DNA of 55,749 nt from Pantoea phytobeneficialis (GTDB lineage: Bacteria; Pseudomonadota; Gammaproteobacteria; Enterobacterales; Enterobacteriaceae): NCBI RefSeq assembly GCF_009728735.1, contig NZ_CP024640.1:211542-267290 (forward strand), given 5' to 3'. Below, one piece after another: positions 1 through 55,749 of this stretch. Position numbers and translations under genes: made by a program. Every line of letters starts with the position of its first letter. Positions within the stretch are counted from its first letter, which is position 1. The notes below the pieces were generated by a model. That model was not told where the DNA came from. It was given only the letters and a program-made list of their open reading frames with translations, and did no database searches.

Positions 1-62
1 TTGCCGGGCAACAGGCAGAGGTCGAGTTTGTTTTTACTGACATCAATACCGAGATAAATCAT
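1..62 (-). CDS. IS110-family transposase/recombinase, N-terminal fragment (gene continues beyond the window)
   Basis: Reading from the ATG at 62 downward gives 20 residues beginning MIYLGIDVSKNKLDL. The GIDVSK motif is the start of the RuvC-like DEDD domain of IS110 transposases, and its Asp (D7) is the first catalytic acid. Only this fragment is inside the window, so the rest of the DEDD domain and the Tnp20 serine domain cannot be checked. A purine-rich AAGGGAG lies about 8 bases upstream of the ATG and fits a ribosome binding site. The long non-coding stretch in front of the gene matches the IS110 group, in which the guide RNA lies 5' of the transposase. Confidence 0.88.
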   Translation of the reverse strand, partial: MIYLGIDVSKNKLDLCLLPG

Positions 63-84
63 AAGACAGCTCCCTTTCACATGA

Positions 85-232
85 ACCATCACGCCATCTT
101 GCCTTGTACATACGAAGTCAGAGCTTCTGGTTACCGTTCAGAGTAGATGCTGGCGTGAAAGGAGAAACGGAGGGCTTTAAGCTACGGCACAAGATCGGGT
201 CTTAAGCGGCGCGACAAGCTGCCTCCGTTTCG
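85..232 (-). ncRNA. Candidate IS110 bridge RNA (target-binding and donor-binding stem-loops)
   Basis: Minus-strand sequence upstream of the transposase forms two imperfect hairpins. The first has a 9-bp base stem (222-230 with 165-173) and a small top stem (AAGA/TCTT, 191-203). Its 5' internal loop contains TCGCGCCGCT (205-214), identical to the REP arm flanking the element, and its 3' internal loop contains CCGTAGC (181-187), complementary to GCTACGG of intact REP copies. The second has an 8-bp base stem (151-158 with 89-96) and a top stem GAAG/CTTC (114-127). Its 3' loop contains TACAAG (103-108), complementary to CTTGTA at the element's own boundary (272 down to 267). This is the left/right target guide and right donor guide layout known for IS110 bridge RNAs. 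The fold was made by eye; the exact RNA ends are unknown. Confidence 0.75.
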
Positions 233-270
233 TGTAACGGGTAGCTAACCAGTTACAACTTCAAGATACA

Positions 271-328
271 AGCGGCGCGATTTATCGCGCAGGTTTTGCC
301 GGACTGCGCGATAAATCGCGCCGCTACG
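271..328. repeat. REP-type palindromic repeat, long form, interrupted by the IS110 element
   Basis: Two arms, GCGGCGCGATTTATCGCGC (272-290) and GCGCGATAAATCGCGCCGCT (306-325), are inverted around a short spacer. Other copies begin CGTAGCGG; here the leading CGT is missing and the match starts exactly at the IS110 boundary. The intergenic stretch 63-383 therefore holds the IS non-coding end, this repeat and about 55 bases leading to the end of the DJ-1 family gene, where TCCGGGCC-type GC-rich sequence could weakly terminate transcription. Confidence 0.85.
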
Positions 329-383
329 AATTTATGTAATCTGAGGCCCGAAATGATTGCGCTTCCGGGCCGGATATCAGCAA

Positions 384-1067
384 TCAGTTGCCCGCAAGCT
401 TACTCACCAGACGCTTAGCCACTTCTTCTGAACTGGCCGGGTTTTGCCCGGTAACCAGATTGCCATCCTCAACCACAAACGGCATCCAGTCAGCGCCTTT
501 CTGGTAGTGTGCGCCAAGGGCGATAAATTCGTCCTCGATCAGGAATGGCACCACGTCGGTCAGTTCGACGGCAGCTTCTTCGCTGTTGGTAAAGCCCGTA
601 ACCTGTTTACCTTTGATCAACGGTTCACCGCTGGCGGCTTTAACATGACGCAACGCGCCCGGCGCGTGGCAGACGAAACCAATCGGTTTACCGGCGCGAT
701 CGAAGGATTCAATCAGGTTAATCGACTGAGCAGATTCCGCCAGATCCCACAATGGACCATGACCGCCGGGATAGAACACGGTATCAAACGCGGCCTGATC
801 AACGCTTTCCAGTTTCACCGTCGTTGCCAGCGCCTGTTGTGCGGCCGGATCCGCCTTAAAGCGGTCGGTCATTGCGGTCTGAAAATCGGGCAGGTCGCTT
901 TTCGGATCAAGCGGCGGCTGTCCGCCTGCCGGTGAGGCCAGCACGATCTCTGCTCCTGCGTCCTTAAACACGTAGTAAGGTGCCGCAAACTCTTCCAGCC
1001 AGAATCCGGTTTTCTTGCCGGTATTACCCAGCGCATCGTGGGATGTCAGTACCATTAACACTTTCAT
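384..1067 (-). CDS. DJ-1/PfpI family protein (Hsp31/glyoxalase III-like)
   Basis: This 227-residue cytoplasmic protein has the DJ-1/PfpI fold. The nucleophile elbow GFVCHAPGAL places Cys133 followed by His134, and an upstream TGFWLEE supplies the conserved acidic residue (Glu26), the triad arrangement of Hsp31-like enzymes. Members of this class detoxify methylglyoxal without glutathione and act as stress chaperones; the exact substrate here is not known. The start has a good ribosome binding site (AGAGGA). It lies 26 bases after the coniferyl aldehyde dehydrogenase gene on the same strand, so the two are probably one operon handling reactive aldehydes. An amidase or protease role is possible but less likely. 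Confidence 0.85.
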   Translation of the reverse strand: MKVLMVLTSHDALGNTGKKTGFWLEEFAAPYYVFKDAGAEIVLASPAGGQPPLDPKSDLPDFQTAMTDRFKADPAAQQALATTVKLESVDQAAFDTVFYPGGHGPLWDLAESAQSINLIESFDRAGKPIGFVCHAPGALRHVKAASGEPLIKGKQVTGFTNSEEAAVELTDVVPFLIEDEFIALGAHYQKGADWMPFVVEDGNLVTGQNPASSEEVAKRLVSKLAGN

Positions 1068-1093
1068 GATAAATCCTCTTTTTACACAGTAAC

Positions 1094-2524
1094 TTACTGT
1101 TGTTGATCGAGCAGGGATGTCAGTAACGCCATCTTGTCCTGATAAGGGGCGCGCAGCCGCAGATTGGTGGTGCCCGCCTCGTCCTGCACCACCACAGGTT
1201 TGGCATGGCTAAAGCGGCGGAAACCGTGAATGCCGTGATATGCGCCTGTACCGGATGCCCCGACGCCGCCGAACGGCAAACTGTCGAGAGAAGCATGGGT
1301 CATGACGTCATTAATCACCAATGCGCCCGAGGTGGTGCGCTGTGCCATCTGTTGTTGACGTTGTGCATCGTTACCAAAATAGTAGGCCGCCAGCGGGCGT
1401 GGGTGTGCGTTGATGTAATCAATCGCTTCTGCCACCGACGTTGACCAGGTCTTGACAGGCAACAGTGGGCCAAAAATCTCCTCCTGCATCACTGCCATCT
1501 CTTCCGTCACCGCCAGAATTAAATGCGGGGCGATTTTTCTGCTATCGGCATCGAAAGCCGGTTCACCTTCGGGGGCCAGACTGATAATGCGTGCGCCTTT
1601 ATTTTGCGCATCCTCCAGCAGATTGATCAGCCGTTGATAATGGCGATCGCTGATGATAGCGGTGTAATCCGGGTTCGACTGTACGGTCGGGAATGCCTGC
1701 TGCATAAAGCTGCGAGCGGCGGTGACAAAGGCGTCTTCGGCACCCTCCGGCAGCAGCAGATAATCGGGAGAGATACAGATTTGCCCGGCGTTAAAGGTTT
1801 TGATGGTCAGGGTTCTCGCTGCGGCCAGCGCCGGATCCGCATCCACATCGACCACCACCGGCGATTTACCGCCCAGTTCCAGCGTGACCGGCACAAGATT
1901 TTCCGCCGCCGCACGCATAACGTGTTTGCCGACATTGGTGCTACCGGTAAACACCAGATGGTCGAAAGGCAGACGGCTGAAAGCCTGTCCGACATCGGCA
2001 TCACCCAGCACCACGGTTAGCTCCTGGGGATCAAAATAGCGGGCGACCAGCTCGGCCAGCAGTTCCGAGGTTTTCGGCGTCAGTTCTGAAGGCTTCAACA
2101 TCGCTGTATTCCCGGCAGCGAACACGCCTGCCAGCGGGCCAAAGGCGAGGTTAATCGGAAAATTCCACGGGCTGATAATGCCGACCACTCCGAGCGGTTG
2201 CGGCACAATCCATGCCTGCATGCCCGCTACCGGTACGTCGGCGCTTTCCGCTGCCATCCAGCTTTCAAGATTATCAGCGGAATGTTGCAGCATATTGATG
2301 GTGGTGACCAGGTCTGCCGCCATTGTCTGGTAAGCGCTGCGATGGCCGAAATCGGCGCTAATTGCGTTAGCGATCGCAGCATGATTGTCGCGAATCAGCG
2401 CGATGCTGCGTAGCAGACGGTCGCGACGTAATGCCGCAGAGGCTGGACCTGCCTGCAAATGGGCGTTTTTCATGCTGTGCAGAATGTGCAGCAACTGCTG
2501 ATCGTGTTGGGTAGCGTTCATCAT
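1094..2524 (-). CDS. calB: Coniferyl aldehyde dehydrogenase
   Basis: This 476-residue NAD(P)-dependent aldehyde dehydrogenase closely resembles CalB, which oxidises coniferyl aldehyde to ferulate. Visible motifs are the PWNFPINL cofactor/catalytic Asn region (Asn121), Lys144 in KPSE, the general base Glu216 in LELGGKSP, and the nucleophile Cys250 in FNAGQICISPDY. The C-terminal PFGGVGASGTGAYHG loop is also typical. Length is normal for the family. It is transcribed away from a LysR gene 112 bases upstream, its likely regulator, and is followed by the DJ-1 family gene. Broad-specificity fatty or aromatic aldehyde oxidation is an alternative, since specificity cannot be proved from motifs. Confidence 0.85.
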   Translation of the reverse strand: MMNATQHDQQLLHILHSMKNAHLQAGPASAALRRDRLLRSIALIRDNHAAIANAISADFGHRSAYQTMAADLVTTINMLQHSADNLESWMAAESADVPVAGMQAWIVPQPLGVVGIISPWNFPINLAFGPLAGVFAAGNTAMLKPSELTPKTSELLAELVARYFDPQELTVVLGDADVGQAFSRLPFDHLVFTGSTNVGKHVMRAAAENLVPVTLELGGKSPVVVDVDADPALAAARTLTIKTFNAGQICISPDYLLLPEGAEDAFVTAARSFMQQAFPTVQSNPDYTAIISDRHYQRLINLLEDAQNKGARIISLAPEGEPAFDADSRKIAPHLILAVTEEMAVMQEEIFGPLLPVKTWSTSVAEAIDYINAHPRPLAAYYFGNDAQRQQQMAQRTTSGALVINDVMTHASLDSLPFGGVGASGTGAYHGIHGFRRFSHAKPVVVQDEAGTTNLRLRAPYQDKMALLTSLLDQQQ

Positions 2525-2636
2525 GTTGTCCTGTTAAATCGGGTCACTGATTAAGATGCGAGGAGCTTACCTGCGCTGGATTTAGCTGGCTAACAAGGCT
2601 ATTTTGGTGGGGGTATAAATTTATTTATGGGGTCTT

Positions 2637-3527
2637 ATGTCACTGGTCCGTTTGCGTACCTTTATGGAGGTCTACCGTCAGCGTTCAATATCCGGTGCCG
2701 CCAGAGCGCTCAATCTGACGCAGCCTGCGGTTTCTCAACATATCAGCGGATTGGAAGTGGCCATCGGCCGACCGTTGTTTGAACGCCAGCCACAAGGAGT
2801 CTTGCCCACGCCAGCAGCCGAGGATCTGGCGGCGGATATTGGCAACAGCCTGGACACCGCGGAGTCGGCGCTGGCATCGGCGAGAGCGCGTTCTATGGAT
2901 GTCAGCGGTACGCTGCAAATCATCGGTCACGCCGATTTTATGGCGGATAAGCTGGCGGGGGAGTTGCTGCCGCTGCTGGAGAGTGGCATCCGGGTTCATA
3001 TGCATACCGGTGACGGACCGCTGGTGACGCAAATGGTGGTTGAGGGGCATTGCGATTTAGGCATTACGGCCCATCCGGTGACGGATAGCCGATTAAAAGG
3101 TGAAGTGATATTTCGCGATGAGGTTCTGGCAGTTGCCTCACCGGGCGTGGCGTCGCGACTGAATGCCAGTGCGGATTTTGCCACTGACTTACTGCGAGAA
3201 CCGCTCCTCGCGTATAACCTGGAATTGTCGCTGATTGACCACTGGCTGGAAAAAAACCGCATCAGCTACCAGACGCTGCTCCCGGCGATGGTCGGTCAGG
3301 ATTTACGCGGTCAACGTAGTTTGCTGGTCCAGGGGTTTGGCTGGTCGGTGATGCCGCAGTTTCTGTGCCAACAGCAGATCGAGCAGGGGGAGCTGGTGGC
3401 GCTCCACGCCCCGGTGGGGGACACCGAGATTCGCTACAATCTGGTGTGGCTGGCCAGCGCGTTACGTCAGCCCCGAGTCGCCCATGCCCGCCAGACGCTG
3501 GTGTGGCGGCTTAACCGGGCCGAGTGA
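2637..3527 (+). CDS. LysR-family transcriptional regulator, divergent from coniferyl aldehyde dehydrogenase
   Basis: This is a 296-residue LysR-type regulator. The N-terminal winged helix-turn-helix covers about residues 1-60 (LRTFMEVYRQRSISGAARALNL, then TQPAVSQHI), followed by a linker helix and a periplasmic-binding-protein-like effector domain to the C-terminus. The gene is divergent from calB across a 112-base intergenic region (2525-2636), the usual geometry for a LysR protein controlling its neighbour. A phenolic aldehyde or acid inducer is therefore a reasonable inference, not something the sequence shows. It ends 27 bases before the convergent tannase-family gene. Confidence 0.85.
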   Translation: MSLVRLRTFMEVYRQRSISGAARALNLTQPAVSQHISGLEVAIGRPLFERQPQGVLPTPAAEDLAADIGNSLDTAESALASARARSMDVSGTLQIIGHADFMADKLAGELLPLLESGIRVHMHTGDGPLVTQMVVEGHCDLGITAHPVTDSRLKGEVIFRDEVLAVASPGVASRLNASADFATDLLREPLLAYNLELSLIDHWLEKNRISYQTLLPAMVGQDLRGQRSLLVQGFGWSVMPQFLCQQQIEQGELVALHAPVGDTEIRYNLVWLASALRQPRVAHARQTLVWRLNRAE

Positions 3528-3554
3528 CAACTCACCCGCCCGGTCAGGAGATCA

Positions 3555-5339
3555 TTACGGCTGAATCTCCAGCCTGCCGCCTTTAGCGACATAGTTCTTT
3601 TGATTGTCAGGACCAATAAAATCGCTGGCCGGCTTACTCACCACCAGGTTGTCATAGGCTGCTGATTTCACTGACGCATAATTCTCCGCCTTGTCGAGTG
3701 AACCTGTACCCTTGTATTGCGCGATATACGGATAAGGGAAGACCGGTCGGGTGGCTTTTAAGGGAGGCATGGCAGTGGCTAGCGGTGAACTGGCGCGCTG
3801 AACGCCGTGAAATTGCACTTCGGCGCTTGCGTTGCCCGCGGGCATTTTGCCCTGGGGCGGCATCGGCGGCATATCCATGTTTGCCTGTTGAGCTGACTTA
3901 CCTGTCATCAGCGCTTGCGGTGCAACCTGTTGCTCGGTCCATGCCATCAATGGCGTCAGCAAATCGATCTGATCAAAACCTTCGCCGCCACCGCAGTGGG
4001 CCACACCAGGTAACAGGAACAGGCGGATAAATTTCTCCGTGGATTGCTTGCCAAGATAAGCCTCAACGCCACGATAATAGGCGATGGAGAATGCCGGACT
4101 GACAGAGTCATCCGCCAAACCGTGCCACATAATCAGCTTTCCGCCACGCGCCATATAGCGGCTCAGGTTGGTGTTGGCGGCGTTATACAACGGAGCCAGC
4201 TGTGCGACCGCCGTGAAGTTCTGCTTGTTCAACGGAAAATCGCGCATCGTGGTGATATTTTGTTTGCCACCCGGCAGCAATACCGATTGCAGCGCGGGCA
4301 GTGCCATCATCTCCGACATCGAGTGGCCATTGGCGCTTGCTGGCACCGGCCAGCGTAACTCTGACCCCAAGGGCAGACCGGCTGGCACAAATTGATTGCC
4401 TGCGCTGTCGTAAGCTCCACGATAGAGTTTTTCCGCCACGCCGATTTCTTCTGCGGTCAGACAGTCTGATTTATCGCTTTGGTTGGCGGCACAGCTCTTC
4501 ACCCAGTTGGGGGAGAAGGTGCAGGCATACGGATTTGCCAGCAAACCATCGTTGACGCCAGAAAGTGTTGGACAGTGCGCCAGCACCGCACGATGGAGAA
4601 TCGGCAGGCGGTCTTTCAGCAGGATTGCGCTGCCATCCGCGCGTTGATTGGCGACTACATTCCAGCCGTGGAAAAAGGAGTTTTGGAACTGGAAAAAAGC
4701 CGCCGGTGCGCCGGCGCTGATGCCATCAAAATCATCCGGGAAGCGTTGTGCTTCCATCAGCGCTTCGCGTCCGCCATCGGAGCAGCCCATAAAGTAGGCG
4801 TATTTTTGCGCCTGGCCGTAGTAAGCCCGGATCAAGGCTTTGGCCAGTTGCGCGGTGAGATGATTGGCGCGATACGCAAAATCGATACGTTTTTGTGGTT
4901 CCTCTGCCCAACTGGCATCCATCATGCCGCCGCTATGGCCCATATCTGTCGCTGCAACGACAAACTCGCCCTGAGTGGCGGGCACACAGCCGTTGGCATT
5001 CGACAGGCTGAGGTTAATTTGGCCGCATAATCCGCCACAGCCCACTTGCAGAAAACGTTGTGTCCACTGCTGTTGCGGTAGCGCTACCTCAACACCGATC
5101 GCCGGTGCGATGCTGGCCTTAACCTGGCAGAATGTCCCTTTATCAGTTTTCAGGGACGTGGCAGATGTGAGGGTGACTTTCTCACCAAGTTTGTCGCTAA
5201 AGTTAACGGTCGTTAACTGGCCACAGTCCAGCACCGGCTTCACAATGGCTAAGTTCACGGACGCACTCACCTGCGTCGCAAGTAGCATGACGCCAATGGC
5301 GATCAGCCATCCGGAGATTCTGGTTGTTATCGTATTCAT
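3555..5339 (-). CDS. Tannase/feruloyl esterase family secreted hydrolase
   Basis: This exported alpha/beta hydrolase of about 594 residues releases phenolic acids (ferulate, gallate) from plant esters in characterised relatives. The ATG at 5339 is preferred over a TTG at 5405 because it is followed at once by a signal peptide (GWLIAIGVMLLATQVSAS). The family's Cys-Ser/Asp/His-Cys triad is complete: Cys186-Ser187 in MGCSDGGREA, Asp410 or Asp411 in HGLADDSVSP and His448-Cys449 in GVAHCGGG, where the adjacent cysteines normally form a disulfide joining the catalytic Ser and His. Further cysteine pairs suit an oxidising compartment. Coniferyl aldehyde dehydrogenase and its LysR lie next door, pointing to plant phenolics. 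The exact ester is not predictable. Confidence 0.82.
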   Translation of the reverse strand: MNTITTRISGWLIAIGVMLLATQVSASVNLAIVKPVLDCGQLTTVNFSDKLGEKVTLTSATSLKTDKGTFCQVKASIAPAIGVEVALPQQQWTQRFLQVGCGGLCGQINLSLSNANGCVPATQGEFVVAATDMGHSGGMMDASWAEEPQKRIDFAYRANHLTAQLAKALIRAYYGQAQKYAYFMGCSDGGREALMEAQRFPDDFDGISAGAPAAFFQFQNSFFHGWNVVANQRADGSAILLKDRLPILHRAVLAHCPTLSGVNDGLLANPYACTFSPNWVKSCAANQSDKSDCLTAEEIGVAEKLYRGAYDSAGNQFVPAGLPLGSELRWPVPASANGHSMSEMMALPALQSVLLPGGKQNITTMRDFPLNKQNFTAVAQLAPLYNAANTNLSRYMARGGKLIMWHGLADDSVSPAFSIAYYRGVEAYLGKQSTEKFIRLFLLPGVAHCGGGEGFDQIDLLTPLMAWTEQQVAPQALMTGKSAQQANMDMPPMPPQGKMPAGNASAEVQFHGVQRASSPLATAMPPLKATRPVFPYPYIAQYKGTGSLDKAENYASVKSAAYDNLVVSKPASDFIGPDNQKNYVAKGGRLEIQP

Positions 5340-5449
5340 GGTATCGGTTCCCGTTTTGTCACCGTGTTGCTGTGGTTTTAATCTGGGAATGATAGCCAGA
5401 AGCAAAATTTTAACGTGGATTTTTTCGGTATTTTAACGAATCAATCTGA

Positions 5450-5612
5450 CTAACCTGCGCCCTCAGTTCTGGTCCAGCCAGCCAATAAAAAATCACTAAA
5501 CGCCGCCACTTGCAGCGGCTGAAAGCGTCGCTGCGGATAAACGAACTGCAATCCGACCAGGCGACTATCGTTACGACTGAAACCGATAAAGTGGTCGCCA
5601 AATGGCGCTTTT
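5450..5612 (-). pseudogene. Remnant of a LysR-type regulator (C-terminal end only)
   Basis: Minus-strand translation ending at the stop at 5450 contains a stretch around LQFVYPQRRFQPLQVAAFSDFL, the typical extreme C-terminus of a LysR effector domain (valine-tyrosine-proline, arginines, then an F-x-D-F helix). No DNA-binding domain or further effector sequence precedes it; upstream the frame runs into the YeaO-like gene, whose own product is in another frame. I read this as a decayed gene left after a deletion. It occupies most of the 5340-5633 gap between the tannase and YeaO-like genes. Confidence 0.6.
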
Positions 5613-5633
5613 GTTATAAGGCTACGTAAGCGT

Positions 5634-5972
5634 TTAGGGTAATGAACGCAACCATCCCGCCAGCACTTCAGCGTGGTTCTGTGTCGTATTCTTTGTCGCA
5701 TAAAGCAGCGTGACGTTTCCTTTAGCGACCAACTGACGTCCTTCAGGCGCATGCCCGGCAAGCTCCTGTAAATACGCTTCACGAAACGCGGTGAAATCGA
5801 TGAAATCAGCATGGAATGCTTTACGTAATTCTGTGGAGGGAGCCAGAGTTTTATTCCATTCATCGTATTGAAGATCGGTCTTCTTCATTCCGCGCGGCCA
5901 GAGTCGATCGACCAGCACCCGATAGCCGTCCTCAGATGATGCGGGTTCATAAACGCGTTTACAGTGGATCAC
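5634..5972 (-). CDS. yeaO: DUF488 family protein, YeaO homologue
   Basis: This 112-residue protein aligns along its length with E. coli YeaO: CKRVYEPASSEDGYRVLVDRLWPRG at the start, then STELRKAFHADFIDFTAFREAYL, and LLYATKNTTQNHAEVLAGWLRSL at the end. It is about three residues shorter than E. coli YeaO, with the gap in the loop before VTLLYA. DUF488 proteins are small, cytoplasmic and of unknown biochemical function; conserved Arg and Asn residues suggest nucleotide or anion binding. The gene is transcribed away from the TonB receptor, with 208 bases between them. The LysR remnant overlaps its downstream side. Confidence 0.85.
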   Translation of the reverse strand: MIHCKRVYEPASSEDGYRVLVDRLWPRGMKKTDLQYDEWNKTLAPSTELRKAFHADFIDFTAFREAYLQELAGHAPEGRQLVAKGNVTLLYATKNTTQNHAEVLAGWLRSLP

Positions 5973-6117
5973 GTTAATTACTCCCTTTCTTTTTCGTATC
6001 TCCTTATTTTATCCATAATTTTAATTACCTGGTTATTAACATCAGGATTGAGATAAAGGAGGTAACCTAATGCGATTAGGTGTGTCATTTTGTTTCGGTT
6101 ATGTCAAATATCGGAAT

Positions 6118-6136
6118 GATTATGATAATTATTCGC
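6118..6136 (+). promoter_or_regulatory. Predicted Fur box
   Basis: GATTATGATAATTATTCGC matches the 19-bp Fur consensus GATAATGATAATCATTATC at 15 positions. It lies 45 bases before the start of the TonB-dependent receptor gene, where iron-loaded Fur would cover the promoter. This fits iron-repressed expression of a siderophore receptor. Confidence 0.75.
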
Positions 6137-6180
6137 ATGCTCATTTCTGAGTATGGAAAATAATAACTGGACGTAACAAA

Positions 6181-8472
6181 ATGTCTCACTTAATTGGAAA
6201 AAGGAAAACGACCCTTTCATTACTGATTGGGCTGGTCATCCACAGTGGCTTCTCTCTGGCAGCCGAAACACCATCAAATGTTTTATCGTTACAGGAGCAG
6301 GGGGCAGCAACCGCAACTGACGCTGACTCCGGGCAGAAAAGCAAAACCGAACCGACGGTCAATCCGACCAACGAAGACACTATGGTCGTCTCGGCCAAAG
6401 CTGAAGAGAAACTGAAGCAGCAGCCTGGTGCATCGCTGATTACCAAAGAAGATTTGGAACGCAATCCGCCGGTCAACGATCTGTCCGAAATCATTCGCAA
6501 AATGCCGGGTGTGAACTTAACCGGTAACAGCGCAACCGGTAGCCGTGGTAACAACCGTCAGATTGATATTCGCGGTATGGGGCCAGAAAACACCCTGATC
6601 CTGATCGATGGTGTGCCCGTCTCTTCCCGTAGTTCCGTGCGCTACAGCCGCACCGGCGAACGTGACACCCGTGGCGACAGCAACTGGGTTCCGCCGGAAA
6701 TGGTCGACCATATCGATGTGTTACGTGGCCCGGCGGCGGCACATTATGGTTCCGGCGCGATGGGCGGCGTGGTGAACATCATCACCAAACGTCCCACCAA
6801 TGACTGGCATGGTTCACTGTCGCTCTACACCAATCAACCGGAAGACAAGGATGAAGGCGCGACCAAACGCATGAACGTCAGCCTGAGCGGTCCACTGGTG
6901 GATGATGTGCTGACCATGCGTCTGTACGGCAACATCAACAAAACCGATGCTGATGCCTACGATATTAATACCAACGAAAACGGTTCTTACGCGGCAGGTC
7001 GTGAGGGCGTGCGCAACCGCGATATCAACACAGCGGTGCAGTGGAAGATCAATCCGCAGCAGTACATGGATTTCAACTACGCCTACAGCCGCCAGGGCAA
7101 TATCTATGCCGGTGATACCCAATACAGCAACAGCAACCTGAGTACCCTGGTGCCGACCTTATACGGTCAGGAAACCAACCGCATGTATCGCCAGGCCTAC
7201 AGCGTGACCCATAACGGCATCTGGGACTGGGGCCAGTCCAAACTGACCCTGAGCTATGAAGATACCCACAACACGCGGCTCGACGAAGGCTCTACCGGCA
7301 AAGTGGAAGGGATGATCAACAGCGACACCTACAACACCAGCCGTTATAAAACCTGGCGCATCAATAATGAGTACACCATCCCCTTCACCCTGCTGGTGGA
7401 CAATACTCTGACGCTGGGAGCTGAATGGAATAAGGAGCAGTTGAACGATCCGGCATCAATGCAGGAAACGGATGCGACCGGTATCGATATCAATGGTGTA
7501 TCGGGCGATCCTTCCCAGCGCAGCAGCAAAAACAGCCAGGAACTGAGCGCCATTTACCTGGAAGACACCATTGATGCCTTCGACGCCACCACATTGATTC
7601 CGGGCCTGCGTTTTGATTACAGCGATCGCTTCGGCAGCAACTGGAGTCCCAGCCTGAACATTCAGCAGGAATTGGGTGATCACTTCACGCTGAAAGCCGG
7701 TATCGCGCGTGTGTTCAAAGCGCCAAACCTGTATCAGTCCAGCGAAGGCTACCTGCTGGCGAGCAGCGGTAACGGTTGTAACATTGGGGGCAGCAACGGC
7801 TGTTATCTGATGGGTAATAGCGATCTGAAACCTGAAATCAGCGTCAACAAAGAGGTTGGGCTGCAATGGACTGATGAAGGTTACAGCGCCGGACTGACGT
7901 ATTTCCGCAACGATTATCAGAACAAAATCGTCGCGGGGGATAATTCGCTGGGTACGGTGAGTGTGGCAAGTTCCTGGTATTCTTCCACTTATGATATCTA
8001 CCAGTGGCAGAATGGTGGTAAGGCGCTGACGCAGGGCCTTGAAGCCAACCTGACCATTCCGTTGGTGGAAGATACCCTGAACTGGCGTACCAACGCGACT
8101 TACATGTTCACCTCGAAATATAAATCGACCGGTAACCCGTTATCGTTAATCCCGAAATATACGGTAAACAGCTGGCTGGATTGGCAGATGACCGATGCAC
8201 TCTCCGCCACCTTAAGCTGGACCATGTATGGCCGCCAGCATCCGCGTACTACAGCAGAAATTCGTAAGGAAGCCAGCGGATTGTCGGAAAATGAGGTGGG
8301 GGCTTACGCCATCTTTGGTGTCGGTATGAACTACCAGTACAACAAGAATCTGCGATTCACTGCCGGTGTCAGCAACCTGCTGAACAAGCAAATCTATCGT
8401 GAAAACGAAGGCGCTTCGACCTATAACGAACCGGGTCGCGCGTATTATGCAGGTGTGACAACTTCGTTCTGA
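6181..8472 (+). CDS. TonB-dependent catecholate siderophore receptor (FepA/PfeA/IroN-like)
   Basis: This 763-residue outer membrane receptor has a signal peptide (residues 1-28, ending SGFSLAA), a TonB box DTMVVSA at about 66-72, a plug domain (about 80-220, with LSEIIRKMPGVNL and IDIRGMGPENTLILIDG) and a 22-strand barrel ending in phenylalanine (TTSF). The plug motif VLRGPAAAHYGSGAMGGVVNIITK is typical of enterobactin-class receptors, and total length is close to FepA (746). It would import ferric catecholates using TonB-ExbBD energy. The gene stands alone behind a Fur box, with no biosynthesis or ABC transport genes nearby. IroN and PfeA are close alternatives, so no symbol is given. Confidence 0.88.
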   Translation: MSHLIGKRKTTLSLLIGLVIHSGFSLAAETPSNVLSLQEQGAATATDADSGQKSKTEPTVNPTNEDTMVVSAKAEEKLKQQPGASLITKEDLERNPPVNDLSEIIRKMPGVNLTGNSATGSRGNNRQIDIRGMGPENTLILIDGVPVSSRSSVRYSRTGERDTRGDSNWVPPEMVDHIDVLRGPAAAHYGSGAMGGVVNIITKRPTNDWHGSLSLYTNQPEDKDEGATKRMNVSLSGPLVDDVLTMRLYGNINKTDADAYDINTNENGSYAAGREGVRNRDINTAVQWKINPQQYMDFNYAYSRQGNIYAGDTQYSNSNLSTLVPTLYGQETNRMYRQAYSVTHNGIWDWGQSKLTLSYEDTHNTRLDEGSTGKVEGMINSDTYNTSRYKTWRINNEYTIPFTLLVDNTLTLGAEWNKEQLNDPASMQETDATGIDINGVSGDPSQRSSKNSQELSAIYLEDTIDAFDATTLIPGLRFDYSDRFGSNWSPSLNIQQELGDHFTLKAGIARVFKAPNLYQSSEGYLLASSGNGCNIGGSNGCYLMGNSDLKPEISVNKEVGLQWTDEGYSAGLTYFRNDYQNKIVAGDNSLGTVSVASSWYSSTYDIYQWQNGGKALTQGLEANLTIPLVEDTLNWRTNATYMFTSKYKSTGNPLSLIPKYTVNSWLDWQMTDALSATLSWTMYGRQHPRTTAEIRKEASGLSENEVGAYAIFGVGMNYQYNKNLRFTAGVSNLLNKQIYRENEGASTYNEPGRAYYAGVTTSF

Positions 8473-8500
8473 TCGCTGAAAGGGAAGACCTGAGAAAATC

Positions 8501-8528
8501 GTAGCGGCGCGATTTATCGCGCTGCTAC
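8501..8528. repeat. REP-type repeat, single-hairpin form
   Basis: GTAGCGGCGCGATTTATCGC followed by GCTGCTAC forms one hairpin with GTAGC/GCTAC ends. It sits between the TonB receptor and the convergent flavodoxin gene, and its minus-strand sequence supplies the last codons and the TAA stop (8514) of the flavodoxin gene. It may also act as a terminator for both genes. Confidence 0.85.
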
Positions 8529-9086
8529 CAACCAGTCGAGGGTTTTTTCCATGGTCTGGCGTTCCTGATCGGCCTGCATAATAAAAGGCGCAAGGAGATG
8601 GGCAGCCGGCGCTGATTTTTCCAGCACGGCCAGACTGTCCCCGATGCCATAACCACCATGCGTGATAAACGGAACAATCGTTATTCCCGAGAAATCATGA
8701 CGCGTTAAAAAAGAACGGACGATGGCAGGCAAACTCATTCCCCAGATTGGATAGCCAAGGTAGATGGTTTTATAACGTTTTATCTCAGCCAGATCATGCA
8801 GCAATGGCGGATTAAATCCGTTTTTGCGTTCATCGCTTGCCTGTTCAACCATCTGGAGATAATCAGCCGGGTAGGGTGTTTGCGGCAGGATTTCATGTAG
8901 ATCGGCTTGCAGGGCGCGCTGAAGAATCCCGGCAATCACCCGCGTGTTGCCGCTGCGTGAATGATAAGCCACCAGCGAATCCGACTGACCGGTGATGATT
9001 GCCGCTGCGGCTGGCTGCGTCAGCAGGGAAATACCCGCGAGAAAAGGCAGTAGCTCCCTGCGAGACAGGTTAATGTTATCGTCCAT
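8514..9086 (-). CDS. Tat-exported flavodoxin-like protein
   Basis: This 190-residue protein has a twin-arginine signal near the N-terminus (SRRELLPFLAGISLL, then QPAAAA) and then a flavodoxin fold. AYHSRSGNTR is the FMN phosphate-binding loop, YLGYPIWGMSLP the segment before the second flavin-contacting loop, and THGGYGIGDS the third. Secreted flavodoxins of this type are predicted periplasmic FMN redox proteins, folded in the cytoplasm with cofactor before Tat export. No reductase partner is adjacent. The C-terminal VAAR plus stop is encoded by the REP repeat, suggesting the original end was replaced or extended by repeat insertion. Confidence 0.78.
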   Translation of the reverse strand: MDDNINLSRRELLPFLAGISLLTQPAAAAIITGQSDSLVAYHSRSGNTRVIAGILQRALQADLHEILPQTPYPADYLQMVEQASDERKNGFNPPLLHDLAEIKRYKTIYLGYPIWGMSLPAIVRSFLTRHDFSGITIVPFITHGGYGIGDSLAVLEKSAPAAHLLAPFIMQADQERQTMEKTLDWLVAAR

Positions 9087-9272
9087 ACGACCTCATCATA
9101 ATTTATCCAACTCAAACAACCTTAAAGGTTAATCTGCGCGGATAAATACACGATTTGCGGCATTATTGATGAACGAAAATCATAGGCCTTATTTTATATT
9201 TGGCTGCGAGTGTGACGATTGGTGGGAAAATGGCTGCACACGGCTTACTGCTTTTCAGTCAAGGCACCTTCT

Positions 9273-9330
9273 GTAGCGGCGCGATTTATCACGCGAATTG
9301 CAGGCCCGCGCGAAAAATCGCGCCGCTACG
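9273..9330. repeat. REP-type repeat, long form, in the 9087-9389 intergenic region
   Basis: The arms GTAGCGGCGCGATTTATCACGCG and CGCGCGAAAAATCGCGCCGCTACG are inverted around a short spacer, with two point changes from the commonest copy. The rest of this 303-base gap should hold the minus-strand promoter of the flavodoxin gene (9087-9270) and the downstream side of the OprD-type porin gene; I see no gene or clear operator in it. Confidence 0.85.
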
Positions 9331-9389
9331 AATGCATGCCAACACGCTGACTTCAGACAACCATTACAGCACGCGGCTACCTTTTTAAA

Positions 9390-10661
9390 TCAGAGAATCG
9401 AGAACGGATATTCAACAAATACGCGTACTTCATTACCGCCGACATTATAATCAGCAGCGTCTGAGGAGACGCGCAGTGAAGAGAAGCGCAGCTTCACTTT
9501 CAGGTCTTTAGCGGCACCATCAGGCACCTTGTACTGCACCTGATTAAAGAATTCATGTTCGTGCCCATTATCGGTGGCCGAGGTTTTGATATTGTCACCA
9601 CGTACATAAGCAACGTCATAGCTCAGACCGTTAATGCCGACACCACTCAGGTCGATCGAGTAAGCAACCTGCCACGAACGCTCGTCCTCGCCATTAAAGT
9701 CAGACCAGTAAGAGTTCGCCAGCCAGATGGTGCTGCCGCCATCACCGACGCCGCCCTGATTGCGGTAGCCGCCATAATGGTAACCGGTGCTGCCGCTGCT
9801 TTGCTGATAAGCCACCTTGAAGGTATGAGTATCAAAGGTATAGCTTGCCGCCAGACTCCAGATGGTATTGCTGCGGCCAGTGTCGAGTTGATTGGCGTAT
9901 TCCTGATTCAGGCGCGAATTATAGCCGTTGAAGTCGAGGCCAAAGGATTGATTGTCTGCCAGCGGCGTTTTGTAATTCAGGCCAAGGTATTGCTTATTAA
10001 TCACGTCTTCGACATTGGAAGCGTAAAAGGCACCGCTCAATTGATCGGTAAACTGATAACTGGCACCGGCAAAACTCAGCGATTTCAGGCCGGTATCATG
10101 GCTGTCGTCGCTTTTCTGTTGTTCATCGGTAAAGTAACCGGCGGTGACGTTTAATCCGGCCACTTCCTGCGAGTTCAGCATAAAACCGGTATAAGTTTCA
10201 TCCAGCAGACGCGAGTCATCTGCTGTCAGGATCGGCAGCATCGGGCGCTGAGTACCGTAGCTGAGCACGGTATTGGAAAAGCGCATTTTGGCGGTGGCGC
10301 CAAATTTCGCCAGATCAGATTTGGCTTTGCCATCGTTATCCTGAGCAAAGAAATCGATACCACCTGCGCCGCTACGGCCGCGACCGCCATCCAGTCTGAC
10401 AGCATATTGCGCCAGACCATCAACGCCAAAACCTACCGGTCCCTGAGTAAACCCGGAAGAAAAGTTGGCAATGATGCCCTGTCCCCACTCACGACGAGTG
10501 CGAACACCTTCGTCTTTATAATCCCTGTTGATATACGCATTGCGTAAAAGTACATCAAGATGACTGTCTTCAAGGAAGCCGTTTGATTCCTGAGCCGCAG
10601 CGGCCATTCCAGAGAGGCCAATTAATGATGCCACCAGTGAAAGTTTGAATATCTTTTTCAC
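9390..10661 (-). CDS. OprD-family outer membrane porin
   Basis: This 423-residue protein begins with a signal peptide (MKKIFKLSLVASLIGLSGMAAAA) followed by the conserved GFLEDSHLDVLLRNAYINRDY opening of OprD-type porins. Alternating amphipathic strands continue to the end, with RREWGQGIIANFSSGFTQG and VGFGVDGLAQYAVRLDGG as further family signatures. OprD porins are 18-stranded channels for small carboxylates or basic amino acids; the substrate cannot be read from sequence. The C-terminus is FSIL rather than the usual terminal aromatic residue. The gene is isolated, with 221 bases upstream before the next gene. Confidence 0.85.
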   Translation of the reverse strand: MKKIFKLSLVASLIGLSGMAAAAQESNGFLEDSHLDVLLRNAYINRDYKDEGVRTRREWGQGIIANFSSGFTQGPVGFGVDGLAQYAVRLDGGRGRSGAGGIDFFAQDNDGKAKSDLAKFGATAKMRFSNTVLSYGTQRPMLPILTADDSRLLDETYTGFMLNSQEVAGLNVTAGYFTDEQQKSDDSHDTGLKSLSFAGASYQFTDQLSGAFYASNVEDVINKQYLGLNYKTPLADNQSFGLDFNGYNSRLNQEYANQLDTGRSNTIWSLAASYTFDTHTFKVAYQQSSGSTGYHYGGYRNQGGVGDGGSTIWLANSYWSDFNGEDERSWQVAYSIDLSGVGINGLSYDVAYVRGDNIKTSATDNGHEHEFFNQVQYKVPDGAAKDLKVKLRFSSLRVSSDAADYNVGGNEVRVFVEYPFSIL

Positions 10662-10882
10662 GTTATGTCTGCCTTATAAATTCGATATTATTTTGTTAAT
10701 GCTGAAAGTGCGCGCGGGATATTAACATTTTACGCTTCGTGAAAATGGGCTCATTTTTATCGATTTATGCGGTTTTATTACGGTCAAATAATGACGTGGC
10801 GTGACGATATTATTCGCGAGTATTGATGCCTGCTGCCGAATATAAAGGGAACAGGCATACCTGAAGGGGCAATCAGGGGTTG

Positions 10883-11530
10883 TCAGTGGCGATCAGACTT
10901 GACCAGCAGGTCTGAGGTAAGCACCACCAGGCCATTGGCCGTCGGTACGGTGTTGACCAGTGCTCGCGCCACTGCCCGTGCTGACACCGGGCGGTAAGCG
11001 CCGGGCAGGAGGGGGGCGAAGAGTCTGGCAATCGGGCTGGCAATGATTTCGCCCAGTCGCCGCGGTTGTTGCAGATGCGCCCGCGAACCGAGCAGCAGCG
11101 AGGGTTGGGCAATCACCAGCGCGGTGAAATCCATCGCTTTCAGCGCATCCTCCAGTTCTCCTTTCACCCGGTTATAGAAAATAGCAGATTTTGCATTGGC
11201 AGCGGCAGCGCTGACCAATCCTACCCGCCGTGCGCCTGTCGCTCTGGCGACCGCCAGATTGGCCTCGAAGTCGACAGCACGAAACGCGGCCTGGCTGCCA
11301 GCGACTTTAATGGTGGTGCCCAGCGCCAGATAGACTTCATCCGTCGGTGGTAGCGCAGGTAACTGGCTAAAATCCACAACATGGACCTCAAGTTTTGGGT
11401 GTTGAAGGGGTAATGGCCGACGGCTGAGAGCATGCACTGCCGAGACGGTCGGGTCGGCCAGCAGGGCCTCAAGGATCAATCCCCCCACCAGGCCGGTGGC
11501 ACCGGCCAGTAGTACTGTTCTTGTGGACAT
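10883..11530 (-). CDS. NAD(P)H-binding atypical short-chain dehydrogenase (TIP30/HTATIP2-like)
   Basis: This 215-residue single-domain Rossmann protein has the N-terminal dinucleotide motif LLAGATGLVGGLIL and an arginine pair (LSRRPLP) after the second strand that suits NADP. Mid-protein YNRVKGELE has the Tyr-x-x-x-Lys spacing of SDR active sites. Members of this NAD(P)H-binding group (COG0702-like) include quinone and flavin reductases as well as non-enzymatic sensors. It begins 14 bases after the LysR gene on the same strand, so the regulator and reductase are co-transcribed. Its substrate is unknown; the nearby quinone reductase-like gene suggests electrophile stress. Confidence 0.78.
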   Translation of the reverse strand: MSTRTVLLAGATGLVGGLILEALLADPTVSAVHALSRRPLPLQHPKLEVHVVDFSQLPALPPTDEVYLALGTTIKVAGSQAAFRAVDFEANLAVARATGARRVGLVSAAAANAKSAIFYNRVKGELEDALKAMDFTALVIAQPSLLLGSRAHLQQPRRLGEIIASPIARLFAPLLPGAYRPVSARAVARALVNTVPTANGLVVLTSDLLVKSDRH

Positions 11531-11544
11531 GGCGTAATGCTCCT

Positions 11545-12498
11545 TTAGCCGCGAAACTGTTCAAGTTCTTCATAATTAATAGTCAATTTCCGGTCATCCC
11601 GGAAGGCGTTCAGCAGGTAATCAACGACAACCTTAACGCGTGGAGCAATCAAGGCGCGATGGGGATATTGAATCACCATCTCGTAATTGCCGGGGTCATG
11701 CTGACCATAAAGTACGATTTTGAGCTTGCCGGATTGTAAGTGGTCGAAGGCGTTGTGAACACCGACCTGAGCAATGCCGTAATCCAGTAACGCAGCATCG
11801 ACCAGGGCTTCGGGGGCGGAAACCGTCAGGATGTTCCCTTCCGGCTCCAGAACTGAGTAGCTGCCGTCCTGGTTCCTGAATCCCCACGGTGAAACCCGTC
11901 CCCCGAGGAAGCGTCGGGTGATCAATCTGTGGTTGCTTAACGCTTGTGGATTGGCAGGGATACCATAACGATCGAGATAGGCGGGCGAGGCGACCAGAAC
12001 CATGTTCATACGGCAGACTGAACGAGAAACCAGTGAAGAATCAACGATTCGGCCGCCCCTGACCGCCAGGTCATAACCCTCTTTGATGATATCCGTGACT
12101 CTGTCATCAAAGTCCATTTCTACCGTCAACGCGGGGTATTGCTCGGTCATACCTGGCAGCACGGGCAGAATGTGGATGCGGCCAAAAGCGGAACTGGTTG
12201 AAATCCTGACGTGCCCGCTGATTTGCGCCTTCTGTGCCACCAGCGTATCAACTGCACCCTCAAGTGCGTTCAGGGCAATGCGCGCCTGATGGATAAACGC
12301 GTTGCCTTCTTCAGTCAGCGTCAGGCGGCGCGTTGTCCTGTTAAGCAGGCGCACCCCAAGCGCCTGCTCCAGACCGGCAATATTTTTACTCACAGCGGCA
12401 GTGCTGATCCCAAGCTGCCGGGCACAGGCGGCAAAACTGCCCTTATCCACTGTTTCCACAAAGGTGAGGATGGCACGGACATGGCGTGAAATCTCCAA
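11545..12498 (-). CDS. LysR-family transcriptional regulator
   Basis: This 317-residue LysR regulator has an N-terminal HTH (FVETVDKGSFAACARQLGISTAAVSK, residues about 12-40) and an effector domain with LNRTTRRLTLTEEG at the linker, typical of the CrgA/DsdC-like subgroup that often controls an adjacent oxidoreductase. It is divergent from the DUF1330 gene; the intergenic region carries a long imperfect inverted repeat (12518-12573) likely to be its binding site. Downstream on the same strand is the NAD(P)H-binding gene. It probably regulates both arms of this small cluster. Confidence 0.85.
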   Translation of the reverse strand: MEISRHVRAILTFVETVDKGSFAACARQLGISTAAVSKNIAGLEQALGVRLLNRTTRRLTLTEEGNAFIHQARIALNALEGAVDTLVAQKAQISGHVRISTSSAFGRIHILPVLPGMTEQYPALTVEMDFDDRVTDIIKEGYDLAVRGGRIVDSSLVSRSVCRMNMVLVASPAYLDRYGIPANPQALSNHRLITRRFLGGRVSPWGFRNQDGSYSVLEPEGNILTVSAPEALVDAALLDYGIAQVGVHNAFDHLQSGKLKIVLYGQHDPGNYEMVIQYPHRALIAPRVKVVVDYLLNAFRDDRKLTINYEELEQFRG

Positions 12499-12517
12499 CC
12501 TACTCTCCCATAATGCG

Positions 12518-12573
12518 ATTAATAACCTTAAGTTAACTCAAGTTCAACCACGGGTGTAGTTCAGGTTAATAAT
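12518..12573. promoter_or_regulatory. Inverted repeat, likely LysR operator region
   Basis: ATTAATAACCTTAA (12518-12531) and TTCAGGTTAATAAT (12560-12573) are inverted copies matching at 12 of 14 positions, with centres about four helical turns apart. They lie between the divergent LysR and DUF1330 genes, where a LysR tetramer would bind and bend DNA. Confidence 0.5.
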
Positions 12574-12641
12574 ATTATTTTTTATACTTCCCCACGTCGT
12601 CCCGCCTTCCCCTGAATATGCTTGCTATCTGGAGAGTTCCT

Positions 12642-12932
12642 ATGAAACCCGCCTTCATTATTTTTACTTTTACCGTGACCGATCCTGAAGGGATGAAACC
12701 CTACCTGGCAAAGGTGGCAGAAACACTGAAAACCTTTAATGCACAACTCCTGGTACAGGGGGCCGAAAGTTTCTGTCTGGAAGGAACCGCACCAGAAGGG
12801 AAAACGGTGATTTTGCGCTTTGCCGACCTTGAAACCGCCAAAGCCTGGTATTACTCGCCAGCCTATCAGGCAATTCTTCCTTATCGCCTGACGTCAGCCA
12901 TTACCCATAGCTGGATTGTTGAAGGTGTGTAA
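12642..12932 (+). CDS. DUF1330 family protein
   Basis: This 96-residue cytoplasmic protein has a ferredoxin-like (dimeric alpha-beta barrel) DUF1330 fold: an N-terminal strand with FTVTDPEGMKPYLAKV, a central strand with VQGAESFCLEGTAPEGKTVILRF, and the signature DLETAKAWYYSPAYQAILPYR. The ATG at 12642 is chosen because GGAGAG lies eight bases upstream; an earlier ATG in frame lacks one. The family has no settled function, though relatives accompany oxidoreductases. Fifty bases downstream is a quinone reductase-like gene, probably in the same transcript and under the divergent LysR protein. Confidence 0.82.
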   Translation: MKPAFIIFTFTVTDPEGMKPYLAKVAETLKTFNAQLLVQGAESFCLEGTAPEGKTVILRFADLETAKAWYYSPAYQAILPYRLTSAITHSWIVEGV

Positions 12933-12982
12933 TTTCACTCTCAGAAAATGTGTTAATTAATTCAGACTGCAAGAGATACCCA

Positions 12983-13507
12983 ATGAAAACATTAATTATC
13001 GTTTCACATCCGTATAAACAACGCTCTCATGTGATTAAAGCACTTGAGCATACCGCTGAAGCACAACCTAATGTCGTGGTACGTAACTTAGACGATATTT
13101 ACGGTGATGATGTCACCGCTTTCGATATTGTACTGGAGCAATCTTTCTATGCCGATGCTGAACGAGTGGTGTTTATTTTCCCCATTCACTGGTTCAATCT
13201 CACGCCAATGCTTAAGGCTTATTTAAATGAGGTCTGGACCTATGGCTGGGCATTTGGTCCGGAAGGCAATGCGCTAAAAAATAAGCAATTGTTGGTGGTT
13301 GCTTCGGCCGGTGCCAGTGAATTTACTTATTCTCATGCCGGTTTGATTAACAGCACTTTCGCAGAAGTGATGACGCCGATGAAAGCGACAGCGCTGTATT
13401 GTGGTATGCACTACCAATCGCCTCTTTCCTTCTATGGTGCGGCGGGTGCAGGTCCCGATAAAATTGCGGAATACCAGGATGTGTTAGCGCAGAAATTGCG
13501 TGCCTGA
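12983..13507 (+). CDS. NAD(P)H:quinone oxidoreductase-like flavodoxin-fold protein (KefF/MdaB family)
   Basis: This 174-residue protein begins MKTLIIVSHPYKQRSHVIKAL, the flavin phosphate loop of the NQO1/KefF/MdaB family, and carries the conserved VFIFPIHWFNLTPMLKAYLNEVWTYGWAF segment, which contacts the isoalloxazine ring and forms the dimer interface. Such FMN or FAD enzymes reduce quinones by two electrons and avoid semiquinone formation. The ATG at 12983 with AAGAGA upstream is preferred over a start 33 bases earlier. It follows the DUF1330 gene and ends just before a hairpin shared with the convergent MFS gene. Confidence 0.82.
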   Translation: MKTLIIVSHPYKQRSHVIKALEHTAEAQPNVVVRNLDDIYGDDVTAFDIVLEQSFYADAERVVFIFPIHWFNLTPMLKAYLNEVWTYGWAFGPEGNALKNKQLLVVASAGASEFTYSHAGLINSTFAEVMTPMKATALYCGMHYQSPLSFYGAAGAGPDKIAEYQDVLAQKLRA

Positions 13508-13515
13508 TGCGAAAA

Positions 13516-13538
13516 GGGCCGGATCTGTATTCCGGCCC
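13516..13538. terminator. Hairpin between convergent genes, probable bidirectional terminator
   Basis: GGGCCGGA and TCCGGCCC form a perfect 8-bp stem with a 7-base loop, preceded by AAAA on the plus strand (T run for the minus direction). It lies between the quinone reductase-like gene and the convergent MFS gene. Confidence 0.65.
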
Positions 13539-13550
13539 CGTCGTATCGCG

Positions 13551-14906
13551 TTAAGCAGGCAAACGTGTTCGGCTGATCATCCACCAAATCAGTGACATCA
13601 GCATCGCCATCGCAGCAATCAATTTTAGTCCGGTAATCAGGTTCTCATCACCGGCGTAGCTAATCAGCAGGCCAAAGACCGCCACCCCCATGACGCCACC
13701 CATCTGCCGCGCGCAGGAGAAGAGTGCTGAGGCAGATCCGGCTTCCTCATTGGATGCCTGAGAAAAGATCAGGTTTGCTACCCCGGGCATCGCCAGGGAG
13801 GTTCCGGCCCCCAGCAACATCATCGGCAGGAACAATTGCCAGGCGCTCCAGTCCGGCTTTATGAATAACAGCAGCGCGAAACCGACACAGCTCACCAGAC
13901 TGCCCAGGCAGGACAGCCAGCGGAGGCGAAAACGTCTGCTGAGCTTACTACTGCTGAAATTCACCACGGCGGTAAACAGCATCATCGGCAAAAATGCCAG
14001 ACCGGTCTGCAACGCGGTCAGCTTCAGCTCGCTCTGGAAAAAGATACTGAAAATGAAGACGGCACCGTAAAACACCATGTTACACACAAAGCCGATGATC
14101 ACGCTGCTGACGATCAGTTTATTGCGTAGCACGGATGGCATCACCACCGGATCGGCGGATCGCTTCTCGTGCAGCACAAATCCCACCAACGCGAGCAGCC
14201 CGACCAGCAAAGCGGATAAGGTGATCGGGCTTCGCCAGCCGAAACGGGCGGATTCTGTCAGGGCAAAGGTCAACAGGCCGAGGGCGAGTACAATCAACAC
14301 CTGACTGGAGAGATGAATTTTCCGCTGAAAACGCGGGCTGACAGGGGCAAATCGTAACGTGAAGTACACGCTCACCAGGCCGACAGGCACGTTGATGAGG
14401 AAAATACTTTTCCACCCCAACAACTTAATCAGCAAGCCACCGACAACCGGGCCTGCGGCCAGCGCGAAGCTGCCAGATGCAGCCCACATGGCAATCGCCC
14501 CGGCGCGCGCGTGAGCATCTGAAAAATATTGGCGCAGCAAGGTTAGTGAGCTGGGAACCAGCAGCGCAGCGCCCACTCCCTGAATGCCACGGGCGGTATC
14601 CAGCCAATATATGCTGGGTGCAAAGGCGCAACTGAGTGAAGCGCCGATGAAAATCAAAATCCCGGCGATAAAAACGTTTCTGACCCCAAAGCGATCGCCC
14701 AGGGTGCCAGCCCCCAACAGCAACGCAGCAAACAGCAGGGAATAGGCATTCATCACCCATTCAAGATCGCTGATTCCGGCATCGAAATGATGGCGGAGCA
14801 CCTCCAGGCCGACGTTAACGATACTGACATCCAACTGGACCAGAACAAAACCCAGACATACGGCGGCGGTGAATAACCGGTCCCGGCCTGTTTTATTTAT
14901 AAGCAT
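13551..14906 (-). CDS. MFS drug/solute exporter, DHA2 (EmrB/QacA) type
   Basis: This 451-residue inner membrane protein has 14 or so hydrophobic segments. The DHA2 hallmarks are TAAVCLGFVLVQLDVSIVNVGL (motif D1), GTLGDRFGVRNVF (motif A) and SGSFALAAGPVVGGLLIKLLGW (motif C, typical of antiporters). The first-helix Asp in LDVSIVN is conserved in proton-coupled exporters. It would export toxic compounds by proton antiport; no substrate can be named. No membrane-fusion partner is next to it, so it is probably a stand-alone exporter. The AraC/cupin regulator upstream on the same strand is separated by about 166 bases. Confidence 0.85.
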   Translation of the reverse strand: MLINKTGRDRLFTAAVCLGFVLVQLDVSIVNVGLEVLRHHFDAGISDLEWVMNAYSLLFAALLLGAGTLGDRFGVRNVFIAGILIFIGASLSCAFAPSIYWLDTARGIQGVGAALLVPSSLTLLRQYFSDAHARAGAIAMWAASGSFALAAGPVVGGLLIKLLGWKSIFLINVPVGLVSVYFTLRFAPVSPRFQRKIHLSSQVLIVLALGLLTFALTESARFGWRSPITLSALLVGLLALVGFVLHEKRSADPVVMPSVLRNKLIVSSVIIGFVCNMVFYGAVFIFSIFFQSELKLTALQTGLAFLPMMLFTAVVNFSSSKLSRRFRLRWLSCLGSLVSCVGFALLLFIKPDWSAWQLFLPMMLLGAGTSLAMPGVANLIFSQASNEEAGSASALFSCARQMGGVMGVAVFGLLISYAGDENLITGLKLIAAMAMLMSLIWWMISRTRLPA

Positions 14907-15072
14907 GATAATTCCACAGATAACCGGGCCAACATCGGTTGGCCCCTGAGCGATGATGAAACAGAGAAAACACCACCTGATAAACCCGGTCAGGTCAGCG
15001 TTGGGGGAGGATATTAGCGCGCGGTGATGGGATTATTAATAATCAGAAATCCACATTTGTTTGGTAAAAGTC

Positions 15073-16041
15073 TCATTCCTGCTTATCAGATGCAGCATGT
15101 TTATCCCTGAAGGAGGACAGTCGATACAGCGGTCCATCGCGCGATGCAGCCCGATGCGCGGAAGGCGAGACACCGTAAACCCGCCGGAAGACGGTGCTGA
15201 AGGTGCTTTCAGCGGCATAGCCCAGGCGAAACGCCAGATGCTTGATCGGTTCGGTGCTAAGTCGGAGGGCCTTGCTGGCGAGCTGCATTCTCCAGTGGGT
15301 GACATAATTCAGGGGCGATGTCCCGGTCGTTTCAGTGAAACGACGGGCAAAACCGGCACGCGACAGGCCGGCAATTGCGGCGAGCTCCATCAGTTGCCAG
15401 CTTTTGGCCGGTTCCGCATGAATTGCCGTTACCGCCCGCATGATCCGTGCGTCCTGCAAGGCGCCGATCCAGCCATGCAACTGTGCCTCCTCTGAAAATA
15501 ACCAACTACGAAACCCTTCGATCATCACCAGATGCATCAAATGGTTGCCCGCCAGCGCCGAACCGGGGCGATTTGACTGGCTTTCATCATGCAGCCTGGT
15601 CATCAGCCAGTTAAGTGTGGAGGAGGAGTCAGAAGTGGAATGCAGAGGAATCACCACCGGCAAAACGTTGAGAAGTTGTTCAGCGGAAACCGGATCAATC
15701 TCCATTTTTCCTGCCAGCAACAGGCTGTCTTCACCGCCATAATCGGCCAGGCCATTTTTTCTCACATAAGGCACGCTTTCTGATGAGACAGGCAGCAGTG
15801 CCGGGTCGGAGGCCATGATAAAAGGTGCGGATCGCGTAATAATGACCCCGTCACCCGGCGACAGCGCTCGCCAGTGATTCTCTGCCTCCAGACGAAACCA
15901 AATTTTTCCCTGCCGGACCGCCATAAATTTCATGCCGGAAAAGCCAGGGTAACGCATCGACCAACAGGGGCCGGTGGTCTGCCCGGTGGTCACATAACTT
16001 TGTGCCGACAGCAGTTGAAGCACATCAGACAGCAGGTCCAT
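15073..16041 (-). CDS. AraC-family regulator with N-terminal cupin domain
   Basis: This 322-residue regulator has an N-terminal cupin ligand-binding half (about 1-190, with GKIWFRLEAENHWRALSPGD) and a C-terminal double helix-turn-helix (about 215-305: MELAAIAGLSRAGFARRFTETTG, then IKHLAFRLGYAAESTFSTVFRRVYG). This domain pair is common among activators of neighbouring MFS exporters. It is divergent from the MFS gene at 16221 across about 180 bases, which I take as its main target. Its inducer is unknown. The minus-strand MFS gene downstream could also be controlled. Confidence 0.83.
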   Translation of the reverse strand: MDLLSDVLQLLSAQSYVTTGQTTGPCWSMRYPGFSGMKFMAVRQGKIWFRLEAENHWRALSPGDGVIITRSAPFIMASDPALLPVSSESVPYVRKNGLADYGGEDSLLLAGKMEIDPVSAEQLLNVLPVVIPLHSTSDSSSTLNWLMTRLHDESQSNRPGSALAGNHLMHLVMIEGFRSWLFSEEAQLHGWIGALQDARIMRAVTAIHAEPAKSWQLMELAAIAGLSRAGFARRFTETTGTSPLNYVTHWRMQLASKALRLSTEPIKHLAFRLGYAAESTFSTVFRRVYGVSPSAHRAASRDGPLYRLSSFRDKHAASDKQE

Positions 16042-16220
16042 AAGACTTTCACCAAAAAAAGAGTCCCATTAGATTAGCAAAAGACTCATCAGCAAGCGCC
16101 TGGCTATTGATGATTTTACTTCATAACACCATTGGCTTTTAACGGCTTAATTTCACGATGGATGTTTGCTAAAAAGGCCGATTATCCAGCCATTTTCCGT
16201 TATGAACAGAAGGAGAACGC

Positions 16221-17411
16221 GTGACTAAACTGGCACCCTCAGTGGGGATGTCCCAAAGCCTGACCCTGTTATTCTCCATTGCTGGCGGTATGGCGGTGGG
16301 CAACCTGTATTGGGTACAGCCGCTGCTGCACGACATCGGTGATGCCTTCCATATCTTGCCGGGCCATGCGGGTTTGTTGGTGACGCTGACCCAGATTGGC
16401 TATGCCGTGGGTGTGATGTTGATTGTCCCCCTTGGCGATAGTCACAATCGCCGCCGCCTGATCCCGGCGATGATGGCGGTTTCCGCGCTTGCGCTGCTCG
16501 CCAGTGCGCTTTCTCCCTCCTTTGCTTTCCTGCTTGTCTCGCTGTTTTTGGTGGGTCTTACCACGGTGACGGGGCAACTGCTGATTCCACTGGCAGGTGA
16601 CCTGGCGGCAGACAACCAGCGGGGCAGGATCGTCGGGACGGTGGTGTCAGGGGTGTTGACTGGCATTCTTGCGTCACGCACCGTCAGTGGGCTGGTGGCC
16701 GATGCATTTGGCTGGCGGGCTATTTATCTCTTTGCTGCGGTGATGACGCTGGTGTTGGCCGCGATCTTATGGCGTGCTCTGCCCGGTGATCGGCCACGTC
16801 AGGCGGGTTCATACCTGCAACTGTTGAGCTCCGTGGTGACGGTGGTGCGGCAGCATCCCACCGTGCAGGTGACACTGATATTAGGTGCCCTCGGTTTTTC
16901 GGTTTTTACGCTGTTCTGGACCGGACTGACGTTTTTACTCAGCGCGCCCCCGTTTGGATTTAGCGCCAGCCAGATTGGTCTGGTCGGCCTTGTGGGACTG
17001 GCCGGTGCGCTGGCGGCACGACGTGCCGGGCGCTTGCACGATCGGGGATGGTCGGTCGGTGCGACAGGGGCTGCGCTACTGCTGGTGATGGTTTCACTGA
17101 TCATCGCGGAGGCCGGTGCAACATCCATCATCGCGATTCTGGTGGCGGTGTTATTGCTGGATGTGGCGATTCAGGCGATCAACGTACTTAATCAAACCCG
17201 GTTGTTCGCGGTGGACGCACAGGCCCGCAGTCGTCTGAATACGGCTTTTGTGGTCAGCAACTTTATCGGTGGGGCGATCGGTTCTGCGCTTGCCGGTACA
17301 TTATGGCAACTGGGTGGCTGGTCAGGCATCACCACCGGGGAGATGATGCTGACCGCCTGCGCGCTGCTGATCTGGCTGGCACAACGCAGGCGGCTCAGGG
17401 GATTAAGTTAG
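16221..17411 (+). CDS. MFS transporter, 12-TM exporter
   Basis: This 396-residue protein has twelve hydrophobic segments. The N-terminus has MAVGNLYWVQPLLHDIGDAF, a signature of an enterobacterial MFS subgroup usually paired with AraC/cupin regulators, followed by QIGYAVGVMLIVPLGDSHNRRRLI (motif A-like). It starts at GTG with a strong AAGGAG seven bases upstream; no better ATG is in frame. The gene is divergent from the AraC/cupin regulator and converges on the CLC gene 17 bases away. Export of an antimicrobial or metabolite is likely; the substrate is unknown. Confidence 0.83.
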   Translation: MTKLAPSVGMSQSLTLLFSIAGGMAVGNLYWVQPLLHDIGDAFHILPGHAGLLVTLTQIGYAVGVMLIVPLGDSHNRRRLIPAMMAVSALALLASALSPSFAFLLVSLFLVGLTTVTGQLLIPLAGDLAADNQRGRIVGTVVSGVLTGILASRTVSGLVADAFGWRAIYLFAAVMTLVLAAILWRALPGDRPRQAGSYLQLLSSVVTVVRQHPTVQVTLILGALGFSVFTLFWTGLTFLLSAPPFGFSASQIGLVGLVGLAGALAARRAGRLHDRGWSVGATGAALLLVMVSLIIAEAGATSIIAILVAVLLLDVAIQAINVLNQTRLFAVDAQARSRLNTAFVVSNFIGGAIGSALAGTLWQLGGWSGITTGEMMLTACALLIWLAQRRRLRGLS

Positions 17412-17428
17412 GGCAGGGCGATGTTAGA

Positions 17429-18685
17429 TTAACGCTGCGTTTTCTCCAGTACCCGGCAGGTGATCACCGCACCTGCGGCACACAGCAGGGCGGGGACAAA
17501 ATAGTCATGGTTCATATGGGTAAACTCCATCACCAGCGTTACGGCGGTCAGCGGCATTTGCATCGAGGCGGCGAGGAAGGCGGCGCCGCCCACCAGCGCA
17601 AAGCTGCCGATGTCGCCACCGGGGAACATCAGTTGCCAGAGTACGCAGAGCAGCAGGCTGAGCAGACCACCGACCGTCAGACCAGGGGTCAGTAACCCGC
17701 CTTCGGCACCACCGCGTAACACCGCCAGAATCACCACCATTTTTAAACCTAATAACCACGCCGCATGGTGAAAATTGATGCTGTCGCTCAGCGCCAGTTG
17801 CATGGGGCCTTTGCCGTTACCTGGTAGTTCCGGGAACCAGAGGCTGAGAACAGCCAGCAGGGAAAATGCCAGCAAACAGAATACGGGCATCTGCCAGTTG
17901 TCTTTCACCTCGGCGCGGGCGGCACCGGTGGTTTTACGGAACAACCACGCACCAGCTCCCAACACCGGGCCAGCAACAATCGCCCATGCCAGAAATGACG
18001 GAGACAGGACACCAGAGGCAAAGTGATATTGTGATTCATTGCCCAAACCCAGCGTGGCGGTCCAGGCAGCGATGGCCGAAGTGATAATCGCCGCCAGCGT
18101 TTTCTCCCAACTGAATGACAGCAACAACACTTCGAGGGTAAACAGCGCACCAGCCAGCGGCACGTTATAGACGGCAGCCAGACCGGCACCGGCACCACAG
18201 GCTATCAGCGTGCGCGCCTCATCAGCCGCTAATCCGAGTCGACGGGCCATAAAGCCGCCTGCCAGCGCCCCCATTTCACGCGGGGCAACTTCGCGCCCCA
18301 GCGGTGATCCTAAGGCAACGGTGACAATTTGCAGCAGTGCGTGCAGGGTGGTGGTGCCTGGCGGCATCGGTGTGGCGTTGGATGAAACGGCGGCTTTGAT
18401 AGAAACACGTTTGCGTCCATAGCGCCCCAGTAACCACCAGCCACAACCCGCCACCAGGCCGCCGGTGATAATCGCGGCCAGACGCCGCAAGTGATCGGCA
18501 TCGGTCACGCCCTGGAGAAAGGATTCGGGACTGATGATGCGGTCCATGCTGTAACCAAATGCGAGATGCTGAATGCTGTGCAAGATCATGGCGAGAAGCA
18601 TCCCCGCCAGACCGGCGAGGAATCCGGTCATCACCACAGCGACCAGACGTATTAGCGGCTTCGTTTCGCCAACAGGATGAGTCAT
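17429..18685 (-). CDS. CLC-family chloride channel/antiporter
   Basis: This 418-residue membrane protein has the CLC fold. GSPLGREVAPREMG matches the family's GREGP ion-binding segment and keeps the gating glutamate (Glu132, equivalent to E. coli ClcA E148), although the final Gly-Pro is changed to Val-Ala-Pro. ACGAGAGLAAVYNVPLAGALFTLE is helix G-H, and GGLLTPGLTVGG corresponds to the GxFxP motif. The canonical GSGIP motif is not recognisable in helix D. It resembles ClcB-like voltage-gated channels more than ClcA. Role: chloride movement, perhaps in acid resistance. The variant motifs may change selectivity or gating. Confidence 0.82.
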   Translation of the reverse strand: MTHPVGETKPLIRLVAVVMTGFLAGLAGMLLAMILHSIQHLAFGYSMDRIISPESFLQGVTDADHLRRLAAIITGGLVAGCGWWLLGRYGRKRVSIKAAVSSNATPMPPGTTTLHALLQIVTVALGSPLGREVAPREMGALAGGFMARRLGLAADEARTLIACGAGAGLAAVYNVPLAGALFTLEVLLLSFSWEKTLAAIITSAIAAWTATLGLGNESQYHFASGVLSPSFLAWAIVAGPVLGAGAWLFRKTTGAARAEVKDNWQMPVFCLLAFSLLAVLSLWFPELPGNGKGPMQLALSDSINFHHAAWLLGLKMVVILAVLRGGAEGGLLTPGLTVGGLLSLLLCVLWQLMFPGGDIGSFALVGGAAFLAASMQMPLTAVTLVMEFTHMNHDYFVPALLCAAGAVITCRVLEKTQR

Positions 18686-18796
18686 TACCTGGCGTCCTTG
18701 AAGAATTGAAGACGCAAAGATAACAGGAACTTAGTAAATATTTCGTCTATCAAGACCAATCTGCCAGCGCGCAGACACGTCTGAAGGGGGGGATGC

Positions 18797-19012
18797 TCAG
18801 GGATCGAGAGATTCAGGGATGCTGATTTTTTTGAGTTTTATCATGAATCGATCGCCCTCTTTTTTAATCTTTGCTCCCCGCTCACACCAGTAATCAGAGA
18901 GGGCAAAAAAGTCATCGCTGCTGATATCAAAATCAATGATGACTTCTTTATGTTCACCGCTCAGTAGCTTGTCGTTAACGTCACGAATTGAGGTCGCTTT
19001 TACGCTTTTCAT
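18797..19012 (-). CDS. Small hypothetical protein (71 aa)
   Basis: I do not recognise this protein. It has no signal peptide or membrane segment, is rich in lysine and acidic residues, and shows an alpha-beta pattern (EVIIDFDISSDDFFALSDYW, then DRFMIKLKKISIP). A single Cys lies mid-protein (YWCERG). The case for a real gene is an ATG with GGGGAACG in front, coding-like composition, and no larger gene in any other frame over this 350-base gap. A REP hairpin lies 28 bases upstream of its start. Confidence 0.55.
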   Translation of the reverse strand: MKSVKATSIRDVNDKLLSGEHKEVIIDFDISSDDFFALSDYWCERGAKIKKEGDRFMIKLKKISIPESLDP

Positions 19013-19040
19013 CTCGTTCCCCGGATTTTAGAAAACAGAT

Positions 19041-19070
19041 CGTAGCGGCGCGAGTTATCGCGCCGCTACG
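19041..19070. repeat. REP-type repeat, perfect single hairpin
   Basis: CGTAGCGGCGCGA and TCGCGCCGCTACG form a perfect 13-bp stem with a GTTA loop, the cleanest copy in the window. It lies between the GtHNL-like cupin gene and the small hypothetical gene, both on the minus strand. Confidence 0.88.
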
Positions 19071-19185
19071 AGTACGTGCAAACACTACGCTTTTTTTAGC
19101 ACAGTTTTTTGGCCGCTTCGGAAAATTCGGAGTAAACCACGCGAAATGTTAAGCGCCGCGGCAGCTTAACGGCTGAGCGTAACGG

Positions 19186-19584
19186 TTACTTTTGGTACTG
19201 TTCGTCGGTGACTTTTTCCATCCAGTCAACCGGGCTGCCATTCAGGGATTCGGCAATCGCAATATGCGTCATGGCATTGTCAGGTGTAGCGCCATGCCAG
19301 TGCTTCACCCCTTCCGGGATAAAGACGATGTCACCCTGATTCATTACCACCGTTTCTTCACCTTCGCACTGAATCCAGCCCTGGCCGTGGGTGATGATCA
19401 GCGTTTGTCCGAACGGGTGGGTATGCCAGGCGGTACGCGCGCCCGGTTCGAAAGTGACCGTCGCGCCACCGACACGCGCTGACTCCGTACCGCTGAAGGG
19501 GGCATCGATCCTCACCGTACCGGTGAAATACTCTTCCGGGCCTTTACGTGATGGAACGGAGCCGTTAGCGATAATTTTCAACAT
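19186..19584 (-). CDS. Cupin-domain protein, GtHNL/mandelonitrile lyase-like
   Basis: This 132-residue single cupin barrel has metal ligands in the arrangement of the manganese-dependent hydroxynitrile lyase of Granulicella tundricola: RTAWHTHPFGQT supplies two His and a Gln, and GVKHWHGATPDNAMTHIAI supplies the last His. The ends EEYFTGTVRIDAPF and VDWMEKVTDEQY also match that family. In vivo such proteins are thought to act with carboxymuconolactone decarboxylase-like partners rather than as cyanogenic enzymes; a possible partner is at 27148-27804. A ribosome binding site (GAGGAAC) precedes the ATG. A GTTAAGC...GCTTAAC hairpin (19148-19170) follows the stop. Confidence 0.8.
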   Translation of the reverse strand: MLKIIANGSVPSRKGPEEYFTGTVRIDAPFSGTESARVGGATVTFEPGARTAWHTHPFGQTLIITHGQGWIQCEGEETVVMNQGDIVFIPEGVKHWHGATPDNAMTHIAIAESLNGSPVDWMEKVTDEQYQK

Positions 19585-19674
19585 GTGATGTTCCTCTTTT
19601 GTCGTTCATGAGTGATGCAATCACTCTACCAAAGGCGGTGTTAAGTGATTAGATAGCGTAATGCGATTAAACCT

Positions 19675-19689
19675 ATGAGCATTGCTCAT
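19675..19689. promoter_or_regulatory. 15-bp palindrome upstream of the cupin gene, possible operator
   Basis: ATGAGCA-T-TGCTCAT is a perfect palindrome with one central base, 90 bases upstream of the cupin start and immediately downstream of the RND operon. It could be an operator for the cupin gene; no dedicated regulator is adjacent. Confidence 0.35.
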
Positions 19690-19694
19690 GAGTT

Positions 19695-19723
19695 CCGCCC
19701 AGCCAGAGATACTGACTGGGCGG
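19695..19723 (-). terminator. Hairpin after the RND pump operon
   Basis: CCGCCCAGCCAG and CTGACTGGGCGG pair at 11 of 12 positions around a 5-base loop, starting five bases past the stop of the pump gene. No clear T run follows on the minus strand, so termination may be only partly intrinsic. Confidence 0.55.
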
Positions 19724-19728
19724 GACGA

Positions 19729-22700
19729 TTACACGAGGATGTCCTCTTCGTCCTCTTCGTCCTCATCGTCCTCATCGTCGCGGGGCTTGCCGCCAAAGCG
19801 GTTACGCACCACCACAAAGAACACCGGGACAAAATAGATAGCCAGCAGGGTTGCCGCCACCATCCCGCCGATTACCCCGGTGCCGACGGCATTCTGTGCA
19901 CCGGAACCGGCACCAGAACTCAGTGCCAGCGGCAGTACACCGAGAATAAACGCCAGCGATGTCATCAGAATCGGACGCAGGCGCATACGGGCCGCTTCCA
20001 GCGTGGCTTCCACCACGCCTTTACCTTCTTTCTCGATCTGGTCTTTGGCGAATTCTACGATCAGGATGGCGTTCTTCGCCGACAGACCGATGGTGGTTAA
20101 CAGGCCAACCACGAAGTAAACATCGTTATTCAGCCCACGCAGCATGGTAGCGACCAGCGCACCAAACACGCCAAGCGGCACCACCAGCATCACCGAGAAC
20201 GGAATCGACCAGCTCTCGTACAGCGCCGCCAGGCACAGGAACACCACAATCAATGACAGGGCGTACAGCGCCGGTGCCTGTTCGCCGGTCATGCGTTCCT
20301 GGTACGACATGCCGGTCCAGTCAAAGCCGACGCCAGGTGGCAGTTGTTTCGCCAGTTGTTCCATCAGCGCCATCGCTTCGCCCGAACTTTTACCCGGTGC
20401 CGGCTGACCGAGAATTTCCAGGGAAGACAGGCCGTTATAACGTTCCAGACGCGGTGAGCCGTAAACCCACTCGGCTGTCGAGAAGCTGGCAAACGGCACC
20501 ATCTTGCCGTTGCTGGCGCGCACGTACCAGTTATCCATATCTTTTGGCATCATGCGATACGGCGCGTCGCTCATCACGTAGACCTTTTTCACCCTGCCGT
20601 GGTCAATGAAGTCGTTAACATAACTGCCGCCCCAGGCGCTGCTCAGGGTGGTATTGATGTCGGACAGATCGACGCCCAGTGCGGTGGCTTTCTCCTGGTC
20701 AATGTTGACTTTGTACTGCGGGCTGTCTTCCATGCCGTTCGGACGCACCGCCACCAGCGTATCGGGATGCTGGCGTGCCAGATCCAGCAGCTGGTTACGT
20801 GCGGCCACCAGTTTGTCATGCCCCAAACTGCCCTGGTCAATCAACTCAAAGTCAAAACCGGTCGCGTTACCCAGCGCAATGATCGGCGGCAGGTTAAAGG
20901 CCACCACATTGGCATCCATGATTTTGCTGAACGCTTTAGCGGCACGGCTGACAATACCGTCAACTTTGTTCTCTTCACCCGGACGCTGTGACCAGTCCTT
21001 CAGGCCGATAAAGGCGATCCCCACGTTCTGGCCCCGTCCGGCAAAGCCGAAGCCGTTGACCGTCAGCACGTTCTCAACGTTGCTTTTCTCGTTGTTCAGG
21101 TAGTAATCATTGACCTGATCCAGCACTGCCTGGGTACGTTCCTGGGTAGCACCGGCCGGCAGGATGGCCTGGGTGGCGAGCACCCCCTGATCTTCCGACG
21201 GCAGGAACGAGGTGGGCAGGCGCATAAACAGCACCGCCATCCCGACGACCAGTACACCGTAAATCACCAGATAGCGCCCGCTCTTGTTCAGCATACGCGC
21301 CACAGAACCGGTGTAATGATGTGCACTTTGCTCAAACTTGCGGTTAAACCAGCCGAACAGCCCGCGATGTTGCCCGTGGCTACCGGGTTTAACCGGCTTC
21401 AGGATGGTGACACACAGCGCTGGAGTGAGGATCAACGCCACCAGCACCGAGAGCGCCATCGCGGAAACAATGGTGATGGAGAACTGGCGATAGATTACCC
21501 CGGTACTGCCGCCAAAGAACGCCATCGGTACAAACACCGCCGACAACACCAGCGCAATGCCGACCAGCGCCCCCTGAATTTGCCCCATCGATTTACGCGT
21601 GGCGGCCTTCGGTTTCAGGCCCTCCTCAGCCATCACGCGCTCGACGTTCTCCACCACCACGATGGCGTCATCCACCAGCAAACCGATCGCCAGCACCATG
21701 CCGAACATGGTCAGGGTGTTAATCGAGTAACCGAAGGCAGCGAGGATGCCAAAGGTACCCAGCAGCACCACCGGTACGGCAATGGTCGGGATCAGCGTGG
21801 CGCGGAAACTCTGCAAAAACAGGTACATCACCAGGAACACCAGCACGATGGCTTCAAACAGCGTTTTCACTACCTCGTGGATCGAGATACTGATAAACGG
21901 CGTGGTGTCGTAGGGATAGACCACCTTCAGTCCCTGCGGGAAGTAAGGTTTCAATTCATTAATTTTCGCGCGGATAGCATTGGCGGTATCCAGCGCGTTA
22001 GCGCCTGCCGCCAGCTGAATACCCAATGCTGACGCCGGTTTGCCATTGATTTTAACCACAAAGTTATAGTTCTCACCGCCGCGCTCGATCCGCGCCACAT
22101 CATGCAGACGCACCTGCGAGCCGTCGCTGTTCACTTTCAGCAGGATGTTGCCAAACTCTTCCGGCGAGGTGAGTCGGGTCTGGGCAATGATCGAGGCGTT
22201 AAGCTGCTGACCTTTTACCGGCGGCGCGCCACCAAGTTGACCGGCGGCAATCTGCGCATTCTGGGTTTCAATCATGCTCATCACATCCACCGGCGTCAGC
22301 TGGTAGTTGTTCAGCTTGTTGGGATCGAGCCAGATACGCATCGCGTACTGCGAACCAAACAGCGTGGTATCCCCCACGCCGTTGATACGGCTGATGGGAT
22401 CTTTCAGGTTAGCCGCCACGTAATCGGCAATATCTTCCATGCTCATGCGGCCGGTTTCATCGACGAAACCGGGCACCAGGAAGAACACGCTGGAGGATTT
22501 GCGCACGGTGATGCCCTGCTGCTGCACTTCCTGCGGCAGCAGGGGGGTGGCGAGCTGCAACTTGTTCTGCACCTGCACCTGAGCGATATCCGGGTCAGTG
22601 CCGTTCTCAAACGACAGCGTCAGCTGAAGCGTGCCGGATGAATCGCTGGTGGAGGACATATACATCAGGCCATCCAGCCCGCTCATGTTCTGCTCAATCA

Positions 22701-22890
22701 CCTGGGTCACGGTGTTCTGCAACGTGGTGGCATCCGCACCTGGATAGGTGGCACGGATTTGCACTGAGGTGGGCGCAACGTCCGGGTATTGCTCCACTGG
22801 CAGTTTCAGGATCGAAATTCCCCCGGCCAGCATGATGATAATTGCCAGCACCCAGGCAAAGATCGGGCGGTCAATAAAGAATCTGGACAT
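19729..22890 (-). CDS. RND multidrug efflux permease, AcrB-type, with acidic C-terminal tail
   Basis: This 1053-residue inner membrane pump is very similar to E. coli AcrB over its whole length ([21 protein letters not shown] at the start). The proton relay Asp407-Asp408 ([17 protein letters not shown]) is at identical numbering, and the hydrophobic trap Phe136 and Phe178 and the [10 protein letters not shown] loop are present. It works as a trimer with the upstream adaptor and a TolC-type channel encoded elsewhere. The start overlaps the adaptor stop (TGATG). The C-terminus differs: after GGKPR it ends in an almost purely acidic run ([13 protein letters not shown], then ILV) encoded by four 9-bp repeats. 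AcrD or AcrF-type roles are alternatives; no symbol is assigned. Confidence 0.9.
19742..19777. repeat. Four tandem 9-bp repeats inside the RND pump gene
   Basis: TCCTCTTCG twice followed by TCCTCATCG twice. On the minus strand these encode repeated Asp/Glu triplets that form the acidic tail of the pump. Such repeats can change copy number in frame by slippage. Confidence 0.9.
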
Positions 22891-24050
22891 CAGTCGGCGG
22901 TTCCTGTGGGCGAAGGGGCGGTGAGAGGTTTAACGGTCATACCGGGTTGGGCACGTTGAATGCCGGAGACAATCACGCGTTCGCCGGATTGCAGACCGCC
23001 AGTCACGCGCCATTTGTCACCTGCGGTCTGCGAGACGCTGATGGTGCGCACTTCTACCTTGTTAGCGCTGTCAACCACCAGCGCGGTGGCGTCACCGCGC
23101 GGCGTACGGGTCACCGCCTGCTGTGGGATCAGCAATGCATTGGGATCGGTGCCTTCATCCAGGCGGGCACGGACAAACATACCGGGCAGCAACGCGTGAT
23201 CCGGGTTGGGGACAATAGCGCGTAGGGTGATGGAGCCGGTAGTTTGGTCAACGGTGACATCAGAAAATGCCAGCGTGCCACTATGGGGATAGACAGAGCC
23301 ATCGCCAAGGATCACGCTGACCACCGCTTTACCGGCATTCTGATGCAAACGACCGGAGGCCAGTTCCTGTTGCAGACGCAGGAAATCCTGGCTCGACTGG
23401 GTGACATCGACGTACAGCGGGTCCAGTTGTTGCACGGTAGCCAGCGCATCGCTTTGCGCATCCTGCACCAGCGCACCTTCAGTCACCGATGAACGCCCGA
23501 TACGGCCACTGATCGGCGAGGTAATGGTGCTCCAGGCGAGGTTGATACGGGCGGTTTCCAGTGCGGCATTGGCTGCATCCACGGCGGCACGCGTCTGGGC
23601 GGCGGTGGCCTGTGCCTGGTCATAATCCTGACGGCTGATGTAATTTGTCCCGGTCAGCGAGCGATAGCGATTCAGGGTCACCTGTGCCATGCGCGCGTTG
23701 GCTTCCGCTTCATTCACGGCTGCCCTGGCATTGTTGTAGCTGGCGCGGAAAGGGGCAGGATCGATCTGGTACAGCGTCTGACCGGCCACCACATCGCTGC
23801 CCTCGGTGAAGGCGCGTTTTAAAATTATGCCTGACACCTGTGGGCGAACTTCTGCTACACGGAATGCCGAGGTACGTCCGGGGAGTTCTGTGGACACGGG
23901 CAGTGACTGGGTAGCCAGAGTCTGGACCTGCACCTCGGGTGCGCTCTGCACTTCGGCAGCTTTTCCGGCTGAATCATCACATCCTGTTAAATTTAAAATG
24001 ACGAACGCGCATAGCAAAGCCAGAGGCTTAAGTGCCACGTTATGGGGCAT
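22890..24050 (-). CDS. RND efflux periplasmic adaptor lipoprotein, AcrA-type
   Basis: This 386-residue membrane-fusion protein has a signal peptide with lipobox LNLTGC (Cys24), so it is probably a lipoprotein anchored in the inner membrane. Order of domains: beta-barrel/lipoyl half ([34 protein letters not shown]), alpha-helical hairpin (about 100-170, starting [19 protein letters not shown]), second lipoyl half ([20 protein letters not shown]), barrel and membrane-proximal domain. It bridges the pump to the outer membrane channel. It starts 36 bases after the MarA-like regulator gene and overlaps the pump start by one base. No TetR repressor gene of the AcrR kind is adjacent. Confidence 0.9.
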
Positions 24051-24086
24051 TGTTATTTTCTCCCGGAAACCGGTAATGACGATGAG

Positions 24087-24437
24087 TTAAACCAGAAAAT
24101 TTAAATGATGTGTTTGTAAACGCCGCCAGGTTGCGGGTGGCACATGGTATTTTCTGGCAAAAGAGCGGGTAAATGACTGCTGGGAGTCGTAACCATATTT
24201 AACGGAAATATCAATGACTGTTTCACGGCTTTGAATCAAATCAAGCGCGGCCATTTCCAGCTTTTTATCACGAATATAATTGCCTAAGCTGATATTCATA
24301 ATGCGCTGAAACATTCTTTGTAAGTGCCATTTTGAATAGCCTGATCGCTGAGCAACGTCTTCTATCTTAAGAGGGCGGCGAATATTTTCGTCAATCCACG
24401 CAATTAAGTCATGGATGATAACTTCGTGTCGATCCAT
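24087..24437 (-). CDS. MarA/SoxS/RamA-like AraC-family activator
   Basis: This 116-residue protein is a bare DNA-binding unit of the MarA/SoxS/RamA type: two helix-turn-helix motifs with IEDVAQRSGYSKWHLQRMF (first recognition helix) and ISVKYGYDSQQSFTRSFARKYHVPPATWRR (second), and no ligand-binding domain. The recognition helices match RamA and MarA closely. Such proteins bind marboxes and raise efflux and stress genes. Here it is the first gene of the RND operon, 36 bases from the adaptor gene, suggesting local positive feedback on the pump. Control would come from its own transcription; the 24438-24601 region should hold that promoter. Confidence 0.82.
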   Translation of the reverse strand: MDRHEVIIHDLIAWIDENIRRPLKIEDVAQRSGYSKWHLQRMFQRIMNISLGNYIRDKKLEMAALDLIQSRETVIDISVKYGYDSQQSFTRSFARKYHVPPATWRRLQTHHLNFLV

Positions 24438-24601
24438 TTCTTTTGCACCTTATTAATAAAATTAAGGTTAGAGATGAAGGAAGACGAAATAAATCACAAG
24501 CGAAACGGGCAGTGAACACACCAACAAATCGTATGCACAGCAGGGCTAAGAATATCGGGCAGTGAGCTTGTTCAGGGATATTTCGTCTTTAGAAGGGGGG
24601 G

Positions 24602-24856
24602 TTATTTATAAATCTCCGCCACACCATAAAGTTTATTTTCACCACCGGCGGCGATGATTTTCATCGAGGTGGCACCTTCCGCCTCGGCTTTGTCAGCAAG
24701 TTTGTTGGTCAGGCCATCAAGCGAATAAGCACCAGACGCAGAAACAACACCGACTTTTTGTTTGCCAGCGGCATCATTGATGACATCGACGGCAAAGGCG
24801 CTTTGAACCGCAAAGACGCTGGCCAGAGCAAAGGCGGAAGCAATTAACGTTTTCAT
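24602..24856 (-). CDS. DUF1471 periplasmic protein (YdgH/BhsA/McbA family)
   Basis: This 84-residue exported protein has a clear signal peptide (MKTLIASAFALASVFAVQSAFA) and then one DUF1471 domain: KQKVGVVSASGAYSLDGLTNKLADKAEAEGATSMKIIAAGGENKLYGVAEIY in short segments. This pattern of a GxVS strand, a Leu/Ala helix and a final GxAxIY strand is diagnostic. E. coli has many paralogues involved in envelope stress, biofilm and acid or peroxide responses; the exact role here cannot be told. It is divergent from the LysR gene at 25138, with about 280 bases between them holding both promoters and no other visible gene. Confidence 0.85.
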   Translation of the reverse strand: MKTLIASAFALASVFAVQSAFAVDVINDAAGKQKVGVVSASGAYSLDGLTNKLADKAEAEGATSMKIIAAGGENKLYGVAEIYK

Positions 24857-25122
24857 GGAAACCTCACATAATCATAAAGGGAATAACGAACTACGGAATA
24901 ATAGTATCATTACAAATTACACTTTATTAGCGGCTAAAAATTTATAACCGTTATGAGATTCATTCATTAATCGCGCTACAGAAAGTTAAGTATCGGCACG
25001 GAATCTGGCTTAGAACATGACACCCATCACACGCGATGAGTTTTTTCTGGTCAACTCGTGAGTAACTCACATATATTTCAGTTTATGTATAGCCGTCAAG
25101 GCCCGAGCCTGACAAAAGATGA

Positions 25123-26031
<909 letters not shown>

Positions 26032-26037
26032 CGCGAA

Positions 26038-26061
26038 AGGGCAGTGGCGAGCCACTGCCCT
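26038..26061. terminator. Bidirectional terminator between LysR and alcohol dehydrogenase genes
   Basis: AGGGCAGTGGC and GCCACTGCCCT form a perfect stem closed by a tiny loop, with T-rich sequence on the plus side and TTTC on the minus side. It serves the two convergent genes. Confidence 0.78.
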
Positions 26062-26067
26062 TGTTTC

Positions 26068-27123
26068 TTAAGCCTTCAGCGAAGCAATATCGATAACAAA
26101 ACGATACTTCACATCGCTTTTTAACATCCGTTGCCACGCATCATTAATATCTTGCATGTTGATCATTTCGACGTCTGACGTGATGCCATGCTCGCCGCAG
26201 AAATTCATCATCTCCTGCGTTTCCGCAATCCCGCCAATTACCGAACCGGCGACAGACTTACGGCCCAACACCAGCGGGGCGCTATTCAGTACCGGGTCCA
26301 GTTCGCCCAGGTAGCCCACCAGTACCAGGGTGCCGTTCAGCGCCAGGGTAGGGATATAAGGTTTCAAATCATGGACATACGGCACGGTATCAATAATCAG
26401 ATCGAACTGGTTATACACCGCCTTCATCTGCGCATCGTCGGTGGAAATCACGATATGTTCAGCACCGAGACGGCGGGCATCTTCCGATTTATTCGGTGAG
26501 CGGCTGAACAGGGTCACATCTGCCCCCAGCGCTTTGGCGAATTTCAGCGCCATATGCCCCAGGCCGCCAAGACCGACCACGGCAACTTTGCTGCCCGGTC
26601 CCACATTCCAGTGACGCAGTGGCGACCAGGTGGTGATTCCGGCGCACAGCAGAGGCGCCGCGCTTTTCAGATCCAGGCCTTCTGGCACTTTGACCACGAA
26701 TTTTTCCGTGACCACGATTTTGTCGGAGTAGCCACCATAGGTCGGCATCTGGTCATGACGATCAACGTCGTTATAGGTGAGGGTATTCCCTTCTTCGCAG
26801 TACTGCTCAAGCCCCTGTTCACAGGCGCTGCAATGCTGACAGGAATCCACCATACAACCCACGCCGACATGATCGCCAACGCTGAATTTGGTCACGGCTT
26901 TACCCACATGCGTGACACGACCAATAATTTCGTGGCCTGGCACCATCGGGTATTTGGCCCCGCCCCAATCGTTGTAAGCGTTGTGAATATCGGAGTGGCA
27001 AACACCGCTGTAAAGGATCTCAATGACAACATCATTGTCACGCGGATCGCGACGCACAAAATTATGCGGCACCAAATCTTCTTTGGCGGCAAAAGCGGCA
27101 TAGCCTTTTACATTTAACGTCAT
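26068..27123 (-). CDS. Zinc-dependent NAD(P) alcohol dehydrogenase (YahK/cinnamyl alcohol dehydrogenase type)
   Basis: This 351-residue medium-chain dehydrogenase has catalytic zinc ligands in GVCHSDIH and PMVPGHEIIG and the structural zinc cluster in CQHCSACEQGLEQYC. The cofactor motif VVGLGGLGHMALKFAKALG is followed by FSRSPNK, a basic pattern that suits NADP(H). It is close to E. coli YahK and plant cinnamyl alcohol dehydrogenases, which reduce a wide range of aldehydes. The ATG has AGGAGA in front. It lies 24 bases after the carboxymuconolactone decarboxylase-like gene on the same strand and is probably co-transcribed with it. Confidence 0.87.
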   Translation of the reverse strand: MTLNVKGYAAFAAKEDLVPHNFVRRDPRDNDVVIEILYSGVCHSDIHNAYNDWGGAKYPMVPGHEIIGRVTHVGKAVTKFSVGDHVGVGCMVDSCQHCSACEQGLEQYCEEGNTLTYNDVDRHDQMPTYGGYSDKIVVTEKFVVKVPEGLDLKSAAPLLCAGITTWSPLRHWNVGPGSKVAVVGLGGLGHMALKFAKALGADVTLFSRSPNKSEDARRLGAEHIVISTDDAQMKAVYNQFDLIIDTVPYVHDLKPYIPTLALNGTLVLVGYLGELDPVLNSAPLVLGRKSVAGSVIGGIAETQEMMNFCGEHGITSDVEMINMQDINDAWQRMLKSDVKYRFVIDIASLKA

Positions 27124-27147
27124 TCTGTTTCTCCTGAAAGCATTCTA

Positions 27148-27804
27148 TTAACGCGGGCGACTGGCCATCACGTCATCCAGCAGTTGCATGCCGCGTTGGG
27201 CTTCATGGCTGACGACGGTGTTGCCGTAGACCACAAACAGGTCTTTCACCTGCTGTTCAGTCAGCCCGACATTGAGACCACCACCAATGTGTGATTTCAG
27301 TTGCGATTCCACACCGCCAAGGCCGGTGAGCGCGGCGATAGTGGCGATTTCCCGATCCGGTAAGCCGAGATTGTCGCGGGCAATCACATCAGCAAAAAGA
27401 TGTTCTTGCAGGAACTGGTTAATTTCAGGCAAAAATTCGATGAAATTGCCTTTCTCAGCTTTCAATACCCGTCCGGCAATGAGCGTCTGAATATCAGACC
27501 CTACTTCAGTCCGTGATTTATCCTGCGGTGCCGGGGAAGGGGCTTTACCGACAGGATCGTTGATGCCTTGTTCTGCGCGCTGTTTAATCACGCTCATAAA
27601 AGTTGTAATGCCATTCAGGCTTCTGGGAAAGCCACAGTAGGCATACATTTGCAGCAACACTTCTTTTATTTCATTGATGGTCAGACCGCTGTCTAACCCT
27701 GCGTTGAGTGCCTGAGAAAGTGCGGGTAAATCACCTTTGGCGGTCCAGGCCGCGATGGGAATAATTGCCCGCTGGGTGGCATTGAGTGATGCTGTTGTAT
27801 TCAT
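27148..27804 (-). CDS. Carboxymuconolactone decarboxylase-like protein (two CMD domains)
   Basis: This 218-residue protein has two CMD/AhpD-like helical repeats: residues about 30-85 (GLDSGLTINEIKEVLLQMYAYCGFPRSLNG) and about 140-205 (LPDREIATIAALTGLGG ... GLTEQQVKDLFVVYGN). The first repeat contains one Cys (YCGFP) rather than a CxxC pair, so it is unlikely to be a classical AhpD peroxidase. In other bacteria similar proteins are fused to, or sit beside, GtHNL-like cupins; the window's cupin is at 19186. It precedes the alcohol dehydrogenase by 24 bases. Function is unknown; small aldehyde, quinone or peroxide metabolism is a guess. Confidence 0.8.
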   Translation of the reverse strand: MNTTASLNATQRAIIPIAAWTAKGDLPALSQALNAGLDSGLTINEIKEVLLQMYAYCGFPRSLNGITTFMSVIKQRAEQGINDPVGKAPSPAPQDKSRTEVGSDIQTLIAGRVLKAEKGNFIEFLPEINQFLQEHLFADVIARDNLGLPDREIATIAALTGLGGVESQLKSHIGGGLNVGLTEQQVKDLFVVYGNTVVSHEAQRGMQLLDDVMASRPR

Positions 27805-28001
27805 ATTGATATTGCCTTTATCACCTGACGCATAGATAAGTCGTGACGTTGCTGTCAGCAGTCACGCGCCCTTCACCTTAGAATAAAAATCCGCAGGAAT
27901 CAGCCCGTTATTACCGGTTTATGCTGAATGACGTTATGAATTGAACTCATCATTAATGCCGCAAAATGCTAATCCAACAAGGCTTAATTTCCGCAATTCT
28001 A

Positions 28002-28058
28002 CCGTAGCGGCGCGATTTATCGCGCTATTACCTTGCGCGATAAATCGCGCCGCTACGG
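28002..28058. repeat. REP-type repeat, long form, in the 27805-28123 intergenic region
   Basis: CCGTAGCGGCGCGATTTATC and its inverted partner ending GCGCCGCTACGG flank a short spacer. The two arms are nearly exact and end in matching CCG/CGG. The remaining 319-base gap should hold the promoter of the CMD gene (27805-28000) and of the permease gene (28059-28123); nothing else is apparent. Confidence 0.88.
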
Positions 28059-28123
28059 ATTCGCGTAAATATTATGCACTTTAAAATATCTTCTGGTGAA
28101 ATACGACATTCGGGTGACGATGA

Positions 28124-29395
28124 ATGTGTTTTGATAAATATTATCAATTTTTAAATGTCAGGCCGAAAGAGCTGAAAACGCTGGCATGGTCGATGTTGTA
28201 TGTCTTTTCTTTATTTGTTGCTTATTATCTTTTGCGCCCGGTACGTGACGAGTTAGGTGTGGCGGGAGGGGTGAATAATCTTCCCTGGTTGTTCAGCGGT
28301 ACGCTCGCTGCGATGTTGCTATTGACACCGTTATTTTCTTTTCTGGTAAAACGCTATCAGCGAATAACCGTCATCAGGATCAGCTACCATTTTTTTGCCA
28401 GCAATTTGCTGCTGTTTTTCATGTTGCTACTCCCTGCGTTCAGTGAATATCGTATCTGGACTGGCCGGTTTTTCTTTATCTGGTTATCGGTATTCAACCT
28501 GTTTGTCGTTTCCCTGTTTTGGTCATTGATCGTTGATATTTTTACCTCCGAACAGGGGGTGCGGCTATTTGGTATCCTTTCTGCTGGGGCGACACTGGGG
28601 GCGCTAATCGGGTCTTCTCTGACGCTGATTTCAGTGGAGCGTATTGACCAGCGCGGCCTGGTGTTGCTGGCGTTTCTGCTGTTGGAAATCAGTCTGCTAT
28701 CGGCTCAGCGGGCTGCTGCGCACAGTACAAATTTTGCCGGAAAAAAAACGGAACGTCCTGTTGGGGGATCGGTGCTCGCCGGGATCACCCACACGCTGCG
28801 TTCGCCTTACCTCTCCGGTATCGCCCTGTTTATGATGCTGTATAGTCTGACCTCCACCTTTCTCTATTTTGAGCAGGCGTCGATTGCAGCAAATGCCTTT
28901 TCTGACCGTGCCTCGCGCACCGCGTTTTTCGCCACCATCGATTTGTGGGTCAATCTGCTCACCTTCATCGCACAGATCTTTTTCACCTCACGGGCGTTGA
29001 AAGGATTGGGTGTCTCCCTGACCCTCGCCATTTTACCGCTGGTAACACTCGCGGGATTTTCGCTGCTGCTGGCATTTCCTTCTCTGATGATTTTTGTCGT
29101 ATTCCAGGTTGCACGCCGCATCAGTAACTTCGCTTTCGCCCGACCCGGCAGAGAAATTTTATTTACCCGTGTGGCGAAAGAAGAACGTTATAAGTCGAAA
29201 AATTTCATCGATACGGTGGTGTATCGTCTCGGCGATCAGATGGGAAGCTGGAGTTATGCCGGGCTGATGGGATTTGCCGGGAGTTCCGGCCTGCTGGCGT
29301 ATATTGCGATCCCTTTGTCTCTCGTCTGGTTGGCGCTGTCGGTCTGGCTGGGCCGTCAATCACCTTTAATTTCCCTCAACTCAGGAGCTGACTAA
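28124..29395 (+). CDS. ATP/ADP translocase-like permease (NTP/NDP exchanger family, MFS superfamily)
   Basis: This 423-residue membrane protein has about 11-12 hydrophobic segments. The opening YVFSLFVAYYLLRPVRDELG is the signature of the Tlc/NTP-NDP exchange-like family found outside obligate parasites, and LFWSLIVDIFTSEQGVRLFG and RPGREILFTRVAKEERYKSKNFIDTVVYRLGD are its other conserved blocks. True Tlc carriers exchange ATP and ADP in Rickettsia and plastids; free-living homologues have unproven substrates. Its TAA stop overlaps the ATG of the next gene (TAATG), so the two are translationally coupled. The start is weakly supported, as no strong ribosome binding site is visible. Confidence 0.75.
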   Translation: MCFDKYYQFLNVRPKELKTLAWSMLYVFSLFVAYYLLRPVRDELGVAGGVNNLPWLFSGTLAAMLLLTPLFSFLVKRYQRITVIRISYHFFASNLLLFFMLLLPAFSEYRIWTGRFFFIWLSVFNLFVVSLFWSLIVDIFTSEQGVRLFGILSAGATLGALIGSSLTLISVERIDQRGLVLLAFLLLEISLLSAQRAAAHSTNFAGKKTERPVGGSVLAGITHTLRSPYLSGIALFMMLYSLTSTFLYFEQASIAANAFSDRASRTAFFATIDLWVNLLTFIAQIFFTSRALKGLGVSLTLAILPLVTLAGFSLLLAFPSLMIFVVFQVARRISNFAFARPGREILFTRVAKEERYKSKNFIDTVVYRLGDQMGSWSYAGLMGFAGSSGLLAYIAIPLSLVWLALSVWLGRQSPLISLNSGAD

Positions 29396-30120
29396 TGTCC
29401 CTCTCACGACGTCAATTGATCAAGTTAGCCGCAATTACAGGAGCAATGAGTATGACAGGTAAGGCGATAGCTATCAGTACCGGCCAATCGTTGAAAATTG
29501 GTGTGATCGGTGCGGGCTGGCTGGGAGGAACAGTGGCTAAGCTGTGGGTGAAAGCCGGGCATCAGGTGATGTTCTCCACCCGGCATCTGGATGAGTTGCA
29601 ACGCGAGATCGCGCCCTTAGGTGCCAATGCCAGCGTAGGGACACCGGCAGAGGCTGCGGCATTTGGCGACATTCTGTTATTCGCCGTCCCGTATGATGCC
29701 TTGCCACAACTCGGCCAGCAGCTCGCTGCGGCGATGAAAGGCAAAATCGTGCTGGATGCCTGTAATCCTTCCGGCTGGCAACAGAGCGACCTTGCCAGGG
29801 AAGCGAACCAAAATGGGGTGGCGGAAACCAGTCAACGATTGTTGCCCGGCACTCGCTATGTCCGGGCTTTCAGTGCGGTTGACGCCACTGCCATTGAGGC
29901 ATCCGCCAGTGCCAGCGCGGCGAACAAGTTAGGTGTGCCGATCGCCAGTGATGATGCTGAGGCATTGAAGGCAGTGGCGAAGCTGGTTGAGGATGTCGGT
30001 TCGGTTCCGGTGATCACCGGGAATCTGGCGAGTGCCAGAAGTTTCCAACGCGGTGGCCCTGGTTTTCGGGCGAATACCAACGCTCCGGCGCTACGCGCTA
30101 TTCTGCATGTGGATGTGTAG
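29395..30120 (+). CDS. Tat-exported NADP-binding oxidoreductase (F420-reductase-like)
   Basis: This 241-residue protein starts with a twin-arginine signal (SRRQLIKLAAITGAMSM, cleavage likely near AIA) followed by a Rossmann domain with GVIGAGWLGGTVAKLWVKAGHQV and STRH, the NADP-selective pattern of NADPH:F420 reductase-like proteins (COG2085). FAVPYDALPQL and LDACNP are further family motifs. Most relatives are cytoplasmic; export with bound cofactor is unusual. The start overlaps the permease stop. The final codons HVDV and TAG stop come from the leading bases of a REP repeat (30117-30139), so the natural C-terminus may have been altered. Confidence 0.76.
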   Translation: MSLSRRQLIKLAAITGAMSMTGKAIAISTGQSLKIGVIGAGWLGGTVAKLWVKAGHQVMFSTRHLDELQREIAPLGANASVGTPAEAAAFGDILLFAVPYDALPQLGQQLAAAMKGKIVLDACNPSGWQQSDLAREANQNGVAETSQRLLPGTRYVRAFSAVDATAIEASASASAANKLGVPIASDDAEALKAVAKLVEDVGSVPVITGNLASARSFQRGGPGFRANTNAPALRAILHVDV

Positions 30121-30139
30121 CGACGCGATTTATCGCGCA
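30117..30139. repeat. REP-type repeat, single arm, supplying a stop codon
   Basis: GTAGCGACGCGATTTATCGC GCA is one arm of the repeat family with one substitution (GGC to GAC) and no second arm. The TAG within GTAG terminates the Tat-exported oxidoreductase gene. The following 120 bases are the leader of the SDR gene. Confidence 0.75.
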
Positions 30140-30258
30140 GATTTATGATCGCCACTCATAAACTCATGCTGATTATCTCTAAAGTCATTGCACGTCGGAA
30201 CGATTATATTTTCCCCATCGACATTGTTGGTGAAACATAACTTACCTTCGGAGTGACT

Positions 30259-31086
30259 ATGAAAGACGTGATTGTGGTGATTGGTGCGGGTTCAATCGGG
30301 CAGGCGATTGCTCGCCGGGTCAGCCAGGGCAAAACGGTGTTGCTGGCGGACCTGCGTGCTGAAAACACCGAAGCGGCAGCGAAAGTGCTACGCGATGCCG
30401 GTTTCGTGGTATCCACCAGTCAGGTGGATGTCTCGTCGCGCGACTCCATTCAGGCGTTGGTGAAAACGGCTACGGCGTTAGGCGCGGTAAAAGGGGTGAT
30501 CAACGCGGCTGGGGTGTCGCCTTCACAGGCCTCATCTAAAACGATTTTAAACGTCGACCTTTATGGTACGGCGGTGATCCTTGAAGAGTTCGGTCAGGTT
30601 ATTGCTGAAGGTGGTTCGGGTATTATTATCGCCTCCCAGTCCGGTCACCGCCTGCCGCCGCTCAGCGTAGAGCAGAATGAAGCGCTGGCGACCACGCCCA
30701 CGGAAGACCTGCTGGCGCTGCCGTTTTTGCAGGAAGACACCATCACCGATCCGCTGCTGGCGTACCAATATTCAAAACGCGGCAATGCACTGCGCGTGAT
30801 GGCCGAAGCAGTGAAATGGGGCAAACGCGGTGCGCGCGTCAATACCATTAGCCCTGGCATCATCTATACCCCATTGGCAAATGATGAGCTGTCCGGACCA
30901 CGCGGCGCAGGATACCGCAATATGCTGGAACGATCCCCGGTTGGTCGCGGCGGCACGCCGGATGAAGTGGGCGCGCTGGCGGCTTTGCTGATGGGACCGG
31001 AAGGCACCTTTATCACTGGCAGTGATTTCCTGATGGATGGTGGCGTGACAGCTTCATACTGGTATGGCGATCTAAAACCAGCCTGA
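30259..31086 (+). CDS. Short-chain dehydrogenase/reductase
   Basis: This 275-residue classical SDR has the nucleotide loop VVIGAGSIGQAIARR followed by LLADLR, where the Asp after the second strand suggests NAD preference. NAAGVSP corresponds to the NNAG motif, SQSGH contains the catalytic Ser, and YQYSKRGN holds the Tyr-x-x-x-Lys pair. The C-terminus has the usual VNTISPGIIYTPL and GSDFLMDGGV. The ATG at 30259 with CGGAG five bases upstream is preferred to the in-frame GTG at 30253. Substrate unknown. It converges with the BglG-type gene, whose stop is only four bases away. Confidence 0.83.
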   Translation: MKDVIVVIGAGSIGQAIARRVSQGKTVLLADLRAENTEAAAKVLRDAGFVVSTSQVDVSSRDSIQALVKTATALGAVKGVINAAGVSPSQASSKTILNVDLYGTAVILEEFGQVIAEGGSGIIIASQSGHRLPPLSVEQNEALATTPTEDLLALPFLQEDTITDPLLAYQYSKRGNALRVMAEAVKWGKRGARVNTISPGIIYTPLANDELSGPRGAGYRNMLERSPVGRGGTPDEVGALAALLMGPEGTFITGSDFLMDGGVTASYWYGDLKPA

Positions 31087-31089
31087 TTA

Positions 31090-31917
31090 TCAGTGGCTTA
31101 ATCGACTGATATGCATACTCAGCCAGGTGAGTTCTTCCCTGGGGAGTGAAAGCTGATATTTCTCCTGAATATAGTCGCGAATCGTCCAGGCGACGGACAT
31201 GGCTTCAGGGTGGAATTTCAGCAGCTCCTGATAGAAGTCCTCGCCGGCTCCGGTACTGATTTTGCCCGCCAGGATACGCTCCGCGAAATAGCGCAAATGC
31301 GTAATAAAACGGTTGTAGTTAATCGACGTGACATCGATTGACCGGTTTAATTTGTAACGCACAATCTCGGCGATACGATTCACCAGCTGTACCTGCTGGT
31401 GAGCCGTGTCCTGACCTGCACTGCCCGAGGCATTAATCAGATGAAAAGCGATGTGTACTGCCTCATCTTCACCCAGTTCCAGCTTAAAGCGTGCTTCCAC
31501 CATCGCTCTGGCCTGTAAACCAATGGCGTACTCTTTCTGGTAATAACGCTGCACTTCCCAGCTCAGTTTATTGGCGATCACCTGACCCGCGCGAGCGCGT
31601 TCGGCGGCGAACCACAGATGCTCCGCCAGGGTAAAAAACAGCACCGAGTGCAGTTTTTCGCTGTACTGCGCCTGCGCCAGGGCAATGATGTCATGGGTAA
31701 TATCAAACCAGGCAACGGGAATGGTGTTGGTCAGCGAGAAATAGTGGCGCGACTTGAGATGTTCCAGCGGGATAAACACCTGCTCAATCCCTGCCGCGTT
31801 CACCTGGGTGCCGGGTCTGGCGCCAAAGCCAATCCCTTTACCAAACAGAATCATCTCCTGCTGGTCATGTTCCACCAGCAGCATGCTGTTGTTCAGCGAT
31901 TTCTTCACGGTAATCAC
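31090..31917 (-). CDS. BglG/LicT-family transcriptional antiterminator
   Basis: This 275-residue protein has an N-terminal RNA-binding CAT domain (1-55: ITVKKSLNNSMLLVEHDQQEMILFGKGIGFG) and two PTS regulation domains, PRD1 (about 65-170) and PRD2 (about 170-275), with conserved histidines in SEKLHS, LAEHLWF and EDEAVHIAFH. Its EII partner would phosphorylate it when no sugar is present; unphosphorylated dimers bind the RAT hairpin and stop leader terminator formation. A matching RAT/terminator lies at 35229-35305. It is the last gene of its operon, whereas E. coli bglG is first, 22 bases after the GH1 gene. Confidence 0.88.
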   Translation of the reverse strand: MITVKKSLNNSMLLVEHDQQEMILFGKGIGFGARPGTQVNAAGIEQVFIPLEHLKSRHYFSLTNTIPVAWFDITHDIIALAQAQYSEKLHSVLFFTLAEHLWFAAERARAGQVIANKLSWEVQRYYQKEYAIGLQARAMVEARFKLELGEDEAVHIAFHLINASGSAGQDTAHQQVQLVNRIAEIVRYKLNRSIDVTSINYNRFITHLRYFAERILAGKISTGAGEDFYQELLKFHPEAMSVAWTIRDYIQEKYQLSLPREELTWLSMHISRLSH

Positions 31918-31939
31918 GTCAATACCCGTCCCTGTGTTG

Positions 31940-35208
<3,269 letters not shown>

Positions 35209-35228
35209 ATACCACCCTCTTTTTTTGC

Positions 35229-35280
35229 CAAAAAAAAAGACCTGAAGCCGGCTTCCGATTTGGAAGCGAGCTTCAGGTCT
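35229..35280 (-). terminator. Leader attenuator of the bgl-type PTS operon
   Basis: On the minus strand AGACCTGAAGC...GCTTCAGGTCT forms a long stem (17 of 19 pairs, arms 35262-35280 and 35238-35256, loop 35257-35261) followed directly by nine T residues. It stands between the promoter and the EIIBCA gene, so transcripts stop here unless antitermination occurs. Confidence 0.92.
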
Positions 35281-35305
35281 TGCCTGGTTACCCAGTTACA
35301 CGCCT
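35276..35305 (-). promoter_or_regulatory. RAT antiterminator element for the BglG-type protein
   Basis: On the minus strand GTGTAACTGG ... CCAGGCAAGACC resembles the BglG/LicT RAT consensus (GGATTGTTACTG...CAGGCAAAACC). Its 3' end (AAGACC) overlaps the 5' arm of the leader terminator, so the two RNA structures are mutually exclusive, as required for protein-directed antitermination. Confidence 0.82.
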
Positions 35306-35313
35306 GTCGACAT

Positions 35314-35342
35314 TTCTAACGTCAGCGGCAAAGTGCTGTCAA
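35314..35342 (-). promoter_or_regulatory. Predicted sigma-70 promoter of the bgl-type operon
   Basis: TTGACA (35342-35337) and TTAGAA (35319-35314) are separated by 17 bases on the minus strand. Transcription would begin near 35307, just before the RAT element. Confidence 0.65.
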
Positions 35343-35391
35343 AACAATCCCGAGCGGTTAATGATGAATTGTGATGTACACGACGTTTTAC

Positions 35392-36405
35392 TTAACCATA
35401 GGGGCCATCACCAACGGATTGTCGATGGATCAATTCGCCACACATCAGGGACAACGCGCTAACCTCCTCGCCATCCAGCATTTTCGTGAGTTGCGCGAGG
35501 GCGCTGGCGACCATTTCTGCCATCGGAACATGCACCGATGTCAGCGCCGGGATGGTGTAGGAGGCGATGGGAATATCATCAAAGCTGAGCAGCGACACAT
35601 CCTGCGGAATGCGCTTGCCCGCATTGTACAGGGCAGAGGCGGCCCCGATAGCCATATCGTCGTTACTGGCAACAATCGCCGAGAATGTCACGTTGCGTGC
35701 CAGCAATTCTTCAGCGGCTTGCTTACCGCTTTCCATGGTCCAACTGCCATCCAGCATCAACGCCGGTGCCATTGGCAAATTATTTTGGGTCATCGCGGCC
35801 TGAAACCCTTTTAATCGACTGAGACCGGTGTGAGAGCTGCCCATCCCTTTGATAAACGCGATATCGCGATGCCCACGGTGAATCAAATAATTCACCGCAT
35901 CGAAAGTGTCTTTCTCATGGTCGGCACAGACGGAATATTGGGGAAACTTTTTTAGCCGGCGGTTCAGGATGATCAGGGGTTTGCTCAGGGTGGGGATCAG
36001 TTGGTCGATTTCTTCCACGCTCAGATAACGCGGGTAAATGATCACCGCATCACAACGGCTGTCGATGAGGAAATGAATGGCATCGCGCTCCTGCTGCGCG
36101 CTGTGTTTACCATCGGCCAGCACCAACTGGGAGCCGAGCTGTTCGGTCAGGGTCGCCACCTGAAACATCAGTTCGCTGAAAAACGGGCCATGATAAAGGG
36201 TATTAGGCACCATCAGGCCAATGCTATGCGAACGGTTGGTCGCCAGGTTACGTGCCACCAGATTGGGACGATACCCCATCTCGTCGACTGCCTGCATCAC
36301 TTTGTCGCGCACCGTTTTGGACACATAACTGTGTCCGGCCAGTACACGGGATACGGTTGCCTTCGAAACGCCTGCGCGTTGGGCAACATCAAGCATGGTA
36401 ATCAT
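35392..36405 (-). CDS. LacI-family repressor, AscG-like
   Basis: This 337-residue repressor has the N-terminal LacI HTH and hinge (TMLDVAQRAGVSKATVSRVLAGHSYVS ... GYRPNLVARNLA) and a type I periplasmic-binding-protein core. It is similar along its length to E. coli AscG (NTLYHGPFFSELMF, IIYPRYLSVEEID, ASNDDMAIGAASAL, SFDDIPIASYTIPALTSV), the repressor of arbutin-salicin-cellobiose genes. AAGGAA precedes the ATG. It is divergent from the lactose/cellobiose-type PTS genes; two TGNAACCGGTTGCA operators lie in that region. Its effector is likely a beta-glucoside or derivative. Confidence 0.87.
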   Translation of the reverse strand: MITMLDVAQRAGVSKATVSRVLAGHSYVSKTVRDKVMQAVDEMGYRPNLVARNLATNRSHSIGLMVPNTLYHGPFFSELMFQVATLTEQLGSQLVLADGKHSAQQERDAIHFLIDSRCDAVIIYPRYLSVEEIDQLIPTLSKPLIILNRRLKKFPQYSVCADHEKDTFDAVNYLIHRGHRDIAFIKGMGSSHTGLSRLKGFQAAMTQNNLPMAPALMLDGSWTMESGKQAAEELLARNVTFSAIVASNDDMAIGAASALYNAGKRIPQDVSLLSFDDIPIASYTIPALTSVHVPMAEMVASALAQLTKMLDGEEVSALSLMCGELIHRQSVGDGPYG

Positions 36406-36527
36406 TCGTGTTCCTTGTTAGCTCACCTGCCTATTGTAACCAATAATACCGGCAACAGTAAAAGCCTGCCTTAAAATAACGCGTTGGCTATGTTGTTAAA
36501 ATTAAACAGCATCGGGATGGAATAATC

Positions 36528-36541
36528 TGAAACCGGTTGCA
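36528..36541 (+). promoter_or_regulatory. LacI/AscG-type operator, distal copy
   Basis: TGAAACCGGTTGCA is a near-palindrome centred on CCGG, typical of LacI/GalR operators, and differs at one base from a second copy 89 bases downstream. Confidence 0.72.
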
Positions 36542-36616
36542 GATTATTTTAACTTTATCACAAAATAAGCCGATACTTCGTTTGAGTTATAGATCACAAA
36601 AAAGATAAATTGAATC

Positions 36617-36630
36617 TGTAACCGGTTGCA
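36617..36630 (+). promoter_or_regulatory. LacI/AscG-type operator, proximal copy
   Basis: TGTAACCGGTTGCA lies 47 bases before the EIIB start. With the copy at 36528 it brackets the promoter; the 89-base centre spacing could allow looping. A weak CRP-like site (TGAGT-N6-TCACA, 36583-36598) lies between them. Confidence 0.72.
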
Positions 36631-36676
36631 GAGATGGCGAGTGACGCGTAAGAATTTAGAAAAAAAGGAGGGTGTC

Positions 36677-36997
36677 ATGGTTAAAATCTTATTGTGTTGC
36701 TCGGCAGGAATGTCCACCAGCATGGTGGTGCAGCGAATGGAAAAAGCCGCGGTGCAGCTGAGTCTGGATGCCCGTATCGAAGCGGTAGGTATGGAGGAGT
36801 TCCGGGATAAAATCGCCGATTACGACTGTTGTCTGCTCGGTCCACAAATTAAATACAAGCTCACGGATTTCCAACAACGCGCAGCAGAATTTAATAAACC
36901 TGTCACCGTCATTAACACCATGGATTACGGCATGCTGAATGGTGAAAAAATTCTGAAGTCTGCCCTTTCCCTGATTGATTCCCATAAGGGGGCATAA
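36677..36997 (+). CDS. PTS EIIB, lactose/cellobiose family
   Basis: This 106-residue cytoplasmic phosphocarrier starts MVKILLCCSAGMSTSMVVQRM; the Cys before SAGMSTS (Cys8) is the phosphorylation site, as in ChbB. The ATG at 36677 is chosen for its AAGGAGGG site; an upstream in-frame ATG would add an unsupported 17-residue extension. The protein passes phosphate from EIIA to sugar bound by EIIC. It is the first gene of a six-gene operon, and its stop overlaps the EIIC start (TAATG). Confidence 0.9.
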   Translation: MVKILLCCSAGMSTSMVVQRMEKAAVQLSLDARIEAVGMEEFRDKIADYDCCLLGPQIKYKLTDFQQRAAEFNKPVTVINTMDYGMLNGEKILKSALSLIDSHKGA

Positions 36998-38312
36998 TGA
37001 GCACACTGGCTGATTCATTATTTGGGGTGATCGAGAATCGTATCAGTCCCATTGCCGCGCGGCTCTCCTCGCAGCGACATGTGGTGGCGATAAAAGATGG
37101 CTTTATTGCATCGATGCCATTTTTAATTGTTGGCTCTTTTATGCTGCTGTTCTCGCATCCTCCGTTCAGTGAAACCAGCCAGTGGGGATTTGCCCAGTGG
37201 TGGCTGGGTATCGTTAAGCAATACAACGATCAACTGATGATGCCCTACAACATGACGATGGGCATTATGGCGGTGTTTATTACCGGTGCGATTGCCTATA
37301 ACCTGGCCCAGAGCTACAAACTTAACGGCCTGATGGCGGCGCTGCTGGCGTTGATGACGTTTCTGGTGGTGGCCGCCCCTGCAAAAGATGGGGCGCTTTC
37401 CGTCGCTTCGCTGGGCGGGGAAGGAATTTTTACCGCCATTCTGATCAGCCTGTACTGTACCGAGGTGATGCATCTGCTGGTGAAGTACAACATCGGTTTC
37501 AAACTGCCGGAGCAGGTGCCGCCGAAAATTCGTCAGTCCTTCGATCTGCTGATCCCGATTGTGGTGATATTTCTGACGCTCTATCCGCTGAATCTGTTTA
37601 TGCAGAGCCACTTTGGCTTACTGATTCCGCAGGCAATTATGGCGGTATTCGCACCGATCATTTCCGCGGCTGATTCCCTGCCTGCGGTGCTGATTGCGGT
37701 GCTGCTGTGCCATCTGCTGTGGTTTGCCGGTATTCATGGTGCGGCAATTGTCGGCGGTATTTTGCAGGCATTCTGGTTGAGTAATCTGGGGCTTAACCAG
37801 GAAGCGTTAACCGCCGGGGAGCCTATTCCGAAAATCTTTATCGAACCTTTCTGGCAGTTCTTTATTACCGTCGGCGGTTCAGGTGCGACGATGGGGCTGG
37901 TGATTCTTTACCTGCGCAGTCGTTCCGCTCATCTGCGTTCTATCGGGCGTCTCGGCCTGGTGCCCGGCATGTTCAACATCAACGAACCGATTATCTTCGG
38001 CTCACCGGTGGTGATGAACCCGCTGCTGTTTATTCCGTTTATCACGACGCCATTGCTGAACGCCATCATCGCCTGGACGGCCACGCGTACCAATCTGATC
38101 AACCATGTGATTTCTCTGGCTCCCTGGACCACGCCCGGTCCGATTGGTGCGGCCTGGTCTACCGGCTGGGACTGGCGTGCAGTGGTACTGGTGCTGTTCC
38201 TGATTGGCCTGTCGACCCTGATTTATTACCCGTTCTTCAAGATGTATGAACGCCAGCTGCTGCAACAGGAAGCGGAGATGGCGCATGAAACCCTGGCAGA
38301 GGAGATGAAGTG

Positions 38313-38313
<1 letters not shown>
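36997..38313 (+). CDS. PTS EIIC permease, lactose/cellobiose family
   Basis: This 438-residue inner membrane permease has about ten hydrophobic segments and the family start FGVIENRISPIAARLSSQRHVVAIKDGFIASMPFLIVGS in short blocks. LWFAGIHGAAIVGGI contains the His that binds sugar in ChbC-type permeases, and GMFNINEPIIFGSPVVMNP the conserved Glu. It transports a beta-linked disaccharide or aryl-glucoside. Start and stop overlap its neighbours, so EIIB, EIIC and EIIA are translationally coupled. Confidence 0.9.
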
Positions 38314-40123
<1,810 letters not shown>

Positions 40124-40138
40124 GTCGATCAATTAACA

Positions 40139-40170
40139 CGTCGCGGCGCGTTTTAAATCGTGCCGCGACG
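40139..40170. repeat. Divergent REP-like hairpin between GH1 and HAD genes
   Basis: CGTCGCGGC...GCCGCGACG forms a 9-bp stem around an AT-rich centre. It resembles the window's REP family with changes (TAGCGG to TCGCGG) and could attenuate transcription within the operon. The HAD gene starts within five bases of its end. Confidence 0.65.
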
Positions 40171-40174
40171 GAAT

Positions 40175-40993
40175 ATGTTATGGAATCATGTTTTGATTAA
40201 ATTAATTATCAGCGATCTGGATGGCACCTTTCTGAATAGTCAGGGCGATTATGATCGAAAATTGTATCGCGAAGTTCGCCAGTTGATGCAGGAAAAAGGT
40301 GTCCATTTTGCCGCCTGCACCGGTAAACAATGTGAACGGGTGGAGGAGTTATTTGGCGATAATTCGCGTGATATCTGGATTTTGGGAGACAGCGCCACCC
40401 GCATTAAACGCAACGGCGAATTTATTTATCAGTCGCTGATTGATAATCATCTGGGGCAGCAAATCATCGCCGCCCTGCACCAGGCGAGTTCCCGGCATGT
40501 GGTGATCGCCTGTACCCCATCTGGTGCGGTGATCCGTCAGGATACCCCCGCCCATCTGGCCGAGCGGGTTCGCCACTCTTATGCCAGCCTGCGGAAGGTG
40601 GAGGATCTCAGCCGCCTGACTGACGATTTTGTCAAAATTACCGTCTATGACGAAACGGGAAGCTGCCCGCAGACGCGTCCGTCTCTGACGCCATTTGAAC
40701 ATCAGGTGTATATCGTGGTAGCCGAAGCTGCGTGGATCGATATTGCCAATGAGGGGATACATAAAGGCAGCACTATCCGGCGACTTCAGGAAATGTTAAA
40801 TATTGGTCGTCATGAAACCATGGCGTTCGGTGACGGTTATAACGATATTGAATTACTTTCTGAAGCGGAATACAGCTTCGCCATGCGCAATGGATTTGAT
40901 GAAACCAAAAAAGTGGCGAATTTTATTACAGGTTCTAATGATGAAAATGCGGTGTTAAATACTATCAAACGTATTTTGTCGCTACAAAATTAA
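40175..40993 (+). CDS. Cof-type HAD-superfamily phosphatase
   Basis: This protein of about 272 residues carries the HAD motifs of Cof/YidA phosphatases: LIISDLDGTFLN (nucleophile and general acid Asp), ACTGKQ (motif II), HKGSTIRRL (motif III Lys) and FGDGYNDIELL (motif IV). The cap is of the C2B type. The start is uncertain: ATG at 40175 is used, but a TTG at 40193 preceded by GGAA begins right at the conserved IKLIISDLDG. It probably dephosphorylates a sugar phosphate formed by this operon, perhaps relieving sugar-phosphate stress. Confidence 0.8.
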   Translation: MLWNHVLIKLIISDLDGTFLNSQGDYDRKLYREVRQLMQEKGVHFAACTGKQCERVEELFGDNSRDIWILGDSATRIKRNGEFIYQSLIDNHLGQQIIAALHQASSRHVVIACTPSGAVIRQDTPAHLAERVRHSYASLRKVEDLSRLTDDFVKITVYDETGSCPQTRPSLTPFEHQVYIVVAEAAWIDIANEGIHKGSTIRRLQEMLNIGRHETMAFGDGYNDIELLSEAEYSFAMRNGFDETKKVANFITGSNDENAVLNTIKRILSLQN

Positions 40994-41128
40994 TAAAATC
41001 TGCGTCCTGTTTTCAATAAAAATATTCAGTCTCCAGGAAAAATATCATCCACGAGGTGAGGGCGAATGCTGGTCATTATCAGGCTGGCACGCTGTTGCCT
41101 GACCTGTAACCTGACGGAGTGCTGTCCT

Positions 41129-42538
41129 ATGCAAAATAAGATAAAAATTGTCACTATCGGTGGAGGTTCAAGCTATACCCCTGAATTGATCGAAGGGTTA
41201 ATTGTCCGACAGGCACAATTGCCGATTGCCGAATTGTGGCTGGTCGATATCGACGCGGGTGCGGAGAAAATGGAGATCGTCGGCAACATGGCAAAGCGTA
41301 TGATTGCCGCCGCAAAACTGGACTGGCAGGTACATCTGACCCTCGACCGGCGTGAAGCCCTGAAAGATGCTGATTACGTCACCACCCAATTCCGCGTTGG
41401 TTTACTGGATGCCCGACTGAAAGACGAGGTGATCCCGCTGGCAAACGGGCTGCTCGGCCAGGAAACCAACGGTCCTGGCGGTATTTTTAAAGCTTTCCGC
41501 ACCATTCCGGTGATCCTCGATATCATCAAAGATATGCGCGAACTCTGTCCAAATGCATGGCTGGTGGATTTTACCAATCCGGCCGGGATGGTGACCGAAG
41601 CAGCGATTAAACAAGGCAAATGGGAGAAAACCGTCGGCTTGTGTAATGTGCCATTCGGCCATATCAACCAGGCGTGTGAAGTGCTGGCGAAAGAGGAAAA
41701 GGATCTGTTCTTCAAATTTGCCGGTCTTAACCATTTTCACTGGCACCGCGTGTGGGACCAGCAGGGTAATGAACGTACCGCCGAATTGATCGAGAAAATC
41801 TATGCGCCGGAGCACCGGGCGAAAACGGATGAGGGACTGAAGAACATCCACCAGATCCCGTTTCATTATGAGCAGGTGAAACACCTCGGGGTGCTGCCTT
41901 GTGGTTATCATCGTTATTACTACCTTCAGGAGCCGATGCTGGCCCATGCGGTTGAGGAGTTCGAACGCTATGAAACCCGTGCTGAAGTGGTGAAAAAGAC
42001 GGAGGCGCGTCTGTTTGAACTGTATAAAGACGTTAACCTGAACTATAAGCCGGAAGAACTCAGCCAGCGCGGAGGCGCGCATTACAGTGATGCCGCCTGT
42101 GATCTCATCGCATCGATTCATAACAACAGCGGCAAATTAATGGTGGTGTCCACCCGTAATAACGGAGCAATTGCCGACCTGCCGTTTGACTGCATCGTGG
42201 AGGTGACGGCATCGATTACCGCACATGGCCCTGAACCGTTGCGCTGGGGCGCATTGCCGTCTGCCGCACGCGGCATGATTCAGCTGATGAAGGCGATGGA
42301 AGAGACGGTGATTGAAGCGGCTGTTACCGGTGATTATGGTGCGGCGTTACATGCCTTTACCATCAATCCGTTGATACCGGCGGGCGACACGGCGATTAAA
42401 GTGCTGGATGAACTGTTGTATGCGCACAAAGCCTGGTTGCCGAAGTTTGCAGATAAAATCGCAGAAATAGAAAGAAATAAGCCGGAAGTCGTGCAGTTTG
42501 TGGATCGGTTACTGGCAGATAGAAAAACGCACGCCTAA
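41129..42538 (+). CDS. 6-phospho-beta-glucosidase, GH4 (NAD- and metal-dependent, CelF/LicH type)
   Basis: This 469-residue GH4 enzyme uses NAD and a divalent metal by a redox elimination mechanism unlike GH1. KIVTIGGGSSYTPELIEGL is the Rossmann NAD-binding start. Cys172 in GLCNVPFGH and His202 in AGLNHFHW are the metal ligands, and VDFTNPAGMVTEA is the family's Asn-Pro block. The ATG at 41129 has ACGGAG upstream. Two unrelated phosphoglucosidases in one operon suggest that the transporter delivers several substrates or that one enzyme handles oxidised or thio-linked forms. The gene ends at a strong terminator. Confidence 0.88.
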   Translation: MQNKIKIVTIGGGSSYTPELIEGLIVRQAQLPIAELWLVDIDAGAEKMEIVGNMAKRMIAAAKLDWQVHLTLDRREALKDADYVTTQFRVGLLDARLKDEVIPLANGLLGQETNGPGGIFKAFRTIPVILDIIKDMRELCPNAWLVDFTNPAGMVTEAAIKQGKWEKTVGLCNVPFGHINQACEVLAKEEKDLFFKFAGLNHFHWHRVWDQQGNERTAELIEKIYAPEHRAKTDEGLKNIHQIPFHYEQVKHLGVLPCGYHRYYYLQEPMLAHAVEEFERYETRAEVVKKTEARLFELYKDVNLNYKPEELSQRGGAHYSDAACDLIASIHNNSGKLMVVSTRNNGAIADLPFDCIVEVTASITAHGPEPLRWGALPSAARGMIQLMKAMEETVIEAAVTGDYGAALHAFTINPLIPAGDTAIKVLDELLYAHKAWLPKFADKIAEIERNKPEVVQFVDRLLADRKTHA

Positions 42539-42544
42539 GCAAAA

Positions 42545-42577
42545 GACAACCAAAGCGCCACAGGCGCTTTGGTTGTC
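42545..42577. terminator. Bidirectional terminator, 15-bp perfect stem
   Basis: GACAACCAAAGCGCC and GGCGCTTTGGTTGTC pair perfectly around a 3-base loop (ACA), between the GH4 gene and the convergent polyol-permease-type gene. Confidence 0.85.
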
Positions 42578-42595
42578 ATATTCTGTATGACGGAA

Positions 42596-43831
42596 TCATG
42601 CGGCTTTATCTTTCATCGCCACCTGGGAACCCAGCTCATCCGGGGTTTTCAGGAACGGTGTCAGTACTGCGCTCAGAATATATAGCCCGGCGTAGATACC
42701 CAGTACACCGCCAGCACCTAAAGAGGTGTAGAACAGGGCGGTGATTGCCGGAGCGATAAAGGCACCCAATCCGGCACCGAGGTTGAGTACTGACATGGCG
42801 GCACCTTTACTTTCAGGGGCCAGCATCGGGAACAAGGCGGAAAGCGGTACATAACCCGCCATCGTAACCCCGCACAGGCAGAGGACAAACGCCATCACAT
42901 AGAAGTTATGGCCCAGCAGCTGGGGCACCAGCCAGACCAGAACCAACACAATGGCATAGCCCACGCCACCGACCCAAAGAATGGTATTACGCCAGCCAAA
43001 TTTGTCGCCAAAGAAGCCAAAGAAGAGATTGGCGAAAATAGCCACGACAAACACAGCCGACCACATATGCAACCACTCGGTTTTGCTGTAGCCAAAACTG
43101 ATCAGATACAGCGGCAGAAAGGTTGCCAGTCCATATTGTGCGACGCCATTGATTGATTTGACCACCAGCCCCATTGCAATCACCGGGCGTTGCAGGATAG
43201 TGATGCCCTTCATCAATTCGGCGGCACTAAAAGGATGGATTTCTGATGCAGGAACCTTGTCGCGATTTACCCAAATTGCCAGGGTGGCGCCCACAATTAC
43301 GAATCCCATCCCGGTCCAGAGCACATGGATCTCCCCCATCACCGGAAGCGCCAGCGAGGAGAAAAAAGGTCCAATCACGCTCAAGCCCAGGGAGAAGGTA
43401 AACCAGAACCAACCCACTGCGGTTGAACGGCGTTCCAGCGGTGTACTGTAGTTAATCCACACGAGAAAGGAGTAAGCAAAAAGTGGATAGCCGATGCCGC
43501 GAATGGCATAGAACGGCAGCATCACGGCCATGTGCATCGAATGTAAGCCGATGCCGATAAAGCCAATGCTTCCCACGACAAAAGCAATCAAACCATACAG
43601 CATCACTTTGCGCGGCCCCAGTGTCTGCACAAAGACCCCAGTGACCCAGGCCGCCAGCGTTACCGCGATGCCATAGGCGGTAATCAGGAATGAGGCTTCA
43701 GCAACGGATAACCCTTTTTCAACTAACCAGATAGATATCCATGCCTGTTCAACACCGTCACCAATCATGAATATTGTCAGACCAATATAACCCCACAACA
43801 AATTTTTAGGTAAACCCAGTAGATTAAACAT
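42596..43831 (-). CDS. MFS transporter, polyol permease (RbtT/DalT) type
   Basis: This 411-residue protein has twelve hydrophobic segments. The start LGLPKNLLWGYIGLTIFMIGDGVEQAWIS and YGIAVTLAAWVTGVF match ribitol and arabinitol permeases of Klebsiella and relatives. GFFGDKFGWRNTI is the motif A copy of the second half. It would import a sugar alcohol or pentose by proton symport. GGGGGGAAC precedes the ATG. The next gene upstream on the same strand is a TIM-barrel isomerase, with 63 bases between them, so they are probably one operon divergent from the RpiR/kinase pair. Confidence 0.82.
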   Translation of the reverse strand: MFNLLGLPKNLLWGYIGLTIFMIGDGVEQAWISIWLVEKGLSVAEASFLITAYGIAVTLAAWVTGVFVQTLGPRKVMLYGLIAFVVGSIGFIGIGLHSMHMAVMLPFYAIRGIGYPLFAYSFLVWINYSTPLERRSTAVGWFWFTFSLGLSVIGPFFSSLALPVMGEIHVLWTGMGFVIVGATLAIWVNRDKVPASEIHPFSAAELMKGITILQRPVIAMGLVVKSINGVAQYGLATFLPLYLISFGYSKTEWLHMWSAVFVVAIFANLFFGFFGDKFGWRNTILWVGGVGYAIVLVLVWLVPQLLGHNFYVMAFVLCLCGVTMAGYVPLSALFPMLAPESKGAAMSVLNLGAGLGAFIAPAITALFYTSLGAGGVLGIYAGLYILSAVLTPFLKTPDELGSQVAMKDKAA

Positions 43832-43894
43832 AGTTCCCCCCAGTGCAGGACACTGTATGGATAAAGAGACGAGGTAAGATAAATATAATTTTTA

Positions 43895-44845
43895 TTAATT
43901 AATCATCTTCAGAACCAGGGATTGAACTTTAATCGCATCCTGATCTCTGATCAGACGTTCCATTTCTTCCAGACCAATTTGATCAATAAAATTCGACAGC
44001 GTTTTATACATGCGAATGTTTTGCGCGCATTCTGCTACCGGATCTTCCCGGCTGGGGAACGTATCAAAATAAACCAGCCCGTCAAAATTCACACGCTTCG
44101 CATAATAGATATATTCCAGCGTCTGCATCAGATGTACAGAACCCAGCATTAATCCATCATCAAAATGACCATAGCCATCATTCAGATGAAATCCAACTAG
44201 CTTGTTTTTACGTGCCGACAGGAATAATGAAAAAGCCGGGTTCTCTTTTTTCATGATCATGTGACAGAAATCAAGAGTGATACCGAAGTTTGGCGAACCC
44301 ACATCGTCGATCAACATTAATGTTGAAGAAACATCCCCGATAAAGGAAAACGTCCTCGGCTCATAAGGTTTGTATTCAAAGCTGAACTGCATATCCGGGT
44401 GAGCTTGAGTCACCTGTTGCAAGGCGTTAACCAGTAATTCGTAGGCTCTGAAGTAATCCTGCTGGAAGGGATAATCGTAGCCGTCATAGCCGAACCAGAG
44501 CGTGACCGTGTTGCCGCCGAGGAATTTACACATTTCTGCGGCTTCCAGCGTAATGCGGATGGCCTTATTACGCAGTGCCTCATCGGGATTGGTAAATTCG
44601 CCGTTAATAAATTCTTTGTTATAACGTAGGGCAATGCCGCCAACTTTTAAACCGTTATCGGCGATGCAGGATTTAATCACAGACTTGTCCTGACCGATAA
44701 AATGTTCAGGATAATTCAATTCAATGTGGGTAAGACCTTCAGCCTGACCCATGCGAGTAATAAGATCACAGGTGTCCATATTATTCTTTGCTGAGAATAA
44801 TTCAGGGCGAGATCGGAATGAATTGATACGGGACGAGAATTTCAT
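43895..44845 (-). CDS. TIM-barrel sugar isomerase/epimerase (xylose isomerase-like)
   Basis: This 316-residue protein is of the AP-endonuclease/xylose isomerase-like TIM-barrel family. Likely metal-binding acids lie in FSFEYKPYEPR (Glu), GITLDFCHM (Asp, His), GFHLNDGYGHFDD (His, Asp) and YFDTFPSRED, in the order seen in L-rhamnose isomerase-like and tagatose 3-epimerase enzymes. The ATG at 44845 has AAAGGT upstream; a start 72 bases earlier adds an unlikely extension. With a polyol permease, a PfkB kinase and an RpiR regulator it defines a small catabolic locus. Which sugar is isomerised cannot be told. Confidence 0.78.
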   Translation of the reverse strand: MKFSSRINSFRSRPELFSAKNNMDTCDLITRMGQAEGLTHIELNYPEHFIGQDKSVIKSCIADNGLKVGGIALRYNKEFINGEFTNPDEALRNKAIRITLEAAEMCKFLGGNTVTLWFGYDGYDYPFQQDYFRAYELLVNALQQVTQAHPDMQFSFEYKPYEPRTFSFIGDVSSTLMLIDDVGSPNFGITLDFCHMIMKKENPAFSLFLSARKNKLVGFHLNDGYGHFDDGLMLGSVHLMQTLEYIYYAKRVNFDGLVYFDTFPSREDPVAECAQNIRMYKTLSNFIDQIGLEEMERLIRDQDAIKVQSLVLKMIN

Positions 44846-44960
44846 GGCTTTTACCTTTAATGGAACGTCGGCAGAGTTATAAGGCAACTTGCTTTTGGGG
44901 TAAATGCCATGATGCAAATGATACTGAAAGTAAAATCATAATCAGAGAATGAAGGTTAAA

Positions 44961-44979
44961 ATTTTACTCCGAGTAAAAT
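44961..44979. promoter_or_regulatory. Perfect 19-bp palindrome, likely RpiR operator
   Basis: ATTTTACTC-C-GAGTAAAAT is centred in the divergent region between the isomerase and RpiR genes. A matching half-site AGTAAAAT lies at 44929-44936, about three helical turns away. The 44846-45080 region also holds both promoters. Confidence 0.7.
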
Positions 44980-45080
44980 ACAAAAATAAAACATTTCACA
45001 ACCTGTGACGCAGTTAACATTTTCGCGCTGAGAGCACATGCTAACCTTTTCCGCAGAAGGTTATTTGGTGGGTGAGTAGT

Positions 45081-45962
45081 ATGCATAATCGTTTAAAAGG
45101 AAACGAAATATTTTTACTGGCGCGTACGCTGGCACCGGAGTTAGGAAGAAAAGAAAGGTCGATTGCACGATTTATTGATGATAATCCCGAAACGCTGGCT
45201 TCCATGTCTATCAGTGATATTGCCGATTATCTCGATGTCAGTGTCGCCAGTATTACTAAGGTGGCGAAAAAACTCGGTTTTACCGGTTTTCATGATTTAA
45301 AAATGAATATCGGGAAGAATGTCACTGTCTCTGAAGAGTTTATTGATGTCCCTCCGGTTTCCGGTGGTGAGTTTTACACTGAAAAGATTGTGGAAAGTAC
45401 ACTTTATAACTCCATTCTTGCCCTACAGGAGGCGTTGAAGGCGATAGATATTGCGGTGGTGAAATCAGTTGCCGCGCTGTTTATTCATCGCAGTGAAAAC
45501 GCGCGGATAGTCATTGCTGGATGTGGTGGCTCTGGATCGATATGCGAAGATTTTAACCACAAGCTACTTAAAATTGGTATTTTCTCGTCGGTATTCAGCG
45601 ATAGCCATAAGCAATTGATGAGCGCCTCACTGATGAGGCCGGGCGATATTTTATTGACAGTGTCTCATTCCGGGCAAACAACCGATATTATCAATATGAC
45701 CAGGATGGCGAATGAGAAAGGTGCGGAGACGATTTGCCTGACTAATTATCCTAACAGCCCATTAAGTCATATCTCGCGCCACGCGATTATCTCATCGGTA
45801 AAAAACAATCCGATCACGGGTGAGAATGCAACAACGCGCATTGTTCATCTGAATATTCTGGATGCCATTTTTACCATTATTGCCAGTAAGACCAGTGAAT
45901 TTAGTCAGGAAAGTTTACACAATACCAGAAACGCTGTGACGTCTAAACGCACAGTCAGTTAA
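45081..45962 (+). CDS. RpiR-family transcriptional regulator
   Basis: This 293-residue regulator has an N-terminal RpiR HTH (about 1-80: SISDIADYLDVSVASITKVAKKLGFTGFHDLK) and a C-terminal SIS sugar-phosphate-binding domain (about 125-270: ARIVIAGCGGSGSICEDF, ILLTVSHSGQTTDIINM). The SIS domain senses a phosphosugar, probably made by the kinase downstream. ATG at 45081 is used; an in-frame GTG lies three codons upstream. It is divergent from the isomerase gene across a perfect palindrome and is 10 bases from the kinase gene. Confidence 0.86.
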   Translation: MHNRLKGNEIFLLARTLAPELGRKERSIARFIDDNPETLASMSISDIADYLDVSVASITKVAKKLGFTGFHDLKMNIGKNVTVSEEFIDVPPVSGGEFYTEKIVESTLYNSILALQEALKAIDIAVVKSVAALFIHRSENARIVIAGCGGSGSICEDFNHKLLKIGIFSSVFSDSHKQLMSASLMRPGDILLTVSHSGQTTDIINMTRMANEKGAETICLTNYPNSPLSHISRHAIISSVKNNPITGENATTRIVHLNILDAIFTIIASKTSEFSQESLHNTRNAVTSKRTVS

Positions 45963-45972
45963 GGATTTTATT

Positions 45973-46926
45973 ATGAATGTTGATGTGGTTGTTATCGGCA
46001 GCCTGAACTATGACATCCTGGTGCAACAGGACCGTCTGCCTGATATTGGTGAAACCTTCACGGGCAATGAATTAATGTTGATGCCAGGCGGGAAAGGGGC
46101 GAATCAAGCCGTACAATGTGCCAGGCTTGGATTAGCCGTCAGCATGGTAGGCTGTGTTGGTAATGATATTTATGGTCGTGAATTAATTTCATCGCTGCAT
46201 GAGAACCATGTTGGCGTCGATCATATTGCCGCGCGCGGTAATAACTCCGGCATCGGCATTGTCCAGATATTAGAATCAGGCGATTACTGTAGTACGATCA
46301 TCAAGGGTGCAAATTATCTCATCACCGAAGACGACATTACTGATGAGTTGTTTGTAAATAAACCGTTGGTCATCTTTCAGTCAGAAATTCCGGCCAATAT
46401 TGTGGAATATGCTATTCAAAAAGCGCACAAGTGGGGCAGTAAAATTCTGGTCAACAACGCACCCGCCCGTCATATTCCCGATGAAATGCTAAGGCTGATC
46501 AATTATCTGGTGGTCAACGAGACCGAGGCGAGTTTTATGCACGCTGCGCCCGTTAACTCGGTTGAGGAAGCTTTGAGCTGCGCCGTGCAGCTGAAGAAAC
46601 GCATCGCAGGTGAGGTGATCGTCACGTTAGGCGAGAAGGGGGCGGTCATCTCTGGCGACGTGAGTGCGCAACATTTTCCGGCGGTTTTCTGTCCGGATGT
46701 TGTTGATACCACCGGGGCAGGCGATTCCTTTATTGGCGGGATTGCTTACTGTCTTGTGAAGGGGATTTCATTGGCGGAAGCCGTACCGTTTGCTGCCGAG
46801 ATCAGCTCCTGCTCAATCCAGAAATACGGTGGACAAAGTTCTTTCCCTATGTTGCCTGATGTGGCTCATGCGCTGCGTGTTAATCAGGAAAGCGTTCAAT
46901 CAGTGGCAGCCACTGAGCAGCGATAA
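45973..46926 (+). CDS. PfkB/ribokinase-family sugar kinase
   Basis: This 317-residue kinase has both PfkB signatures: MPGGKGANQAVQCARLG near residue 40 and DTTGAGDSFIGGIAYCL near 240, the latter with the catalytic Asp. IGSLNYDILVQQDRLPDIGETF is the standard substrate-binding start. It phosphorylates a pentose, hexose or nucleoside; the ribokinase-like order does not by itself prove ribose. It follows the RpiR gene in an operon and ends at a convergent hairpin. Together with the permease and isomerase it would transport, isomerise and phosphorylate one substrate. Confidence 0.85.
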   Translation: MNVDVVVIGSLNYDILVQQDRLPDIGETFTGNELMLMPGGKGANQAVQCARLGLAVSMVGCVGNDIYGRELISSLHENHVGVDHIAARGNNSGIGIVQILESGDYCSTIIKGANYLITEDDITDELFVNKPLVIFQSEIPANIVEYAIQKAHKWGSKILVNNAPARHIPDEMLRLINYLVVNETEASFMHAAPVNSVEEALSCAVQLKKRIAGEVIVTLGEKGAVISGDVSAQHFPAVFCPDVVDTTGAGDSFIGGIAYCLVKGISLAEAVPFAAEISSCSIQKYGGQSSFPMLPDVAHALRVNQESVQSVAATEQR

Positions 46927-46960
46927 AAATATAACCAAGTTATTCCGTTATGTTATCCAC

Positions 46961-46991
46961 GTTGGACAGGTCAGAATATAGCCTGTCCAAC
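46961..46991. terminator. Bidirectional hairpin between kinase and lumazine synthase genes
   Basis: GTTGGACAGG and CCTGTCCAAC form a perfect 10-bp stem with an 11-base AT-rich loop, between two convergent genes. Confidence 0.72.
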
Positions 46992-46999
46992 ATCGTAAA

Positions 47000-47437
47000 T
47001 TAGTCGATTGACAACTGGGTTATCGCCAGCACCGCGCGTGCCGCTTCTGCGCCTTTCTTCACAAAATGCTTTTCATAAAACTGAATAAATTCGTCGGCGG
47101 GTTGGAAATTGTGTGGCGTCAGTGAAACCGAGAACACCGGGACATTGGTGCTTAATTGCACATTCATCAGGCCATCCACGACCGCCTGAGCGACAAAATC
47201 ATGACGATAAATGCCGCCATCGACCACCAGCGCGGCGCAGACAATGGCGTCATAGTGGCCGGTTTTTGCCAGGCGTTGTGCCAGTAAAGGCATTTCAAAC
47301 GCACCAGGGACGTCCAGCGCCTTCACCTCGGCAGCGACATTTTGCAGCGTAAGTTCCTGCTGAAAACCTTCCAGCGCCTTACCGACAATCTCTTTATGCC
47401 AGCTGGCTTTAATAAAGGCGATATTCAATTTCTTCAT
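47000..47437 (-). CDS. Type II 6,7-dimethyl-8-ribityllumazine synthase (Brucella RibH2-like paralogue)
   Basis: This 145-residue protein matches type II lumazine synthases of Brucella and rhizobia: KASWHKEIV (Trp13 replaces the usual Phe of type I), ALDVPGAFEMPLLAQ, VVDGGIYRHDFVAQAVVDGLM with catalytic His79, and PVFSVSLTPHNFQPADE. These enzymes condense 3,4-dihydroxy-2-butanone 4-phosphate with a pyrimidine to make the riboflavin precursor, and the type II form is a decamer with lower activity. It is not in a riboflavin operon but 33 bases after a SorC-type regulator in a tetrulose-phosphate locus. No FMN riboswitch is seen. It is probably a second, specialised copy. Confidence 0.85.
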   Translation of the reverse strand: MKKLNIAFIKASWHKEIVGKALEGFQQELTLQNVAAEVKALDVPGAFEMPLLAQRLAKTGHYDAIVCAALVVDGGIYRHDFVAQAVVDGLMNVQLSTNVPVFSVSLTPHNFQPADEFIQFYEKHFVKKGAEAARAVLAITQLSID

Positions 47438-47470
47438 AGTGACTCCAGTTTTCCACTGCAATTTCGGTAT

Positions 47471-48439
47471 TTATTGTTTTGACAGGCTAAGAATAGTGCG
47501 AATATTTTGTGCCGTGGTGGCGATAATATCGATGGCACCGGTGCGTAGCGCGCCGAGAATCGCCATTGCTTTGGTATTCTCCGAGGCCACGGCGATGACA
47601 CAGGGGATCTTACGGAGTTCATCAATACTAAGGCCAATCACCCGATCGTTCATCACAGTATCAACTTGTTGTCCCTGCGCATTAAAAAAAGCATAACCCG
47701 CGATGTCGCCAGTCACGCCCTGATTAACGCTGGCATCAATGATTTCATGGGGCGAGAACCAGCCCAGCTTCACCATATAACTGTTTTCATTCATATCACC
47801 GATGCCTACCAGCGCAATATCGGCTTTGCGTGCGCGATCCAGCGTCTCTTTAATGGTGCCGTTCTGCATAAAGGCATCTTTCAGCGCGCGGTTTTCCACG
47901 TAAGCCGGTGCATACAATGTTTCGCTGGTGCCACCAAACTTTTTCGCCAGACGGCGGCTGATATGGTCTGCATTGATGGCATCACCAGGCCGGTGTGTGC
48001 CACCGATCCCGCAGATGAACTGACACTGGCGCATTGGCACCTGGCCGGGATGATCGGCGACTGCCGCCACGTTGCTGCCCTGACCGACGGCAACCACGGT
48101 GTTTTCTTTCAGCGACTGCGCCAGATGGGAGGAGACCAGCGCCGCCACCTGACGGCGTTGCTCGTCCGTATCCTGAAGGTCCAGCGCGATCAGCGCGCGT
48201 TGCAGTTGTGGGAAACGTTCCAGGAGTTGTTGTTCGAGGCGGGTGCTAAATACCGGATGGTAACGCACGTTGATTTCAACGATGCCTTCTTCACGCGCGC
48301 GCTTCAGCAGACGGCCTACCTTAATGCGTGAGATACCAAACTTTTGCGCGATCTCTTCCTGAGTAATTTCGTCCTGATAATAGGCAACCGCAATTTCCGT
48401 CAGCAGCTCGGCATCCTGAGAGAGCGTGTTTTTATTCAT
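47471..48439 (-). CDS. SorC/EryD-type sugar-binding transcriptional regulator
   Basis: This 322-residue regulator has an N-terminal HTH (ITQEEIAQKFGISRIKVGRLLKRAREEGIV) and a large C-terminal sugar-phosphate-binding domain (AVGQGSNVAAVADHPGQV ... GIGDMNENSYMVKLGWFSPHE ... AVASENTKAMAILGALRTG). It is close to EryD, which controls erythritol genes in Brucella. The effector is probably a tetrulose phosphate such as L-erythrulose 1-phosphate. It sits 121 bases after the ApnO-like gene, behind a hairpin (CGACTCGCT/AGCGAGTCG, 48511-48545), so it may have its own promoter. RibH2-like follows in the same direction. Confidence 0.85.
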   Translation of the reverse strand: MNKNTLSQDAELLTEIAVAYYQDEITQEEIAQKFGISRIKVGRLLKRAREEGIVEINVRYHPVFSTRLEQQLLERFPQLQRALIALDLQDTDEQRRQVAALVSSHLAQSLKENTVVAVGQGSNVAAVADHPGQVPMRQCQFICGIGGTHRPGDAINADHISRRLAKKFGGTSETLYAPAYVENRALKDAFMQNGTIKETLDRARKADIALVGIGDMNENSYMVKLGWFSPHEIIDASVNQGVTGDIAGYAFFNAQGQQVDTVMNDRVIGLSIDELRKIPCVIAVASENTKAMAILGALRTGAIDIIATTAQNIRTILSLSKQ

Positions 48440-48560
48440 GGGTTAACCTGCCTGACAGCGTGATATCTGAGTGAATCAATATGCGATAGGGGGGAGTTAT
48501 ATCACTGATACGACTCGCTTTACCAGACGGCGGCGCAGCGAGTCGCTATAGGCATCACGT

Positions 48561-49418
48561 TTAGCGGCGGATCGCGTCGATTTTCAGCATACGGGCGATC
48601 ACGATATCCAGTTCTTTCTGATCGAAGATCTGTTTCCAGTCAGGTTTCACGATTTTCTCACGTCCGTACTCCATCGCAATCATACAGGCATCAGAGAACG
48701 GGTTGGTGGCACGGAACGCCACAGCCAGCGCAATCTGAATATGGCCGTACAGCATCGCTTTGGCGGCTTCTTCGGGCACGCCGCTGTGTTTCACGGTTTC
48801 ATCCAGCGCTTCTTTCATAAAGGCACCGACCATACAGGCCACGGTTTCCACCAGCGTCGGCTCCAGATAAGCCAGTTGCGTCACCGTTACCCAATGGACT
48901 TGCTCTACCGGGCCATACATCACGCTGATGACTTTGCTCAGCTCGGCTTTTTGCGCGTCGCTACCGGTTTCATAAGACGCGGCAACATGTTGAATCGCGG
49001 CCACACCACCAAAGGCGTCGGCGTGTTCTTCCTTGGTGTAACGCGCCAGGAAGACTGAAGGGTGGCAGGGATGGGCCACAGCGTATTCAATGCCGTCGCG
49101 TTGCGCAATCAGGTTGGCGTACGCTGCTGCCGGATCGAGGGTCAGCAATACCGCACCTTTTTTCATCTGCGGCACAACGCCTTCAGAGACTTTTCCCAAC
49201 ACTATATCCGGCACCGCCAGAATCACCACGTCACTCAGGGGCACCACCGATGCCGCATCTGACAGCTCACGCCCCTGGGCAGTGACCTGTTCCTGCGCTT
49301 TGGCTGAGTTTTCACAGTAAAACACCTGATAGTCGCTTTTCTGGAAATTGGCAGAAATGCGCATGCCCATTTTGCCGCCTGCGCCAATAACGGTGATGGT
49401 TTTCAGTGTATTGCTCAT
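48561..49418 (-). CDS. apnO: Phosphogluconate dehydrogenase C-terminal-domain oxidoreductase, ApnO-like (D-apionate oxidoisomerase)
   Basis: This 285-residue NAD(P)-binding protein has a Rossmann start (TVIGAGGKMGMRISANF) and a PGDH_C-type helical domain with VAHPCHPSVFLARYTKEEH, VTQLAYLEPTLVETVACM and AMLYGHIQIALAVAFRATNPFSDAC. This architecture is that of ApnO, which oxidises and isomerises the plant-derived branched sugar acid D-apionate to 3-oxo-isoapionate. The start is two bases from the stop of the TIM-barrel gene, in a tightly coupled operon with kinase and isomerases for a C4 keto-sugar, which supports the assignment. Related members of the family on other acids cannot be excluded. 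Confidence 0.65.
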   Translation of the reverse strand: MSNTLKTITVIGAGGKMGMRISANFQKSDYQVFYCENSAKAQEQVTAQGRELSDAASVVPLSDVVILAVPDIVLGKVSEGVVPQMKKGAVLLTLDPAAAYANLIAQRDGIEYAVAHPCHPSVFLARYTKEEHADAFGGVAAIQHVAASYETGSDAQKAELSKVISVMYGPVEQVHWVTVTQLAYLEPTLVETVACMVGAFMKEALDETVKHSGVPEEAAKAMLYGHIQIALAVAFRATNPFSDACMIAMEYGREKIVKPDWKQIFDQKELDIVIARMLKIDAIRR

Positions 49419-49420
49419 GG

Positions 49421-50233
49421 TTATGACTCCTGATCTTGTTTACTACGTAAGAATTCCACGGTGCGGCGCGTCCATTCGGCTTCGCGCTCACAAGTAAGGG
49501 CTGCATCGTCCTGCCACGGCAGCCAGTGTTCGACGATCTGATTAATGTCCCGTTCCGCCGGGCGCACGCTGGCAATCATCCGGTCGTAATCGAGCAGGCC
49601 GTCACCCATCGGGCAACCGGCAAAGGTAAAGCCGACCCAACCGTCGCGGCGGGTGAAAGCGAAGTCTTTGATATGCAGATTGCCGACGCGCGCGGCGGTA
49701 TTGGCAATCACCTGTTCCGGCAACTCCAGCCCGGCTACGCAGTTCGCGGGGTCAAGGCAGACGCACAGCCAGGGGGAGAGAAATTTGTTGATGACCGACA
49801 TCATTGCGCCGCTGTTGACCTGCTCATAGGTTTCCAGGCACAGCCGCACCTGCTGACGGGCAAAATCCGGCAGCACGGCGGCGATAAGCGTACTGGCTTC
49901 TTCCAGTGACGGGCGATGGTCAGCGGTGTAGAACATCGAACGCACCACGCGGGCATCGAGGATTGCGGCCATATGCAGGTAACGGCGCAGATGCGCGGTG
50001 CCGAGGCCACGGGTGCCCAGCTCCAGCGTGATGCCCAGCGCATCCGCCTGCTGGCGCAGCGCCTGCAACTGTTCATCTGACCAGCTTTCAATCGCCGGGT
50101 AATCGCAGATCTGGAAAACCGACACGTCCAGCGCCGCCGTCTGCTCCAGCATCTGGCTGAGCGTGAGTGGCTGAGGGACTTTCGCTGACATGCGCCAGAA
50201 AAACGCATAGGTACTGAGTCCGATACGGCTCAT
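49421..50233 (-). CDS. TIM-barrel protein, OiaC-like (3-oxo-isoapionate decarboxylase) or tetrulose-phosphate epimerase
   Basis: This 270-residue protein belongs to the sugar phosphate isomerase/epimerase (xylose isomerase-like) barrel family: ISRIGLSTYAFFWR-type start (SRIGLSTYAF), CLETYEQVNSGAM (metal Glu), VCLDPANCVAG (Asp), LHIKDFAFTR (His, Lys, Asp). In the D-apionate pathway OiaC is a barrel of this type that decarboxylates 3-oxo-isoapionate to L-erythrulose; the neighbouring ApnO-like gene makes this the preferred role. The alternative is an EryC-like tetrulose-4-phosphate racemase. The start overlaps the TPI-like stop (TAATG). Confidence 0.62.
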   Translation of the reverse strand: MSRIGLSTYAFFWRMSAKVPQPLTLSQMLEQTAALDVSVFQICDYPAIESWSDEQLQALRQQADALGITLELGTRGLGTAHLRRYLHMAAILDARVVRSMFYTADHRPSLEEASTLIAAVLPDFARQQVRLCLETYEQVNSGAMMSVINKFLSPWLCVCLDPANCVAGLELPEQVIANTAARVGNLHIKDFAFTRRDGWVGFTFAGCPMGDGLLDYDRMIASVRPAERDINQIVEHWLPWQDDAALTCEREAEWTRRTVEFLRSKQDQES

Positions 50234-51009
50234 TAACGGATCTCCTTTAAAAGCACACTGGCTTCATCAACAATTTGCGCCAGCGCCTGCGGGTCATGAG
50301 CAAAACGCCCGAGAAACAGCCCATCTACGCTGCCGCCCAGACGCTGAATCAATCCCGGCCCGGCGCTGCCGCCGTAAATTACCTGTAAGGTAATGCCTTG
50401 TGGCGTGGGTAACTGGCGCAGTCCGTCACAGACCGCCCGGATATAGCTGTCCGGTGCGGGCTGCGGCGCGCCAATCGCCCACTGCGGTTCGTAAGCAAAC
50501 AACAGGCTGCCTTGCAAACCCTGGTGTTCCGCTTCTGCTAATGCTTCTGCCAGTTGCTGCGCACAGAGCGCAATCGCCTGCTCAGGATGGCCTTGCTGTT
50601 CTTCACCGATGCACAGCACCGGGGCCAGACCGTGGCGCAGTGACATCGCCACTTTGGCGGCGATCTGGTTTTTATCTTCATGGAAGTGACGGCGGCGTTC
50701 GGCATGACCAATTTCCGCCAGTGAACAGCGCAACTCCTGCAACATGCTGGCGCTGACTTCACCGGTCCATGCGCCATTTGCTGCCTGACATACGTCCTGT
50801 GCGCCAAAACGCACCGGGGTATCGGCAAAGATCTCAGCCACTGCCGGGATCGCCGGGAAGGCGGGCAATACAAACAACCCGATGTCGCCTTGTTGAATGG
50901 CCGGATGGCGTTGTGCCAGCGCGGCGACATCCCGACACCATGTCAGCGTTTGCTGATAGCCAAAGTACATTTTCAGGCTGACGCCAAGCCAGACTTTCGG
51001 TTGCGCCAT
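50233..51009 (-). CDS. Triose-phosphate isomerase-like enzyme (EryH-type L-erythrulose 1-phosphate isomerase)
   Basis: This 258-residue TPI-fold enzyme keeps all three catalytic residues: Lys13 (VSLKMYFG), His102 (EIGHAERRRHF) and Glu174 (FAYEPQWAIG), plus the phosphate loop (VIYGGSAGPGLIQRLG). Divergence from housekeeping TpiA (SLKMY for NWKMN, HAERR for HSERR) and its place between a DAK kinase and the barrel protein match EryH/TpiA2 enzymes that interconvert L-erythrulose 1-phosphate and D-erythrulose 4-phosphate. Start and stop are within four bases of, or overlap, the neighbours. Confidence 0.76.
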   Translation of the reverse strand: MAQPKVWLGVSLKMYFGYQQTLTWCRDVAALAQRHPAIQQGDIGLFVLPAFPAIPAVAEIFADTPVRFGAQDVCQAANGAWTGEVSASMLQELRCSLAEIGHAERRRHFHEDKNQIAAKVAMSLRHGLAPVLCIGEEQQGHPEQAIALCAQQLAEALAEAEHQGLQGSLLFAYEPQWAIGAPQPAPDSYIRAVCDGLRQLPTPQGITLQVIYGGSAGPGLIQRLGGSVDGLFLGRFAHDPQALAQIVDEASVLLKEIR

Positions 51010-51012
51010 CGG

Positions 51013-52758
51013 TCAGGCTCCCTGCTCGCTGGTGGTTTGCTGTTTCAACAAATCACCCACGGTATTGACCACCATCGCCAGCGAAATGGCCCCGGCATCC
51101 GGGGTACCCAGACTTTTCTCGGCCAGCGGGCGTGCACGTCCCATCTTCGGCAGCAGTTGAGCGGTGGCCTGCGCGGCCTGTTCGGCCACCCCGGCTGCCG
51201 TCAGCCAGGCATCGGTCAACGACACGCCTTTGGCTACCGCCGCACTCAGGCTGTCGCTGAAGGGGACCAGCACATCCACCATAGTTTTGTCACCCACGCG
51301 GGCTTTGCCAAAATGCATAATGCCCTCTTTGGCGTGCCGCACACCGTTGGCGACGCGTCGCGCATCAGGTGCATGCTGATCGCCAATCGCGGTGCCGAGT
51401 GCAGTCAGCGCCACGCCCCATAACGCACCGGAGGTGCCACCGGCTTTATCCGCCCAGGCATCCGCTGCGCGACACAACAGGCTGCCCGCTCCGGCACCGC
51501 GAGCGGCGACGTCACGCGCTTTCGCCACGGCACCGAGTGAACCACGTTCCATACCAATGCCGTGATCGCCATCGCCTGCGACCGCATCGATATCGCCCAA
51601 CTGCTGCGCATTGCGTTGCAGCATGGCGGTCACCGCTTCCAGTAGTTGCAGCACGCGCTGCGCACTCTCCTGCGATTCGGCGGAAGCGGGCGGCAGCGGT
51701 TCTTCCGCGCTTTCCAGACACTCCGCCACGCTGAGCGGCTCGGCGGCAATCACGCTACCTTTGCGATAGGCAGGGGTATTGGCCGGGGCGCGCCAGAAGG
51801 TTTCCAGTTCATCATCCAGCCACATCAGCGTCAGGGAAGCCCCGGCCATATTGAAGCTGGTGACAAACTCGCCGACATCCGGCTCCACCACCTGCAATTG
51901 CGCCTCGGCCAGCAGTTGTGCCACCCGGCGATACACCACAAACAGTTCTTCGTATTTCACCGAGCCGAGGCCGTTCAGGATTACCGCGACCCGTTGACCG
52001 GCGGGTTTCTCGATGCCCGGTGGCAGTTCGCCCAGCAGACGATCGACGAAGATCTCCGCCAGCACATCGGCGCGCGGGACATCGTCTTCTTTAATACCGG
52101 GTTCGCCGTGGATCCCCATCCCCAGCGCCATCCGTCCTTTTTCTACTTCAAACAACGGATGTTGCGCGCCCGGCAGACTACAGCCGGAAAACGCCACGCC
52201 AAATGACCGGGTACGTTCATTGGCGTGTTGCGCCAGTTTCAATACCGCAGCGAGGTCATAGCCGGCTTCTGCTGCGGCACAGGCGGCTTTGAACACCGTC
52301 AGATCCCCCGCCACGCCGCGACGTTTTTCACGTTCGTTGACGCTGGCACTGGAGATATCGTCGGTGACTGCCAGCACTTCGCAGGCAATACCTTCAGCGC
52401 GCAGACGTTCACAGGCCTGGCCGAAATGCAGCACATCACCGGCATAGTTACCGAACATCAGCAGCACGCCTGCGCCGTTATGGGCAGCGCGCGCTACGTT
52501 GTAGATTTGCTGCGCCGATGGGGAGGCGAACAGGTTGCCCATCGCCGCACCGTGTGCCAGACCTTGTCCAACCAACCCGGCGAAGGCCGGGTAGTGACCG
52601 GAACCGCCTCCCACCACCACCGCGACAGTATCAGCCTGGCTGCGGGTGCTGCGTACCACGCCGCCCGGTACCTGACGCACTTTGTCAGCGTTTGCCGCGA
52701 CAAATCCTTCTATCAGTTCTGCGGCAAAGGCCGAAGGTTGGTTAAACAGGTACGTCAT
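51013..52758 (-). CDS. DhaK-DhaL fused kinase (L-erythrulose/dihydroxyacetone kinase, LerK-like)
   Basis: This 581-residue ATP-dependent kinase has an N-terminal DhaK domain (1-330) with VGGGSGHYPAFAGLVGQG and the substrate-binding His217 in GMGIHGEPGIKEDD, and a C-terminal DhaL domain (about 370-575) with the Mg-ATP motif AVAGDGDHGIGMERG and GGTSGALWG. Single-chain DAK enzymes use ATP rather than the PTS. In erythrulose pathways this family (LerK) phosphorylates L-erythrulose at C1. AGGAG lies before its ATG, which overlaps the transporter stop (TAATG). Dihydroxyacetone is an alternative substrate. Confidence 0.82.
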   Translation of the reverse strand: MTYLFNQPSAFAAELIEGFVAANADKVRQVPGGVVRSTRSQADTVAVVVGGGSGHYPAFAGLVGQGLAHGAAMGNLFASPSAQQIYNVARAAHNGAGVLLMFGNYAGDVLHFGQACERLRAEGIACEVLAVTDDISSASVNEREKRRGVAGDLTVFKAACAAAEAGYDLAAVLKLAQHANERTRSFGVAFSGCSLPGAQHPLFEVEKGRMALGMGIHGEPGIKEDDVPRADVLAEIFVDRLLGELPPGIEKPAGQRVAVILNGLGSVKYEELFVVYRRVAQLLAEAQLQVVEPDVGEFVTSFNMAGASLTLMWLDDELETFWRAPANTPAYRKGSVIAAEPLSVAECLESAEEPLPPASAESQESAQRVLQLLEAVTAMLQRNAQQLGDIDAVAGDGDHGIGMERGSLGAVAKARDVAARGAGAGSLLCRAADAWADKAGGTSGALWGVALTALGTAIGDQHAPDARRVANGVRHAKEGIMHFGKARVGDKTMVDVLVPFSDSLSAAVAKGVSLTDAWLTAAGVAEQAAQATAQLLPKMGRARPLAEKSLGTPDAGAISLAMVVNTVGDLLKQQTTSEQGA

Positions 52759-54101
52759 TATTGTTGCTCCTGTGCGAGAGAAGTTGGCTGATGCAGAGGT
52801 TGTGGACGGCGGCGGTTAAGCAGCAACATCAGGACGGCTGACAGCAACATGAATCCTCCTACCACAAACATCGGCAGGGCATAGCTTTGGGTAGCGTCGT
52901 GCAGCGCGCCGGTGATATAGCCGGCAGAGAAACCGGCCACGTTGCCCAGGGTATTGATCAGGGCGATGGCGGCGGCGGCTGAGGCACCGGTCAGGAATTG
53001 CGTCGGTAAGGTCCAGAAATTAGGTAAGGCCGCAAAAATCGAGCTGGCGGTGATGGCGATCACCAGAATGGTGGTCAGTGGCGAATCCATGTAAAGCGCC
53101 AGCGGTACGCTGATGCCGCCCGCAATCGCCGGAATCGCGATGTGCCAGGTTTTGCAGCCACGACGGGTAGCATCTTTTGACCAGAAGAACATCACTACGG
53201 CGGCAATCAGATAGGGCACGCCAGTAATCAGCCCTTTCTGCATTACGTTAAAGGTGGTGCCAAACTGCTGCTGGAAGCCCGCGATAATGGTAGGCAGGAA
53301 GAATGCCAGCGCATACAGACCATAGATAAAGCCGAAGTAGATCAGGCACAGCATCCAGACTCGGCCATTGCCCATCACCGAACGTACGCTGTGGTGAGCT
53401 TTGTGTTGTTTCTGCTGATGCTCGGCGTCCAGTTCGCGGGTCAGCCAATCTTTCTCCTCAGCATTGAGCCATTTGGCCTGACGCGGGGAATCCACCAGCC
53501 AGAACAACGCCGCGATACCAATCAGAATCGCCGGAATCGAGACACCCATAAACATCACGCGCCAGCCTTCCAGACCGAACAAACCGTGTTGCTCAATCAG
53601 GCCAGCGGCCATCGGTGCGCCAAACACCACCGTCAGCGGCTGGGCGAGGTAGAACAGCGACAGGATCTTGCTGCGGTGGCGTGCCGGTACCCACATGCTC
53701 AGATAAAGAATTGCGCCGGGGAAGAAGCCCGCTTCGGCAATACCCAGCAGCAGACGCAGGGTGTACAAGCCTTCTACGCTGCTGACCCAGGTGAACAGCA
53801 ACGACACAATTCCCCAGCTGATCATGATGCGAGCCAGCCAGCGGCGTGCGCCGAAGCGATGCAGCGCCAGGTTGCTTGGCACTTCCAGCAGGATATAACC
53901 GATAAAAAACACGCCAGAGGCCAGGCCAAACTGCAACGCGGTGAGGCCCAGATCCTGGGTCATACCATTCGGACCGGCAAAGGAGATGGCGGTGCGATCA
54001 AGGAAGTTGATAAAGAACATCAGCGCGACGAACGGCACCAGGCGCCAGGATATTTTGCGGATAGCGGATTGCTCCACCGCCGCCAGATTTGGCTGACTCA
54101 T
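52758..54101 (-). CDS. MFS transporter, anion:cation symporter (sugar acid permease) family
   Basis: This 447-residue permease has twelve hydrophobic segments of the ACS type (GudP/PhT-like): FINFLDRTAISFAGPNGMTQDLGL, FFIGYILLEVPSNLALHRFGARRWLARIM and GIAEAGFFPGAILYLSMWVPARHRSK. These carriers import acid sugars by proton symport; D-apionate is the natural candidate given the operon. The ATG at 54101 with GGAGGTG upstream is preferred to an in-frame start 57 bases earlier. It is the first gene of the minus-strand operon and overlaps the kinase start. Confidence 0.8.
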   Translation of the reverse strand: MSQPNLAAVEQSAIRKISWRLVPFVALMFFINFLDRTAISFAGPNGMTQDLGLTALQFGLASGVFFIGYILLEVPSNLALHRFGARRWLARIMISWGIVSLLFTWVSSVEGLYTLRLLLGIAEAGFFPGAILYLSMWVPARHRSKILSLFYLAQPLTVVFGAPMAAGLIEQHGLFGLEGWRVMFMGVSIPAILIGIAALFWLVDSPRQAKWLNAEEKDWLTRELDAEHQQKQHKAHHSVRSVMGNGRVWMLCLIYFGFIYGLYALAFFLPTIIAGFQQQFGTTFNVMQKGLITGVPYLIAAVVMFFWSKDATRRGCKTWHIAIPAIAGGISVPLALYMDSPLTTILVIAITASSIFAALPNFWTLPTQFLTGASAAAAIALINTLGNVAGFSAGYITGALHDATQSYALPMFVVGGFMLLSAVLMLLLNRRRPQPLHQPTSLAQEQQ

Positions 54102-54535
54102 AACGCACCTCCATGACGTGCGCGGTTGAACTTGATAAGTGGTGTTGGCCAGACGCAAACGGCGCGATGGCGGCAGGTGATACAGGGCTGATTACACATA
54201 TTCGAGTCCTTCAAGGGTCTTCTTGTGCTTTGGTATCTGTAGCGAACAAATGAACATTACACGGATAAATGAGCAGCTCTCAAGTGCCATTTTTGAAAAT
54301 TGTGAGACGGCTCATATGTTATGAAACTGATCAATAATTCGGAGTTCGTGGCGTAAAAAAGCGCTGTGCCTTGTTTTGTGCGGCTCTTGTGGCGGGTGGG
54401 TGGCAATATTTCAGCAACAAAACAAAAGAACTCATATTGAACATATGAACGATATTGTGGCAGGCTGTAGGCGAAGAAGAGTTGATCGCCTGTGTTGCAC
54501 ACAGGCATGAGCGCATAACCTGCTGGAGAAGATGT
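54102..54535. promoter_or_regulatory. Divergent promoter region with inverted TCATATGTT copies
   Basis: This 434-base gap separates the transporter operon from the rpiB-like gene. TCATATGTT occurs on the plus strand at 54312-54320 and inverted (AACATATGA) at 54440-54448, each preceded or followed by CTCATAT; they are candidate binding sites for the SorC/EryD-type regulator. A GTTGCACACAGGC-like stretch and CTGGAGAAG (ribosome binding site) lead into the rpiB-like ATG. I see no gene in the region. Confidence 0.45.
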
Positions 54536-54994
54536 ATGAAAACCATTGCCATTGGTGCCGATGACGCGGCTATCGATTTGAAAAACCTGATTAAACGCTA
54601 TCTGGAAGAGAAGCAGTACGTTGTCCAGGATTACAGCAACGACGCGCAGAATGATCGTCCGATGTATCCGGATGTCGCGTTTGCATTGGCAACCGCCATC
54701 CAGCAGGGCGAGCATGATCGTGGCATTTTGCTGTGCGGCACCGGCATTGGGGTGGCGATTGTGGCGAACAAAGTCGCTGGCGTGCGCGCGGCGCAATGCC
54801 ATGACACCTTCTCAGCGGAACGCGCGCGCAAAAGTAACAACGCGCAAATCATGACGATGGGATCTCGCGTGATTGGACCGGAGCTGGCAAAGAATATCGT
54901 TAATGCCTGGTTGGCGTCGGAGTTTGAAGGCGGCGGTTCAACCGCGAAAGTCGAAAAAATTGGCTACTACGAACAGGTGTGTCAGGCGAAGTAA
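54536..54994 (+). CDS. RpiB/LacAB-family isomerase (EryI-type D-erythrulose 4-phosphate isomerase)
   Basis: This 152-residue isomerase has the RpiB motifs: [14 protein letters not shown] at the start, the base Cys67 in [19 protein letters not shown], and [31 protein letters not shown]. The ATG at 54536 has CTGGAGAAG in front; an upstream in-frame start adds 27 unlikely residues. In erythritol/erythrulose pathways this family (EryI) converts D-erythrulose 4-phosphate to D-erythrose 4-phosphate, which fits the divergent operon. Ribose 5-phosphate isomerase activity is the alternative. The transketolase gene follows after 31 bases. Confidence 0.8.
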
Positions 54995-55025
54995 CTCACC
55001 GCCATCTTTATCTCTGGAGAACCTT

Positions 55026-55749
55026 ATGTCATCACGCCGTGAACGGGCCAATGCCATCCGCGCGCTCAGTATGGATGCAGTACAGAAAGCCAAATCGGGA
55101 CACCCGGGTGCCCCAATGGGGATGGCCGATATTGCTGAAGTGCTGTGGCACGATTATCTCAACCACAACCCGACCAACCCGCAATGGGCGGCGCGCGACC
55201 GCTTTGTGCTGTCTAATGGTCACGGTTCGATGCTGATTTACAGCCTGCTGCACCTTACCGGCTACGATCTGCCGATGAGCGAGTTGCAGAACTTCCGTCA
55301 GCTGCATTCCAGAACGCCAGGTCACCCGGAATACGGCTACACCGCAGGCGTTGAAACCACCACCGGCCCGCTGGGTCAGGGTATCGCTAACGCCGTCGGC
55401 TTTGCGATTGCCGAACGCACACTGGCTGCGCAGTTCAACCGTCCGGGCCACGACATCGTGGACCACAACACTTACGTGTTTATGGGCGACGGCTGCATGA
55501 TGGAAGGTATCTCACACGAGGTGTGCTCCATCGCCGGTACGCTGAAGCTGGGCAAACTGGTTGCCTTCTATGACGACAACGGCATCTCCATCGACGGTCA
55601 CGTCGATGGCTGGTTCACCGACGACACCGCAAAACGCTTTGAAGCCTATGGCTGGCATGTGGTGCGCGGCGTGGACGGTCACGATGCCGACGCCATCAAA
55701 AAAGCGGTGGAAGAAGCCAAAGCCGTTACTGACAAGCCATCCCTGCTGA
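55026..55749 (+). CDS. Transketolase (C-terminal part beyond the window)
   Basis: The ATG at 55026 opens a frame of 241 codons that is still open at the window end. It matches the N-terminal pyrimidine/TPP domain of transketolase: [79 protein letters not shown] and the TPP motif [15 protein letters not shown]. It follows the RpiB-type gene, so a dedicated transketolase probably feeds erythrose 4-phosphate from this locus into the pentose phosphate pathway. It need not be the housekeeping copy, which normally lies elsewhere. Confidence 0.88.

Follow-up and report, generated by a model that had tools for sequence, protein, structure and literature searches.

Predicted bridge RNA guides of an IS621-like IS110 element match the REP arms that harbor it in Pantoea phytobeneficialis

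The element and its REP arm

The stretch of DNA analyzed here, called the window, comprises 55,749 nucleotides of the Pantoea phytobeneficialis genome (G000). A plasmid of Pantoea sp. At-9b aligns to 68% of positions 1090-9000 with 87% identity, which makes a host in or close to Pantoea probable. Its left edge carries, on the minus strand, the start of an IS110 transposase gene and a non-coding end that abuts a broken REP arm, with the following features.

1..62, minus strand: start of the IS110 transposase gene (ATGATTTATCTCGGTATTGATGTC...), from the sequence, cut by the assembly gap at the window edge
85..264, minus strand: predicted bridge RNA region (covariance model match of 142.3 bits, fold, structure kept in relatives)
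233..258, minus strand: 5' stem-loop of the predicted bridge RNA (fold, compensatory changes in relatives)
164..231, minus strand: target-binding loop and its enclosing stem (222-231 with 164-173), from the predicted fold and relatives
205..214, minus strand: left target guide (LTG) TCGCGCCGCT, 10/10 match to the flanking REP arm at 271-280
181..187, minus strand: right target guide (RTG) CCGTAGC, complement GCTACGG (CTAC at 13/13 visible right junctions of sister copies)
90..157, minus strand: donor-binding loop and its enclosing stem (151-157 with 90-96), from the predicted fold and relatives
129..139, minus strand: left donor guide (LDG) GAACGGTAACC, with ACGGTA in common with the right end ACGGTAG-CT of 13 sister copies
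102..113, minus strand: right donor guide (RDG) GTATGTACAAGG, in which TACAAG (103-108) is complementary to the boundary sequence CTTGTA (267-272) on the left
263..268, minus strand: -10-like box TATCTT, predicted half of a circle-junction promoter
271..272, minus strand: core dinucleotide CT of the left junction, from the sequence, same in sister copies
271..290, minus strand: broken REP arm GCGCGATAAATCGCGCCGCT, recipient of the element (18/18 copies share the TCGCGCCGCT junction)
306..327, plus strand: second arm of this REP pair, on the opposite side, intact and still a full target, with TCGCGCCGCTAC at 316-327

The left boundary of the element lies at 270 and the transposase ATG at 62, with 208 non-coding bases between them on the minus strand. 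A long non-coding end upstream of the transposase gene is described as the mark that sets the IS110 type apart from IS1111 (PMC11187229, in the part concerned), and the window element has such an end. Its own transposase lay outside the domain scan because the window contains no more of the gene than its first 62 bases, most of it being hidden by the assembly gap. Two congener copies (L051 and L065) encode a 327-residue protein with the DEDD_Tnp_IS110 (PF01548) and Transposase_20 (PF02371) domains of the IS110 family. The family's core dinucleotide is also found: CT precedes the left end in 18/18 copies and follows the right end in all 13 that are visible. The PF01548 search of G000 found no whole transposase of the element; it gave a single partial match below the curated cut-off, the copies being interrupted by assembly gaps. 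The transposase of a copy in another genome (G041) matches those of IS621 (PDB 8wt6, E 1.2e-51, 179 bits) and ISCro4 (PDB 9t56, E 5.5e-52). Hiraizumi et al. (2024) is reportedly a further paper on IS621.

The sequence-only reading of this locus had proposed that the guides of an IS110 bridge RNA match the REP arm in which the element sits. The match itself was confirmed and its interpretation supported: the target-loop guides TCGCGCCGCT and CCGTAGC fit the arm, the former over all 10 bases, and the arm is broken directly after CT, as had been claimed. The complementarity of TACAAG to the boundary CTTGTA holds as well. Positions 1-270 (minus strand) are the left end of a multi-copy, IS621-like IS110 element that is very probably guided by RNA into REP arms.

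The arm belongs to an abundant family. The G000 genome contains 549 intact TCGCGCCGCTAC sites, as against seven for the reversed control, and the arm at 306-327 shows the REP hallmarks of a multi-copy palindrome with a GTAG head (read as CTAC at 324-327). A RAYT gene accompanying the REPs, as in a REPtron, was not seen in G000: a search with PF01797 (Y1_Tnp/RAYT) gave no match there, the same search being positive in E. coli and four other control genomes. The genome thus holds about 550 intact REP arms and no detectable mobilising enzyme for them.

Copies in the assembly and their junctions

When the assembly was searched with the left end, 18 copies were recovered. Each of the 18 has TCGCGCCG-CT, with the full TCGCGCCGCT, at its left junction, and the outer left flanks differ within 50 bases beyond it. 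In 13 copies the right end can be seen as well, connected to the left one through a gap by scaffolding alone; it reads ...CAAGACGGTAG-CT, and the junction, starting with this CT, has CTAC in all of them, as CTACGG (7), CTACAA (3), CTACAG (2) or CTACGT (1). These 13 right flanks are mutually different, those of L032 and L043 diverging only after about 14 shared bases. The other five copies, including that of the window, have no visible right end, one being at a contig end and four having other sequence past the gap. Position 1 of the window adjoins a 100-N gap and the sequence beyond it is not an IS end, so that the right junction is known only from sister copies, the gap hiding that of the window copy. 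Such a gap lies inside 17 of the 18 copies (L031-L048), the remaining one being at a contig end; the window begins at a gap because assembly gaps fall inside copies of this IS.

These junctions bear on three earlier expectations. That all copies would sit in REP arms at CT was borne out, no other junction being found among the 18. A REP remainder at the far junction was likewise recovered, CTAC being lacking in none of the 13 visible cases, and the more precise prediction of CTACGG or CTACGA fits 7 of 13. The 5' guide of the donor loop had been misplaced at GCATCTACTCT (140-150): that string is not the guide, since the sister right end, given above, shares ACGGTA with GAACGGTAACC at 129-139, the match ending at the next base.

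The bridge RNA and the circle junction

The minus strand of 85-264 is predicted to fold into a 5' hairpin, a stem with the target loop and a stem with the donor loop (z -2.83), and none of 200 shuffles of the sequence folded as well, in agreement with the two-loop structure first proposed. The bridge RNA of a copy in the congener G059 has a fold z of -3.99. Compensatory changes were found in 24 of 42 consensus pairs among 12 close sequences and in 14 of 19 pairs in a wider set of 17; the consensus fold of the latter lacks the outer stems, which probably reflects misaligned lengths, and the closer set recovers them. A covariance model built from 17 sequences, the window among them, gave matches of the expected orientation in 73 of 76 sources with E up to 0.005, the sources being 68 relative loci, seven congener loci and the window and including the 17 model sequences. 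Conservation of the fold in relatives, on which the sequence-only reading also depended, is thereby upheld. Two loci (L145 and L151) start within the gene, and L173 has no match to the model. A search of the window against Rfam at the gathering threshold gave no match, so that at this cut-off the RNA falls outside the curated families.

Judged from its sequence and predicted fold, the element thus has a two-loop RNA matching target and circle junction, as in IS621. In addition, when right end, CT and left end are joined computationally, TTGACG from the right end and TATCTT are separated by a 17-nt spacer, a putative promoter that, going by the sequence, would be complete only when the element is excised as a circle. 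A promoter across the circle junction has likewise been reported for IS621 (PMC11208160, in the section concerned).

A one-base guide change in a congener

The left end was matched in 11 of 147 genomes searched, G000 included. G041 has one copy (L051) of 1417 bp at TCGCGCCG-CT-ACGG; its length exceeds that of the G059 element by 210 bp, and a REP-like palindrome, GTAGGGTGCGAATTTATTCGCACC, lies close to its right end. G059 has ten copies of 1207 bp whose LTG, TTGCGCCGCT, is one base off the window guide. Nine of the ten are inserted at TTGCGCCG, one at GTGCGCCG and none at TCGCGCCG, with CTAC on the right side in 10/10. Both arm types are available in G059, where the intact T-type 13-mer ATTGCGCCGCTAC occurs 103 times and the C-type 13-mer ATCGCGCCGCTAC 100 times, and an unused C-type arm lies at most 150 bp away in six of the ten insertions. 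The use of T-type arms in 9/9 cases has a binomial p of 0.002, or 0.003 when occupied sites are counted. The corresponding 18/18 at C-type arms in G000 (chance 0.25) says little because these arms dominate there, at 543 to 44. The switch of one guide base together with the matching target base supports guiding by the RNA, as far as sequences can tell. It amounts to a field test of bridge RNA targeting, with congeneric elements one guide base apart, REP arms differing by the same base and both arms at hand.

Guides and targets among relatives

Relatives were taken as the best 80 of 389 loci from one scan of named genomes; 68 were used, 12 loci of Pseudomonas sp. BN417 being omitted as likely copies of one element. 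Of 74 rows, 60 pairs were kept after 14 had been dropped before counting (seven LT+LTG duplicates, three at a contig edge, two with a cut left end, one without the boundary motif and one antisense). The LTG matches the target at a mean of 6.07 of 7 positions in these pairs, versus 2.79 when shuffled (maximum 3.35 in 2000 shuffles). A second set came from 369 genomes of the class, 21 of which had matches (G000 included), with 27 loci outside G000; 15 were kept, five duplicates and seven loci without the boundary motif being dropped, and their mean match is 6.87/7, versus 3.48 shuffled (maximum 5.07). This set is not fully independent because two of its ten elements with the right guide GTAG (L190 and L203) come from a single genome and because it includes relatives of the first set.

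The right guide covaries with its target too. When the RTG is GTAG, the right side begins with AC in 31/31 elements whose right end was found, and with other RTGs in 0/10; the right ends had been located via the left donor guide and not via the right guide.

The LTG fits poorly in L105 (2 of 7), L110, L164 and L159 (3 each) and L060 (1), either because targeting is loose or because the boundary was misplaced. The left end of L060 (G050) is preceded by ACACGGTAG-CT, a sequence similar to the right end of an IS, as might result from a tandem or donor-into-donor insertion. Three enterobacterial loci, L106, L107 and L110, have the common left guide CCCCCTTCCCT, and their sites match it at 6, 5 and 3 of 7 positions; this branch, with the right guide GCAG, possibly has relaxed targeting. 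L195, L204 and L208 (G358) represent a multi-copy element that matches the bridge RNA model and in which no left boundary of the CTTGTAT type was found. They share GGTTTGTAGCCC near the expected boundary, perhaps with another core.

The right guide GUAG and hairpin arms

The RTG GTAG is carried by 35 of the 60 elements, with 28 distinct left 7-mers among them. Inverted-repeat arms with at least 7 of 9 complementary bases are found at 24 of these 35 insertions and arms with 8-9 of 9 at 20, as opposed to 0/25 at either threshold for other RTGs. Among 12593 control sites the proportions are 11.6% and 1.45%; these are CT (or TT) sites in the flanks, 2866 of them from the window, with genic and intergenic sites pooled, which leaves room for an intergenic bias. 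In the second set, the GTAG elements are at such arms in 10/10 cases at 7 or more and 6/10 at 8 or more, and the other RTGs in 0/5, with controls at 12.0% and 1.5% of 1104 and Fisher p values of 0.0003 and 0.044, respectively.

Shared descent was taken into account with a tree of 58 transposases (L059 absent), on which the RTG label changes eight times. Across six independent pairs, an average of 4.1 were concordant for hairpins at 7 or more and never opposite (median p 0.125), and 2.8 at 8 or more (median p 0.25). An earlier tree of 44 rows, from which 15 proteins were absent, gave 5.3 (p 0.0625) and 4.1 (p 0.125), respectively. This phylogeny-aware test therefore runs in the direction of the counts and is not significant.

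Enrichment in the hosts was assessed with the pattern CCMAHCCTAC, which fits the element's own target in 10 of 11 hosts. It is more than twice as frequent as its reversed control in six of the ten (L108 187:52, L101 42:18, L148 201:37, L129 258:35, L162 32:1, L176 83:18) and not in the other four (L114 19:58, L100 16:28, L152 53:74, L117 23:22). The host of L123, whose own target falls outside the pattern, was counted apart and has a ratio of 332:21; in G000, which has different REPs, the ratio is 22:45.

As the sequences suggest, a right guide GUAG would recognise CTAC, which is complementary to the GTAG head, and the arm would be recognised by the left guide. Taken together, the observations tilt us slightly toward the view that the IS110 elements of the IS621-like kind are a lineage guided by RNA and specialised on REP networks, with GUAG fixed on the REP head and the left guide repeatedly re-tuned to the arm of the host. 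Searches of the open-licence part of PubMed Central turned up no publication that connects GUAG guides with REP heads. The suggested rule, by which a right guide GUAG stands for a REP head, would predict which IS110 elements colonise REP networks and how guides become re-tuned when the host changes, and would help in choosing new bridge recombinases.

Transposition model and alternatives

Anatomy, junctions, the distribution of copies and the covariation of guides and targets among relatives, with the one-base switch of the congener, were read from genome sequences. For transcription, circle formation, complex assembly and catalysis, we infer the course from IS621. Excision would join the right end to the left end through the CT core, and the junction promoter (TTGACG, 17 nt, TATCTT) would then drive expression of the bridge RNA encoded in the left end. 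The target loop would pair with both strands of the REP arm, the left guide with the arm and the right guide with CTAC, the donor loop would pair with the circle junction, and the transposase would exchange strands at CT. As the target loop would pair with the REP arm, the element could reach hundreds of such arms across the host genome.

The transposase might instead recognise REP hairpins itself, by shape or sequence, the loop match arising by coincidence or descent. RAYT transposases do target REP hairpins as proteins (PMC8266576, in the passages at hand), and the location of 24/35 GTAG elements at hairpin arms would suit such a protein. The one-base guide switch in G059 is however accompanied by a one-base target switch, and relatives with other guides sit at non-palindromic sites that mostly match those guides, which makes this explanation very improbable. 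Less probable still is the idea that the guide-like strings were picked up from REPs by the end of the element and have no guiding function: the LTG indeed agrees with the REP arm at all 10 bases, but in relatives the same loop position holds non-REP strings that match their own targets. Equally slight are the chances that the 18 copies stem from recombination between element-bearing REPs, which as repeats could recombine, and not from independent targeting, given that their left flanks all differ within 50 bases, that the 13 right flanks differ mutually and that the G059 copies use one arm type.

Relation to known systems

Guidance by RNA into REPs thus remains the preferred reading, and REPs are known as landing sites for other enzymes as well. 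Many tabulated REPs have a GTAG head beside the hairpin, some Pseudomonas REPs having GTGG (Nunvar, 2010, PMC2817692, as far as its tables go). For RAYT transposases, GTAG plays a part in recognition and, in one system where this was tested, also in the choice of cut site (PMC8266576, in its relevant passages). As described in parts of these two sources, RAYT/TnpA-REP systems resemble the window element in reading the REP tetranucleotide GTAG and cutting at CT, but they rely on a tyrosine (HuH) transposase that acts on single-stranded hairpins and takes GTAG as a DNA motif (PMC2817692; PMC8266576). The window's genome also differs from RAYT systems in its lack of a PF01797 match.

The association of IS110 elements with REPs is itself old knowledge (PMC1525189, in its tables). 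ISPpu9, ISPpu10, ISPa11 and ISRm19 are listed there as IS110 family members in REPs (Tobes and Pareja, 2006, PMC1525189), and every counted copy is in a REP, as for the window element (7/7, 7/7, 6/6 and, depending on the table, 2/2 or 4/4). Their hosts and REPs are other ones, and the entries of that paper describe them without a guide RNA (PMC1525189).

REP targeting by a bridge RNA-bearing IS110 element has already been published for IS621, of which the window element is a further case; the sequence-only reading was right that the guides follow bridge RNA logic and omitted this precedent (PMC11208160, in part). IS621 of E. coli, on which the characterisation of bridge RNAs was carried out, targets REPs (Durrant et al., 2024, PMC11208160). 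According to the sections of that paper on its structure and targets, it has, like the window element, a bridge RNA upstream of the transposase gene, two loops, a CT core and a junction promoter, and it also inserts into REPs at CT-AC, with the natural target ATCAGGCCTAC (PMC11208160). The window element differs from IS621 in a transposase that is only distantly similar (the 179 bits to 8wt6 of the G041 copy) and in a left guide tuned to another REP (TCGCGCCG).
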